Below are positions 1 through 56,864 of a stretch of DNA of 56,864 nt, piece after piece. Origin of the DNA: a bacterium (lineage in GTDB: Bacteria > Patescibacteriota > Saccharimonadia > CAILAD01 > JADZBC01). Under the pieces are notes generated by a model, which searched no databases, was not told the DNA's origin, and saw only the letters and a program-made list of their open reading frames with translations. Made by a program: the position numbers and the translations under genes. Numbering within the stretch: the stretch's first letter is position 1; the number at the start of each line of letters is the position of its first letter. The stretch is from the NCBI GenBank assembly GCA_020852295.1, contig JADZBC010000016.1, positions 64,294-121,157 on the forward strand, written 5' to 3'.

Positions 1-1365
1 GCCACCACCATTGGTCGTATACTGTCGCGGGGATGTTGCATCGGGCTGGTTGACTGGGCAGGCCGGCCCACGAGGAGCGACCGTTATAGATACGTTGCCG
101 ACCCCCTGTCCGAGAGAGTTAGTGACAATACCACCAAAGCTCACTTTGTGATTCGCGCCAATATTGCCAGGACATGCCGCAAGCGCTGGTCGGGCGCCGA
201 GTAGAGCATCGGTTAGACGACCAAAAATCCCTTTCTTCGGCTGCTCGACGCGACAGAGTCGACCATCGATCTTGGCATTGACCATAAACTCGGGTGCACT
301 TTGATTGTACGAGATCAGCATTTTGGCGCTCAGACCAGTGCCATACACCACCGCTTTATCCACTACTGATTTAGTATAGTCGTCCCAGTTTTTAAAACTG
401 CCTGTGCCGACATCAGACACCCGTGCAATAAAGTAAAAGCCGCCACCCTCTGATTTGGTAATATCACTATATTCATTCTTATTGTTAAGCTTCGCTATAG
501 TATCCCAGTCTTTTGGGTCCTGAAAACCAATTGAGCCCGGGTTATCCTTATTGATACCCTTCATCGGCAAAACAATCATTGTTTCTGGAGAGATGTCGAG
601 TGAGTCCATCTTCTTACCAGCATTGGCGACGGCGGTTATCTCCTCGTCAGTTTTGCCCTGCTGCATAAGTGGTAGTATCTTCTTCTCGAGTGTAGCTCGG
701 GACAACGTGTCCGCCTGCTCTTGTGTGTACTTCGTGGTACCACCAAAGTAGTCCCAGCGGGTAATCACGAGCATGACATCTTTGTACTCAAGAATCTTAT
801 TGGCGAGTTTGTCTTTGAGAGCGCCAATGCGATACTGTCGTAAAACATCTTCCCGTGGGTAATTCTGATTATTGCTACCGTAAAGCGCGTTGAAGCGGAT
901 GAGCATCGCCCGTATCGTGTCCTCGGGAGTACTGCCCTTTTTGATATCTTTATTTGTCTTGAGAATCTGCTCTTCAATGTCCGTATCAGAGATAGGTACA
1001 TTATTCTTCTTTGCTTCAGACTCCAAATTGGCCTGAAGAATTAGTGTCTTCCGGGTAAAGCCATCAAGGTCCTTGAGGACTTCTTCGTTCTTGGTCAGCT
1101 GGGCGGCACGCTCGTTGATAGCTCGAGCATTTTTAAATTCTGCTTTTGTCACAACCGCAGTACCAACCCGTGCATAGACATCCTTATTGCGGACATACAT
1201 GACCGTGACATAGGTCACAATAACTAAGATGGGCAAAACCAATATAGCCCACCAGCCTAATTTCTTGAGTGGTTTCGGCGCTTTACGTTTACCGTGTTGC
1301 TCTATCTCGCTGATATCTTCTGGAGATGGCGTATTGGTAGCTGTCGTTTGGGTTTTCGGATTCAC
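1..1365 (-). CDS. Membrane-anchored SurA/PrsA-like peptidyl-prolyl isomerase (foldase), truncated at window edge; C-terminal part resembles a carboxypeptidase-regulatory/Ig-like domain
   Basis: Continuous reverse-strand frame from GTG at 1365 to the window edge: VNPKTQTTATNTPSPEDISEIEQ...WWAILVLPILVIVTYVTVMYVRNKDVYARVGTAVVTKAEF...; C-term VSFGGIVTNSLGQGVGNVSITVAPRG. Not in the ORF list because it has no stop inside the window. Confidence 0.65.
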   Translation of the reverse strand, partial: MNPKTQTTATNTPSPEDISEIEQHGKRKAPKPLKKLGWWAILVLPILVIVTYVTVMYVRNKDVYARVGTAVVTKAEFKNARAINERAAQLTKNEEVLKDLDGFTRKTLILQANLESEAKKNNVPISDTDIEEQILKTNKDIKKGSTPEDTIRAMLIRFNALYGSNNQNYPREDVLRQYRIGALKDKLANKILEYKDVMLVITRWDYFGGTTKYTQEQADTLSRATLEKKILPLMQQGKTDEEITAVANAGKKMDSLDISPETMIVLPMKGINKDNPGSIGFQDPKDWDTIAKLNNKNEYSDITKSEGGGFYFIARVSDVGTGSFKNWDDYTKSVVDKAVVYGTGLSAKMLISYNQSAPEFMVNAKIDGRLCRVEQPKKGIFGRLTDALLGARPALAACPGNIGANHKVSFGGIVTNSLGQGVGNVSITVAPRGPACPVNQPDATSPRQYTTNGGG

Positions 1366-1441
1366 CTCGAAGACTCTTATGTTTCATATACTATACCAGT
1401 CATGCTCCCCAAACAAGACAATGCTTTGGTAAAATACTTAT

Positions 1442-2524
1442 ATGAGTTTATCCCTAGGTATCGTGGGGCTGCCAAATGTTGGCAAATCCACTCTTTTTAA
1501 TGCCCTCACCAAATCCGACATACTGGCGGCCAACTACCCCTTTGCCACCATTGAGCCCAATGTTGGTATTGTGCCGCTGCCCGATCGTCGGCTTGACGAG
1601 CTTGCTCGGGTCGCCCAAGCAGCCAAGGTTGTGCCAGCGCCAGTCACCTTCACCGATATCGCCGGTATCGTCAAAGGCGCTGCCGAGGGTGCGGGCTTGG
1701 GCAACAAGTTTCTTAGCCACATCCGTGAATGCGCCGCCATCGTGCAGGTAGTGCGCGCTTTTGAAAACGACGACATCATCCACGTCGATGACAAGATTGA
1801 CCCGGCACGAGATATTGATACCATCAAAACCGAGCTCATCTTGGCTGATCTCGCGACACTCGACCGAGCCATTCCGCGCCTTGAAAAAGATGCCAAGACC
1901 TCCGCTGAAGCCAAGGCTGCCGTACAGACTCTAGCCGACGTCCGCGCCAAGCTTGATGCTGGGGAATTGGCAGTAACGCAATTTCACAACGTAGAACTGC
2001 CCGAAGCTGTACGCGAGCTGCAACTCCTCACCGCCAAGCCATTTATCTATGTATTCAATGTCGACGAGGCGGGCCTGAGTGACGTGGCGCTGCACGAAAA
2101 ACTGCGCAGCTTGGTTGCTCCCCTGCCCGCACTCGTGCTCTGTGCCGAACTCGAAGCCCAACTCAAAGACATGAGTCACGAAGAAGCCAGCGAACTGCTC
2201 GGCGAGTATGGACAAAAAGAATCAGGACTCGAGGCACTGGCGCATCTTGGTTTTTCAATTTTAGGTCTGCAAACGTACTTCACGGCCGGCGAAAAAGAAG
2301 CCAAGGCTTGGGTCATCCCTCAAGGCGCTACCGCCCCGGAAGCGGCCGGCGTTATTCACACTGACTTCGAAAAGGGCTTTATTAAGGCCGAGATCGCTAG
2401 CTACGAAGATTTTGTTCAGCTCGGCGGATGGTCTGGTGCGCGCAGTGCCGGCAAGGTGCGACTCGAAGGGCGGGATTATGTGATGCAAGACGGCGACGTC
2501 GTGCTATTTCGATTCAACAACTAG
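1442..2524 (+). CDS. ychF: Redox-regulated/ribosome-binding GTPase YchF
   Basis: GIVGLPNVGKSTLFNALTKS P-loop, FTDIAGIVKGAAEGAGLGNKFLSHIRECAAIVQVVRAF, TGS-like C-terminus. Confidence 0.95.
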   Translation: MSLSLGIVGLPNVGKSTLFNALTKSDILAANYPFATIEPNVGIVPLPDRRLDELARVAQAAKVVPAPVTFTDIAGIVKGAAEGAGLGNKFLSHIRECAAIVQVVRAFENDDIIHVDDKIDPARDIDTIKTELILADLATLDRAIPRLEKDAKTSAEAKAAVQTLADVRAKLDAGELAVTQFHNVELPEAVRELQLLTAKPFIYVFNVDEAGLSDVALHEKLRSLVAPLPALVLCAELEAQLKDMSHEEASELLGEYGQKESGLEALAHLGFSILGLQTYFTAGEKEAKAWVIPQGATAPEAAGVIHTDFEKGFIKAEIASYEDFVQLGGWSGARSAGKVRLEGRDYVMQDGDVVLFRFNN

Positions 2525-2536
2525 GGAGTAAGTTAA

Positions 2537-3403
2537 ATGGAAGACCAGCCCGACGCGGAAACAAACATACATTTTACCAACCCGCTAGCTAGCCAATCGG
2601 GAGAGGAGGCAGAAGAAGTCAAGCTGCCAATGAAGTTATCAAAGCTCGTTAGTCACGAGAAACTATTAGAAAACGCCCGCAATTACCCAGAAATGGGATT
2701 CGACCTTGACCCAGAGTTAGTGTCTTATGTGCGCGACATCTTGCTGCTATTGCCGCTGGTGCATCGCACAGATGCCAAAAGAATAAGTTCGGAACCTGTC
2801 AGTGGCGGTTCATTATATGATTCAATTGTACCCCAATCTTACATGCACGGTGCCGGTAGTGATTCTGATAATACCTTTGAACTCGATAGAGACCTTGATC
2901 TCGACGAGTTTGTCTTTATGGCCTGGGGGGCAATATACCCACAAGAAAGAGGTCATTTTCTGGCAGGGGTACGTAACGCCGCTTTAATCTCAAGTTCCCT
3001 CCTACTAGACCCTCGCTGTATAGTTTCACCAGACGATATCTCTTCAATCATTAGCTATCATGACCTCAAGACGGGTATTAAATCTCTTGACCAAAAAGAA
3101 CGTCAAGCCATACAAGAAGAGTATCTTGATAAGTTAGTAACAGGACGAGATTGGCTAGAAATTGAAGCCAGGCGGATAGCTAAACAGCTAACAGACAACC
3201 CACAAGATCTAGATATCGCAAAGTTATTTGCAGGTGATCTAGGTGAGATAAAATTTTTTGGTGAAATTCCTCGCTCAAAAATTATTGCAATCGTAGACAC
3301 TCACGATAAGCATGAGTACGATCTATATCGCAAACAAATTGAAGAAGAAACAGGCTTTATTCTCGCAAAGGTTCGTCAATTTTCGCGCAAACATTTACGT
3401 TAA
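2537..3403 (+). CDS. Hypothetical protein (288 aa)
   Basis: Long ORF directly after ychF; no family recognised. Confidence 0.7.
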   Translation: MEDQPDAETNIHFTNPLASQSGEEAEEVKLPMKLSKLVSHEKLLENARNYPEMGFDLDPELVSYVRDILLLLPLVHRTDAKRISSEPVSGGSLYDSIVPQSYMHGAGSDSDNTFELDRDLDLDEFVFMAWGAIYPQERGHFLAGVRNAALISSSLLLDPRCIVSPDDISSIISYHDLKTGIKSLDQKERQAIQEEYLDKLVTGRDWLEIEARRIAKQLTDNPQDLDIAKLFAGDLGEIKFFGEIPRSKIIAIVDTHDKHEYDLYRKQIEEETGFILAKVRQFSRKHLR

Positions 3404-3880
3404 CTAGTACACCAACTCGCCATTGTGCAGATAGTGCACATTTTTGCCCGACATCCCGGCTTCGAGAACCGTCTTGACGCGTCGAGCGGCAGATTTCATC
3501 AGTAGGTCATAGGCTTCGTCCAGCCCTACAAATCGATACTCGGCAATTTCCGAATGCTGCTTTACGATGGTGCCGATCTGTTGGTCGGTCAGTGCCCCAC
3601 CATCAAACAAAAAATTAATCTTATCGGTCTTAAAAAAATCCCCTGGGCGTTCGTGACAAAAATCGACAGCCACAAGCGGCATGTTTTTTATGACCAAGCC
3701 AAGCTCTTCTTCAATCTCGCAAACAGCTCCATGCAATGGTGCTTCGTTTGGCTCGACAACTCCACCGGGTAGAAGCCAGTCACGACGATAGTGGGCTTTC
3801 ACAATCAAAAGTTGGCCAGCGGAGTTAAAAATAAGCGCGGCCGCGCTTACAAGCTTGGTCGGGGTATTGGGTGCGCGCAC
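3404..3880 (-). CDS. NUDIX hydrolase
   Basis: Nudix-box-like GGVVEPNEAPLHGAVCEIEEELGLV. Confidence 0.88.
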   Translation of the reverse strand: MRAPNTPTKLVSAAALIFNSAGQLLIVKAHYRRDWLLPGGVVEPNEAPLHGAVCEIEEELGLVIKNMPLVAVDFCHERPGDFFKTDKINFLFDGGALTDQQIGTIVKQHSEIAEYRFVGLDEAYDLLMKSAARRVKTVLEAGMSGKNVHYLHNGELVY

Positions 3881-4440
3881 TACTTGGCGCGCTCAATATA
3901 CTGCCCGGTTCGAGTATCGATCCGGACCTTATCCCCCTGCTTAATAAAGAGTGGCACCTGCACTTCTTGGCCGGTCTCGAGAGTGACTGGCATGGTCGCC
4001 GAACTTGCCGTGTCACCCTTCACTCCTTTGGCTGCTTGAGTGACCTCGACTGCAACATTTTTTGGCAGATCAAAGCCGATAATTCGTTCGTTGAAAATCA
4101 GTGCCGTTATCTCACTGCCCTCAGGGAAGTATTTGGCGACTTCTTCAGCGGTATCAACTGGCACCTCGTACTGCTCAAAACTCTGCATATCCATGAGCGC
4201 CAAGTCGTTGCCTGACCGGTAGAGGTACTGCACTTTAGCTCGCGACACATCGGCTGGCGCGATCTTCTCGTTGGTGCCAAATGACTTGTCGACCACGCTA
4301 CCATTGAGGAGATTCTTAAGCTTCACTTTCACCGTAGCGCCACCGCGGCCCATCTTGGTATGCGAATATTCCGTCACTCGATACGGAGTGCCGCCTAGAT
4401 CTATCAGTGTCTCTTTGCGGAGATCAGTGATGCCGTACAT
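3880..4440 (-). CDS. efp: Elongation factor P
   Basis: MYGITDLRKETLIDLGGTPYRVTEYSHTKMGRGGATVKVKLKNLLNGSVVDKSF; EF-P KOW/OB domains. Confidence 0.93.
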   Translation of the reverse strand: MYGITDLRKETLIDLGGTPYRVTEYSHTKMGRGGATVKVKLKNLLNGSVVDKSFGTNEKIAPADVSRAKVQYLYRSGNDLALMDMQSFEQYEVPVDTAEEVAKYFPEGSEITALIFNERIIGFDLPKNVAVEVTQAAKGVKGDTASSATMPVTLETGQEVQVPLFIKQGDKVRIDTRTGQYIERAK

Positions 4441-4659
4441 CTACCGCACCACAAATGGAAGTAGACCAATGTGACGAGCGCGCTTGAGAGCCTTAGCCAG
4501 CATACGCTGGTGCTTCATGCTCGCGCCGGTGCGCTTACGCGACTCGATCTTGCCAACACTACTGAGGTAACGCTGCAAGAGCTTCACATCTTTGTAGTCG
4601 ATGTACTCGATCTTCTCTGAATAAAAACGATTCTGTTTGCGATTGTAAAATTCTGCCAT
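4441..4659 (-). CDS. rpsR: 30S ribosomal protein S18
   Basis: [51 protein letters not shown]. Confidence 0.95.
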
Positions 4660-4668
4660 TATTCTCTC

Positions 4669-5136
4669 CTAAAATGGAATGTCGTCTAAGTTAATATCGC
4701 CATCACCCATGTCTTCGATAGCTACGTCATCTTTCTTGGCTGGCTTGGCCGGAGCCGCTTTTGGCTCTTGGTTGTAGTCATCCATGCCGCCATCTGGTCC
4801 GTTGCCACCACCAACAAAGTTGATGTCTGTTGCCACAATCTCGGTCTTCTGGCGCTTGCTGCCGTCCTGGGCATCCCAAGTACGAGTTTGCAAACGACCA
4901 ACTACTAGCACCTTGCGGCCCTTGCTCAGATAGTTACTAACGAGCTCACCAAGTTTGCCCCAAGCAACGATGTCGTGGAATTCTACGGCATCCTTCTTTT
5001 CGCCTGATGGATCTTGCCAACTACGGTTGGTAGCCACCGAAAAACTTGCTACCGACTGGCCACTTGGTGTGGTGCGCAGTTCGGGGTCACGGGTCAAGTT
5101 ACCCATGATGATTGCCTGATTAAAATCTTTTGCCAT
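4669..5136 (-). CDS. ssb: Single-stranded DNA-binding protein
   Basis: OB-fold FNQAIIMGNLTRDPELRTTPSGQSVASFSVATNRSW; acidic C-terminal tip DDIPF. Confidence 0.96.
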   Translation of the reverse strand: MAKDFNQAIIMGNLTRDPELRTTPSGQSVASFSVATNRSWQDPSGEKKDAVEFHDIVAWGKLGELVSNYLSKGRKVLVVGRLQTRTWDAQDGSKRQKTEIVATDINFVGGGNGPDGGMDDYNQEPKAAPAKPAKKDDVAIEDMGDGDINLDDIPF

Positions 5137-5528
5137 TACTCCTTGTCCTCCTTGTCACTAGTTTCACTCTGCTCTACTTCGTCTTTGTCTTTAGCTTCTT
5201 TCTTGTCGGTTTTGGCACTCGGATTTGGCTTATTGATGTAGCGGATGTCTTCTAGCGAAACAACAAGATAACGCATTACCTCTTCGGTGATACGCAGCGT
5301 ACTGTCGATAGAAGCGACATTACTTGGATCAAGGCTGACCTGGTAAAAAACGTAAATGCCCCAGTCCTGTTTTTTGATCTGGTAAGCAAGCTTTCGTTTG
5401 CCCCAGTTGTCTTTCTTAGTAACTTTTCCGCCGGCGTTGGCGATGATCTTTTCGATTTTAGTTGTGGCGCCTTCGATGTCTATCTCGAGATCCGGGTGCA
5501 GCACAACAGCAATTTCGTATTGTCGCAT
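5136..5528 (-). CDS. rpsF: 30S ribosomal protein S6
   Basis: MRQYEIAVVLHPDLEID...; likely start at 5528 rather than the ORF-track start, which extends through the leader. Confidence 0.93.
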   Translation of the reverse strand: MRQYEIAVVLHPDLEIDIEGATTKIEKIIANAGGKVTKKDNWGKRKLAYQIKKQDWGIYVFYQVSLDPSNVASIDSTLRITEEVMRYLVVSLEDIRYINKPNPSAKTDKKEAKDKDEVEQSETSDKEDKE

Positions 5529-5612
5529 GATTTGCCTTTCTTTGGTTCTCCCGATGGTCGGGGTTCGCCGCAGTCTGCTAAGCACTTGCTGCGGCAAAAA
5601 GGTTAATTTGAT
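5529..5612 (-). promoter_or_regulatory. Structured rpsF leader (two hairpins), candidate S6:S18 autoregulatory RNA
   Basis: Reverse strand: TGCCGCAG caagtgcttagcaga CTGCGGC then CCCGA cca TCGGG immediately before rpsF; promoter TTGACC-17-TATACT upstream (5622-5650). Confidence 0.4.
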
Positions 5613-5621
5613 ATACGCGTA

Positions 5622-5650
5622 AGTATATCTTAAAATCGCTGTTTGGTCAA
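5622..5650 (-). promoter_or_regulatory. Sigma70-type promoter for rpsF-ssb-rpsR-efp
   Basis: Reverse strand TTGACC (5650-5645), 17-nt spacer, TATACT (5627-5622). Confidence 0.65.
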
Positions 5651-5664
5651 GGTATAATAAGGCT

Positions 5665-6198
5665 ATGCAAATACTGCGCAGCCAAATTATCGGCCGACAT
5701 GTGTTCAATATACAGGGAGGCTATGACATGGGTACCATAACCGATATCATAGCCGACATGAAGAATCTTCACATCAACCTGTTTGTTGTGAAAAAGTTCG
5801 ACGACCTAAAGCAGCCATACTATCTCATGCCGGACGATATCAGACAGATTATCACCCAGAGAGCCATCGTCGACCGCGAAGATAAACTGAGTGAAGCCGA
5901 AGAACTAATCCGCCTTCAGAAGGCTATCAAGCAACATTTTAATTTAATGAGCTGCTCCGTACAGACCGTCTCCGGAAAAAAGCTTGGCAAAGTAATCGAC
6001 TGCAGTTTTGATGACTCATTCTTCATCGTAAAAAAAATCTATGTGTCGGTTCGTCTGTGGAATAAAGTATTTCATGACCAACTCATCATTGACCGAGACG
6101 ACATCGTAGATGTTACTGCAAAACGCATTACTGTTCGCGATGGATTTGCAAAAAATCGACAAACCATTACAAATGTATTGCCGGCCAAGGCAAGCTAA
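5665..6198 (+). CDS. PRC-barrel-like domain protein
   Basis: LRSQIIGRHVFNIQGGYDMGTITDIIADMKNLHINLFVV and a second copy-like segment SGKKLGKVIDCSFDDSFFIVKKIYV. Confidence 0.55.
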   Translation: MQILRSQIIGRHVFNIQGGYDMGTITDIIADMKNLHINLFVVKKFDDLKQPYYLMPDDIRQIITQRAIVDREDKLSEAEELIRLQKAIKQHFNLMSCSVQTVSGKKLGKVIDCSFDDSFFIVKKIYVSVRLWNKVFHDQLIIDRDDIVDVTAKRITVRDGFAKNRQTITNVLPAKAS

Positions 6199-6227
6199 CC
6201 TATACTAAAACAAACAGGAGGTGTGAA

Positions 6228-6293
6228 TTGGTTGTAGCAATTTTGTGGATACTCGTGGTCGGTGTGACCCTAAAAATTATCCTTGCTACCTAA
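6228..6293 (+). CDS. Putative 21-aa hydrophobic microprotein
   Basis: AGGAGG Shine-Dalgarno, 6-nt spacing, TTG start; translation MVVAILWILVVGVTLKIILAT*. Overlaps the 3' end of recX on the other strand. Confidence 0.4.
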   Translation: MVVAILWILVVGVTLKIILAT

Positions 6294-6899
6294 CTCCTCC
6301 TCTAAAACTTTACGAATATCACTGTAAGAAAATCCTTTCGTAGAAAGATAGCGCATAAGTTTTGACGGGTCTTGCCAAGAAACACCGGGCCTATTTTTTT
6401 TTCGTACAATCTGGCGAAGATTATCAAGCTCAATGTCTTGAGTTTGTTCAGACAGTGCTGCCTCAATGGCATCTTTAGATACCTGCTTTTGGCGCAGTTC
6501 CTGGATTAGGATTCTTCGTGAACGAAATTTTACGGCATTTCTACTCTGCACCCACGCAGCCGCAAATGCTTTATCGTCTATAAGACGAGCCTTTTCTAGT
6601 TCATTCAGAGTAGTGACGATGATATCGTCATCATAATCTTTTCGCTTGAGATAAGTGGCAACTTCCGCACGACTACGGGGCCGGAAGCTCAAGAAATATT
6701 GCGCACGCTCCATTGCTTTACCGCGTTGACTCTCTTCTTTTAGCTTATCAAGGTCAGCATCAGAGACTGCCTGACCTACTTGCAGATGAAGCGTCGCTAA
6801 TGCTAGTTCGCTCAAGCTAAAGCTGTATTTACCATCGACAAAGATATTGTACCGCCCCTCGCGCTTCACCTGCGGCTTGATCGCAGTTATCTCTGGCAC
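6270..6899 (-). CDS. recX: Regulatory protein RecX
   Basis: RecX-type repeats (AQYFLSFRPRSRAEVATYLKRKDYDDDII...) directly after recA. Confidence 0.88.
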   Translation of the reverse strand: MPEITAIKPQVKREGRYNIFVDGKYSFSLSELALATLHLQVGQAVSDADLDKLKEESQRGKAMERAQYFLSFRPRSRAEVATYLKRKDYDDDIIVTTLNELEKARLIDDKAFAAAWVQSRNAVKFRSRRILIQELRQKQVSKDAIEAALSEQTQDIELDNLRQIVRKKNRPGVSWQDPSKLMRYLSTKGFSYSDIRKVLEEELGSKDNF

Positions 6900-6906
6900 A
6901 GTGGGC

Positions 6907-7965
6907 CTACTGGGCTACTTTGCGTATAGCTGCATCGAGTTCATCCATCACTTTAGGATGATCCTTCAGAAACTGCTTGGCGGCTTCGCGCCCCTGAGCA
7001 ATCTTCTCATCCTTGTATGAATACCAAGCGCCCGATTTCGCGACTAATTCATGTTTCACAGCAAGGTCGATCAAGTCACCCGCCTTAGAAATGCCCTCAT
7101 TGTACATAATATCGAACTCAGCAATGCGGAATGGTGCGGCGATCTTATTTTTGACAACCTTTACTTTGACGTGGTTACCAACCACGTTGTCGCCATCTTT
7201 GATCTGCTCGGTGCGACGGATATCAAGTCGTACGGAAGAATAATACTTCAGTGCATTAACGCCCGATGTTACTTCTGGATTACCAAACATTACACCAATT
7301 TTCATACGAAGCTGGTTGATAAATATAACCGTAGTATTGGACTTTGCAATCACACCAGTGAGCTTACGAAGGGCCTGACTCATGAGGCGGGCTTGCAAGC
7401 CAACGTGAGAATCACCCATCTCGCCTTCGATCTCGGCTCGTGGCACCAGTGCTGCAACCGAGTCCACAACCACAATATCAACTGCACTAGAGCGCACAAG
7501 TGTCTCGCAAATCTCAAGTGCTTGCTCCCCTGTATCTGGCTGAGAGATAAGCAAATCATCGAGCTTCACGCCGATACGACCAGCATATTCTGGATCAAGC
7601 GCGTGCTCGGCATCGATAAATGCTGCCAAACCGCCACGCTTTTGTACTTCTGCCAGTACGTGGAGTGACAGCGTCGTCTTACCACTCGACTCCGGTCCAT
7701 AGATCTCAACGATACGCCCTTTAGGAATACCGCCGCCAAGTGCTAGATCAAGTGATAAGCTGCCCGTAGGAATGGTCTCAACATGCACCCTTGAGCCTTC
7801 GCCGAGCTTCATGATCGAACCCTTGCCGAACTGTCGTTCGATTTGTTCGACTGCCAAATCCACCGCCTTTAGTCGGGCATTTTTATCCTTGTCATTTTTC
7901 AGTTCATCGGTTGCCATAGTCTTTTCCTGTTTTGCTGATTTTTTTGGTGAAGTAGCTAACGCCAT
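6907..7965 (-). CDS. recA: Recombinase RecA
   Basis: [44 protein letters not shown]. Confidence 0.98.
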
Positions 7966-8035
7966 CGGTCCCTCTCAATCTTAAAATATCTCTTAAGACT
8001 AGTATACCGAACAAAATACGAATAGGTCAATATGC

Positions 8036-8533
8036 TTAACGGTAGTTTGTGAAACTCACGGGAAAATCGAGCTCGGCGCCGCGCAACAACTGCATCACCC
8101 CCTGCAGGTCATCTTTGCTGCCAGCGCTGACACGCACAGCCTCACCTTGGATTTGTGATTTTACCTTAGGGTATTCATCGCGTATCAGCTTTGTTATTTT
8201 CTTCGCCTTATCCTGATCGAGGCCCTTAATCAGAGGGAGGACTTTTTTATAGATCATATTGCCCGAGGTGATTTCGGCAGTCTTATCGAGACACCGAAGA
8301 TCAATATTTCGCTTCAGAAACTTCGATTCGAGCACGTCAACAATTGTCTCTAGCTTAAGCTCGGAGTTTGCCTCAATCGAAATGATCGCCTTGTCTTTGT
8401 CGTACTCCAACTTAGCTCCGGTCCCCTGAAAATCATAGCGAGTCGCAAGCTCACGCTTTGCCTGATCGGTCGCATTGAGCATCTCGGCCGCATCATATTC
8501 ACTTACCACATCAAACGAAAAATCTTTTGCCAT
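8036..8533 (-). CDS. YajQ/UPF0234 family nucleotide-binding protein
   Basis: MAKDFSFDVVSEYDAAEMLNATDQAKRELATRYDFQGTGAKLEYDKDK. Confidence 0.9.
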   Translation of the reverse strand: MAKDFSFDVVSEYDAAEMLNATDQAKRELATRYDFQGTGAKLEYDKDKAIISIEANSELKLETIVDVLESKFLKRNIDLRCLDKTAEITSGNMIYKKVLPLIKGLDQDKAKKITKLIRDEYPKVKSQIQGEAVRVSAGSKDDLQGVMQLLRGAELDFPVSFTNYR

Positions 8534-8540
8534 AAAGCTA

Positions 8541-9044
8541 TTATACCTCTTTTAGTTTGAATCTTTCACGAGCGATCGCGTGCTGACCAACAACATCTGA
8601 TTCACATACTAGCCATAATGCCGTCACGGCAAACTCTTTATTGACGAAACGCCCTGGGTCTACCACATCTTCTCCCCTGAACTTTGTGGTCAGATGAAAC
8701 TGAGCATTTGCACCCTCCCACTGCGGATCCCGTGTAGTAATCTTGCCTGTGAGGGCATGGGTCAAAACTGACTGAAGTTGACTGAACGGCTGCGGGTTAA
8801 GAACGTCGACATATTCCGTATCAACGTCAAATTTGTTGACTTGGCCGAGCCTTACGGTAAAACCGGGCACTTCTGCGAGAGACTCCCCCGATAATCGCGC
8901 TATATCTTCCTCGGTCGTGCTGCCAACGAGCGCAAACCTCCGCTTGACAGTGATATGCGGCGGCCATGGTGGGCCGATGGGATGGCCTAGGCTCAGGTCG
9001 GTAAAGTACGCAATGATTTGATAGGGATACGGGTGTTTCGTCAT
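8541..9044 (-). CDS. 2'-5' RNA ligase/LigT-like phosphoesterase family protein
   Basis: HITVKRRFALVG and FHLTTKF: two HxT motifs typical of the 2H superfamily. Confidence 0.6.
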   Translation of the reverse strand: MTKHPYPYQIIAYFTDLSLGHPIGPPWPPHITVKRRFALVGSTTEEDIARLSGESLAEVPGFTVRLGQVNKFDVDTEYVDVLNPQPFSQLQSVLTHALTGKITTRDPQWEGANAQFHLTTKFRGEDVVDPGRFVNKEFAVTALWLVCESDVVGQHAIARERFKLKEV

Positions 9045-9046
9045 TA

Positions 9047-10063
9047 CTATTGCACGTTAGTATCTTTACTAAAAATAAGGTCGTTCTTGGCTTCACCGTC
9101 TCGCCCCACCAGCCCGAGGTCTTTATTGACGACTATCGAGTTGGTGAGAATGAGCTGGGTATTGCCGGCGTTGCCAGTGGTGAGCTTTATGGTGCTTTTT
9201 GCCTTAAATGTTTGGTCATTACCAGGAAGCACTGTGCCTCGAAAACTTTCCTGACCATCCGCCTCGACCACTAAAAATGTGGCTGATTTTTGAATCCGCA
9301 CGACCAACTGAACGCCATCGATTTTCTGCGCCGAAGTCGGCATATTACTCGGTGTTGGCGACGGTGTCGGCAGTGACGCAATGATGGTCTTTTGAATAAC
9401 ATTTTCTTTACCGAGCTTATTGCGAGCCGATATTTTTATCTGGTTCACACCATCTACCAGTGCCACTTTCTCACGAAAAGCGCCGTCACTCGTTGAATTG
9501 ATTGGTGAATCGTTGATATAGACGTCAGCACCACCATCGACTCGGCCGCTCACGAACACAAAGGCAGTATCGACTCGTTCATTGATCGGGTCAACGTTGA
9601 GCCGCGGCGGCGAACTCAGAAGAACGACCTGCCAAATAATGTAGCCAGCAATCAGGGCGACTAGACCAAAGCCAAACAGTACGAGAAATATTCGCGGCGT
9701 CACCGTAAAGCCCTGCTCGTCAATTGGCTTCAGGCCAAGGCTAGGCTTAGCACCTTCGGGGCGGGGTCGTTTACGCAAATTCGCAAACATATCGCGCTCT
9801 TCACGATACAACTTGAGGATCGACTTCGAGTCTAGACCCAAAAATTCCGCGTAGTTTTTGACATACCCTTTTGAGTAAACGTCGTCATTGAGCTTGTCAT
9901 AGTCTCCATCCTCAATCAGTCGAAGATAGCGACCCCGAATCTTGGTTGCTTTTTCGGCCGCGACCAGCTCAAGGCCGAGCTCTTCGCGGCGTGACTTGAA
10001 AATATCAGCTAGCTTCGCGTCGGACTTTTTGGGTGTTGTTGGTTTCGTCTGTTCATTGCTCAC
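9047..10063 (-). CDS. RodZ-like helix-turn-helix membrane protein
   Basis: N-terminal HTH LADIFKSRREELGLELVAAEKATKIRGRYLRLIEDGDYDKL, single TM, extracytoplasmic Ig-like/DUF4115-like C-term. Confidence 0.78.
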   Translation of the reverse strand: MSNEQTKPTTPKKSDAKLADIFKSRREELGLELVAAEKATKIRGRYLRLIEDGDYDKLNDDVYSKGYVKNYAEFLGLDSKSILKLYREERDMFANLRKRPRPEGAKPSLGLKPIDEQGFTVTPRIFLVLFGFGLVALIAGYIIWQVVLLSSPPRLNVDPINERVDTAFVFVSGRVDGGADVYINDSPINSTSDGAFREKVALVDGVNQIKISARNKLGKENVIQKTIIASLPTPSPTPSNMPTSAQKIDGVQLVVRIQKSATFLVVEADGQESFRGTVLPGNDQTFKAKSTIKLTTGNAGNTQLILTNSIVVNKDLGLVGRDGEAKNDLIFSKDTNVQ

Positions 10064-12161
10064 CCGGATCTTCCCCCGAAATCTCCGCCATACTTGAAAT
10101 TAATACTTCGCGCGGCTTGCTGCCGTTTGGAGGTCCAACAATTCCGCGCTCCTCCAAAAGGTCGATCAATCGTGCCGCTCGGGCATAGCCAAGCCCAAGC
10201 CGGCGCTGCAGATCAGATGTAGAGGCGCGGCCTCGCTGCAAAATCACCTCAACAGCCGGTGCAATCATCGCCTCATCGGCATCGCTGCTACCGCCACCGC
10301 CACCGATCGCACCACTGGCAGTGCGAACCTGCTGAGTAAGTACCTCGTCGTTATAGAGTGGCTTACCGGCAGCTCGCAGCCAATCGGTCAATTTACCAAC
10401 TTCTTCATCGGAAACAAATACGCCTTGAATACGTCGTGGCTTTGGAAAAGTCGGCAGCTTGAATAGCATATCACCATTACCGAGCAACTTCTCGGCACCA
10501 GCGCCTTCCAGAATCGTACGCGAATCGATCTGACTCGCAGTCATGAAGGCAATACGAGCCGATACATTGGCCTTAATCGTACCTGTAATGGTATTCACAT
10601 CTGGTCGCTGCGTAGCAAGGATCAGGTGGATACCAGCCGCCCGACCTTTTTGTGCTAAGCGCACGATCATCGCCTCAACTTCTTTGGCCGACATCATCAT
10701 GAGGTCATTGAGCTCATCGATCAGGATAACGATGTAAGGCATCTGATCAGCTTCATTAGCCTTATTGAAATCAGCGATACCTTTCTTGCCGTGCTCGGAG
10801 ATAAGTTTGTAACGACGCTCCATCTCGGCCACAGACCACTTCAAAGCCGAGATTGTTTTGTCGGTCTCAGTAATGACCGGGGTCAAAAGATGAGGAATAT
10901 CATTGTAGCTCGTCATTTCCACCATCTTCGGGTCAACCAAAATGAGCTTTAATTCCGATGGCGAGTTGCGATACAGCAAACTCGTAATCAATGAGTTGAT
11001 CATGACGCTCTTACCGGTACCAGTCGAACCGGCGATGATCAAGTGCGGCATCTTCGCAAGATCGGCCACTGTAATCTCACCAGACACGTCCTTACCCAGC
11101 ACAAAGGCAAGCTTGGAGTGCATCTCGTTCATCTCTTCAGAGTTAATCAGGCCGCGCATGCGCACGATGGCTGCTTTTTTGTTTGGCACTTCAATACCAA
11201 CCGCACTTTGGCCAGGAATTGGAGCCTCAATACGAATAGAGTGCGCCGCCAGTGCTAGTGCGAGGTTACGATCGAGTGCGGTAATCTTACTCAGCTTTAC
11301 ATTGCTATCTGGCTTAAGCGTATATTGCGACACCGTTGGCCCAATATTCACCCCTTCCATCGCAACATTAATATCAAACTCAGCCAGAGTCTTCTGAATA
11401 GTGGCTGCATTGGCCTTCACATTGCCAGGATCGGCGCTCGAGCCACCCTCTTTGAGTAGATCATATGGTGGATATTTCCAATCCGGATCAGTGCGCACCG
11501 TCAAAGCACCCTCTTCCTTGGTTTCTTTGGCCGGCCCTCGTTCACCTATCGTACCTTTGATTGGCAAGACATTGCCGTTGATCTGGAGTGTGTTGTCATT
11601 AATGGCAATCTCACCCTCAGGTTTTTGCTTCATAAATAATGAGAAGAATTTTTGCACTAATTCTTTGAGACGAGCGTTGGCCGCAATGACCAGGCTAATC
11701 AAGAGAAACGCGATGAGTATAAAGATAGCCACTGGTCGATTGAGGATCGGCGACATGATTGCATAAAGTCCAAGGCCGACGACGCCACCATAGTCACCGA
11801 CTCGATCGATTGATACCACCGACGGCGCTAAGGCAAACTGGAAGATACCCGATAGAAAAGCAAAGAAGCCCATCAATCCAATGAGATTGTTGAGCTTAAA
11901 TTCAAAATCCTCCGGCTTAAATAACACCCAGGCTACCACGATCAGTGCAAATGGCAGCAAGAGGCTGCTGAGTCCAATAAAGAAACGGACGAACATCAGC
12001 ACCCATGTGCCGAGCACGCCAGCAAATCCAAACAACGCTATCAACATAAATATTGCGAGCGTTATCAGAATGATTGCGATAATCTCGCGCGCCGCACTCG
12101 ATCCGAGCTGAAACTTCGGCTCTTTCTCGACTGCCTTCTTTTTTGGTTTACGTTTTGCCAT
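10053..12161 (-). CDS. ftsK: DNA translocase FtsK/SpoIIIE
   Basis: N-terminal TM helices; IAGSTGTGKSVMINSLITSLL; C-terminal gamma winged-helix. Likely start MAKRKPKKK at 12161. Confidence 0.94.
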   Translation of the reverse strand: MAKRKPKKKAVEKEPKFQLGSSAAREIIAIILITLAIFMLIALFGFAGVLGTWVLMFVRFFIGLSSLLLPFALIVVAWVLFKPEDFEFKLNNLIGLMGFFAFLSGIFQFALAPSVVSIDRVGDYGGVVGLGLYAIMSPILNRPVAIFILIAFLLISLVIAANARLKELVQKFFSLFMKQKPEGEIAINDNTLQINGNVLPIKGTIGERGPAKETKEEGALTVRTDPDWKYPPYDLLKEGGSSADPGNVKANAATIQKTLAEFDINVAMEGVNIGPTVSQYTLKPDSNVKLSKITALDRNLALALAAHSIRIEAPIPGQSAVGIEVPNKKAAIVRMRGLINSEEMNEMHSKLAFVLGKDVSGEITVADLAKMPHLIIAGSTGTGKSVMINSLITSLLYRNSPSELKLILVDPKMVEMTSYNDIPHLLTPVITETDKTISALKWSVAEMERRYKLISEHGKKGIADFNKANEADQMPYIVILIDELNDLMMMSAKEVEAMIVRLAQKGRAAGIHLILATQRPDVNTITGTIKANVSARIAFMTASQIDSRTILEGAGAEKLLGNGDMLFKLPTFPKPRRIQGVFVSDEEVGKLTDWLRAAGKPLYNDEVLTQQVRTASGAIGGGGGSSDADEAMIAPAVEVILQRGRASTSDLQRRLGLGYARAARLIDLLEERGIVGPPNGSKPREVLISSMAEISGEDPGEQ

Positions 12162-12310
12162 AGACTTTATTATAAGCTGCAGGCTGCAGGCTTGCCTAGG
12201 CTGAAATAGTCTGTCACGAATCACCCTCCAACTAGCTATAATTATAGCATAACTAGACCACAATTACCATAGTTGTAAAGCCCATTTTTTTCAGATACGA
12301 TTATCTGGCT

Positions 12311-14059
12311 ATGAAAAATTTGCTCAAACTCTATCGAATGGTACCACGAGCCCACAAGCTCGTTTATATCACTGCGACCTATAGCCTACTTTACTCAGGG
12401 TTTATGGCATTTCGGCCGCTGGTCTTTAAGTATCTCGTGGACGGACTCGCCGTCGCAAAAAATGGTGCAGAGTATCTTTCCTCAAGCTGGTGGCTATTTG
12501 GCTTGTTAATAATCGTTACTATGCTCGGAATCGCTTTTGACACGCTTGCTTTTGCGCAGGCCGAAAAGCTTTGGTCGACAGTACTGACAGAGATTCGAAA
12601 AGTCGTCTATGCAAAGTTATCAGAGAAAGACGTTGCATATTTCGAGTCTGCAAAAAGTGGCGAAATCATATCAAAGGCGACGGAAGGGATGAACCACTTC
12701 ACGGGATGGATCAATGTGCTCGAATGGAACTTCTTCCCGGCCGCTAGTGTGTTACTAGTAACATTTGTACTGATTACCCTAAAAGTAGGCTGGTTGAGCC
12801 TTTTTGCTTTGGCAGCAATACCGATCGTTGTGTATTTTTTCCGACGAGCCGGCAGAATAAGCTCCCCTATCGTGAAAAAATCCTCACTGCACGGCAATCA
12901 GGCGGTCGGCTATCTAGCCGAGGCTTTTAACAACATCGCAACCGTACGCTCACTGAGCGCCGAGAAATTTTTCAGCGATCATTACCGCCGTGAGAACACG
13001 AATGCCTACACTACCTACAATCGATATATTGGGATTTGGGCTCGGCACATACTCATTCGGGAGTGGCTTGCCCAGATTATCCTACTCGCCCCAATTGGCT
13101 ATATCATTTTCGGCGTAGCAAATCGATCATTTAGCTACGGCGATATCATCTATATCACACTACTTTTGCAGCAATTTGGTAATAACATCTGGAGTATTGG
13201 TCGCACCTTCAACCAAACCACTATCGCTGAAGTGCGAGCCGGCAACTTCTTGGAAATTCTTGAGCAACCTGCCGAAGTGGTCGATGCACCCAACGCCATA
13301 GAGCTGACTGAACTCCATACGATTGAGTTTCAGAATGTTAGCTTTAGCTACCCGGGTACAAAAAAGGGGGCGATTTCAAATATATCCTTCCGACTGGAGC
13401 CCGGACAAACCATTGCCCTGGTTGGCCCTTCGGGTGTCGGCAAGAGTACTATCACCAAACTGCTATTGCGATTCTATCATCCAACCAGTGGTGAAATCTT
13501 GATTAATAACCAGCCTGCGAGCAGCTACACCGCCGACTCTGTCCGTCGACACATCGGTCTCGTCATGCAAGATGTGGCGCTATTTAACACCACAGTCCTC
13601 GAGAACATCCAAGTTGCAAAGCCCCGATCGGACATTAGTAGTGTCGAAGCAGCCGCAAAACAAGCGCACGCCGCGGAGTTTATTGCGGAGCTACCCGATC
13701 AGTACAAAACACTTGTTGGCGAGCGCGGGGTTAAGCTTTCTGGTGGACAAAAACAACGCATTGCGATTGCCCGCGCTATCCTAAAAGACCCTCAGCTGAT
13801 AATACTCGATGAGGCAACTAGTGCCCTGGATTCAGAATCCGAACGACTAGTCCAAAATGGCCTGAAGAAACTTATGGAGGGGCGCTCCGCTCTCGTTATC
13901 GCACATCGCCTGAGCACTATCATGCACGCCGACGCGATTATTGTTCTGAAGAACGGCCGTATCCACGAAAGCGGTGACCATAAAAGCCTCATGGCAAACA
14001 ATGGTCTATACGCAAAGCTGTTTCAACTTCAGTCAGCGACCGGAAAAACCGAGCTCTAG
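12311..14059 (+). CDS. ABC transporter, fused permease/ATPase
   Basis: Walker A GPSGVGKST, signature LSGGQKQRIAIARAI, Walker B LIILDEATSALD. Confidence 0.93.
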   Translation: MKNLLKLYRMVPRAHKLVYITATYSLLYSGFMAFRPLVFKYLVDGLAVAKNGAEYLSSSWWLFGLLIIVTMLGIAFDTLAFAQAEKLWSTVLTEIRKVVYAKLSEKDVAYFESAKSGEIISKATEGMNHFTGWINVLEWNFFPAASVLLVTFVLITLKVGWLSLFALAAIPIVVYFFRRAGRISSPIVKKSSLHGNQAVGYLAEAFNNIATVRSLSAEKFFSDHYRRENTNAYTTYNRYIGIWARHILIREWLAQIILLAPIGYIIFGVANRSFSYGDIIYITLLLQQFGNNIWSIGRTFNQTTIAEVRAGNFLEILEQPAEVVDAPNAIELTELHTIEFQNVSFSYPGTKKGAISNISFRLEPGQTIALVGPSGVGKSTITKLLLRFYHPTSGEILINNQPASSYTADSVRRHIGLVMQDVALFNTTVLENIQVAKPRSDISSVEAAAKQAHAAEFIAELPDQYKTLVGERGVKLSGGQKQRIAIARAILKDPQLIILDEATSALDSESERLVQNGLKKLMEGRSALVIAHRLSTIMHADAIIVLKNGRIHESGDHKSLMANNGLYAKLFQLQSATGKTEL

Positions 14060-16047
14060 ATCTCTATCACAACTGGTAGAACAATTGGGTTTCGCTTAGT
14101 TACCTTGTAGAGGTAGCTGGCGACTTCTTCGCGCATCCGAGTCTTGATAGCAAGCGAGCTTGCTGGAACCGCAGGATCTTTGCTGTCGAAGATATTCTTC
14201 ACAATCTGACGTGACTTCTGGATGAGCTCCTCGTTGTCTTTCATGTAGATAAAGCCACGACTGATAATGTCTGGGCTGTTTTTGAGTTTGCCCGTCTTAC
14301 GGTCAACCGTTGCAATCGCCATGAAGACACCACCATTACCCATGGTGAGTCGATCCTTGATAACAACCGCCTGGACGTCACCAACGCCATTGCCATCAAC
14401 CAACACCGCCCCCGACTGAACCTTCGGACCCTTTTTGACACCCTTGTCGTCAGCGACCAAGGTATTGCCGTTTTCAATCACGAAGATGTTGTCCTCAGGT
14501 ATGCCAACCGCTTTACCGATCATGGCGTTGTGTACCAGGTGGTGGTATTCACCGTGAATCGGCACGTAGTAGCGTGGTTTGACGAGATTGATCATTTCCT
14601 TGATTTCGTCAACATACGCGTGGCCGGTGGCGTGAGTTACACCCAGTTCGTCGAAGCCACTGGTGTAAGTCTGGTACACATAGGCACCCCAACGAAATAG
14701 GTTATCGACCATACCCCAAACTGACTTCTCATTTCCAGGAATGATCGAGGCCGAGAGTACAACCACGTCGTTTGGCTTGATCTTCACTTCACGGTGCTCA
14801 CCAGTACCCATACGAGTCAGGGCCGAGAATTCCTCACCCTGTGAGCCAGTACAAAGGATCACAACCTGACTATCTTGGTACTTATTGATATCCTTACTGC
14901 GAATAATCAAACCGGGTGGTACCTTGACGTAGCCAAGCTTGATACCGAGTTCGAGGTTGCTTAACATACTCCGACCGATCACAGCCAGCTTGCGTTTGGC
15001 TTTGGCTGCTGCATTGATCGTGAGCTGGATACGGTTGATCTGCGAACTAAAGCTCGCCACGATCACACGTTTGTTGTAGTTGCGAATGAAGATGTCGTCG
15101 AGTGCATCGACAATCCCCCGCTCTGATGGACTACGACCCTGTACCTCACAGTTGGTGCTGTCGCACATCAGCATGAGAACGTTTTCATTACCGAGCTGGC
15201 GCAGACGCTCCATGTTGGTTGGTCGACCATCAATTGGGTCGGGTTCAAAACGCCAGTCACCGGTATTGACGATCTTACCGAGCGGCGTATGCACTACCAG
15301 CAAACAGGCATCAGGGATCGAGTGCGTGATCCGGACAAATTCAACGGTAAACACACCGAGCTGTACCTTTTCACACTTGTCAGGATCAACCGTGTTGATT
15401 TGGGGCGTAAAGCCCAATCGGTATTCCTCAAGCTTGCGCTCGATAAACTTGGCGGTAAATTTTGCACCGTAGATTGGCGCTGGTATCTTTGGCAAGATGA
15501 ATGGGATGCCTCCTACGTGGTCTTCGTGAGCATGGGTGATCACAATACCGCGAACTTTGTGCTTACGCTCCTCGAGATAGGTCGCGTCTGGCACAACAAG
15601 GTCAACACCGGGCAGGTCTTCACCTGGAAAGGTAAAGCCCATATCCATGACAATGATGTCATTCTCGTACTCCAGAGCCATGATGTTTTTGCCAACTTCG
15701 CCAAGACCACCAAGAGGAATAATCTTGAGCTTGCCGGCATCGATTTTGGTCACACCAGCTGGCTTAACAGCTTTCTGGCCATTTGATGACAGCCCATTTG
15801 ATTTCTGGTTAAAATTGCCGCTGCTAAAGTTTGACTGTCGGCTACGACGTGGTCGTTCGAGGCCGCTGCCGCCACCTTGATTGTTGCGTTGACGCTGTGG
15901 ACGCGAGTTGCGATCCTGGCGCGCCGCAGGTTTTGGCGAGCTGGTTGAGCCAGCTGCTGGCTTCGACTGAGCAGCGCGCGATGGTGCTGCCTTGGTGGGC
16001 TGCAAGTCTGCTTCGCTCAGTGGTCGTGATGTTAATTCTTTATCCAT
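14056..16047 (-). CDS. rnj: Ribonuclease J
   Basis: Metallo-beta-lactamase/beta-CASP: ITHAHEDHVGGIPFILPKI, IHGEYHHLVHN; basic disordered N-terminus. Confidence 0.93.
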   Translation of the reverse strand: MDKELTSRPLSEADLQPTKAAPSRAAQSKPAAGSTSSPKPAARQDRNSRPQRQRNNQGGGSGLERPRRSRQSNFSSGNFNQKSNGLSSNGQKAVKPAGVTKIDAGKLKIIPLGGLGEVGKNIMALEYENDIIVMDMGFTFPGEDLPGVDLVVPDATYLEERKHKVRGIVITHAHEDHVGGIPFILPKIPAPIYGAKFTAKFIERKLEEYRLGFTPQINTVDPDKCEKVQLGVFTVEFVRITHSIPDACLLVVHTPLGKIVNTGDWRFEPDPIDGRPTNMERLRQLGNENVLMLMCDSTNCEVQGRSPSERGIVDALDDIFIRNYNKRVIVASFSSQINRIQLTINAAAKAKRKLAVIGRSMLSNLELGIKLGYVKVPPGLIIRSKDINKYQDSQVVILCTGSQGEEFSALTRMGTGEHREVKIKPNDVVVLSASIIPGNEKSVWGMVDNLFRWGAYVYQTYTSGFDELGVTHATGHAYVDEIKEMINLVKPRYYVPIHGEYHHLVHNAMIGKAVGIPEDNIFVIENGNTLVADDKGVKKGPKVQSGAVLVDGNGVGDVQAVVIKDRLTMGNGGVFMAIATVDRKTGKLKNSPDIISRGFIYMKDNEELIQKSRQIVKNIFDSKDPAVPASSLAIKTRMREEVASYLYKVTKRNPIVLPVVIEI

Positions 16048-16084
16048 ATTTGTTTGTTATTTCCTTTCGTATAAAGATGATGTT

Positions 16085-16654
16085 TTAGATTTTATGAAGT
16101 AGTGTTGGAATAAGTGCAAAGTCGTCGATCAGCGTCTGGCGCAGTCCTCCATTGTAGAGTGCGGCGGCCGGATGAAAGAGGGGCAAGAAGACATGCCCCG
16201 ACCGGCGAACCGGCTTACCATGCGCCTGACTGATGACCAACTCGGGGAAGAATACGTTCATCGAATGTCGACCTAAAGTGATAACCAGCTTTGGCTCAAT
16301 CACCTTGAGTTGCGCCATGAGATACGACATAGAAGCCTGGATCTCTTCGGGCTTTGGGTCGCGGTTGTTTGGCGGACGATACTTGACGATATTGGTTATA
16401 AACACATCTTCGCGTTTCAAACCAATTCCGTCCAGCATCTCTGCAAGAAATTTGCCGGCGGCGCCCACAAAAGGCACCCCCTGCTCATCCTCTTTGGCAC
16501 CGGGTGCTTCACCGATGAACACGATGTCGGCATCCGGATTGCCATCCCCGGGCACGAGCTGGCGAGCGCCAGATCGTAGCTCGGGTAGTGGGTCTTGGGC
16601 CATGAATTTGGCCGCTAGATTATCAAGTTCTTTTTGTTTTTGTTGCTTCGTCAC
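16085..16654 (-). CDS. Uracil-DNA glycosylase, family 4-like
   Basis: VFIGEAPGAKEDEQGVPFVGAAGKFLAEML; LFHPAAALYN. Confidence 0.9.
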   Translation of the reverse strand: MTKQQKQKELDNLAAKFMAQDPLPELRSGARQLVPGDGNPDADIVFIGEAPGAKEDEQGVPFVGAAGKFLAEMLDGIGLKREDVFITNIVKYRPPNNRDPKPEEIQASMSYLMAQLKVIEPKLVITLGRHSMNVFFPELVISQAHGKPVRRSGHVFLPLFHPAAALYNGGLRQTLIDDFALIPTLLHKI

Positions 16655-16674
16655 TACACCCTCAATTGCACGTC

Positions 16675-18813
16675 TTACAGCGCGGCTTTCTTGCTCAAAT
16701 TGTTGCGTCCTTGCGAATCGACCTCGACAAGCTTGACCGGAAATTCATCGCCAACTTTGAGTTCTTTGTGGATGTCATCAACATGATAGTCAGCAATTTG
16801 GCTGATGTGCACGAGCCCTTCACGGCCTGGCATAAACTCGACGAAAGCTCCGAAGTCCATGACGCGCACAACGCGGCCATTGTAGATCTTGCCAATTTCT
16901 GGCTCAGCAGTAATGCTATCGATCCACTCTTTGGCGGCACGACTCTTAGCCTCGTCGGCCGAAGCGATCATGACGAGTCCGTCGTCCTCGATGTCGATGC
17001 TATCAACGCCGGTCTCGGCGATAATACGCTGAATGGTTTCGCCACCCTTACCAATCACCTCTTTGATCTTGTCTGGATTGATGGTGAGCTTGGTAATGCG
17101 CGGTGCGTACGGGCTCAGCTCTTCGCGTGGCTTATCAAGGATATCTTTGACTTTGCTCATGATGTGAGCGCGACCTTCGTGGGCCTGCTCAAGTGCGGCT
17201 TTCATAATCTCGATGGTAATACCTTTGACCTTGATGTCCATCTGCAAGGCAGTCACACCATCATCGGTACCAGCCACTTTGAAGTCCATATCGCCCGCAA
17301 AGTCTTCCGTCCCCTGGATATCGCTGAGGATAACGTATGTGCCTGGCTTGTCGTGATCGAGTACAAGACCCATCGCGATACCGGCAACCGGCTTTCGAAT
17401 TGGGACACCAGCGTCCATCAGACTCAATGTACTGCCGCAAACTGATGCCATGCTGGTACTACCGTTACTGGTCATGATTTCTGACACTACACGGATTGTG
17501 TATGGAAAGTCTTCTGCCGCGGGGATAACTGGCTCGAGGGCACGCTCGGCCAGATAGCCGTGACCTATCTCACGACGGCCAGTTGAACGCATTGGTCGAG
17601 CTTCACCAGTTGAGTATGGCGGGAAATTGTAGTGATGCATGTAGCGCTTGCTCGTGTCCTCTTCCATCGTGTCGATCAACTGAGCATCGCTGGTTGGGCC
17701 AAGCGTCACAATCGAAAGCGCCTGGGTAGTGCCACGGGTAAAGATTGCCGAGCCATGAGTACGGGGCAACACACCAGTCTGACCAGAAATTGGTCGGATC
17801 TCAGTGGTTTTTCGGCCGTCTGGACGTTTGCCGTCCTGCAAAATTGCACGACGGATTTCCATATCAACAACCTTGCCAAAAGCAGTCACGACGTCGCCGT
17901 GTGGGTAGCGTTCATGGTCTTCATCTACTTCTGGTGGTAGGGGTCCAAATTCACCGAGCACCTCAGTCTGCAGCTCACCGAGCACCTCATAGCGCTTGAT
18001 CGAATCGGCGTTGACGATATGGTCGCCCAGCTTACCATCGAGAAACTTGGTGATTTTTTCAACCAAGGTCTCGTCGGCTTTATAAAGTTCAAACTCGCGC
18101 TTCGTCACACCAACTGCCTTGACGAGTTCGTGCTGCAGCTCGATGACTGGCTGCCAGGCATCCTGAGCAAGCTTGAGTGCCTCTACTAGTGTTGCCTCTT
18201 CGACTTCGTTGGCGCCCGCCTCTACCATCATGATGGCGTCTTTTGTGCCAGCCACTGTCAGGTTAAGATCGCTCGCCCCTTGGTCGGTTACTGTTGGATA
18301 CGTCACGAGCTTGCCGTCGATACGGCCAATACGCATAGCACCGACTGGACCATCAAATGGTGCACCAGAGAGCATAAGGGCGGTCGAACAGGCAATGATT
18401 GCGATAATGTCTGGTTCGTGCTCAAGATCGGCACTCAATACGGTCGCTACGACCTGCACGTCATTGCGAAAACCTTTCGGAAAGAGCGGTCGAATTGGTC
18501 GGTCGATTAATCGTGAGGTCAGAATAGCCTGCTCGCTGGGGCGGCCTTCACGCTTCACAAAGCGGCTGCCCGAGATCTTACCCGAAGCGTACATACGCTC
18601 TTCGTAATCAACAAGTAGCGGGAAAAAGTCCTGATCAGGCTTTGCTTCTGGAGCAACTACGGCCGAGGCGAAGACTACGGTATCGCCGTAGCGCACAGTT
18701 ACGGCACCATCGGCCAAAAAGGCAAGTTTACCGGTTTCTATTGTGAGTTCGCGACCTGCAAAGGTCGTCTTGAGGGTGTGGGTTTTCCCACCAAAAGGAT
18801 GGATTATCTCCAT
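16675..18813 (-). CDS. pnp: Polyribonucleotide nucleotidyltransferase
   Basis: Two RNase PH domains, KH (IKEVIGKGGETIQRI) and S1 (GKIYNGRVVRVMDFGAFVEFMPGREGLVHISQI). Start MEIIHPFGGK at 18813. Confidence 0.97.
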   Translation of the reverse strand: MEIIHPFGGKTHTLKTTFAGRELTIETGKLAFLADGAVTVRYGDTVVFASAVVAPEAKPDQDFFPLLVDYEERMYASGKISGSRFVKREGRPSEQAILTSRLIDRPIRPLFPKGFRNDVQVVATVLSADLEHEPDIIAIIACSTALMLSGAPFDGPVGAMRIGRIDGKLVTYPTVTDQGASDLNLTVAGTKDAIMMVEAGANEVEEATLVEALKLAQDAWQPVIELQHELVKAVGVTKREFELYKADETLVEKITKFLDGKLGDHIVNADSIKRYEVLGELQTEVLGEFGPLPPEVDEDHERYPHGDVVTAFGKVVDMEIRRAILQDGKRPDGRKTTEIRPISGQTGVLPRTHGSAIFTRGTTQALSIVTLGPTSDAQLIDTMEEDTSKRYMHHYNFPPYSTGEARPMRSTGRREIGHGYLAERALEPVIPAAEDFPYTIRVVSEIMTSNGSTSMASVCGSTLSLMDAGVPIRKPVAGIAMGLVLDHDKPGTYVILSDIQGTEDFAGDMDFKVAGTDDGVTALQMDIKVKGITIEIMKAALEQAHEGRAHIMSKVKDILDKPREELSPYAPRITKLTINPDKIKEVIGKGGETIQRIIAETGVDSIDIEDDGLVMIASADEAKSRAAKEWIDSITAEPEIGKIYNGRVVRVMDFGAFVEFMPGREGLVHISQIADYHVDDIHKELKVGDEFPVKLVEVDSQGRNNLSKKAAL

Positions 18814-18960
18814 TGAGATCCTTTCTCTGAAAAATGTAGTAGTTTTTAAGTGCCAGAGACAAATGATCACATTTTGATCACTTCACTCTATCACTTAATA
18901 AACTGAGTACATTTATTATTCAGCTGATTTAAAGATACTAATTTTTGTATTGCGAATATA

Positions 18961-19227
18961 CTAGCGACGAAGCTGGAGTTTTTTCACGATCGCAGCGTAA
19001 CGCTCGGCGTTCTTCTTCTGGAGGTAGTCCAATAGTCGTCGTCTTTTACTGACCATAGTAAGCAAACCACGGCGGCTGTGATTGTCGCCCTTGTGGGTTT
19101 TTAGGTGATCGGTCAATTGCTTGATTTTTTCAGTAAAAATAGCAATCTGCACTTCCGGTGAGCCAGTGTCTTTGGCGTGGTGGCTGTGCTTTTTGATTAA
19201 CGCTTTCTTTTCGGTATTTGCTAACAT
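18961..19227 (-). CDS. rpsO: 30S ribosomal protein S15
   Basis: [69 protein letters not shown]. Confidence 0.95.
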
Positions 19228-19258
19228 TTGTACACCCATCCTATCAGATATTGATAGA

Positions 19259-19903
19259 TTATTCAAGTACTAAAGCATCATCGATACGATACTGCCCAAT
19301 CCGTGTTCGCCTGAGGTTACTCATATATGCACCAGTTCCGAGCTTCGTGCCAATATCTTCGACGAGGCTACGCACATAGGTGCCACTCGACACATCACAG
19401 CGAAATTTCACAATCGGATATTGATAGTCAGTCAGAGTAATATCCGAGATTGTCACCTTGCGCGGAGCTATCTCCACTGCTTGACCCTTACGTGCGAGCT
19501 TGTAGGCCGGCTGGCCGCCGATCTTAATCGCCGAATAGGCTGGTGGGGTCTGCTCAATCTCCCCTACAAATGCAGCCAGTGCATCGGCGAGCTCTTGCTC
19601 TGTTGGCTCTCGACTGTCGATAGCGGTTTTCTCACCCTCGCCATCGCCAGTCGTACTGGTTTGACCGAGGGTCATCTCGACCTCATACGTCTTATCAAGT
19701 TTCACGTATTGCTGGGCCTGTCGTGTAAAGTCTTTGCCGACCAAGACGATCATTAAGCCGCTGGCGAGCGGGTCGAGTGTGCCGGCATGCCCGACTTTGC
19801 GAATGCCGGTCAGACGACGCACTTGCGCCACGAGTCCAAATGACGAGATGCCAACTGGTTTATCGAGTAGCCACATGCCCTCGCCGGTGATTTGTTTTCG
19901 CAT
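19259..19903 (-). CDS. truB: tRNA pseudouridine synthase B
   Basis: [31 protein letters not shown]. Confidence 0.94.
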
Positions 19904-19918
19904 ATATAAAGTATGACT

Positions 19919-20866
19919 TTAGGCGGTAACGCCTTCAAGTGGGCTGGTAGCGTCGAAACTATTTGCCTGACTGGTCGCCTGCTCCACCAATTCGTCCACT
20001 AAAAGGACCTGGTCGCTTACCGTCGTCGGGGTAGACGAGGATTTCGGCTGACTCTTCAATTGGCTGGGCTGAGACTTTTTTTTTGAGCCGTCCGCGTTCG
20101 GCTGAGCTGGCTTCTTGTCGGCCGCGAGAACTTTTACGATCTCTTGCTGCTTGGCACCGGCACTCATCATCTGGGCTGCCACCGTCAATGCTTTGGCGGT
20201 AGTAGCTGGAGCGGTAAAGTTGGCAGTGGCTGACATAATACCGGTCAATAGGGCCGTTGCGATACTTTCATCCATGAGGCCCTGGCCGAGCGACTCAGTA
20301 ACCGAGATAAGCATTTCGCAGACTGAGCTGGCAGCCTGATCAACCAGGTTAACGCTACCGAAGCTAGCATTGATGCGATGGTAATCAATATTAATAAGAT
20401 GCAAACCATCGAACATCGTCGGGTTTTGCTCGTGAATACGATCGATCTTGTCAAGTGAGGTCACACCTAGCGCAACAACGAGATCAAATTGAAACGCACC
20501 GTACGAAAAACTCGCATCTTCCGGAAGGAAGTTGCCGGCCACAGGTGTAACAGTAATATTGAGGACACCGTTTTCAATGGTGTATTTGAGCTTATCAACC
20601 TCAACGTGTGCCATGTCAAGACTCACGATAAAGTCACGCACACCATCAAGGTTTGGTGAGATGTGGCTCGTATCAAGAATAGATGCAGCCGATGGGAGCG
20701 GATCAGACACCACTACCTGCGGTTGCTTACCAAGCTTCGTTAGAACTGACGACAGCGCCACGATTGCGGCCAGCTGGTCATTATTTGGATTGCGCGAAGT
20801 AACCAGCAGCACTTTTTGCGCCTGGCGAATCAGTTCGCTAACCTGTTGTTTGGGTGTTAATTCCAT
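19919..20866 (-). CDS. DHH family phosphoesterase-like protein
   Basis: LLVTSRNPNNDQLAAIVALSSVLTKLGKQPQVVVSD; DYHRINASFGSVNLVDQAASSVCEML; Ser/Gln-rich C-terminal tail. Confidence 0.7.
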   Translation of the reverse strand: MELTPKQQVSELIRQAQKVLLVTSRNPNNDQLAAIVALSSVLTKLGKQPQVVVSDPLPSAASILDTSHISPNLDGVRDFIVSLDMAHVEVDKLKYTIENGVLNITVTPVAGNFLPEDASFSYGAFQFDLVVALGVTSLDKIDRIHEQNPTMFDGLHLINIDYHRINASFGSVNLVDQAASSVCEMLISVTESLGQGLMDESIATALLTGIMSATANFTAPATTAKALTVAAQMMSAGAKQQEIVKVLAADKKPAQPNADGSKKKSQPSQLKSQPKSSSTPTTVSDQVLLVDELVEQATSQANSFDATSPLEGVTA

Positions 20867-21026
20867 AGGTTTTCCAAAAGACAATATGTTACTTTAGCAA
20901 ATTATCCATCATTTGTCAATAGCCATAAGAATTTTTGAGTATTTTTTCGCCTCAAATATATTGAAAAAAGTATAAATACGTGGTATTGTATAGTTTCGTC
21001 TCTAGCCAGGAAGGCTGCTGTTCCCC

Positions 21027-21209
21027 ATGAAATTCCTACTCGAGATATTTACGTTGCCGATGCGCACCATCGCCAGCTTCGGCAACGCCGGGGCGTGCCG
21101 CAACGCCCACCGGGCCTGTCACGCACTGAGGGCTGCTGAGCACGAAGTGGAGGACCTCGTCCACCGCCTCGCTCACCTCCCCAAGCGACAGACCCAACCC
21201 GAGAGCTAG
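21027..21209 (+). CDS. Hypothetical 60-aa protein in a GC-rich cassette
   Basis: AT-rich promoter-like upstream, GC-rich body, hairpin after the stop; MKFLLEIFTLPMRTIASFGNAGACRNAHRACHALRAAEHEVEDLVHRLAHLPKRQTQPES. Confidence 0.5.
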   Translation: MKFLLEIFTLPMRTIASFGNAGACRNAHRACHALRAAEHEVEDLVHRLAHLPKRQTQPES

Positions 21210-21230
21210 GGGTTACCCCCTGGCCTCATC

Positions 21231-21265
21231 GATGCCCCACTTGGTTTTGCGACCGGTGGGGCATC
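21231..21265 (+). terminator. Strong hairpin at end of cassette
   Basis: GATGCCCCAC ... GTGGGGCATC; no clear U-tract follows. Confidence 0.45.
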
Positions 21266-21343
21266 TGCACGTCTAGGCGGTTTACAAATCCTTCCAGATA
21301 CGTTATACTTATCGCTGTTATTTTTTAAGGAACAGTATTCCTC

Positions 21344-21694
21344 ATGCCAATCATCAAATCAGCAATTAAGCGTACCCGACAGGCCAAAAAGCGACGTGCT
21401 TACAACGTTGGCGTTAAGCAAGCCGTAAAGGGTAAAATCAAAGCTTTTCGAGCCGACCTATCGGCTGAAGAGATCAAGAAAGCTCACGACAGCCTTGTCG
21501 CTGCTATCTCTGAGCTCGATCGTGCAGTAAAGCGCGGTACCCTGCACAAGCGTACGGTAGCTCGACGCAAAAGCCGCCTGACGAAGCAGTACAACACTGT
21601 ATCGGATGCAGCTTACGGTACTCAAAAAAGTGCCAAGCCAGCAGCTAAGCCCGCTGCTACCAAAAAGCCAGCGGCTAAAAAAGCTGCCAAGTAG
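21344..21694 (+). CDS. rpsT: 30S ribosomal protein S20
   Basis: MPIIKSAIKRTRQAKKRRAYNVGVKQAVK...; Ala/Lys-rich C-terminal extension. Confidence 0.92.
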   Translation: MPIIKSAIKRTRQAKKRRAYNVGVKQAVKGKIKAFRADLSAEEIKKAHDSLVAAISELDRAVKRGTLHKRTVARRKSRLTKQYNTVSDAAYGTQKSAKPAAKPAATKKPAAKKAAK

Positions 21695-21697
21695 CTA

Positions 21698-22621
21698 CTA
21701 ATCAGCCGTTAATTTGAAAATCAGCTCTTCTAGGGCTGATTTTGCGTTTAGCCGACCAGACTTTATCGCAAAGTCAGCAGCTACGAGCTGTTGATAAGAC
21801 TCGCGTAGGCGATCAAAAGAGATAGCCCTGGCAGTTTGAGCCGCTCGACGCAATACAAATGGCGAAATACTAAAGGTCTTACTGATGCGCTCGTAGTCGC
21901 CACCGCTCTCTTTGGCTAATACAAGATTTCTTAGCTGCCAGTTGAGCATGGCTAAGATTTGTTGATCTGAACTACCCTGCAGCAACAACTCCTCATATAT
22001 TGCATGCGCCCCGGACGTATCTTTTGACCATATGGCATCGATTAGCCGAAAGATAGTCAACTCAGGTGACGCGGTCACAAGTTCAGCAACAGCGTCTTTT
22101 GTAATCCGCTCCGAGTAACTACCAAGTTTAATGATCTCCTGCTCGAGGCGCCATTGATCCGGCCCAATATATTCGACCAGCTGCAGTAGTGCGTCATTAT
22201 CAATCGAAAATCCATAGTCGGCGACAGTTCGTTTGAGCCAAGCAATAAGTTTTGGTCGATCGAGCAGCTTAAACTCTTGAGCCGTCTTGAGCTTGGCGAG
22301 GACTTTGAAATACTTGCTGCGGCGGTCAACTTCATGCTCCCAGATCACGATAATTGTCGTATCTGGAATCGACTCAATGATTTGTTCAATCTGCTCGCGA
22401 GCCACCTTATTTGCGCCCAAATCTTTGACAATAATCAGTCGGCTGCTCTCAAAAAGTGGCTGAACCGCAATGGAATTGAGGAAGTCACCCAGGCTTCGCT
22501 CGGTCATATCAAAAATCTCCAGACTATACGCAGTGCCTGTTTTTTGCTCATACTTGCGCGCTATGGCGTCAATCTGCCGACGCACGGCATAGCTATTTTC
22601 ACCATAAAAGAAGAAAACCAT
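21698..22621 (-). CDS. holA: DNA polymerase III subunit delta
   Basis: MVFFFYGENSYAVRRQIDAIARKYEQ...SSRLIIVKDLGANK; HolA-like length and pattern. Confidence 0.8.
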   Translation of the reverse strand: MVFFFYGENSYAVRRQIDAIARKYEQKTGTAYSLEIFDMTERSLGDFLNSIAVQPLFESSRLIIVKDLGANKVAREQIEQIIESIPDTTIIVIWEHEVDRRSKYFKVLAKLKTAQEFKLLDRPKLIAWLKRTVADYGFSIDNDALLQLVEYIGPDQWRLEQEIIKLGSYSERITKDAVAELVTASPELTIFRLIDAIWSKDTSGAHAIYEELLLQGSSDQQILAMLNWQLRNLVLAKESGGDYERISKTFSISPFVLRRAAQTARAISFDRLRESYQQLVAADFAIKSGRLNAKSALEELIFKLTAD

Positions 22622-22639
22622 ATGATCTAGTGTATCAGA

Positions 22640-23533
22640 TTAGGTGTGGTTGACTTTTTTGGCACGAGGCAATTTTTGGCAAGCCGGACAATAATGCGTA
22701 CCACGGCCGGCAACTCGTATCTTTTCGATAATGGCACCGCAGTCTGGACACGGCTGACCTTCGCGTCGAAATACTCGGGCAAATTTCAAATAGCTCCCCT
22801 TGTTGCCATCGGCATCGACGTAGTTCTTATCAGAGCTTCCGCCGTGCGCCAGCGAAAGGCGCATGACATCAGGAATCGCGGCATGCAGTAGTTTGATTTT
22901 CTTTAGGGGTACATCCCCAGTTCGCATCGCCGGATGTATACCGGCAATATGCAAACTCTCGTCGGCGTAGATGTTGCCAACACCGGCCACGATAGTCTGA
23001 TCGAGAATCGCTGCTTTGATAGAAGTATTCTTACGGCGCGCGAGGGCTTTGCGAAAAGCCGCCAGGCTAAACTCGGTACCGAGCGGCTCAGGTCCAACCT
23101 TGCGAAAGAAATCGATCTCAGATATCTCGGCAGTTGGCACCAGTCGCATCCAGCCAAACTTGCGCTGGTCATTAAAAAACAGAGTCGATTCATCGGTGAA
23201 GTGCATCGTGGCTCGGGTACTGCGATCGGGTAATTCGCCCAAGAGGCTGTCATTTGGATGACCACCACCCCAACGCTCGCGACCGATAAACACCAATTGG
23301 CCAGTCATCTTAAGGTGCACACTCAAGCTATAGTCGGTATTTAGCTCGAATAGCAAGACTTTAGCCCGCCGATCGATCTTAGTAATGGTAGCCCCAATCA
23401 AAAACTGACGCACCAACTCCGGATCATTCGGAAAACTCTTAGGGGCATCTGAGCTGACCGACTTCACGATCAGTCCAGGCAAGTGGCGCTGTAGGCCAAG
23501 CCGAATTGTCTCTACTTCGGGTAGTTCTGGCAT
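22640..23533 (-). CDS. mutM: Formamidopyrimidine-DNA glycosylase
   Basis: MPELPEVETIRLGLQRHL; C-terminal zinc finger CPDCGAIIEKIRVAGRGTHYCPACQ. Confidence 0.97.
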   Translation of the reverse strand: MPELPEVETIRLGLQRHLPGLIVKSVSSDAPKSFPNDPELVRQFLIGATITKIDRRAKVLLFELNTDYSLSVHLKMTGQLVFIGRERWGGGHPNDSLLGELPDRSTRATMHFTDESTLFFNDQRKFGWMRLVPTAEISEIDFFRKVGPEPLGTEFSLAAFRKALARRKNTSIKAAILDQTIVAGVGNIYADESLHIAGIHPAMRTGDVPLKKIKLLHAAIPDVMRLSLAHGGSSDKNYVDADGNKGSYLKFARVFRREGQPCPDCGAIIEKIRVAGRGTHYCPACQKLPRAKKVNHT

Positions 23534-23566
23534 AACAACATTATACCATTCTCTCGGAGAATATTA

Positions 23567-23595
23567 TTGACTTTTTAATATAGTTATGCTATAGT
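23567..23595 (+). promoter_or_regulatory. Sigma70-type promoter of the hammerhead cassette
   Basis: TTGACT (23567-23572), 17-nt spacer, TATAGT (23590-23595). Confidence 0.7.
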
Positions 23596-23601
23596 TTTAC
23601 A

Positions 23602-23622
23602 TCGACCGGAAAGCCCGGTCGA
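23602..23622 (+). promoter_or_regulatory. Predicted 5'-terminal mRNA hairpin
   Basis: TCGACCGG aaagc CCGGTCGA, perfect 8-bp stem starting about 7 nt after the -10 element. Confidence 0.65.
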
Positions 23623-23661
23623 CCCCAGGTTGAGGGGATGCACCTTTAGAGGAGGTGAAAC

Positions 23662-23898
23662 ATGGAGAAGTTCTGGGATCGTGTGGTCATGTTCCTGGTG
23701 CTGCTGGTGCTCGGATCAGTGGTGATCGCGGCAATCGCCACCTACTGGTGGCTGATCGCAATCGCACTGGTGCTCGGCGGTGGTGCCTACATCGGCGGTC
23801 GCCTGCTCTGGCGACGACTGACCGGCGGTGGCAACACCAACGGGAACGGTGGCGGCAACACCACCCACTACCACGGTGGCACCCACCACCACTGGTAG
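23662..23898 (+). CDS. Small membrane protein with Gly/Asn/His-rich C-terminal tail (78 aa)
   Basis: GAGGAGGTG Shine-Dalgarno before ATG; MEKFWDRVVMFLVLLVLGSVVIAAIATYWWLIAIALVLGGGAYIGGRLLWRRLTGGGNTNGNGGGNTTHYHGGTHHHW. Confidence 0.75.
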   Translation: MEKFWDRVVMFLVLLVLGSVVIAAIATYWWLIAIALVLGGGAYIGGRLLWRRLTGGGNTNGNGGGNTTHYHGGTHHHW

Positions 23899-24017
23899 TG
23901 ACCGGCGTGTCCCGGCGGTGAAGGTAAAGACGTGCCTGGCAACGATGCCACGCAGCCCTTCCCGCCACAGTGCTTCCGCACAACGAGCCACCTGCTCGTT
24001 CCTCCCCTCAACCGTCC

Positions 24018-24066
24018 GACTTCATGAATGTGCGTTCATGCTGATGAGTCCAAAAGGACGAAAGTC
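24018..24066 (+). ncRNA. Type III hammerhead self-cleaving ribozyme
   Basis: GACU-U^-CAUGAA-UGUGCG-UUCAUG-CUGAUGA-GUCC-AAAA-GGAC-GAAA-GUC: stem III GACU/AGUC, stem I 6 bp, invariant CUGAUGA and GAAA, stem II 4 bp with G10.1-C11.1; predicted cleavage after U24022. Confidence 0.9.
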
Positions 24067-24069
24067 AAA

Positions 24070-26820
24070 CTACTCGAGCTCACCCCAGTTTTTGCCAGTT
24101 TTGATACCAACATCGATCGGCACAGAAAACTTGTGCACGTTGATCATATTGTCGCGCAAGATTTTTGACACAGCGTCTGCTTGTGATGCATCACACTCAA
24201 CGATCAATTCATCATGGATCTGCAGGATGATGTGAGCGCCCTCGGGTAGCCTCTTGGCCACTTTGATCATGGCCAGCTTCATCATGTCGGCAGCCGTTGC
24301 CTGAAGTGGCATATTAACAGCGGCCCGTTCAGCAGCACTGCGGACGATAAAGTTATTTGAGACAACATCTGGACAAGGCCGACGACGACCAAAGAGCGAC
24401 TCAGTATAGCCTTCTTTACGGGCAAACTGCTTAACCGACTCAATGTAGTCCGCCACCCCGCGGCGAATTGAAAAGTAACGGTCAATAAACTCACGCGCCT
24501 GATGGTTGTCCATGCCGGTCGCTACAGAAAGCCCATGCGGATTCATGCCATAGAGAATACCAAAGTTAATAGTCTTTGCTGCGTATCGCTGCTCGGTCGT
24601 AACGTCCTCAGGCTTCACCTCGTAAAGCTGGGCAGCTGTTAGGCGATGAATGTCAGCACCATCCTCAAAAGCCTGGATCATCTCTTTGTCGTGGGCGAGC
24701 TCGGCCGCTAGACGTAGCTCAATCTGCGAGTAATCAGCCGAAACAAATACCTTGCCCTTGGTGGCTACAAAAGCATTGCGTACCAATTTGCCAAGAGCAG
24801 TACGTACCGGAATGTTCTGCAAGTTTGGGTTGTTCGAACTCAAACGGCCAGTCTGCGCTATCGTCTGATTGTAGCTCGTGTGCACCCGGCCGTCGCGCTT
24901 ACTTACCAGCAGCGGCAACGCATCCACGTAGGTGCTTTTGAGTTTTGTGAGCTCGCGATATTCAAATATCAGATCAATTATTTCGTGGCTACCACGCAAC
25001 TTCTCAAGCTCTGACGCTGCTGTGCTGACGCCTGACTTTATCTTTTTGAGATTGTCGGACTGAATCTTGAGTTTGTCGAAGAGCACCTCTTTGAGCTGTT
25101 GAGTTGACGAGATATTGAAGTGCCCGCCAGCCAATTTCCAGATTTGCTCCTGGCACTTGACGATATCGGCGTCAATTTTTGTGGCAAATTTTGCCAGATA
25201 GCTGGTATCGAGCTCCACGCCCTGCAGCTCAATATCGCCCAGTACGGGTATGAGTGGCCACTCCATCTGCTGCGCCACTTCATCGACACGGCCAAGCTTC
25301 TTGAGACGTGGTGCCAATACTTCATAAAGACGCCAGGTGATATCAGCGTCTTCTGCGGCATACACGACCGCCTCTTTGATATCCGCTTCAGCGAATGTCT
25401 TCTGGGTCTTGCCCTTCGGACCAATGAGCTCGGTGATCTCGACCATCTCGATGCCGAGTTCGGCAAAGGCTAATTCTGATAGCGTCTGGGCCCGCAACAG
25501 TGGATTTATCAGATAGTTAGCCACCATGGTGTCAAAGCTGATGCCGGCCAGCTCCACCCCGTGCTGGGCCATGATTTGGTAGTCAAACTTGATATTGTGT
25601 CCGATCTTGCCGATCTTTTTATCACCCAAAAGTGGCTTGAGAGCCTCAAGGACGGCCTGCTTATCGAGTTGCTCGCCAGCAACATGACCTACTGGCAGAT
25701 AGTAAGCCTCGCCTGCTTTACACGAAAAGCTCATCCCAACGAGGTTGGCCGTCACAACATCAACGCTATCCGTCTCAGTGTCGAAAGCGAAGCACTCTTG
25801 TTTTGACAAAACCGCAATGAGATCATCCAATGCTTGCTGATTATCAACACAAATATATTTGGCTTTTTTCAGGTGTTCACGACCAATGCTAGGTTCATTT
25901 TTTTGGACACCTTCATCTGTAAAAAGCTCTGATTGAACATTATTTGTATTCAGACCAGAGCCTGGCAATTTATTGAGCAAACTACGAAAACCTAGTCTCT
26001 GAAATAGATCAAAGACTTTTTTTCGATCGTAACCATCGACTTCTGCGTCACGTAGGTCAAACGGAATATCAATATCTGTCTTAATGGCTGACAGCTCGAG
26101 ACTCAGATAGGCATTTTCTTTGTCTTTTTCTAGTTTTGCACGCAGCGCCGGGCGAATCTTATCAAGGTTTGCATACATAGCATCAAGAGTATTGTACTCA
26201 GATACAAGCTCTGTAGCAGTCTTGTCGCCAATACCAACGACTCCTGGAATATTGTCAGAGGTGTCCCCTTTGAGCGCCTTGTACGTAATAAACTCTGTGG
26301 GTGTGACGCCGTATTTTTCAACCACCGCCGCTTCATCATAGAGTACCGTGTCGGTAAAGCCACGTCGCATCGTGTAGACCTGCGTATGGCTATCGACTAG
26401 CTGAAGCTCATCCATGTCACCCGTCACAATAATAACGTCGTGAGTGCCGTTGTATCGCTTCGCCAGCGCACCAATCACATCATCGGCCTCATAGCCCGGC
26501 TTCTCAATGAGTGGGATATTAAAGGTCTGCACTAACTCCTTGGTAACGGGGATCTGCTTTACGAGCGACTCGTCGATTTCTGCACGGGTTCCCTTGTAGT
26601 CATCATAAATCTTGTGCCGAAAAGTCGGCCCTGGCATGTCCCAGCCCACCACAACATAGTCCGGCTTCAGGTCGGCGATTGCCTTGAGCAGTATGGTCGT
26701 AAAGCCGAATACTCCATTGGTCGGCGTACCATCTTTAGCCGATAGATATGGAATGGCGTGGAAGCCACGATGCAGCAGAGCGTGCCCATCAAATAATACT
26801 AACTTTTTTCGTTTTGCCAT
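24070..26820 (-). CDS. polA: DNA polymerase I
   Basis: 5'-3' exonuclease, 3'-5' exonuclease-like and Pol A domains (SADYSQIELRLAAELAHD; NFGILYGMNPHGLS; LQIHDELIVE). Confidence 0.97.
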   Translation of the reverse strand: MAKRKKLVLFDGHALLHRGFHAIPYLSAKDGTPTNGVFGFTTILLKAIADLKPDYVVVGWDMPGPTFRHKIYDDYKGTRAEIDESLVKQIPVTKELVQTFNIPLIEKPGYEADDVIGALAKRYNGTHDVIIVTGDMDELQLVDSHTQVYTMRRGFTDTVLYDEAAVVEKYGVTPTEFITYKALKGDTSDNIPGVVGIGDKTATELVSEYNTLDAMYANLDKIRPALRAKLEKDKENAYLSLELSAIKTDIDIPFDLRDAEVDGYDRKKVFDLFQRLGFRSLLNKLPGSGLNTNNVQSELFTDEGVQKNEPSIGREHLKKAKYICVDNQQALDDLIAVLSKQECFAFDTETDSVDVVTANLVGMSFSCKAGEAYYLPVGHVAGEQLDKQAVLEALKPLLGDKKIGKIGHNIKFDYQIMAQHGVELAGISFDTMVANYLINPLLRAQTLSELAFAELGIEMVEITELIGPKGKTQKTFAEADIKEAVVYAAEDADITWRLYEVLAPRLKKLGRVDEVAQQMEWPLIPVLGDIELQGVELDTSYLAKFATKIDADIVKCQEQIWKLAGGHFNISSTQQLKEVLFDKLKIQSDNLKKIKSGVSTAASELEKLRGSHEIIDLIFEYRELTKLKSTYVDALPLLVSKRDGRVHTSYNQTIAQTGRLSSNNPNLQNIPVRTALGKLVRNAFVATKGKVFVSADYSQIELRLAAELAHDKEMIQAFEDGADIHRLTAAQLYEVKPEDVTTEQRYAAKTINFGILYGMNPHGLSVATGMDNHQAREFIDRYFSIRRGVADYIESVKQFARKEGYTESLFGRRRPCPDVVSNNFIVRSAAERAAVNMPLQATAADMMKLAMIKVAKRLPEGAHIILQIHDELIVECDASQADAVSKILRDNMINVHKFSVPIDVGIKTGKNWGELE

Positions 26821-26857
26821 CTGATGACATTATACCCTACCATGCTACAATACGGGT

Positions 26858-27244
26858 ATGAGTACATACGAACCAACCGATGGCGGCACACCGCAGGACC
26901 CAGCCAAGGAGCGATTTACTCCACCTATTGATCCCTCCCTGGAAGACGAACTCGACGACAAGTATCGCGAGAAAAAAAGATTAGATATTCTAGGCCGTGG
27001 CAACGAACATCCAGAGGGAGTTATTGATATTAGTGACTACCCCGAGGGACAAGAAGATGAGCCCACCGCAACACCAACTACCACAGACGAGTCCGCCGAG
27101 CCCCCAGCCGTCACAGATACCTCTGGCAGTGAGGTAACAATCATGACGCCAGAAGAGCGTGAACGTTTGCGTAAAGAAGACCCCGAGGCCTATCGCCGAC
27201 GTGCCGAAGAAGAACGGGACACCGACAAAGACTACTGGCAATAG
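26858..27244 (+). CDS. Hypothetical acidic, probably disordered protein
   Basis: 128-aa ORF rich in D/E/P/T. Confidence 0.6.
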   Translation: MSTYEPTDGGTPQDPAKERFTPPIDPSLEDELDDKYREKKRLDILGRGNEHPEGVIDISDYPEGQEDEPTATPTTTDESAEPPAVTDTSGSEVTIMTPEERERLRKEDPEAYRRRAEEERDTDKDYWQ

Positions 27245-27258
27245 CTAAACATCACAGA

Positions 27259-29799
27259 TTATTCTGCGGCGGCCACAGCATCTTCAGGCCCAAAATCTAA
27301 CAAGTCCTTTTCGACGACACCTCGATCAGTTTCGAAGTACTTAGCATCAGCTCCATACGAACCGTAAACCTCTACCGGGCCTCCCCCTGTTGGGGCAATA
27401 TACGTAGCGCTCTGGGTGCCATATTGAAAAGGTTTGTATTCAAGTAGTGAGTTTCGACTTTCCGGCTCATCGCTGCCTGCGATTTTTACGAAACGGGGGT
27501 CGGCCGGATCACCGCCATAATATCCTTCTATACTTACTTTCTGACTAGGATCTTCGCTTCGAATCGCCTTAACGGGCTCTCCGTACGCGGTAAACTCGCC
27601 TGTCACCGGCTCAGCTTCTGGTTCGGACGGGGTTTCGGGTGCTGGTTCTGTAGTCGAACTAGTTGCCTCTGTATCTGTTGGCGCAGCCGGTTGCTCAGCT
27701 GAGGTAGGACCAACAGGTGTCATTGGTGGCGGTGGGGTAAACTCTCGATCATCGAACGTCCCTGGAGGAATAACATCGCCAGAATCTGCACCCTCTTCTA
27801 GTGAGGCTGCTGGGGCTGACGGCCGTTCAGTACTGGCAGTTGGTGGCAGTGGCGGCCCTGCTGGCGGAAGCGAAGATTCAACTACAGAAGTGGCGGCTGC
27901 ACTTTCATCTGGTGACGTTGGCTCTACTCTCAGCCTATAGCCTTCTGTCTGATTGACAGGAATCATCTGTTCTACTCCATCGACCAGAGCCCTGATCCGC
28001 CCATCGCTATCCGGTTCGCCATAAACGGTGATAGCTTTACGCATTGGGTTACCGTCTGTATCTTCTCCCAGATCCCAGACATCAGCCCGACCAACCACTG
28101 CCTCAGCAGCTGGTGTACCGATCAATTCTGCATCCGTACTGGCACTCGTCGCGGTTTCACCACGCGGCTCATCATCGGCATCGAGGAATCGTCGCGCACG
28201 ATCACGCAAACCTCTTATGCGTTGCCACCGTGCCGGTCGAGAGCTTGGATTTTCTTCCTCTGATGTATCCAGTGATGGCTCACCGGTACCACTCACACTC
28301 TCAGAACTATCATCAGTGGAGTCCTCAACAGAAGCTGATTCACTATCACTTGCCACTGCATCACCTGGCCCTTTACGCCGTCCCAACCCTAAGATACGCC
28401 GTCGAACAGGATCAACCGCATCACTTCCCTCGTCCGGCTCAGCCGACCTATCCTCGTCTGTACTGGGGAGCCTACGACGATCGAGCCGACTGCGAATACC
28501 CATGCGACTTACCGTAATGTCATCCATTTTGCCCCTTGCTTCTTCTTCCGACAACCCGGCCTCCAATAGAGACCCATACAATAGTTCATCCGTGGTTAGC
28601 TTCTGCCCAGTAATTCGATATACACCATCCCTATCCAATTTTTGATCATAGTCTACTAATCCCCAGGCCTCGGGATTATTAGAGTCCTGTTCTGAAATGC
28701 CCCAAGACAGCCTGCGCGCTTCAGCAGATAGGGCTAATCGACCACCTGAAAGGCGACCTCCGGATTCTATAGCAGCGCCCTTAGAAACGAGAGTCTTTAT
28801 CTCAACCAACCGACCGGTTAACTGATCCCTCCGTTCGACATATAATAGTCTTCCTGATGAATCGGCGTCACAAGCGTAATAAAAATCAACCATTTTATCG
28901 CCTGCCTTAGAGCGCACCTCTTCCACAATACTTGGTGCAGCCGCGCGCTCTAGTGCGAGCGAAACCGTCCTTCGAGCTTTATCAACTACCGATCTGTCCG
29001 CCAGATCCCGTACATCCAAGGCAAATCGACCACTTTTCCCTGTCTCGGAGAGCGTTCCAAGTGCACCGTTTGCCAACTCTGCTATGCTTTCTTGGGTGCG
29101 ATGTCGTTCTGCAGCTGCATGTGCCAATGTGTCTTTGGCATTCTCATGCACTGACGCCCATTCAGACGAGTCTGCTTCAGCATTTGCCTCAGCATTTTGC
29201 GTAACGAGCTCCTCTGCCGCCGCAGCCTCTCCTGCATCCCTTAAGCGTTGAGCGGCTCTCGCCACTGCCTCTTTCGCGGCATCACGTCGCCCGTGGGCTT
29301 CTCCAAAACCCTCCACGTGCATCCTATCAAGTGTCGGCTGCATATCCCTGGCGGCCTCTTGCATCGAAATCGCCTCATCCATTCGGCCTGCCTCGACTAG
29401 TTTTGCAATAAACTCTTGATGTTCTTTTTCGTGAATAGAATTTGAGGTCCTTCCACCATAGACTGGATGGTCAGGATTATCGGGCATTTGATGCTTAAGA
29501 TCAGAAAGCTTTGCAAAATATGGGAGGTCATAAGTTTCGGCACCCTCATGACTGTCAGGCTTCAGAGCAACTCTAACCCATTTCACACCATCGTTTTCAA
29601 CTGGATCTCCAAGGATCTCCACCTTGAATGAATGCCCATCACGGCTCTCGACCGCATCTTGACCAATCTTAAAAACAGCCTCGCGGTTCTCCGCTGCTCT
29701 TTCCTCTTCAGGGGTGTCGCCAGAAAGCAAGGAGGCGTACACGTCTGCCGATTTGCGCCCATCCTCACTATCCGGTCTTGGTTCTTGTGCTTCTGTCAT
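27259..29799 (-). CDS. Large hypothetical protein with long low-complexity acidic linkers (846 aa)
   Basis: Single long ORF; Ser/Pro/Glu-rich segments; repeated short beta-rich motif around VYGEPDSDGRIRALVDG / AYGEPVKAIRSEDPSQKVSIEGYYG / EVYGSYGADAKYFETDRG. Confidence 0.75.
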   Translation of the reverse strand: MTEAQEPRPDSEDGRKSADVYASLLSGDTPEEERAAENREAVFKIGQDAVESRDGHSFKVEILGDPVENDGVKWVRVALKPDSHEGAETYDLPYFAKLSDLKHQMPDNPDHPVYGGRTSNSIHEKEHQEFIAKLVEAGRMDEAISMQEAARDMQPTLDRMHVEGFGEAHGRRDAAKEAVARAAQRLRDAGEAAAAEELVTQNAEANAEADSSEWASVHENAKDTLAHAAAERHRTQESIAELANGALGTLSETGKSGRFALDVRDLADRSVVDKARRTVSLALERAAAPSIVEEVRSKAGDKMVDFYYACDADSSGRLLYVERRDQLTGRLVEIKTLVSKGAAIESGGRLSGGRLALSAEARRLSWGISEQDSNNPEAWGLVDYDQKLDRDGVYRITGQKLTTDELLYGSLLEAGLSEEEARGKMDDITVSRMGIRSRLDRRRLPSTDEDRSAEPDEGSDAVDPVRRRILGLGRRKGPGDAVASDSESASVEDSTDDSSESVSGTGEPSLDTSEEENPSSRPARWQRIRGLRDRARRFLDADDEPRGETATSASTDAELIGTPAAEAVVGRADVWDLGEDTDGNPMRKAITVYGEPDSDGRIRALVDGVEQMIPVNQTEGYRLRVEPTSPDESAAATSVVESSLPPAGPPLPPTASTERPSAPAASLEEGADSGDVIPPGTFDDREFTPPPPMTPVGPTSAEQPAAPTDTEATSSTTEPAPETPSEPEAEPVTGEFTAYGEPVKAIRSEDPSQKVSIEGYYGGDPADPRFVKIAGSDEPESRNSLLEYKPFQYGTQSATYIAPTGGGPVEVYGSYGADAKYFETDRGVVEKDLLDFGPEDAVAAAE

Positions 29800-29855
29800 A
29801 AAAGGTTGTGCTTAATTACAACAATTGTAGCACAACCTTTATGAAGTTTTATCTG

Positions 29856-30962
29856 TTAAGCGAGGTAGTCACGAAGACGCTTGGCGTCTTTGTGCTTGCG
29901 TAGTTTTGCGAGAGCCTTAGCTTCAATCTGGCGAATACGCTCGCGAGTCACACCGAACTCCTGTCCAACCTCCTCAAGAGTGTGGGCTCGACCGGTTTCC
30001 AAGCCAAATCGCATACGCAAAATCTTCTGCTCACGAGGCGTCAACAGAGCAAGTGTTTCGTCAATGTGTTCCTTGAGTAGCTCGTACGTAGCGGCCTCTT
30101 CTGGGCTCACACTGTCTTCGTCCTGGATGAAGTCACCCAGGCTACTGTCTTCGTCCTCGCCCACCGTAGCGTCGAGGCTCGTCGTATCCTGCGAAATCTT
30201 GATGATGTGATTGACCTTGTCGACGTCGATCTCCATCTCTGCAGCGATTTCTTCGGGAAGCGGCTCGCGGCCAAGCTCCTGTGTTAGACGGCGTTGAGTA
30301 CGAATCATCTTGTTGATCGTCTCAACCATATGAACCGGTATACGAATAACGCGCGCTTGATCAGCGATCGCACGGGTGATCGCCTGGCGAATCCACCACG
30401 TAGCATATGTTGAGAACTTAAAGCCTTTGGTGTAGTCAAACTTTTCAACTGCGCGAAGCAGGCCTGTATTACCTTCTTGGATGAGGTCGAGTAGATCGAG
30501 TCCGCGGCCAATGTATTTCTTGGCGATCGACACAACAAGGCGCATATTGGCCTCAGCAAGTGCATCCTTGGCGGCCTTGTCACCTTTCTCGATCCGCTTG
30601 GCGAGCGTAACTTCTTCTTCGGCGGTAATCAGAGGGATCTTACCTATTTCACGCAGATACAGGCGCACTGAGTCGTCGGCAATATCCTTGATATATTCAT
30701 CGGATACTGCATTCTCAATGTCCTCTTCTGGCTCCGTTGCCCAGATCAGCTCTTCCTTCTGATCAGTGACTTCAATCCCCTGATTCATGAGGTTGGCATA
30801 CAGTTCGTCAAGCAGTTCGACATTGTCTTCGGCCTCAGGCACAACCGACATAATCTCCTGCTGAGTCACAAATCCCTGCTCACGGCCTTTGGCAATGAGG
30901 CGTTCGAGTTCAGGTGATTGTTCTTTTTCTTCTTCTTTTGGTGCCGCAGCTTTTTTCGGCAT
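29856..30962 (-). CDS. rpoD: RNA polymerase primary sigma factor
   Basis: Region 2 [42 protein letters not shown]; region 4 [25 protein letters not shown]. Confidence 0.97.
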
Positions 30963-30970
30963 AGTAAAAA

Positions 30971-32716
30971 TTACTCCTCTACTAATAATGCTTGATATTG
31001 TTTGAGTAGTTCCCTGGCCAGGGCTTTATCATTGACAGCTTCAGCTTGAGCTATTTGTCTCGCTAGTCGCCGTTTATTAAGTTCGAGATTTAGTTTTTGC
31101 AATCGATGTAGCTGGGTGTAGGCTTCGAGCCGTTTATCGTGATCGCTGAGGTCGCGATGCTTTTCTTCACCCCTGAACGCAAGAATCTTAACATCATTTG
31201 CTATATCTGGCAAGGCTTTCTCGATAGCCTGAAGCGTCGCGCTGCTATGATTTTGCAGTAGCTCAAACAGAGCCCTGTAGCGATCAGACAGTACCGCATC
31301 ATCGAGCTCACTTAAGCAAGCTCTGGTAGATTTCTCGGACAACAAGAGCTCTAGTAAATTCTCCTCAATACTTTCAGCTCGGCTGAGCTTCCGCGGCTCC
31401 TCGACAGGAGGTGGTGGTGTTGGCGCGACCGCTTCAGTTGCACCACCGACGCGCTTGGTTCGCCCAAGTTTCTGACGAACTGCATCTTCCGCAACACCCA
31501 GTAGAGCACTGAGCCGCTGAACATAATGATCGCGTTCGATCTCGTCATGTAACGACTTCACGAGTGGAAGCAAGAAATTACTCGCTTGTTTTTTGCCGTC
31601 GGCTGACTGTAGATCATACTCTTTTGCGGCATACGCAAAGAGATAATCAGGTGCGTAGGCAGCCTCTTGTACCGCTTTTTGCCAAGCTGCCTTGTCTTTG
31701 CGCACGAGCTCATCGGGGTCTTTTGCGCCCTCGAAGGTAACCACGCTCAAACGAATATCCAGATCAGCCCCCAGCTCAATCGCTCGCTGGGTAGCGCGCA
31801 CACCGGCAGCATCTTGGTCGAAACAGAGCTTGATATTTTTCGTTAAGCGCGACAGAGCCTTGAGCTGCTGAGTTGTTAGCGCCGTACCGCTCACGGCCAC
31901 CACATTTTGCTGTCCTGCCTGGGCGAGGCCTACTACGTCCATATTGCCCTCAACGGCAACCACTTCATCGGCCTGACGAATTGCTTCTTTGGCCTGCATA
32001 AGGCCATATATGGCAGTACTTTTATCATAGATTACCGTCTGGGCAGTATTGATGTATTTTGCTACATCATCTTTTGGGTGCAATATTCTGGCTGAAAACC
32101 CTACCGGACGACCCTGGTTATCAAAAATCGGAAACATGATCCGGTCGCGAAATATATCAAACGCCTTTTTCTCGGTTGATTTCTGACTAATCAAGCCGGC
32201 CTTTTTCAGCTGCTCTATTGAAAACCCCTTACCAAGCAAATACTTAGACAAACCATCCCACTGGTCTGGTGCGTAGCCCAATACATATTGCTTGATAGCC
32301 TCTTTTTTGAGAGCTCGTTGTTTGAGCAAGTATTGCAGCGCATCAGCGTCTTTGGAGAGCGCCAGGTGAAAATATTTCATCGCTTGCTCGACGGCGTCGT
32401 AGAGCCGACTATTGTCCGCTTTACGCGCACCAGAACGCTTCGTCAGAATAACTCCCGCCCGCTTCGCCAAGATCTCGAGCGCCTCAGCAAAGGTCACCCC
32501 CTCCATGCGCATCACAAAACTAAAAACATCGCCACCCTCACCAGCCGAAAAATCATGCCAAATCCCCTTGTCCGGGCTCACCATAAAGCTCGGCGTCTTC
32601 TCCTGGTGAAATGGCGACAGCGCCTTAAAATTGCGACCAGCCGGCTTGAGCTGGATATAACTGCCAATTACGTCGACTATGTCGAGCCGATTTTTGATGT
32701 CCTCAACTTCATTCAT
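30971..32716 (-). CDS. dnaG: DNA primase
   Basis: [37 protein letters not shown]; the usual N-terminal CHC2 zinc-finger position reads [25 protein letters not shown]. Confidence 0.95.
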
Positions 32717-32800
32717 ACCCATTCATTATACGCTGCCTGTACGGATTTACGGATACAAAAAAAGACCTCTGCGGTCATTTAGTAGTAAAAGATGTCGTCG

Positions 32801-32830
32801 GTGGGGGCGGGGCCGTAGCCCCACCCCCAC
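32801..32830 (-). terminator. Very GC-rich hairpin ending cassette
   Basis: GTGGGGGcGGGG / CCCCaCCCCCAC. Confidence 0.6.
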
Positions 32831-32852
32831 TTCCACTCCCCAGCAGATCAGA

Positions 32853-33110
32853 TCAGGCGTAGGGACGCTGAACCCGATCGATGATGGCGTCGGGGATGGT
32901 CGAGGTGTCGACATGGGTCTCGAGGTAGTCCTTGATGGAGGGGCGCTCCGTCGGATCGAGACCTGCCCACTCGTCGGCCTTCTCGACCATCAGCGACCAC
33001 AGCGCACTCTGTGCCTTGCCGTTGGGGTATGGGCCGTTGTGGTTGGCCAGCAGCCCGTTGATGTGCTGGCACATGGCGCAGGCTCGCTCCTCTTCAGTTA
33101 GGGTCATCAT
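32853..33110 (-). CDS. Hypothetical small protein (85 aa), GC-rich cassette
   Basis: ORF MMTLTEEERACAMCQHINGLLANHNGPYPNGKAQSALWSLMVEKADEWAGLDPTERPSIKDYLETHVDTSTIPDAIIDRVQRPYA, in tandem with the next. Confidence 0.55.
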   Translation of the reverse strand: MMTLTEEERACAMCQHINGLLANHNGPYPNGKAQSALWSLMVEKADEWAGLDPTERPSIKDYLETHVDTSTIPDAIIDRVQRPYA

Positions 33111-33119
33111 GTGACCCCC

Positions 33120-33494
33120 TCAGATGGTCGCGCGACGGGCGTCACGCGGGATCTGACCGAACTGGGCCATCTCGTCAACCCGGTTGCGAACTCCGGCAGG
33201 GGCCCGGCGGCCGGGACGACTACGCCTGACATCCACCTTGGTCCGCTTGATCCTGGTGAGATGGCTGCGGGCAACCGTCTTGGTGACGGCTGCGTTGACG
33301 ATGCCACGCACCTGCGCTTCGGTGGGCCGCGCGATGGACGCCTCGGTGAGGGCCAAGTTGGCCTCCCCCCGCAGCATCTGCTCCAAGCGAAGCGTGTGGT
33401 CGGTGTTGGCCTTCTTCGGAAGGACGCTCAGGGCGATCTCGGCAACTCGCTGGTTGACGATGACATCCTGGTCGTCACGGGTGCAAAAACTCAT
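33120..33494 (-). CDS. Hypothetical basic protein (124 aa), GC-rich cassette
   Basis: ORF with SD-like AAAGGGGTGG upstream; MSFCTRDDQDVIVNQRVAEIALSVLPKK... Confidence 0.55.
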   Translation of the reverse strand: MSFCTRDDQDVIVNQRVAEIALSVLPKKANTDHTLRLEQMLRGEANLALTEASIARPTEAQVRGIVNAAVTKTVARSHLTRIKRTKVDVRRSRPGRRAPAGVRNRVDEMAQFGQIPRDARRATI

Positions 33495-33544
33495 GCCACC
33501 CCTTTCTCTGGGGAACAGAGAGTCCTGTCATCGAGACAGAACAA

Positions 33545-33561
33545 CCACGGACGGTCCGTGG
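33545..33561 (-). promoter_or_regulatory. Near-5'-terminal mRNA hairpin of the 33-kb cassette
   Basis: CCACGGA CCG TCCGTGG a few nt downstream of a promoter-like TTGACT-17-TAAAAC (33571-33599, reverse strand). Confidence 0.45.
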
Positions 33562-33615
33562 GTAAGTATTGTTTTACTAAAATATCGTCAATAAGTCAAT
33601 AGTAATGTGTTACTG

Positions 33616-33642
33616 GTGGGTGAGGCTATCTGCCCCACCCAC
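33616..33642 (-). terminator. GC-rich hairpin after the 33650-34006 gene
   Basis: GTGGGTGAGG ctatctg CCCCACCCAC, one mismatch. Confidence 0.55.
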
Positions 33643-33649
33643 CCGATCG

Positions 33650-34006
33650 TCAATCCTGTACCAGGCGCAAATGGCCACGCACCACCCCTTTCCTAGGTTT
33701 GCGCTGCCGCCGGCGCTGTCTTTGCGCCTCCTCGGCAGCATCCTGTTCGCGTACCTTCTGGCGAATAGACGCAAGCGTGACAGAAGCCGTTGCGAGTGTC
33801 TTGATGAGCTCGACATTGAGCTCAGTCACACGACCGCGGTACCGATCCTTGTAACAGATCACCACCTTGGTATAGACGTGCGCCCAGATTGGCTTGCTAT
33901 ACGCGAACGGGTCACGACTCGGATACGCCCGACGAAACACCAGCGCTACCGCCGCATCGATCACCATGTGCTCCTCATCGGTTAGATCCGATAAATCACC
34001 AGCCAT
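33650..34006 (-). CDS. Hypothetical protein (118 aa) with very basic C-terminus
   Basis: AGGAGG Shine-Dalgarno before ATG; MAGDLSDLTDEEHMVIDAAVALVFRRAYPSRDPFAYSKPIWAHVYTK...RQRRRQRKPRKGVVRGHLRLVQD. Confidence 0.6.
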   Translation of the reverse strand: MAGDLSDLTDEEHMVIDAAVALVFRRAYPSRDPFAYSKPIWAHVYTKVVICYKDRYRGRVTELNVELIKTLATASVTLASIRQKVREQDAAEEAQRQRRRQRKPRKGVVRGHLRLVQD

Positions 34007-34142
34007 ACAGTACCTCCTGCTAGGGCTTGACGATCACCGCATAGTATAAAAAATAACAGAAACTGTCAAGCTAGTTACGCTTTAAAATAAGCTTAATTTG
34101 CTAGTGATGCTCTTTTTTGAACAAAAAATGTGCTCGGGTATT

Positions 34143-35519
34143 TTAGCGCCATTTCATACGAGCGATAAGCTGCTCGGCTGCTTGTATTGAGGCCGTGTCG
34201 TTATAAGACATCGTCATTTCAAAGCCTTCGATTTTAGCCTCACCCACCTTATAGCCCTTCGTGCTTGTTACGACATAAATATTGAGTTGCTTTACGACAT
34301 TACTCCCGGTACCAACATTGTGCACTACCCGAACTGCAGCGAGGCCATCAAGCTTAATGGCAGATTTCGCGATAATCCGAAGCTCGTTGGGAGAATCTGT
34401 CGCCTTCTGATAATAGGCCTCTGAATTAGCATACGCCTTTGTTTGTGGTGTGATCGTAATATTGTACTCGCTCTTTGGCCCAAAATCAGCCGTCAGAGCG
34501 CAACTGTCACCAAGTGGGACATTATTGTCTTTGGGTAGCGGGATACTATAGCAGCCCCGATCCACCGACACAAATCCGCTCGGCAGATTCTTGAGCGTGA
34601 TTTCTTCTTTAGGGGTCTCCACGGCCGGTTTATTGCTACCGGTTTGAGACAGGATAAATGGTACTGCGATAACTACGAGCAACACTAAGGACACCGCAGC
34701 AATTACAAACGGTGTCGCCAAGCGGTTTGTCTTCTTTGGCGGCTGGAAGGCTACCCTGGGCCGATCAGCATCAGGAGCCGGCTCTACACCGCTCGGCATC
34801 GCATGATCGGATGTGGTATGGCTCGCATCACTGCCGAGCAATGGGTTTGGCGGCAATACCGAAGGAATGGGGCTCTTTGGAATTGGGTCAGCCTTGAGGT
34901 CCTCAAATGACAAGGTATCGGCACGTCGCGACAAACTTGGTGCTGCCTCTTGTTTCGCCTGACTTTGTGTAGCAGTCGCTTCATCGAGCGGGTGACGCAC
35001 CTCACGCGGAGCATCATGCGGAATTGGTTCTGGGGTTGGGGTGATCGGTTTCTCCGGCACATAGGTGTGCAACTCATGTTCAAACTTATCGGCTGGCTTC
35101 GGTGCGGCAGTGGGCTCTTCAGCAGCTCCATCGGCATCAGATTCTTGTGGCAGTAAGTCGGGTTCAGGCACCGGCGTAAACGGCGCGGCAGATTCTGTAC
35201 CAAAAGACTCTGAACCGTACTGCATCGATGGATTAAATGTCGGCTCGGCCTGGGCGGCCTGAGGCTCAGTCAGCGGCTGCACCACTTCACCGTGCGCAAG
35301 TTCGGGTGCATTATTGTCCTGCTCCGAAGTAGACTGCACAAATGGATTTACGGGTGGCTCATAGTGCGGTTGCGCCGCCATATCTACCGGCTGATCTGGC
35401 TCAGGAACCGCAGCAGTACTCGGCTCGGCTGCTGGAGGTGCCGCAGCTTCTTCATGCGGGAGCGGATAGTGTGCCGGTGGTGGTGGGATATGTGGTTGAT
35501 TGTCGTCGTTCGGTTGCAT
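34143..35519 (-). CDS. Hypothetical single-TM protein with long Pro/Glu-rich cytoplasmic region
   Basis: MQPNDDNQPHIPPPPAHYPLPHEEAAAPPAA...; TM LATPFVIAAVSLVLLVVIAVPFIL. Confidence 0.7.
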   Translation of the reverse strand: MQPNDDNQPHIPPPPAHYPLPHEEAAAPPAAEPSTAAVPEPDQPVDMAAQPHYEPPVNPFVQSTSEQDNNAPELAHGEVVQPLTEPQAAQAEPTFNPSMQYGSESFGTESAAPFTPVPEPDLLPQESDADGAAEEPTAAPKPADKFEHELHTYVPEKPITPTPEPIPHDAPREVRHPLDEATATQSQAKQEAAPSLSRRADTLSFEDLKADPIPKSPIPSVLPPNPLLGSDASHTTSDHAMPSGVEPAPDADRPRVAFQPPKKTNRLATPFVIAAVSLVLLVVIAVPFILSQTGSNKPAVETPKEEITLKNLPSGFVSVDRGCYSIPLPKDNNVPLGDSCALTADFGPKSEYNITITPQTKAYANSEAYYQKATDSPNELRIIAKSAIKLDGLAAVRVVHNVGTGSNVVKQLNIYVVTSTKGYKVGEAKIEGFEMTMSYNDTASIQAAEQLIARMKWR

Positions 35520-35573
35520 TACAAATTTCTCGTATCCTTGAGTATATCAATTTTGTACCTGGCAAACCAGGAA

Positions 35574-36485
35574 CTAGGCTTCGCGTGAGGTCCTGTTTTG
35601 AACTAAATAGCGCGTGTAGGGTGTCCAGTCGCCACCCAGCAGCGTTACCCCCAGCTCAACACCAAGATCGACGGTCTTGGCTCTTTCATCGCGGTTTGGA
35701 TTGATTTCGACGAGATCGATCGAGCGCACATTTTCCTCGGCAAGCTGGCGGGTAATATAACTAATCTCGCGATAACTCAAGCCACCTTTGTTGATGATGC
35801 CAGTCCCTGGCGCCTCGCTGACGTCAATCGAATCAATATCGAGCGCCACGTGGAGCGGTCGATCGGCGATGCGCTTACGCACCGTCGCCATGATGTCGCC
35901 AATCCCCCGCTCGATAATGTCGTCCATAGTGTAGTAGCAGATGCCATGTTTATGAAGGTAGTCGAACTCAGCCTTATCGATATCTTTTACGCCGATGAGC
36001 GTCACATCATCATAACCGAAATGTTCGTGCCCAAAATGTACGTGCAAGCCGTCGCCCAGAGCGGTCGAGAGCGGAAAACCGTGCACATTGCCGCTTGGGG
36101 TATCAGCCGGATCATTGATGCAATCTGGATGTGCGTCGATATAAACGATGTGCGCTTTCGGCCATAATCGTTTGCTAGCGAGCATCGTAGCCATACCGAT
36201 GCTATGATCGCCGCCAATCGTTAAGACTTTGTCGTCTTTTTGCACATTGCTCGTAATCTGCCCAAACAGGTCGCCGCAATAGGCCACGAGTTCCTCTAAA
36301 TTACGCAAGCCCATCGTCAGCTCATCACTCGCTGGTGGATGCTCAACTGGCTGCAGTACCTCAACATCGATCTCGTTGTAGGCAAGCGCCTTGAGTAGTC
36401 CCCCTTCCAATAGCGCGACCGGTGCCATCTCGGTACCTGGATTTGAACTGCCTAGACTTGTGCCGGCCTGAAAAACTTTTAGCAT
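35574..36485 (-). CDS. Arginase/agmatinase/formiminoglutamase (ureohydrolase) family
   Basis: GGDHSIGMATM, YIDAHPDC, LDIDSIDVSEAPGTG. Confidence 0.88.
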   Translation of the reverse strand: MLKVFQAGTSLGSSNPGTEMAPVALLEGGLLKALAYNEIDVEVLQPVEHPPASDELTMGLRNLEELVAYCGDLFGQITSNVQKDDKVLTIGGDHSIGMATMLASKRLWPKAHIVYIDAHPDCINDPADTPSGNVHGFPLSTALGDGLHVHFGHEHFGYDDVTLIGVKDIDKAEFDYLHKHGICYYTMDDIIERGIGDIMATVRKRIADRPLHVALDIDSIDVSEAPGTGIINKGGLSYREISYITRQLAEENVRSIDLVEINPNRDERAKTVDLGVELGVTLLGGDWTPYTRYLVQNRTSREA

Positions 36486-36544
36486 ATCCTTTTTATTATA
36501 TGCCTTTGGCCCGTCACAATGCCAATCCTTGCTATAATCAAACC

Positions 36545-37861
36545 ATGAAAGCTATCAAGAAACTCCTCCGCCCCCTCGCACCAAAGAAAATAATCAATGC
36601 CTACCACTATGTTGAGGCGATTGGCCATGCCGCGCGCTACCGCCACCCAACGCGCAAAATGGTCACGATCGGCATCGTCGGCAGCAAGGGCAAGACCACC
36701 ACTGCCAACCTGCTCTGGGCTGCTTTGAGCGCGAGTGGCGCCAAAGTCGGCCAGACCGGTACCGCCAACTTCCGCATCGGCGAGCACGAGGAACTCAACC
36801 CCTATCACATGACCATGCCAGGGCCGGCCATCATGCAGCGCTACCTTAAGCAAATGCGCGATGCGGGCTGCGAATACGTCATCGTGGAGACACCTTCCGA
36901 AGGGATGGCCCAGTGGCGACACGTTGGCATCGACTATGATGTGCTCGTCTTTACCAATGTTACCAATGAGATTGTTGCAGCTCACGGCAATAGCCTCGAG
37001 CGACTCAAAGCTGATAACGAACGTGTTTTCAAAGCGCTCTACAAGACCGCGCAGACCACGCACCATGGCAAAGAAATACCAAAGATCATCATTACCAATG
37101 CCGACGCCGAGGATGCGCCACGCTACGCGGCCTTTCCGGCCGATCGCCACACAAGCTATGGCGTCAAAAACAAAGCCGACTACCAGGCACAAAAGATTAA
37201 GTCCTCAAAGGATGGCTTGGAGTTTAGTGTATCCGGTGACACGTACAGCTTGGCACTGCTTGGTGAGGTCAATGTCAGCAATGCGACTGCCGCGATAGCC
37301 GTCGCACGCGAGCTTGGTGTAGAAGTAGAGGCAATTCAGCGCGGCTTTGCCACACTCGGCACAATCCCCGGTCGCATGGAAGTGATTGAAGAAGGGCAAA
37401 ACTTCACCGTCATCGTGGACTATGCTCACGAAGAAACTGGCATGCAGGCGCTGATGGACGGCGCAAAGAATATTGTCGGCAAGGGCGGCAAAATCATCAC
37501 CCTACTCGGCGGCGAGGGCGGCGGCCGAGATGTTAAGAAGCGCCCGATCATGGGCGAGATCGTCGGCAAAACGTCCGACTATGTCGTGGTGAGCAATGTT
37601 GATCCGTACAAAGACGACCCAATGACGATCATAGAGGACATTGCCAAAGGCGCTCGCAAAGCCGGGAAAAAGGACGACAAAGATCTCTTTTGTATCGCCG
37701 ATCGACGTGAGGGCATAGGCAAAGCACTAAGCCTCGCCAAGAAGGGCGACCTCGTGTTGATTACTGGAAAAGGTGCCGAGCAATCGATTGTGATCGATGG
37801 TCAGTCCAGCCCCTGGGACGATCGTGAAGTTGTTCGAGAGGAACTAAAAAAACTAATCTAG
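36545..37861 (+). CDS. Mur ligase family protein (MurE-like)
   Basis: IGIVGSKGKTTTANLLWAALSASGAKVGQTGT; DYAHEETGMQALMDGAK; LLGGEGGGRDVKKRPIMGEIV. Start at 36545. Confidence 0.9.
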   Translation: MKAIKKLLRPLAPKKIINAYHYVEAIGHAARYRHPTRKMVTIGIVGSKGKTTTANLLWAALSASGAKVGQTGTANFRIGEHEELNPYHMTMPGPAIMQRYLKQMRDAGCEYVIVETPSEGMAQWRHVGIDYDVLVFTNVTNEIVAAHGNSLERLKADNERVFKALYKTAQTTHHGKEIPKIIITNADAEDAPRYAAFPADRHTSYGVKNKADYQAQKIKSSKDGLEFSVSGDTYSLALLGEVNVSNATAAIAVARELGVEVEAIQRGFATLGTIPGRMEVIEEGQNFTVIVDYAHEETGMQALMDGAKNIVGKGGKIITLLGGEGGGRDVKKRPIMGEIVGKTSDYVVVSNVDPYKDDPMTIIEDIAKGARKAGKKDDKDLFCIADRREGIGKALSLAKKGDLVLITGKGAEQSIVIDGQSSPWDDREVVREELKKLI

Positions 37862-38239
37862 ATTTTCGTCTAGGAATGTTTTTAAGGCAGGTAAATCTTT
37901 CTTAGTGTGATCATAAAAGAAGCACTTAATTCCCAACGATTCGGCGCTCTTCATGGCGTCTAGGCTATGTTCAAAATATATTACATCATTAGCGTTTAGC
38001 TTTTTCTTCTGCAGCAGAATCTTAAAATAGCTTGGATCCGTTTTTTCTGGATTGTGCTTTAAAGTAAAGACCTCATAGGGAACTTTATCTAGATTAAATT
38101 TCTTAAACTGGTCATCGTTGGCACCAGTTAAAACAATTTTAGGATTTGGATAGCTTTGCAGCAATTCAAGCATCTCAATAAATATGGTGCCGTCTTTTAA
38201 GACCAAACCATCAATAGCATCGACTAGAATTGTCTTCAT
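37853..38239 (-). CDS. HAD-like hydrolase family protein
   Basis: ILVDAIDGLVLKDGTIFIEMLELLQSYPNPKIVLTGANDDQ... YFEHSLDAMKSAESLGIKCFFYD. Confidence 0.65.
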   Translation of the reverse strand: MKTILVDAIDGLVLKDGTIFIEMLELLQSYPNPKIVLTGANDDQFKKFNLDKVPYEVFTLKHNPEKTDPSYFKILLQKKKLNANDVIYFEHSLDAMKSAESLGIKCFFYDHTKKDLPALKTFLDENLD

Positions 38240-39147
38240 CTGGCCATTTTCTCCAAATCTTTCACGGCCACTGGACACAGGCCGTCGTATTTTTTCACGC
38301 AGTCCTCGCAGCCGATGAAAAGTTGGTGACAATCTGGCTTGGTGCAGTCACGATACTGATCGCATGGCTTGCCACAGTGCTCACACTTAGCCAGCACCTG
38401 CTTGCCTGATTCGGTGTCGCCATTGGTGGTCATACGCGCATCAAACACAAAGTTTTTGCCGATAAAGTGACCATCGGGATATTTCTCCAGATACTTTACG
38501 ATACCACCTTCGAGCTGGCCAACGTCAGCAAAGCCTTCCTCGACCAATAGCGCACTGGCTTTCTCGCAGCGGATCCCACCAGTACAGTAGGTGACGATCT
38601 TTTTGTCCTTAAGATCCTTCATCTCTTTCACCTTCTCGGGTAGTTCATAGAACTTATCCGTATCTGGCTGAATAGCGTTTTCAAACCGACCGACTTTGTA
38701 CTCGTAGTTGTTGCGCATATCGATCATCATCACATCTTCACCGCGCTCAAGCATATCGTGCAGCTCTTCAGGCTTTACATACTTGCCAGTGTTTTTCAGA
38801 TCAACCTTATGTCGCAGCGTTACAATCTCAGGACGCTCTTTGATAATCATCTTCGGAAACGGCTGCTCGATAGCTCGTGACTCTTTGAATACTATGCCCC
38901 CGAATAGACTGTGGCCGTTACAAAATCGCTTGTATTCTTCCACTTGGCGGCGCGTACCGCAGACCGTGCCATTGATCCCCTCTTCGGCAATGAGGATTCG
39001 GCCCTTCAGGCCAATACTTTCGCAGACTTTTTTGTGGAGAAAGACCTCATAGCTTGGATCGGGAATCTGAACAAATTTGTAGTACAAAAGCACGATCAGC
39101 TTACCGGCTGGATGCTTTTTTTGTTCTGTTGTATTTTTTGCACTCAT
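38236..39147 (-). CDS. trhO: Rhodanese-domain tRNA uridine-5-oxyacetic acid family (TrhO/YceA-like)
   Basis: ILIAEEGINGTVCGTRRQVEEYK; VTYCTGGIRCEKASALL; C-terminal Cys-rich region. Confidence 0.88.
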   Translation of the reverse strand: MSAKNTTEQKKHPAGKLIVLLYYKFVQIPDPSYEVFLHKKVCESIGLKGRILIAEEGINGTVCGTRRQVEEYKRFCNGHSLFGGIVFKESRAIEQPFPKMIIKERPEIVTLRHKVDLKNTGKYVKPEELHDMLERGEDVMMIDMRNNYEYKVGRFENAIQPDTDKFYELPEKVKEMKDLKDKKIVTYCTGGIRCEKASALLVEEGFADVGQLEGGIVKYLEKYPDGHFIGKNFVFDARMTTNGDTESGKQVLAKCEHCGKPCDQYRDCTKPDCHQLFIGCEDCVKKYDGLCPVAVKDLEKMAR

Positions 39148-39154
39148 GATGGTA

Positions 39155-40114
39155 TTATACCTGATTTTGGGGCATTTTGGCGAGAATTTCACGAGCCTCC
39201 TCGATGCTTTTTGTCTCCATCAGTGAAGCTCGTAAATCATTGGCGCCGGGGAAAGATTTTAGATAGATTTTGAAAAATTTCTTGAGTGGCTCGTAGCTTT
39301 TTTGGCCTTCCCACGTCTGTTCAAAAAGATCAAGGTGATAGTTGAGCAGCTCGACGTGCTCGGCGACCGAGTGCTCAACCTCACCTGACTCAAACACGTA
39401 GATATCATGAAACACCCCGCGACCAATCATCAGACCATCGACGCCATACTCTCGAGCCAGCTCTTCACCCTGGGCGCGCGACTCAATATCGCCATTGCCG
39501 ATAATGACTGTATCGGGCGCGATCTCATCGCGTAGCTGCACGGCACGACCTATCTCATCCCAGTGAGCAGGCACCTTGCTCATTTCCTTGGTGGTGCGAC
39601 CATGAATCGTCAAAGCATCGAGACCAAGCCCAAGCAGGTGCCCAATCCACTCCTCGGTGGCGATAGTATTAAACCCGATGCGCGTCTTCACGCTCACCGG
39701 CAACTCGCCCGCTCCTTCCTGAGTTGCTTTGATGATCTCAGCAGCTCGAACTGGATCTTTGATAAGCGCCGAACACACCCCGCTGCGAACAATGTTTTTC
39801 TCAGGACAGCCCATATTGATATCAATGCCTGCAAAACCACGCTCGCGCATAGCTTTGGCCATCTCATAGTAGTGCTCGGGAAACTTACCCCAGATTTGCA
39901 CAATGAGTGGGGATTCTTCATTTTCAAAGCGAAGTTTTTTCTCGATAGCCGGACGGCCTGCCGACACAAATGCATCGGCATTAGCAAACTCAGTAAAGAA
40001 GACGTCTGGTCGAGCCGCCCGCATGACGACACGGCGAAAAACCGTGTCACTCACGTCGTCGAGCGGTGCCATCGCGAAGAAGGGCTTTGGAAAATCTTGC
40101 CAAAATGATTTCAT
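39155..40114 (-). CDS. dus: tRNA-dihydrouridine synthase
   Basis: FAMAPLDDVSDTVFRRVV; GIDINMGCPEKNIVRSGVCSALIKDP; VKTRIGFN; LTIHGRTTKEMSK. Confidence 0.93.
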   Translation of the reverse strand: MKSFWQDFPKPFFAMAPLDDVSDTVFRRVVMRAARPDVFFTEFANADAFVSAGRPAIEKKLRFENEESPLIVQIWGKFPEHYYEMAKAMRERGFAGIDINMGCPEKNIVRSGVCSALIKDPVRAAEIIKATQEGAGELPVSVKTRIGFNTIATEEWIGHLLGLGLDALTIHGRTTKEMSKVPAHWDEIGRAVQLRDEIAPDTVIIGNGDIESRAQGEELAREYGVDGLMIGRGVFHDIYVFESGEVEHSVAEHVELLNYHLDLFEQTWEGQKSYEPLKKFFKIYLKSFPGANDLRASLMETKSIEEAREILAKMPQNQV

Positions 40115-40167
40115 AAGGTATGATTTTAAGGCTATTTTCATAAAATTTAAAGTATAATAAGCACAAT

Positions 40168-41571
40168 ATGAGTGATTTACGAACCCCCTACTCACCCAAG
40201 AACGACAGCGAACCGGTCTTCACCTACGACCCTCTCAAAGACAAATCTCGCAAAATCCATGGCTTTGGTAAGCCGAAAAAACCATGGAAGAAGATTCTCG
40301 GTATTGCAGCCCTGATCATCGCAATCATCGGCGGGGCTTTGGCTATTTACTTTTATTTGCAGCTAAGCAAAATCTCAACCAACCTCTTTGGTGGTCCCGG
40401 TAAGCTCAAGGGCGAAGACGAGGGGCGCGTCAACGTCTTGCTGCTGGGCGTAGGTGACCCTGGGCACGACGGCGAGCAACTGGCAGACACCAATTTGGTG
40501 GTAAGCCTCAATACCCAAACCAACCAGGTCGCGATGATTAGCATACCGCGTGACACCCGTGTGAGTATCCCTGGCTATGGCCAAGCCAAGATCAACCAAG
40601 CCAACAGCAATGGCTTCCAGGAAAGCGGCGAACAGGGTGGTGTCAACTTGGCAAAGAGCACCGTTGAACAAACCCTCGGCATTCCAATTCACTACTACGT
40701 CAAAGCCAACTTTACTGGTCTTAAGCAGGTGGTAGATGCCGTCGGCGGTGTTCAAATAGAAGTTACTGAGTCGCTGTCTGACCCTGAATATCCTTGCGAC
40801 AACGACCAATACCGCAGCTGTGGCTACAAAATCAAACCAGGCACCTACACCATGAATGGTACCGATGCCCTCAAGTACGCACGGTGCCGCAAGGGCACTT
40901 GTGGCGACGACTTTGGTCGGGCCAAACGCCAACAGCAAGTTATCACAGCTGTACGCGAAAAAGTTATGAGCTCCTCAACGGTCTTCAACCCTGCCAAGCT
41001 CAATAGTCTGCTTGGTGCCGTGAGTGACAACATTCGCACCGACATGAGTATCAATAATATGCTCCGCGTCAACGAAATATCGAAGAAAATTGATAAAGCC
41101 AACATCACAAACATTGTCTTTAGCATTAAAGAAAACGGCTTCCTCAAATCAGACCCTGCTGGCACTAGCGATCTGTTGCCAGTCGGTGGATCATTCAAAA
41201 ATATCCAAGCCTTCGTCAAAGATATCTTCAAATATGGTCCCGTCTGGGCTGAAGAGCCGACACTCGCCATCGAGAATGGCACCGAAACAGCCGGACTGGC
41301 TAGTAAACTCAGTGACAAGATCGATAAAGACGGCAACTACATCACTATCGTATCGGTCGGCAACGCACTGACACGCGACTACGCCACAACTAAGCTGATC
41401 GACTACACAGGCGGAAAGAAGCCAAAGACGCTTGAATACCTCCAGAACCTACTTGGTGTAAAAGCCTCCGAACCAGAAGAGAAAGTCAAGAACCCTGAAG
41501 CAGATTTTAGAATCATTGTCGGCGCAGACCGCATCCCAACACCAACACCAGTCCCCGAAACAAGTAACTAG
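40168..41571 (+). CDS. LytR-CpsA-Psr family cell-wall polymer transferase
   Basis: VNVLLLGVGDPGHDGEQLADTNLVVSLNTQTNQVAMISIPRDTRVSIPG; GTDALKYARCRKGTCGDDFGRAKRQQQVI. Confidence 0.93.
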   Translation: MSDLRTPYSPKNDSEPVFTYDPLKDKSRKIHGFGKPKKPWKKILGIAALIIAIIGGALAIYFYLQLSKISTNLFGGPGKLKGEDEGRVNVLLLGVGDPGHDGEQLADTNLVVSLNTQTNQVAMISIPRDTRVSIPGYGQAKINQANSNGFQESGEQGGVNLAKSTVEQTLGIPIHYYVKANFTGLKQVVDAVGGVQIEVTESLSDPEYPCDNDQYRSCGYKIKPGTYTMNGTDALKYARCRKGTCGDDFGRAKRQQQVITAVREKVMSSSTVFNPAKLNSLLGAVSDNIRTDMSINNMLRVNEISKKIDKANITNIVFSIKENGFLKSDPAGTSDLLPVGGSFKNIQAFVKDIFKYGPVWAEEPTLAIENGTETAGLASKLSDKIDKDGNYITIVSVGNALTRDYATTKLIDYTGGKKPKTLEYLQNLLGVKASEPEEKVKNPEADFRIIVGADRIPTPTPVPETSN

Positions 41572-41572
41572 G

Positions 41573-42379
41573 CTAGCTAAGTCGCAGCTTACCGCTCTCG
41601 CTCACCAAAAAACCCTCTTTTTCTAGCTGAGCGACAAGCGAATCAAGTTCGTCGATTCGTTCATGCTTGATGGCACGTCGCAATTGTTGCGGACTGAGAC
41701 TGCGCCGCTGTAATTGTCGCAGAATCTCGCCACGTAGCTGCCGTACAGAGCCCTCAAATTTGGATTGCCGTACATAATGCTTACTGCGACGGTTTGGGTT
41801 TGGGAGCGTTTTTGCCAGATGACTTCCGTAGTCCATGAGCGCCCAATACCACTCGCGTGGGCTGTCGGGGTCGATAGTCTGCTCAACGAGTGGCAAGATC
41901 TCGCTATCAGCCACCCCTTCACGATCTTGGAAAAAATGATGGATATAAACCCGTCGAATATTTGTCTCAATAAAGACACAGGGCTGATTAAATGCGTACA
42001 CACGGATCGCTGCGGCCGTATTCACACCAATACCCGGCAGCTTAACGAGTTCCTCGGTGCTATTGGGCACCTGGCCGTCGTATTGCCCTGCAATAGCCTG
42101 AGCCGCTCGGTGTAAATACAGGGCCCGACGGTTGTAACCCAAGCCTGACCACTCGGCAATGACGTCACCTGGCTGAGCGGCCGCGAGATGACGTACATCA
42201 GCAAATGCCTTCAAAAAACTTTGATACTTTTCTGTGACACGGCTTACCTGCGTCTGCTGCAACATAAACTCCGAAACCATTATCTTGTAAGGATCATGCG
42301 TCTTACGCCATGGCAGTTCCCTTCCAAAATCGTGGTAATAATTCCAAACAGTATCGATAAATTTTTGCTGCTCCCCCAT
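41573..42379 (-). CDS. mutY: A/G-specific adenine glycosylase-like
   Basis: LPWRKTHDPYKIMVSEFMLQQTQVSRV; LPGIGVNTAAAIRVYAF. Confidence 0.85.
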   Translation of the reverse strand: MGEQQKFIDTVWNYYHDFGRELPWRKTHDPYKIMVSEFMLQQTQVSRVTEKYQSFLKAFADVRHLAAAQPGDVIAEWSGLGYNRRALYLHRAAQAIAGQYDGQVPNSTEELVKLPGIGVNTAAAIRVYAFNQPCVFIETNIRRVYIHHFFQDREGVADSEILPLVEQTIDPDSPREWYWALMDYGSHLAKTLPNPNRRSKHYVRQSKFEGSVRQLRGEILRQLQRRSLSPQQLRRAIKHERIDELDSLVAQLEKEGFLVSESGKLRLS

Positions 42380-42392
42380 CAAATCGCGCTCA

Positions 42393-43745
42393 CTACATCT
42401 TCATCTCGGCAAACGCCGCCTTAAGTAGCTCAAGCATCGATTCATAAGACATGCCAGCATCGGTCGAGTAGAGATACAGCATGTTATCGACCACTTCGAT
42501 ATTCACTTCGTACTGCAAGGCAATCAGCTTTTCCATATACAGCGGGTGCAGTAGCTCAAAAGCGGTCACCTGCTCAACGTTGTCGGCGAAGATATCGTAC
42601 ATCTTGTTGAAGGCATTTGCCTCGGTCGAGAGAGCATTGAGTCCTTTTATCTTGCCTTGCCAACGACCATTTTTGCGCCTGACCACAATATTGCCATACG
42701 ATTTTGGCAATACCGCCTGGGCAATGACATAGTACTCGCTGCTGCCTTTAGCTGGACGATAACTATAAAACTCAACCAATACATTGCGATACAGACCGAT
42801 GACATGATTGTTGACGTCAGAGCGCATAAAGTCAGCTTCTGAAAATAGCTGACCACGCTTTGGCAGGAGCAGCCAGCCAAAGTCCTCGTTGTAGAAAAAC
42901 TGATTTTGCTGAGCAAACTCAGTCAGTGCTGTCGTCCGACTATCTTGACTAGCTGTTGACTGATATATGTTGGCTAGTAGCCAACCGTTGCCGTTGCGAT
43001 GGAATTCCCATGTCTCACTCCAGGATGAGGAATCAGTGTAGATCGTCTTGTTGTTGTCTAGTAGATCAATTAGTTTGTCGTTGGCCTGGGCGCTGATCCC
43101 AACACGAAAAATATCGAGCTGGTTATTGTTGTCATCCGTTAGATCAACTATCGCCTGGCTAATCAGCTTTGGTTTTTGCACGTCGTTTTGTCGGCCCATC
43201 GCCTTGAGCGCGGTCAAAACCAGCCGCATATGGGCGAAATACTCTGGTGTCGTGTATGTTTGCATACGGGCCAAATTGAAGCTCGACCAGTCAGCCTGAT
43301 ACATATCAAAAACGTACTGAACCATTGCCCGCAACTTCTGTTCGTCCCAAGCGGTATCTTTGCTTGCCGCAGCTTGAAGCTTAGCGACAACCTGCTTGGT
43401 GCTCGTCTTGACTCTTGCGTGGACACCAGCTCCTTCCAATACATAGCCAAGTACACCACCCAAAAATGTTACGATACACCAGGCTCCGGCAAAGACTGCT
43501 ACTACTATAGTCAACAGTCCCAATAATGACGCCGAAACAATTCGCTTCAGCGTAGGATTGTTTTTACGCGCAAAGTAGCTCGCGATAAATGCAATAGGAA
43601 TATAACCAACCGCACCAAAAAACCAAAAAGCTCCGCCCTCTCCCGATCCAGACCCAGATGACCCTCCAGAGAAGCCGCCGCCGCCACCACCACTGGAGCC
43701 TCCTCCTCCACCACGCGCAAGATACAAAATGGCTGAGATATACAT
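42393..43745 (-). CDS. Gly-rich membrane protein with Tim44-like domain
   Basis: RGGGGGSSGGGGGGFSGG then TM segments; downstream WDEQKLRAMVQYVFDMYQADWSSFNLARMQTYTTPEYFAHMRLVL. Confidence 0.65.
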   Translation of the reverse strand: MYISAILYLARGGGGGSSGGGGGGFSGGSSGSGSGEGGAFWFFGAVGYIPIAFIASYFARKNNPTLKRIVSASLLGLLTIVVAVFAGAWCIVTFLGGVLGYVLEGAGVHARVKTSTKQVVAKLQAAASKDTAWDEQKLRAMVQYVFDMYQADWSSFNLARMQTYTTPEYFAHMRLVLTALKAMGRQNDVQKPKLISQAIVDLTDDNNNQLDIFRVGISAQANDKLIDLLDNNKTIYTDSSSWSETWEFHRNGNGWLLANIYQSTASQDSRTTALTEFAQQNQFFYNEDFGWLLLPKRGQLFSEADFMRSDVNNHVIGLYRNVLVEFYSYRPAKGSSEYYVIAQAVLPKSYGNIVVRRKNGRWQGKIKGLNALSTEANAFNKMYDIFADNVEQVTAFELLHPLYMEKLIALQYEVNIEVVDNMLYLYSTDAGMSYESMLELLKAAFAEMKM

Positions 43746-43770
43746 AGTTCTATTGTAGCAAAACAAAATG

Positions 43771-43792
43771 GCCCCTAGCTTTTCCTAGGGGC
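43771..43792 (-). terminator. Rho-independent-like terminator
   Basis: GCCCCTAG...CTAGGGGC followed on the reverse strand by cattttgtttt. Confidence 0.7.
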
Positions 43793-43822
43793 CTAGGCTA
43801 GCCGCTCCAACGGCGGCCTCGC

Positions 43823-44503
43823 CTAAGTCAGAAGGATCTTGTACCGAATAGGAAGTACAAAACGTATATACGCACGTACGACCTGTGAAAACACCTGGCG
43901 CTTCGCCTTCTTACTTTCAGAAAGGGTCGCCAGCTTTTGCCGTTTATCGGTTCCAGTCACTCCAGCGAAGTACATCTTCGCAATCTGTCGCTTCGGTCGC
44001 AGTGGACTCCATCTTGCGATTGAGTTAAGGGCTGCCTCCAAACTCCAGCCCATGTAGTCGATCGGACACACCTCCCACAGCAACCCTGCTCGAAAAGCCC
44101 GGGTGCCAGTAAGGCCAACGTGCCATCGCCACAGCATTCTATGAAACAATCCGTTCGCAAGAACTGCGCAAGCCTGAACGTAGTCACCCGATGTAATTGG
44201 CGCAATGAGCGCATCAATATGCTCTGCAGTGAGCCCTAAAAGGTCACCATCCAGTAGTACAACTACATCGTCAGCTTCAACAAGCTGCTCCATGGCGTAT
44301 GCAACGGCATTACCTTTTCCTACGGTCGGACAGTACATCACCTGGGCTCCAGCCTGAAGTGCCTCTTCGGCGGTACTGTCAGCTGAGGCATTGTCAACAA
44401 CCCAAACTGCTGAAGGAGATTGTGCAGCTTTTGCAGCACGAACAACCTCACCAACTCTTCCTGCCTCATTGCGAGCAGGAATAATCACTACAATGCGATT
44501 CAT
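43823..44503 (-). CDS. Glycosyltransferase family 2
   Basis: VVIIPARNEAGRVGEVVRAAKAA...VWVVDNASADSTAEEA...VVLLDGDLLG. Confidence 0.9.
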   Translation of the reverse strand: MNRIVVIIPARNEAGRVGEVVRAAKAAQSPSAVWVVDNASADSTAEEALQAGAQVMYCPTVGKGNAVAYAMEQLVEADDVVVLLDGDLLGLTAEHIDALIAPITSGDYVQACAVLANGLFHRMLWRWHVGLTGTRAFRAGLLWEVCPIDYMGWSLEAALNSIARWSPLRPKRQIAKMYFAGVTGTDKRQKLATLSESKKAKRQVFSQVVRAYIRFVLPIRYKILLT

Positions 44504-44611
44504 TTCCGCTCCTTTTGCTCGCTCTGCGGCAGATTCATTATCATAGATACCCTATACTAATAAAAGCATAAGCGTTCGGTGTTTGTACGCAGGCAGATCT
44601 AGGCATATAAT

Positions 44612-45808
44612 ATGACCATGTCCGAACACCTCGCCTCTACTCCCCTAGCCGACCGCATGCGCCCCAGAAAGCTCAGTGATGTCATTGGTCAAGAACACAT
44701 CATTGGTCAAAACCAGTTTTTGCGTACTATCATCCAAAACAAAACACCTGTTAGTCTGATCCTCTGGGGGCCACCAGGGACGGGTAAAACCACCTTGGCA
44801 CGAATCATTGCCGGTTCAAGTGGATATGAGTTTCGCGAAGTGTCAGCCGTTACTTCCGGTCTAGCTGATGTCAAAAAAGTCATTGAGGAAGCCCAGCAAA
44901 ACAAGCGTCTTGGAAGCAACACCATTCTATTTGTTGATGAAATCCACCGGTTCAACAAGGCGCAGCAAGACGCCTTTTTACCTCACGTCGAAAATGGCAA
45001 CATCATCCTGATTGGCGCCACCACAGAGAATCCAAGCTTTGAGGTTATTGGACCGCTGTTATCCCGCAGTCGGGTCGTCGTGCTCAACTCACTCACGACC
45101 GACCAGATCAAAAAGATACTCCGTAAGGCCATCAAGCAGCTTGGCAATCGCGCCATTGATAGTGCTGCCCTCCAGCTCCTGGCTGAGCTGGCCGCTGGCG
45201 ACGCCCGAACTGCACTCAATGGCCTCGAGGCTGCGGCCACCATCGAGCCAAAGAAGATAACCGTCGAGACGATCAAGCAGGCCATGCAGCGCCTCACGCT
45301 ACGTCACGACAAAACCGGCGAGTACCACTACAACACGATCTCAGCGTTCATCAAAAGCATGCGCGGCGGCGATGTTGATGCCACACTCTTCTATCTCGCG
45401 CGCATGGTCGAGTCGGGTGAAGACCCCAAGTTTATCGCCCGCCGTATGGTCATATTTGCCTCAGAAGACATCGGACTGGCTAGTCTCGGCGCGCTCAATC
45501 TCGCCGTTTCAACCTTTCAGGTAGTGGAGCGCATCGGATACCCAGAGTGCAACTACGCGCTATTTCAGTGCGCCATCACACTCTCCCGAAGCAAGAAATC
45601 GCGCAGTGTGGCCAACTCAATGTTTGCCGCCCAGAAAGCTGCTAGAGCCAACCCTGATGCCCAAGTGCCTTTGCATTTGCGCAACGCGCCCACCAAGCTC
45701 ATGAAAGAACTCGGCTACCAAAAAGACACCAAATGGGAGGCCGGCTTTGAACACCCCAAAGGGTTTATGCCTGAAGGGCTGGAGGATCTCAAGCTCTATG
45801 AAGAATAG
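44612..45808 (+). CDS. rarA: Replication-associated recombination protein A (MgsA AAA+ ATPase)
   Basis: LADRMRPRKLSDVIGQEHIIG; LWGPPGTGKTTLARIIA; ILFVDEIHRFNKAQQDAFLPHVE. Confidence 0.95.
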   Translation: MTMSEHLASTPLADRMRPRKLSDVIGQEHIIGQNQFLRTIIQNKTPVSLILWGPPGTGKTTLARIIAGSSGYEFREVSAVTSGLADVKKVIEEAQQNKRLGSNTILFVDEIHRFNKAQQDAFLPHVENGNIILIGATTENPSFEVIGPLLSRSRVVVLNSLTTDQIKKILRKAIKQLGNRAIDSAALQLLAELAAGDARTALNGLEAAATIEPKKITVETIKQAMQRLTLRHDKTGEYHYNTISAFIKSMRGGDVDATLFYLARMVESGEDPKFIARRMVIFASEDIGLASLGALNLAVSTFQVVERIGYPECNYALFQCAITLSRSKKSRSVANSMFAAQKAARANPDAQVPLHLRNAPTKLMKELGYQKDTKWEAGFEHPKGFMPEGLEDLKLYEE

Positions 45809-46126
45809 CTATTTGTCTTTTTTTGCGTCCAGCTTATCGAGCTTAAGAGCCGTTACCCCAAAATAGACCACGCCCGCGATAATCACAAAGTCGATAAATG
45901 TACTCACCATCGCACCCCACTTAAGGACAGAGGTATCGGACAGTCGAATCACCTTATCGGCCAGATTAACCTTACCAAGCGCCAGACCAACCAAAGGGTT
46001 AATGACGTTTTCTACCAAAGAGCTCACTAGCTTACTGACCGCACCACCCAGGATGAAACCAACCGCAAGGCCCACCACTCCCTGTTCCCGAATAAATTTG
46101 ATAAACCCCTTCATAAAAACTCCCAA
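45809..46126 (-). CDS. mscL: Large-conductance mechanosensitive channel
   Basis: MKGFIKFIREQGVVGLAVGFILGGAVSKLVSSLVENVINPLVGL. Confidence 0.9.
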   Translation of the reverse strand: MGVFMKGFIKFIREQGVVGLAVGFILGGAVSKLVSSLVENVINPLVGLALGKVNLADKVIRLSDTSVLKWGAMVSTFIDFVIIAGVVYFGVTALKLDKLDAKKDK

Positions 46127-46168
46127 TTTATAATCTGATTGTGCGCCGAGCCTAACGCAAAAACAATA

Positions 46169-46903
46169 CTAGATCTCACCTTTCAAATATTGCTGGCGGC
46201 GCTCTGGCTCAAAGCGCTCGATGGCATAACGCAACATGGTCCGCGGCATCGTCTGGTAGCGAGTTGCAAGAAAAACTTCTTCAGCCTGCTGGCTGACGCG
46301 CTTCCCTACCTCGCGTAGCATCCAGCCCACCGCCTTCTGAATTAGATCGTGATCATCGTGGAGCAGCATGTCAGCAATCTCAAGTGTGGTCTCCGATTCG
46401 CCCTCCATAATAAAGGCGAAGGTCATCATGATGGCTATGCGGCGTTCCCACAGATTTGATGACTTGGCCAACCGATATAGTATCGACCGATCACGTTTCA
46501 GCAAATAGTAGCCAAAATACGGCGCCGAGCTATCAACCAAATCCCAATTGTTTACCAGCTTGGCATTTCGCACATAGAAAGTATAGATTTCCTTTTGGAT
46601 CTTCTCGTCGCCTCGCCTAAACTGCGACACGAGTATGAATAGTGCCGTCAGGCGCTCTTCATGTATCGGGCTCATCAGCAAGGCTTCGGCATCGCTCAAG
46701 ACTAAGTCCTGATAGCGCTTCGCGACCTTACGTTGGTCTGGCACGCTCACACCAATAAACTGATCACCTTCGCCATACTGTCCAGGGCCGGTCTTAAAAA
46801 ACCGAGCCGATGACTTTGCCCGCTCAGGTGTAGCGAGTTTACGAAGATCGGCCTTAAGCTGGTTTAGTGTTTTTTGGTTCGTCCCCATGATATATGTGCC
46901 CAC
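46169..46903 (-). CDS. DNA alkylation repair (AlkD-like HEAT repeat) protein
   Basis: RFFKTGPGQYGEGDQFIGVSVPDQRKVAKRY; NNWDLVDSSAPYFGYYLL. Confidence 0.9.
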   Translation of the reverse strand: MGTYIMGTNQKTLNQLKADLRKLATPERAKSSARFFKTGPGQYGEGDQFIGVSVPDQRKVAKRYQDLVLSDAEALLMSPIHEERLTALFILVSQFRRGDEKIQKEIYTFYVRNAKLVNNWDLVDSSAPYFGYYLLKRDRSILYRLAKSSNLWERRIAIMMTFAFIMEGESETTLEIADMLLHDDHDLIQKAVGWMLREVGKRVSQQAEEVFLATRYQTMPRTMLRYAIERFEPERRQQYLKGEI

Positions 46904-47103
46904 ACACGTTCATGTAGGTAGTAAATAATTGTGCTAATAACGGCTGTATCGAGCGTCAATTCGAGCGCCTTGCCGGTGTCCCGAGTAATAAGATAGGTGA
47001 CCGCAAAAAGTTCGACTGAGATAATTGCCCGATAGGATAGAGTTTTGGCGAGCGAGCGATAGGAATGTTCGTGGTGTTTAGGAGTCTGGACTTTTTTTGA
47101 CAT
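46864..47103 (-). CDS. DUF2061-like membrane protein
   Basis: EHSYRSLAKTLSYRAIISVELFAVTYLITRDTGKALELTLDTAVISTIIYYLHERVWAHISWG. Confidence 0.75.
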   Translation of the reverse strand: MSKKVQTPKHHEHSYRSLAKTLSYRAIISVELFAVTYLITRDTGKALELTLDTAVISTIIYYLHERVWAHISWGRTKKH

Positions 47104-47200
47104 AATGGACTCATTATACTGCCAGCGAACTTCTTATGCTATCAAACACAAACCCCATGTGGTACAAATAAGTATCCTAGGCGACCAATCTGGAGCTAAT

Positions 47201-47434
47201 ATGGAAGATATTCTATCCTTGCTCCGGAGCCTCCTGGAGCAGCGCGAAACAGTCGCTCGAAGCCTGCGACGGCTCATCGGTAGTCCGAGAACGGTAGCTC
47301 GCACCGAGCTACACAGGCTCAACGAAGAGATCAAGGCGGTGCGCAGGCAAGCCGAGGAGCTCGGCAAAGAAGCCAACGAAGCTGCACACCGAATCCACCG
47401 AGATTTCATCACAAGTCGAAGGGGTGATAACTAG
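47201..47434 (+). CDS. Hypothetical charged alpha-helical protein (77 aa), GC-rich cassette
   Basis: Start MEDILSLLRSLLEQRETVARSLRRLIG... preceded by tGGAGct; terminator immediately after. Confidence 0.6.
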   Translation: MEDILSLLRSLLEQRETVARSLRRLIGSPRTVARTELHRLNEEIKAVRRQAEELGKEANEAAHRIHRDFITSRRGDN

Positions 47435-47436
47435 GC

Positions 47437-47459
47437 GGCCCGAGGGATTTCCTCGGGCC
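47437..47459 (+). terminator. Rho-independent-like terminator
   Basis: GGCCCGAGG gattt CCTCGGGCC aactacttttt. Confidence 0.75.
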
Positions 47460-47473
47460 AACTACTTTTTCGA

Positions 47474-48406
47474 TTATTTTTTACTTACTAGCCGTTTTGG
47501 GAAGAAGTCGGATATCTGAGGCTCCACCATGGTGAAGATGGCAAATAACACACCAATCGCAAAGAGATGTCCTACCACCTCACTCGCACCAAGCAATGCA
47601 GCCGTTACAAACATAGTAGCACCAACGATGGCAATGACGAGCCGAGACGAAATATTGAGGATCAGCAGCACGCCAAAGAGCAATTCGCACGCACCAATAA
47701 ATGTGATGAACCATGGGTCAGACAAACCAAAGCGCGACAAGAAGTTCCAATTGTACTCAGCAAGAAAGTTCTGCGCCAAGCCCATGTTAAATAGCTTTTC
47801 CGTTAGGCCCAGGGCAAGTAGGCTCGTACCAACACAAAACTGCAGTGTCATGACAGCCTTTTTAGCAGAGTCCTTCTGTAGTTTTGGTAGTGCACCAAAT
47901 ATTTCATCAACTGAGTAGCGGCCGGGGCCCATAACATAGAGGAAGATCGCCGTACCAACATACTCAAGATGCTCGAGTAGGCTAATGGCTGGCGATGTGA
48001 ACACCTGCAAAAAGTATAGCGCTAACAGCCCGAGGCTGGCCGCCCGTGTCAGAAGACCCATCATCAAGAGTGCGCCAACGAGAAATGCGAGCCCCAACAG
48101 CCCGGTACTCACGCCAGTGTTGGTCGCGGTCACCACATTTGGTGCTAAGAATTCTCCACGCGCAGCAAAGATGGTCAATGCAAGCCCTACAGATATGCGC
48201 AATACCGTAGGCGCATATCCCGACAGTGGTTTAAGCTTTGCGAAGAGTGCCTTTTCTTGTTTGATGAAAAAATACTCAAACAACAAAAACACCACTACGC
48301 CTGCGATCACAACTCCAAGAGCCGCCAATAGCTGCGCATTTGATGCAAGCGCGGTTGCTACTCCATCGCCCGACTCAAACCATTTTACGTGTGATATTAA
48401 TGTCAT
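47474..48406 (-). CDS. DoxX-like multi-TM membrane protein
   Basis: LRISVGLALTIFAARGEFLAP...; repeated DoxX-like helices. Start MTLISHVKW at 48406. Confidence 0.65.
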   Translation of the reverse strand: MTLISHVKWFESGDGVATALASNAQLLAALGVVIAGVVVFLLFEYFFIKQEKALFAKLKPLSGYAPTVLRISVGLALTIFAARGEFLAPNVVTATNTGVSTGLLGLAFLVGALLMMGLLTRAASLGLLALYFLQVFTSPAISLLEHLEYVGTAIFLYVMGPGRYSVDEIFGALPKLQKDSAKKAVMTLQFCVGTSLLALGLTEKLFNMGLAQNFLAEYNWNFLSRFGLSDPWFITFIGACELLFGVLLILNISSRLVIAIVGATMFVTAALLGASEVVGHLFAIGVLFAIFTMVEPQISDFFPKRLVSKK

Positions 48407-48497
48407 GTCTGTCCCCTCCTGATTTAACCTGATTGTACTACAAAGCGATGACCAAATACTAACAGGAGCGCGCAGCAATAAGTGATAAAATACAAAC

Positions 48498-48881
48498 ATG
48501 AAGCTCGATAAAGAAAAACTCAAGGCAACGCTTGACCCCATGACCTACCATGTCACCCAAGAAAAAGGTACCGAGCAGCCTTTTAGTGGTGCGTATTGGG
48601 ACACACACGATCCTGGATACTATCACTGTAAAGTCTGCGGGCAGCGGCTCTTTAGCTCTGATAACAAGTTTGACTTTGGCTCGGGCTGGCCAAGCTTCGA
48701 CAGAGCACTTGACGGCGCCACCGAGCTGCAGGCCGACGATAGCCACGGGATGCACCGCACAGAAGTTGTCTGTTCAAAATGTGGCGCGCATCTTGGACAT
48801 ATGTTTGAAGATGGACCGAGCGAAACTACCGGGCAAAGATACTGCATCAACTCTTGCGTACTCCACCTGGAGAAGAAATGA
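48498..48881 (+). CDS. msrB: Peptide-methionine (R)-S-oxide reductase
   Basis: MTYHVTQEKGTEQPFSGAYWDTHDPGYYHCKVCGQRLF...GSGWPSF...GQRYCINS. Confidence 0.95.
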   Translation: MKLDKEKLKATLDPMTYHVTQEKGTEQPFSGAYWDTHDPGYYHCKVCGQRLFSSDNKFDFGSGWPSFDRALDGATELQADDSHGMHRTEVVCSKCGAHLGHMFEDGPSETTGQRYCINSCVLHLEKK

Positions 48882-48921
48882 TTCGGACTAAGCAGGCGCC
48901 CATTACAGGGAGTGCAAACTT

Positions 48922-50169
48922 ATGAACGAAGACCCAACTGCAAAACTTAATCCAGATAAAGACATTCAAAACACCAATAAATTGGCTGATGCGCCATCAG
49001 AGAGTACGCTATTCACATCGCCAGACGTAGAGCAAAGCAGAAACAATAGCCGTTGGGTCCTCGGAGCCTTAGCTGTGGTCGTATTTTTTTTGATACTTGG
49101 AGCCTTCGCAAAGCCCAACCAACCAGCCAAGTCTCCTGCGGCGCAAGCCCCGCTAAGCGACAATAGCAATCTGCGAGCAGGCGCCATTCCGACCAACGAA
49201 CTGATTTACTCTGTTGCAAAAAAACCTTCTTTTAATCCCTGTGACGGCAAGGGCCCCGACTACAATATCGAGCGCATGAAGCTTGATGGCAGTGGTCGTA
49301 GTAGTCTCGGTCCCAGTGTAAACTCGAGCGATGATGAGATCTGGCCGCGCCTCTCCCCTGATCGATCACGGTTTGTTTTTTACCGCTCACCAGTTGGCAA
49401 TACAGGCGAACAGTGCCGATACTACCCGCAAGAGCTGTGGCTGGCTAGCTCTGACGGCAAGCAGGTGAAAAAGATTTTCTCAAACGATGACAAGAAAAAA
49501 GTGGCCCAAAAACTCGGCTGGGACCAAAGCATATCGCTCCAGGGCCACGCCGACTGGTCTCCCGACGGAAAGCATGTCGTGATGTTTTTAGGCGCCGTGC
49601 CAAAAATCTTTGGCAGCCTACCCGACATACCGCGCGGCAATATGCAGCTATTTGTGCTCAATGTTGACACCGGTGAATTGCGACAAGTCACCAACCGCCG
49701 CGACAAAAACAATCTTAATCAGATGGGCGACCCGAGCTATACGCCGGACGGCAAAACAATCATCTTTCCGGGTTGTCCAGATAGCCAACCGGCTGGCTGC
49801 CCCGACCCTCAACTGCTATCAGTTGCAGCGGATGCCACAAATGCTACTACAACCAACCTGGTGTATGAAGGGCCGGGCCATGGTGGAAACGACCCTTACG
49901 TATCGCCGGACGGTAAAAAACTATCATGGATAGAGCCAGGCCTAGCTGGTACCACGCTCTATGTAGCACCATTCACCCTCGGCCAGCCAATTCAGCCAAA
50001 CCAGGTAAAGGCAGTTGATACGGCAGCCGGCTACGCGAGCTGGACCGCAGATAACCGGCTAGTCTTCAACAATATCTACTCACTTTTTGTGAATAATCTT
50101 GACGGCAAACAATCAAAAAAAATCACGCCTAACAACCTTGAGGAGGCGTTCACCTTTCCGAGTCCTTGA
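48922..50169 (+). CDS. TolB/WD40-like beta-propeller protein with N-terminal TM anchor
   Basis: Repeated SPDG/TPDG propeller motifs: RLSPDRSRFVFYR, DWSPDGKHVVMFL, SYTPDGKTIIFPG, YVSPDGKKLSWIE. Confidence 0.8.
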   Translation: MNEDPTAKLNPDKDIQNTNKLADAPSESTLFTSPDVEQSRNNSRWVLGALAVVVFFLILGAFAKPNQPAKSPAAQAPLSDNSNLRAGAIPTNELIYSVAKKPSFNPCDGKGPDYNIERMKLDGSGRSSLGPSVNSSDDEIWPRLSPDRSRFVFYRSPVGNTGEQCRYYPQELWLASSDGKQVKKIFSNDDKKKVAQKLGWDQSISLQGHADWSPDGKHVVMFLGAVPKIFGSLPDIPRGNMQLFVLNVDTGELRQVTNRRDKNNLNQMGDPSYTPDGKTIIFPGCPDSQPAGCPDPQLLSVAADATNATTTNLVYEGPGHGGNDPYVSPDGKKLSWIEPGLAGTTLYVAPFTLGQPIQPNQVKAVDTAAGYASWTADNRLVFNNIYSLFVNNLDGKQSKKITPNNLEEAFTFPSP

Positions 50170-50229
50170 TTTTTCAGGCTTAAACGATACAATGACGTTA
50201 GAAGTAATGTCTCTATGTGAAGGGAGTTC

Positions 50230-50874
50230 GTGCCGGAGCTAGCTGCATTTGCCAAAGATCATCCACAGAGGACCTATAAAAAAGGTGAGATTATTTTACA
50301 CGCTGGACAAACGCCGTTCAGCGTTTTTTACATCCAGAAAGGCTTCGTAAAGTTCTATGGTCTCAACGATGATGGCGATGAACAGCTGGTCGGTATCGAT
50401 CGGCCAGGAGACATCTTTCCTATCGGCTGGACACTCGGTAAACACGATACTGCATTTTACTTTCATGAGGCGCTGTCACCAGTCACGCTTAGCCTCCTGC
50501 CCCGCGAAAGTTTTTTGAAATTTCTCAAAGAAAAACCCGAGCTCAGCTATGAACTCTACACGGGTCTGGTTGATCGATACATGGCATTATCAAGTCGTAT
50601 CAACAGCATGCTGCAAAGCGGTGCGCGCTATAAGCTTCTCTTTAGCCTGCGCTACCTTGCAACTCGCTATGGTAAGCCCTACCCACTATCGCCACGTAAG
50701 CTCGTCATTGATGATTTTGCGGTCACCCACCAAATGATTGCCAACATGATTGGCCTAAGCCGCGAAACCGTCAGTATCGAAATGAAAAAGCTCGCCCGTG
50801 ATGGCTTCATCACCCAACGAATCCGGCGCCTCGTCGTTGACCTGGAGAAAATTAATCAGTTGCTAAGTAGCTGA
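50230..50874 (+). CDS. Crp/Fnr family transcriptional regulator
   Basis: GTG start; cyclic-nucleotide-binding-like domain and HTH VTHQMIANMIGLSRETVSIEMKKLARDGFI. Confidence 0.9.
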   Translation: MPELAAFAKDHPQRTYKKGEIILHAGQTPFSVFYIQKGFVKFYGLNDDGDEQLVGIDRPGDIFPIGWTLGKHDTAFYFHEALSPVTLSLLPRESFLKFLKEKPELSYELYTGLVDRYMALSSRINSMLQSGARYKLLFSLRYLATRYGKPYPLSPRKLVIDDFAVTHQMIANMIGLSRETVSIEMKKLARDGFITQRIRRLVVDLEKINQLLSS

Positions 50875-51180
50875 CTTGGACTCGCCCCACTCATTCATCG
50901 TATTGATGATTTCATTGAGGGAAAGTCCTTTTTTTGTCAGAGTATACTCAACCTTCAGCGGCACCTCAGTATAAACTTTTTTACTGATGATTTTGTCGCA
51001 CTCTAGTTGCTGCAGGCGCATCGACAGCGTGCGTGGGCTTATCTCAAGATTGGATTGGAGCTCAGAAAACCGCTTTGGGCCATCAAACAGTTGATACAAT
51101 ATCATTATTGTCCACTTGCTACCGATTATCTTAAGGGTTTTTGCGACACCGCAATTTGCACAATGCTCTTTCATGGCCAC
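50863..51180 (-). CDS. HxlR family transcriptional regulator
   Basis: CANCGVAKTLKIIGSKWTIMILYQLFDGPKRFSELQSNLEISPRTLSMRLQQLECDKII. Confidence 0.93.
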   Translation of the reverse strand: MAMKEHCANCGVAKTLKIIGSKWTIMILYQLFDGPKRFSELQSNLEISPRTLSMRLQQLECDKIISKKVYTEVPLKVEYTLTKKGLSLNEIINTMNEWGESKSAT

Positions 51181-51200
51181 AGTATACCAAAAATGATGCC

Positions 51201-51260
51201 TATCAACTATTTATTTGATAACTACTTTACTTTTTATAGTAACTATATATATGATAGTTA
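51201..51260. promoter_or_regulatory. Candidate HxlR operator in the divergent intergenic region
   Basis: TATCAA-8-TTGATA (51201-51220) and TAACTA-9-TAGTTA (51240-51260) inverted repeats. Confidence 0.5.
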
Positions 51261-51278
51261 GGTAACTAGGAGTGAGTA

Positions 51279-51830
51279 ATGAAAAAACAAATCGCCGTTA
51301 TCATCGGTAGTACCCGACCAGGTAGAATTGGTCAAGGCATCGCCGAATGGGCACTAACCCAGCTAGATCGAAAGGACGATGTTGAGTATGAAATAGTTGA
51401 TCTCAAAGACTGGAAACTGCCAATTCTCGACGAGCCAATGCCGCCCATGATGCATCAATACCAATATGATCACACCAAGAAATGGTCAGCGAAAATTGAG
51501 CAATATGCGGGCTACATATTTGTAACTCCCGAGTACAACGCCGGCTATCCGGCGGGACTCAAGAACGCCATCGACTACCTCTACACCGAGTGGAAAGACA
51601 AGCCGGTCGCTATCATTAGCTATGGCTGGTCCGGCGGCGCAAGTTCGAGCAGCCAGCTCCGTCAGGTGTTTGAACGAATAGGCATGAAAATAGCCGAGAC
51701 ACGACCGCAACTTGTTATGACAAAAGATATGTTCAACGATCAACACCAAATCGCAAATGTCGGGCAGTCATTTTCAAAGTACGCCAACGACATCAAGCAA
51801 GCCAGCCAAGAAGTCTTGGAGCAGCTTTAG
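51279..51830 (+). CDS. NADPH-dependent FMN reductase
   Basis: IAVIIGSTRPGRIGQGIAEW; FVTPEYNAGYPAGLKNAIDYL. Confidence 0.93.
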   Translation: MKKQIAVIIGSTRPGRIGQGIAEWALTQLDRKDDVEYEIVDLKDWKLPILDEPMPPMMHQYQYDHTKKWSAKIEQYAGYIFVTPEYNAGYPAGLKNAIDYLYTEWKDKPVAIISYGWSGGASSSSQLRQVFERIGMKIAETRPQLVMTKDMFNDQHQIANVGQSFSKYANDIKQASQEVLEQL

Positions 51831-52582
51831 TCTTGCTTCGATAGCAGTTCGCGAAGTTTGGCGGGATGGTTGGTGGTGATAAACTGCGCACCACTCTTCA
51901 TCTCGTCGTCATACTGCTCATCCTGACTGGATGACGCCCAGATATCAACCGGTTTACCAAGACTCGCAAGCTTGTCGGTGTATTTCGGGTCTGCCTTCTT
52001 CGAGGCGATTGCTAGTACGTCAAATCGCGACACAAGCCAGTGCGGCGGACGCCAGCCGAGAATAGGCACAAATGCCCAACATGTTTTGGCTGCCGGATTG
52101 TTCTTCTCGATCTGCATTAGTAGTCGTGGATCAAATGACAAAAACAAGACATGGTCCAATAGCTTGCGACTCGCGACCGCATCATAGACACGTCGAGCAA
52201 ATCTACCGGTCTTCATTCGATAAAACTTCAGCTCTATGACATAGTTTGTCTTAGCGCCATACGTATCAAGCACCTCCTCAAGTGTCGGAATCCGTTCACC
52301 GCGATACTTTGGCCCAAACCAACTACCCACATCAAGTTGTTTTAATTGTCGCAAAGTCAGCGAGGCCACTTTACCCCGTACCCCTGTAGTTCGTCGCAAA
52401 GAGTAGTCATGCATCAAAATTAGTTTCTTGTCCTTCGACTGCTGCACATCAAGCTCAATCGCGTCAGCACCTTGCCGCAAAGCCTCCGAAAAAGCCGAGA
52501 TTGTGTTTTCGGGAGCATCAGACGAAGCACCGCGATGTGCGATAACAAATGGGGTTTTGCGAGCTACGAAGAAACGGTTCAT
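51827..52582 (-). CDS. Glycerophosphodiester phosphodiesterase
   Basis: [39 protein letters not shown]...[11 protein letters not shown]. Confidence 0.95.
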
Positions 52583-54363
52583 GACTTTTTGGATTCTAGC
52601 CGCTCAACCCACTCGCGAATAATATCGAAGCTCCCCTGCCAGAACTGCTTGTCGGTCATATCGATCCCCACGCTCTTTAGGAGCTCATGCGGATCCTGCG
52701 AGCCACCGGCCGACAAGATACGCTCGACTGTAGCAATGAAGCTCTTGCCTTCTTTTTTGTACCGAGCATAGAGCGCGAGGCTGAGCAGCTCGCCAAAGTT
52801 GTAGGCATAGCAGTAAAACGGCGTGTGAACGATATGCGGGATATAACTCCACTCGTATCGGAAAGCGTCATCGACCTCCACTGCGTCACCAAACTGCTCT
52901 TTGAGCGTCTCCAGCCACAAATCACTCAGTTCTTCAGCAGTCATACCTTGCGGGATACGCTCGTGCGCCATGAGCTCAAATTTGACGAAATAATTTTGGC
53001 GAATAATCGTCGCGTAGCTGTCGGCCAACTTATCGGCCAGGAGGTTGGTTCGCTCTTCATCGCTCTCAGCACGCTCGAGGAGGCGCTCGAAGAGAATCAT
53101 CTCCCCAAAAGTTGATGCCGTTTCCGCCAGCGGCAGGTTGGCATGCTGCACGGAGCCGGGCAGCTTTTCGGCATAGAGCGAATGCACACCGTGCCCAAGT
53201 TCGTGCGCCAGGGTGCTAACATCACGCAGCTTACCTGTGTAATTGAGCATCACATAAGGCACAATGTCGGGCGCAATCGTCTGACAGTACGCCCCACCCC
53301 GCTTGACCGGGCTCGGGTGCGAATCAATATGCCGAGCATCGATTATCCGTCGCGCGTGGCCAGCAAATACCGACGAGAACTCCTCAAAAACCTCGAGCAC
53401 TAGCTTTTCAGCATCACTATACTCAACTGTTTGCTTTGACTGATCGAGTGGTGCATAAATATCAAATCGTCGGAGTTTCTGCTGCCCCAGTCGCCCCGCT
53501 TTCCAATGGAAAAATCGCTGGAACAGGCCGACATTGTCCGAGCAAACCGCCATTAGGGCTTCGATAGCCTCATCAGGGATGTGATTAGCTCGATTGCGCA
53601 TGGCGATTGAGCTCTTGTAGCCCCGCAGCTTCGCCTCGCCGGCCCAATCTTTCACGACTGCCTGATACACCATGAAGTATTTATCCAGGTTTTTCTGCTG
53701 CTGCTCAAAAAGGGCTCGGTAAGCAGCCTCACGGTTTTTTGGATCAGCGTCATGCACAAAAGCGAGCAGCTCAGAACTTGACTCAATAATACGTGGCTTC
53801 TCGCCCTCTGGCACAAAGCTGTATACCTGCTCCGTCTCAATCATTTCGCGCAAATCAGTTAGCACACTGACGCCATTGGCATCTTTTTGGGCAATGATGT
53901 TTTCTTCTCGCTCCTCCAGACTATAGCGTTCACCATCGCGCATGTACTGCAGAGAGTATTCACGCTCACCCGCGGCAGCAAAAAGTCGTGCAGCGTTTTT
54001 GTCGTCTAGTACTGGCTTATCGCCCAGCTTTTTGCCTTTGAGCCAAAGGCCAATCTTACGGCTAGCTTCGCCGGCAAGCAAATAGAGATCTTTAGACTTT
54101 TCCTTCAGGGCTTTCGCTTCACTAGACTTTTGATCGACCGCCTCCATGTCGCTGGCGCGGCCATATAGCCGAGAAATATTACGACCGACTCGTTCACTCA
54201 AGTCGAGATAGGCCAGAAAATCTGCCGTGCTCATATCGGGCGACATCTTTGCAAACATCTCCTCAAACTTCACCATATCCTGACGGGTCTGCTCAAGCAC
54301 CGCGTCGTACTCTTCTAGCGTAATAATGTCATCAAGATTCCAGTTTTTTTCATTCTTTGTCAT
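52579..54363 (-). CDS. pepF: Oligoendopeptidase F-like M3 metallopeptidase
   Basis: [20 protein letters not shown] (HExxH-type site); start MTKNEKNW at 54363. Confidence 0.93.
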
Positions 54364-54429
54364 GTATCCATTATCCCGTAAATAGTAAAAATGTTCTAGG
54401 TAGGGATGGGCTGCATACACAACCCACCC

Positions 54430-54699
54430 CTACGCACGCTTTTTGGCCGGCCGACCAGATCGCGGCGGCTTGTTCACGACCCTTCCGCGGCTCGTGATAT
54501 ACATACCGCCCCATACGCTCGTGCGAGCATCGGTCGCCAAGCCGAGCGCAAGGCAGTCCTCTCGCATTTCGCAGTTGCGGCAGATAGCCTGCGCTCGCTC
54601 AATGTCCTCGACGCGATCCGAGAAAAATAGACGCGTCTTATACTCTCCGCCGAAGTTCGACGGATGACAAGCAGGGACAACACCCTCTTCTTGACTCAT
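54430..54699 (-). CDS. WhiB-like [4Fe-4S] transcriptional regulator
   Basis: AAGGAGTG before ATG at 54699; MSQEEGVVPACHPSNFGGEYKTRLFFSDRVEDIERAQAICRNCEMREDCLALGLATDARTSVWGGMYITSRGRVVNKPPRSGRPAKKRA: C-Xn-CxxCx5C, VWGG turn, basic C-terminus. Confidence 0.85.
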   Translation of the reverse strand: MSQEEGVVPACHPSNFGGEYKTRLFFSDRVEDIERAQAICRNCEMREDCLALGLATDARTSVWGGMYITSRGRVVNKPPRSGRPAKKRA

Positions 54700-54797
54700 C
54701 GTCACACTCCTTGGCTTAAGAGACAGGATCATAGTAACAGGATATAGGTCGATAACTAAGCATAAATACGAAAGGCACCACATGCTATGGTGCCACC

Positions 54798-54831
54798 GGG
54801 GGCGGAGGAGCAACATTGCTCCCCCACCCCC
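54798..54831 (-). terminator. GC-rich hairpin after the lipoprotein gene
   Basis: GGGGGcGGAGGAGCA acat TGCTCCcCCaCCCCC. Confidence 0.65.
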
Positions 54832-54856
54832 AATTGGGTTCCCGCGCGAACCTCGG

Positions 54857-55393
54857 CTAGAACTGGCCACCTCGGGCGCAGTAGTTGACCACGTCCCAGT
54901 GACACCAACCCCAGGCGGGGTGATCCACGACGTCACGGAGCGCCCGAACGTTCCAGTACGGATCATCCCAAGGACCCTGAAGGAAGCGAGCCCGGATGCC
55001 AGGGCTGAGCTGAGCGCAGCCCTTGTGGGATCCACTGGCGTAGTCAACCACGAAGGAGACGAACCGCGACTCGCGGTTCACCACCATCAGTGCACGCTGG
55101 TGGTCCCAGCGACCCTCGAAGAGGTAGTCGACGGCGGCGCGGCAGTCGCTGCCGAAGTTGACGTAGCCCTTCGTCTTGCGGTTCACGGCCTCGATGGCCG
55201 TCTGACGGCAGGTGCCAGGCCCCGACTGAGCATCGATCTGCTCGCACGTACTTCGGGCCTGTTCGACCGTCAGATTCGTGCCCATGATGGAGTTGAAGGC
55301 CTGCACTTCGCCGGGCTGGCAAGCAGTCGTGCCGAGCACGAGCATGCCGAGCGTTGCTGCAAGCAGCAACCTCATCCTACGGGTGATTCTCAT
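54857..55393 (-). CDS. Lipoprotein with transglycosylase/lysozyme-like domain
   Basis: Signal and lipobox-like LLLAATLGMLVLGTTAC; VVNRESRFVSFVVDYASGSHKGCAQLSPGIRARF...DPYWNVRALRDVVDHPAWGWCHWD resembles SLT-like ESR...GL.Q....DP..N..A pattern. Confidence 0.65.
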   Translation of the reverse strand: MRITRRMRLLLAATLGMLVLGTTACQPGEVQAFNSIMGTNLTVEQARSTCEQIDAQSGPGTCRQTAIEAVNRKTKGYVNFGSDCRAAVDYLFEGRWDHQRALMVVNRESRFVSFVVDYASGSHKGCAQLSPGIRARFLQGPWDDPYWNVRALRDVVDHPAWGWCHWDVVNYCARGGQF

Positions 55394-55433
55394 CGTCCCT
55401 CCTAGAGGGGGTTCGGGGGCGCCACTGAAGGCT

Positions 55434-55557
55434 GCCCAGATGGAGTTGTCAGATTGAAGGCTATCCTTACCACGCGGGTTGCGCGTGACTAAGCCTTAAG
55501 TCTCAGACTTCCAGGTTAGCGTGGGTTTCCCCACTCCCTGAAGGTACTTAGACTGGT
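55434..55557 (-). promoter_or_regulatory. Structured 5' leader, candidate divergent c-di-AMP (ydaO-type) riboswitch
   Basis: Reverse strand: CCAG..GGGAGUGGGGAAACCCA..GGCUUAGUC-ACGCG-CAACC-CGCGU-GGUAAGGAUAGCCUUCAAUCUGACAACUCCAUCUGG; closing CCAG/CUGG. Confidence 0.4.
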
Positions 55558-55573
55558 TTGACAACGTTTATTA

Positions 55574-55602
55574 CTTTAACATTATTTAATTGTTTTTGCA
55601 AT
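55574..55602 (-). promoter_or_regulatory. Promoter for the lipoprotein gene
   Basis: Reverse strand TTGCAA, 17-nt spacer, TAAAGT. Confidence 0.5.
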
Positions 55603-55692
55603 AGTTTGTATTGAGTTTTTTAGCAGAAGTCGTATACTGTCTCCATCCAGTTAGTCCCCGTTTCCCCAATCAAGAAAGGCGGTGCGACGACC

Positions 55693-56430
55693 ATGGATGC
55701 ACCTCAAGAACCAAAGCAGATGTCGTTCGTCGCATCGTTCTTCTACATCATGCTGTGGATGATCGGAGTGGTGATCGGCTGGCCCATCACCTTGCTGCTG
55801 CGGCGCAAGCCCCTGCTGCAAAAGGTGGTGGTCGTACTGATCGGCTGTGTGGTCTTCGGCACCGTCTACCTGACCAGTCGGGACAACATTCACCAAGACC
55901 TCGCCAGAGAGCAGGCCGCGATAGACAGCGTGCAGCGCAGCAACGACGACATCGAGCAGCGCAACGCCGCTGCGCGACGGGCGTGGATCCCAGTGGAAGC
56001 CAACTTCAATCGGTTCGTCACCGAGAACTCCAGCGGCAATCGCGTACCCCTCTTCACCTTCTACGACCCGGTGGCGACCAAGGATCAGGACCTTGTCGTC
56101 AAGGATGTGGACAGCATCTCCGTCGATCAAGACGGCCGGATGTACCTGAAGATGTGGGTGTCACGCGATCGCACAGAAGCCGACGGCGGCGGATGGACCT
56201 ACTACACGGCCGAGCCGAACTGGCTGTGGGATGAGCCGCTCAAGGAGGTTCCGGAAGCTACCCAACGAAGCTTCTCGCCGTACTGGAACGCCCTCTGGGC
56301 TGCTGGTGCGGCAGCCTGGGTCTACTACTGGCTGATGAAGTGGCTCTTCTGGTCAGCCGAGCAAGCACGTCAGTCGCGGGCTGCCAACCTGGCCATGCGT
56401 GCTGCGAAAGCTGAAGCAGCCAAGGGTTGA
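55693..56430 (+). CDS. Hypothetical membrane protein (245 aa), GC-rich cassette
   Basis: TM helices at both ends (FFYIMLWMIGVVIGWPITLLL; VVVVLIGCVVFGTVYL; ALWAAGAAAWVYYWLMKWLFW). Confidence 0.7.
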   Translation: MDAPQEPKQMSFVASFFYIMLWMIGVVIGWPITLLLRRKPLLQKVVVVLIGCVVFGTVYLTSRDNIHQDLAREQAAIDSVQRSNDDIEQRNAAARRAWIPVEANFNRFVTENSSGNRVPLFTFYDPVATKDQDLVVKDVDSISVDQDGRMYLKMWVSRDRTEADGGGWTYYTAEPNWLWDEPLKEVPEATQRSFSPYWNALWAAGAAAWVYYWLMKWLFWSAEQARQSRAANLAMRAAKAEAAKG

Positions 56431-56478
56431 ACCGCATGAGGCGGGGCAAGGCAGGCGCACGGACCTGCGAGCCCCATG

Positions 56479-56503
56479 GGCGACGAGGAATATCTTCGTC
56501 GCC
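56479..56503 (+). terminator. Rho-independent terminator
   Basis: GGCGACGAgGA ... TcTTCGTCGCC followed by TTTTTGT. Confidence 0.85.
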
Positions 56504-56551
56504 TTTTTGTATTGAACAGCGGAGTATAATGTAAGTAAGGAGAAGTGCATT

Positions 56552-56728
56552 ATGGAAGAGAAAAAGACAAAAAAAGATGATGCAAAATATGGCGCGCTGT
56601 TTGTGCCCGCCGGCGTACTGACCGGGATCGGTTTTGGCTTTGCCTATGGCAATGTCCCAGCCGGCACCATGATCGGGCTCGGGCTCGGCTTTGCGATCTA
56701 TGCCGTTATCTCGGTTCTGAAGAAATAG
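56552..56728 (+). CDS. Small Gly-rich membrane protein (58 aa)
   Basis: AGTAAGGAGAAG SD-like then ATG; MEEKKTKKDDAKYGALFVPAGVLTGIGFGFAYGNVPAGTMIGLGLGFAIYAVISVLKK. Missed by the ORF track length cut-off. Confidence 0.65.
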   Translation: MEEKKTKKDDAKYGALFVPAGVLTGIGFGFAYGNVPAGTMIGLGLGFAIYAVISVLKK

Positions 56729-56864
56729 TAAAAACTATGGCGGTGTGTATTGAACGAAGTTCGAATGTATTTTGAATTGAACCCTGACGAAGAGTGATGC
56801 GCGCCTCGGACACGCTCGCGGACTCGCGTGTGCAAAAACCAAAAAATTTCCTTGCATTTTTCTC

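What the first reader, a model, noticed from the sequence alone, without database searches (positions are those of the whole stretch)
23567..24066. mRNA unit apparently protected at both ends: 5' hairpin at +1 and hammerhead-generated 3' end
Promoter TTGACT-17-TATAGT predicts initiation around 23602, exactly where a perfect 8-bp hairpin (TCGACCGG/CCGGTCGA) begins. After the ORF come two further hairpins (23933-23954 and AACGAGC/GCTCGTT 23982-24000), then the hammerhead in place of an obvious U-tract terminator. A structured 5' end is expected to hinder 5'-3' RNase J and a 2',3'-cyclic phosphate could hinder 3' exonucleases such as PNPase; both enzymes are encoded in this window. The proposal is a long-lived, self-processed transcript.
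Basis: inference. Interest (0 to 1): 0.82.

Follow-up and report, generated by a model that had tools for sequence, protein, structure and literature searches.

The report
Hammerhead-tailed mRNAs with paired ends
In this tiny parasitic-type bacterium and many of its relatives, small orphan genes seem to be copied into messenger RNAs that start with a hairpin, pair their two ends together, and have their tail cut to size by a built-in hammerhead ribozyme, which would give bacterial hammerheads a testable job in making durable messages.

Summary
The window has an extended promoter (TTGACT-17-TATAGT), a perfect 8-bp hairpin at the predicted +1 (23602-23622), a 78-aa orphan ORF, and a type III hammerhead ending at 24066, with no intrinsic terminator nearby.

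The layout recurs. A model built from 10 hammerheads found matches in 97 of 394 genomes of the class (Saccharimonadia), up to 14 per genome, often in head-to-tail arrays. Ribozyme stems covary, U16.1 is invariant and H17 is never G. In 39 of 102 units the segment just before the ribozyme is exactly complementary (at least 11 nt) to an upstream stretch, usually the 5' leader, against 0.9 expected. Hairpin-at-+1 is also conserved. Cargo ORFs are unrelated, GC3-rich and more folded than synonymous-codon shuffles. Other CPR and some viral contigs carry the ribozyme, usually after a local hairpin.

Architecture: strongly supported. Stabilisation against RNase J and PNPase: plausible, not shown. RtcB and RNA ligase are absent in 24 of 24 genomes, arguing against enzymatic circularisation. 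No RNA data exist here.

The parts
23567..23595 (+). Extended sigma-70-type promoter TTGACT-17-TATAGT (TG before -10)
   Evidence: promoters of score >=12 lie within 150 nt 5' of the closing helix in 67% of units vs 7% of random segments
23602..23622 (+). 5' hairpin TCGACCGG-AAAGC-CCGGTCGA at the predicted transcription start
   Evidence: in 27 leaders the first paired base is within 3 nt of the predicted +1 in 96% vs 55% of shuffles
23628..23638 (+). 5' strand of the end-closing helix (GGTTGAGGGGA)
23641..23657 (+). Local hairpin CACCTTT-AGA-GGAGGTG that covers the Shine-Dalgarno AGGAGG (23650-23655)
   Evidence: fold; SD sequestration is not general among units
23662..23898 (+). Orphan ORF, 78 aa, hydrophobic N-terminal part and Gly/Asn/His-rich C-terminal tail; GC3 0.81
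23933..23954 (+). 3' UTR hairpin (imperfect)
   Evidence: predicted fold
23982..24000 (+). 3' UTR hairpin AACGAGC/GCTCGTT
24003..24013 (+). 3' strand of the end-closing helix (TCCCCTCAACC), ends 4 nt before hammerhead stem III
24018..24066 (+). Type III hammerhead ribozyme: stem III 24018-24021/24063-24066, H17 = U 24022, predicted cleavage 24022/24023, stem I 24023-24028/24035-24040, core CUGAUGA 24041-24047, stem II 24048-24051/24056-24059, GAAA 24060-24063

Best explanation
The stretch is a self-contained mRNA unit with closed ends. RNA polymerase starts at or next to a hairpin; the leader then holds one strand of a 10-16-bp helix whose other strand lies just upstream of a type III hammerhead. 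After the ORF is copied, the ends pair, the hammerhead cuts a few nucleotides 3' of that helix, and the message is released with a structured 5' end and a defined 3' end carrying a 2',3'-cyclic phosphate, without a terminator U-tail. Shown by sequence comparison: the promoter, hairpin, closing helix and a hammerhead with all catalytic residues, conserved across the class around unrelated ORFs. Inferred: cleavage in the cell, and that the purpose is a long-lived mRNA that resists 5'-3' decay (RNase J) and 3'-5' decay (PNPase).
For: Hammerhead family: 97/394 class genomes, 62/153 genera. 103 distinct sequences: 95.9% of cells paired, covariation 0.755 vs 0.234 shuffled and at most 0.13 when slid. 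H17 is C/U/A and never G, U16.1 in 103/103. Closing helix: exact match >=11 nt in 39/102 vs 0.9 expected, >=12 nt in 32 vs 0.35; present in the unconstrained full-length fold of 25/34 units, mean z -6.9; about 20 different helix sequences. Start-site hairpins 96% vs 55% shuffled, leader z -3.0. Coding regions are more folded than synonymous-codon shuffles (mean z -1.9 vs -0.44 for ordinary own-genome genes, P 3e-4). Ordinary own-genome genes show no end pairing above chance. RNase J and PNPase are encoded.
Against: No RNA-seq, 3'-end or half-life data. The thermodynamic fold of the isolated window hammerhead prefers a misfold (-13.8 vs -10.8 kcal/mol, tertiary contacts ignored), in which GTCC at 24014-24017 competes with stem II. 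Over half of the units have no exact helix of >=11 nt (loci cut at 1.5 kb explain only some). The second hammerhead of this genome (G000:C9) has a local hairpin and no detected closing helix. After cleavage about 9 nt stay single-stranded at the 3' end. High-GC3 genes without a hammerhead are at least as structured, so structure alone does not need the ribozyme. About 20% of units have a terminator-like site within 220 nt upstream of the ribozyme (7% shuffled).
Confidence: 0.55

Rival explanations
1. Translational switch: end pairing mainly controls ribosome access (as in hok or icaR mRNAs), and ribozyme cleavage changes the fold and so the translation state.
For: In a subset of units the 5' strand of the closing helix is the ribosome-binding site itself (GTAAGGAGA with TCTCCTTAC in L054, L056, L104). 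In the window a local hairpin covers the SD.
Against: In the window and the large TGACAAGCAGACA group the helix strand is not the SD. SD accessibility in units equals that of ordinary genes (0.48 vs 0.46).
Confidence: 0.16
2. 3'-end maker or insulator: the hammerhead only replaces a terminator or separates neighbouring units, and protection of the message is a by-product.
For: No terminator in the window; the unit runs head-on into polA, whose stop codon begins 4 nt past the ribozyme; in arrays the next promoter follows directly (same-strand promoters within 150 nt downstream in 18% vs 2% shuffled). In other CPR a local hairpin precedes the ribozyme.
Against: Cleavage does not by itself stop the polymerase; this does not explain the conserved closing helix or start-site hairpin.
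Confidence: 0.14
3. Mobile or phage-derived cassette: the unit is a remnant of a phage or retrozyme-like element in which the ribozyme serves element replication or transcript processing.
For: Related hammerheads occur in IMG/VR contigs; some cargo matches phage families, e.g. two Tad4 anti-Thoeris proteins; the unit sits at a site that is only about 7 nt wide between polA and mutM in a relative.
Against: Single ribozyme per unit, own promoter, no integrase or transposase in the unit itself; cargo-independent conservation of closing helix and hairpin points to a function in the mRNA.
Confidence: 0.1
4. Circular mRNA: the paired ends bring the cyclic-phosphate 3' end to the 5' end for ligation.
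For: Geometry: ends are held together by the helix.
Against: RtcB 0/24 genomes and RNA_ligase 0/24 genomes, including ribozyme-rich ones. The 5' end is made by a promoter, so it should carry a triphosphate and not the 5'-OH needed; no second ribozyme at the 5' end was found by Rfam.
Confidence: 0.05

Closest known systems
Type III hammerhead ribozyme (Rfam RF00008) in prokaryotes (Perreault et al. 2011, PMC3088659; review PMC6155905)
   Same: Core, three stems, cleavage-site rule; prokaryotic hammerheads were already reported next to small non-conserved ORFs and in tandem around single genes, with roles called an open question.
   Different: Here a distinct, near-uniform CPR lineage (stem II mostly GTCC-AAAA-GGAC, loop I TGNGNN); the window member falls below Rfam's cut-off. 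It sits at a fixed place after an end-closing helix in mRNAs with a start-site hairpin.
5'-3' UTR pairing in icaR mRNA of Staphylococcus aureus (PMC3868564) and hok mRNA of plasmid R1
   Same: 3' UTR pairs with the 5' leader of the same mRNA; affects translation and decay.
   Different: There the 3' end is made by a terminator or nuclease and the SD region is bound; here a ribozyme makes the end and in most units, including the window, the SD is not part of the helix.
mRNAs stabilised by a 5' stem-loop (ompA leader type; from general knowledge)
   Same: Hairpin at or near +1 expected to slow 5'-end-dependent decay.
   Different: Combined with end closure and a ribozyme-made 3' end.
Retrozymes, viroid-like RNAs and obelisks with hammerheads (general knowledge)
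   Same: Hammerhead plus extensively self-paired RNA.
   Different: DNA-encoded with its own promoter, one ribozyme per unit, no known RNA ligase in the genome, no evidence of RNA replication.

Membership tests
Type III hammerhead ribozyme | Core CUGAUGA ... GAAA with A15.1-U16.1 pair | tested here: met
   Window sequence; U16.1-A15.1 in 103/103
Type III hammerhead ribozyme | H17 is not G | tested here: met
   U in the window; C 69, U 19, A 15 in the family
Type III hammerhead ribozyme | Three helices, stem III open, supported by covariation | tested here: met
Type III hammerhead ribozyme | Recognised by the Rfam covariance model | tested here: inconclusive
   E 5.6e-6, 35.6 bits, but below the curated gathering score 48.5
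Type III hammerhead ribozyme | Self-cleavage activity | not testable with these tools
   needs in vitro transcription
hok/icaR-type 5'-3' UTR translational control | 3' UTR pairs with the Shine-Dalgarno region | tested here: not met
   Window: helix strand 23628-23638, SD 23650-23655. Met only in a subset of other units (L054, L056, L104)
Intrinsic (Rho-independent) terminator | GC hairpin followed by a U tract | tested here: not met
   0 found in 23300-24400
Retrozyme / circular RNA element | Two ribozymes or tandem dimers allowing excision of a 5'-OH monomer, and a ligase | tested here: not met
   One hammerhead in the unit; RtcB and RNA_ligase absent

The most novel reading that the evidence does not exclude
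CPR bacteria use a general class of closed-end, ribozyme-finished mRNAs as stored or transferable messages: durable transcripts for host-directed proteins (cargo includes anti-Thoeris Tad4-like proteins and a stand-alone RNA polymerase alpha-CTD domain) that survive a host-free stage or even act inside the host cell.
Probability: 0.1. Interest if true: 0.95.

Novelty: new variant of a known kind. Interest (0 to 1): 0.78.

Why it matters
The role of bacterial hammerhead ribozymes has been called an open question (PMC6155905). A conserved place and partner structure (start-site hairpin, end-closing helix, ribozyme) across dozens of genera turns it into a direct test: does the ribozyme define the 3' end of long-lived mRNAs? 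It would also reveal a new way to end and protect bacterial messages, in a radiation whose gene regulation is almost unknown, and flag a large set of orphan, possibly host-directed genes by an RNA signature that standard annotation can miss because it falls below Rfam's cut-off.

Tried and rejected
Circularisation by RtcB or a T4-type RNA ligase: no gene in 24 genomes. A second ribozyme or other known RNA at the 5' end: none by Rfam. ORF-specific partnership: the 78-aa ORF has no clear relatives in 394 class genomes and no Pfam, NCBIfam or PHROG match. General RBS sequestration: SD accessibility equal to ordinary genes. End pairing as a property of all high-GC3 genes: 2 of 24 at >=9 nt, little above shuffles. 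Codon usage as simple high expression: own EF-Tu, RpoB, RpoC, EF-G have GC3 0.50-0.55, units 0.71. A promoter-restricted duplex-energy test was less clean (43/86 at P<=0.05) because long bulged duplexes give a high background. Literature searches for hammerheads together with Patescibacteria, Saccharibacteria or CPR gave no relevant paper in the held library; subscription papers and preprints are mostly not covered.

Full report
What is in the sequence. The promoter TTGACT-17-TATAGT has a TG extension; a start about 7 nt after the -10 falls on 23602, where the perfect hairpin TCGACCGG-AAAGC-CCGGTCGA begins. The ORF (23662-23898, 78 aa) has a good SD (AGGAGG, 23650-23655). Two 3' UTR hairpins follow, then a hammerhead ending at 24066. 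No terminator-like site lies in 23300-24400 on either strand. RNase J and PNPase are indeed in the window. The hammerhead scores 35.6 bits with Rfam's type III model (E 5.6e-6) but below the curated cut-off of 48.5, so routine annotation misses it.

The segment 24003-24013 (TCCCCTCAACC), ending 4 nt before hammerhead stem III, is exactly complementary to 23628-23638 (GGTTGAGGGGA), 5 nt after the 5' hairpin. The predicted fold of the whole transcript contains this helix and is far more stable than shuffles (z -5.6). So the two ends of the message are expected to pair with each other, with the ribozyme cutting just outside.

It is a family. A DNA search of 60 relatives found near-identical hammerhead cores in about ten genomes, each downstream of a different ORF. 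A covariance model from ten of them found matches in 97 of 394 genomes of the class and 62 of 153 genera, up to 14 in one genome, often as head-to-tail arrays about 1 kb apart. Over 103 distinct hammerheads, stems I and III vary freely but stay paired (95.9% of cells over all three stems; covariation 0.755 against 0.234 shuffled), U16.1 is invariant and the cleavage-site base is C, U or A but never G. These are the marks of selection for catalysis, although cleavage itself was not tested.

The layout is conserved, the cargo is not. For 102 units I asked whether the 28 nt before the hammerhead match an upstream stretch by exact complementarity. At least 11 nt: 39 units, 0.9 expected from dinucleotide shuffles; at least 12 nt: 32 against 0.35. 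The helix has about 20 different sequences, e.g. TGACAAGCAGACA (many units), TTTAACAAGAAGAC, GCACCAACACATCC, CCGCAGATGTTG, GTAAGGAGA. Its 5' strand lies a median 37 nt after the predicted start. A strong promoter is within 150 nt upstream in 67% (7% for random segments of the same units), and in 27 leaders with a clear promoter the first paired base is within 3 nt of +1 in 96% (55% shuffled; leader z -3.0). In 25 of 34 units the helix appears in the unconstrained full-length fold. Ordinary genes of the window's own genome show no such end pairing above chance. Units share ancestry, so these counts are not independent events, but sequence change with retained pairing argues for selection on the helix.

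Other members. In other CPR lineages (Parcubacteria, Kaiserbacteria, Shapirobacteria and others) and in 56 IMG/VR stretches, the same kind of hammerhead is often preceded directly by a local stem-loop, and the long-range helix is hardly enriched in other CPR (2 of 39 against 0.6). The second hammerhead of the window's genome, behind a long GC-rich ORF beside groES, is of this local-hairpin kind. So a structured element immediately before the ribozyme seems to be the general rule, and end closure the Saccharimonadia version of it.

Cargo. The ORFs are mostly orphans. Recognisable ones include two Tad4-like anti-Thoeris proteins, SPFH proteins, DUF4419, DUF2807, a ThiF-like protein, a Nudix protein, GH113, and a protein with an RNA polymerase alpha-CTD domain. 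The window ORF has no convincing relative. Cargo GC3 is 0.71 against 0.49-0.52 for neighbours, higher in 57 of 62 pairs and above the own genome's highly expressed genes. With protein and codon counts held fixed, unit coding regions still fold more strongly than synonymous shuffles (z -1.9, ordinary genes -0.44); about 20 high-GC3 genes of the own genome, all but one without a ribozyme, do so too (z -2.6). Extra mRNA structure is therefore a property of a wider gene class, of which hammerhead units are a part.

Site. polA and mutM are neighbours in most relatives of the order that could be read. In one relative the gap is about 7 nt; in the window the 536-nt gap holds the unit in the opposite orientation, ending 4 nt from polA's stop codon; other relatives have other small ORFs there. 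The unit thus looks like a labile gain at a variable site.

How it most likely works. Transcription starts at the hairpin. Once the 3' UTR is made, the ends pair, the ribozyme folds and cuts at 24022/24023. The mRNA keeps a structured 5' end and a defined 3' end with a 2',3'-cyclic phosphate, and it lacks the U tail of an intrinsic terminator. Resistance to RNase J and PNPase follows from general knowledge of these enzymes and is inferred, not shown. Points against: an isolated misfold of the window ribozyme is 3 kcal/mol better than the active fold, some 9 nt stay single-stranded at the 3' end, and more than half of the units lack an exact long helix by my test. Rivals are translation control (likely for a subset where the helix strand is the RBS), a pure 3'-end maker or insulator, a phage-derived cassette, and a circular mRNA. 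The last is unlikely because neither RtcB nor an RNA ligase was found in 24 genomes and the 5' end comes from a promoter.

Relation to known things. Prokaryotic hammerheads next to small non-conserved ORFs, and in tandem around single genes, were described before and their role called open (PMC3088659, PMC6155905). Pairing of 5' and 3' UTRs is known from icaR (PMC3868564) and hok (general knowledge). I found no paper in the held library that joins hammerheads with CPR bacteria. The combination is a new variant of known parts rather than a new kind of ribozyme.

Noticed in passing
L288-L306 (G000:C9), e.g. C9 143032-143586, 160306-160968, 223434-224363, 253294-254598; window 55693-56430: About 20 genes of the own genome have outlying GC3 (0.69-0.93, genome mean 0.54), mostly with own promoters and intrinsic terminators, and coding regions folded beyond synonymous shuffles; they look like a class of alien or specially expressed genes.
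   Followed up: partly
L235, L237, L239, L242, L248, L283 (IMG/VR contigs): Viral hammerheads are preceded by a recurrent palindromic hairpin GTGTCTTCAAAGACAC or close variants, suggesting a phage 3'-end module of hairpin plus hammerhead.
   Followed up: partly
L049 (280-aa ORF) and L081 (135-aa ORF): Hammerhead-unit cargo with strong matches to Tad4, a Type I Thoeris inhibitor, in genomes of Saccharimonadia.
   Followed up: partly
L063 unit with hammerhead at 1213-1271 (-): Cargo protein with a stand-alone RNA polymerase alpha C-terminal domain.
   Followed up: no
L054, L056, L104: Arrays of paralogous two-gene units in which the 3' strand of the closing helix is an exact anti-Shine-Dalgarno (TCTCCTTAC) to the unit's own RBS.
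   Followed up: partly
G000:C9 about 252500-254700: A repeat of about 100 nt (GGCCACTGGGGCC...GATCCGATACGTTAATTCGGGTCACCACCCAAG...) lies beside two high-GC3 genes, perhaps a cassette boundary.
   Followed up: no
leaders of L033, L061, L062, L058, L096: A second long leader hairpin CACAAGGTGAG...CTCATCTTGTG recurs directly after the closing-helix strand; function unknown.
   Followed up: no
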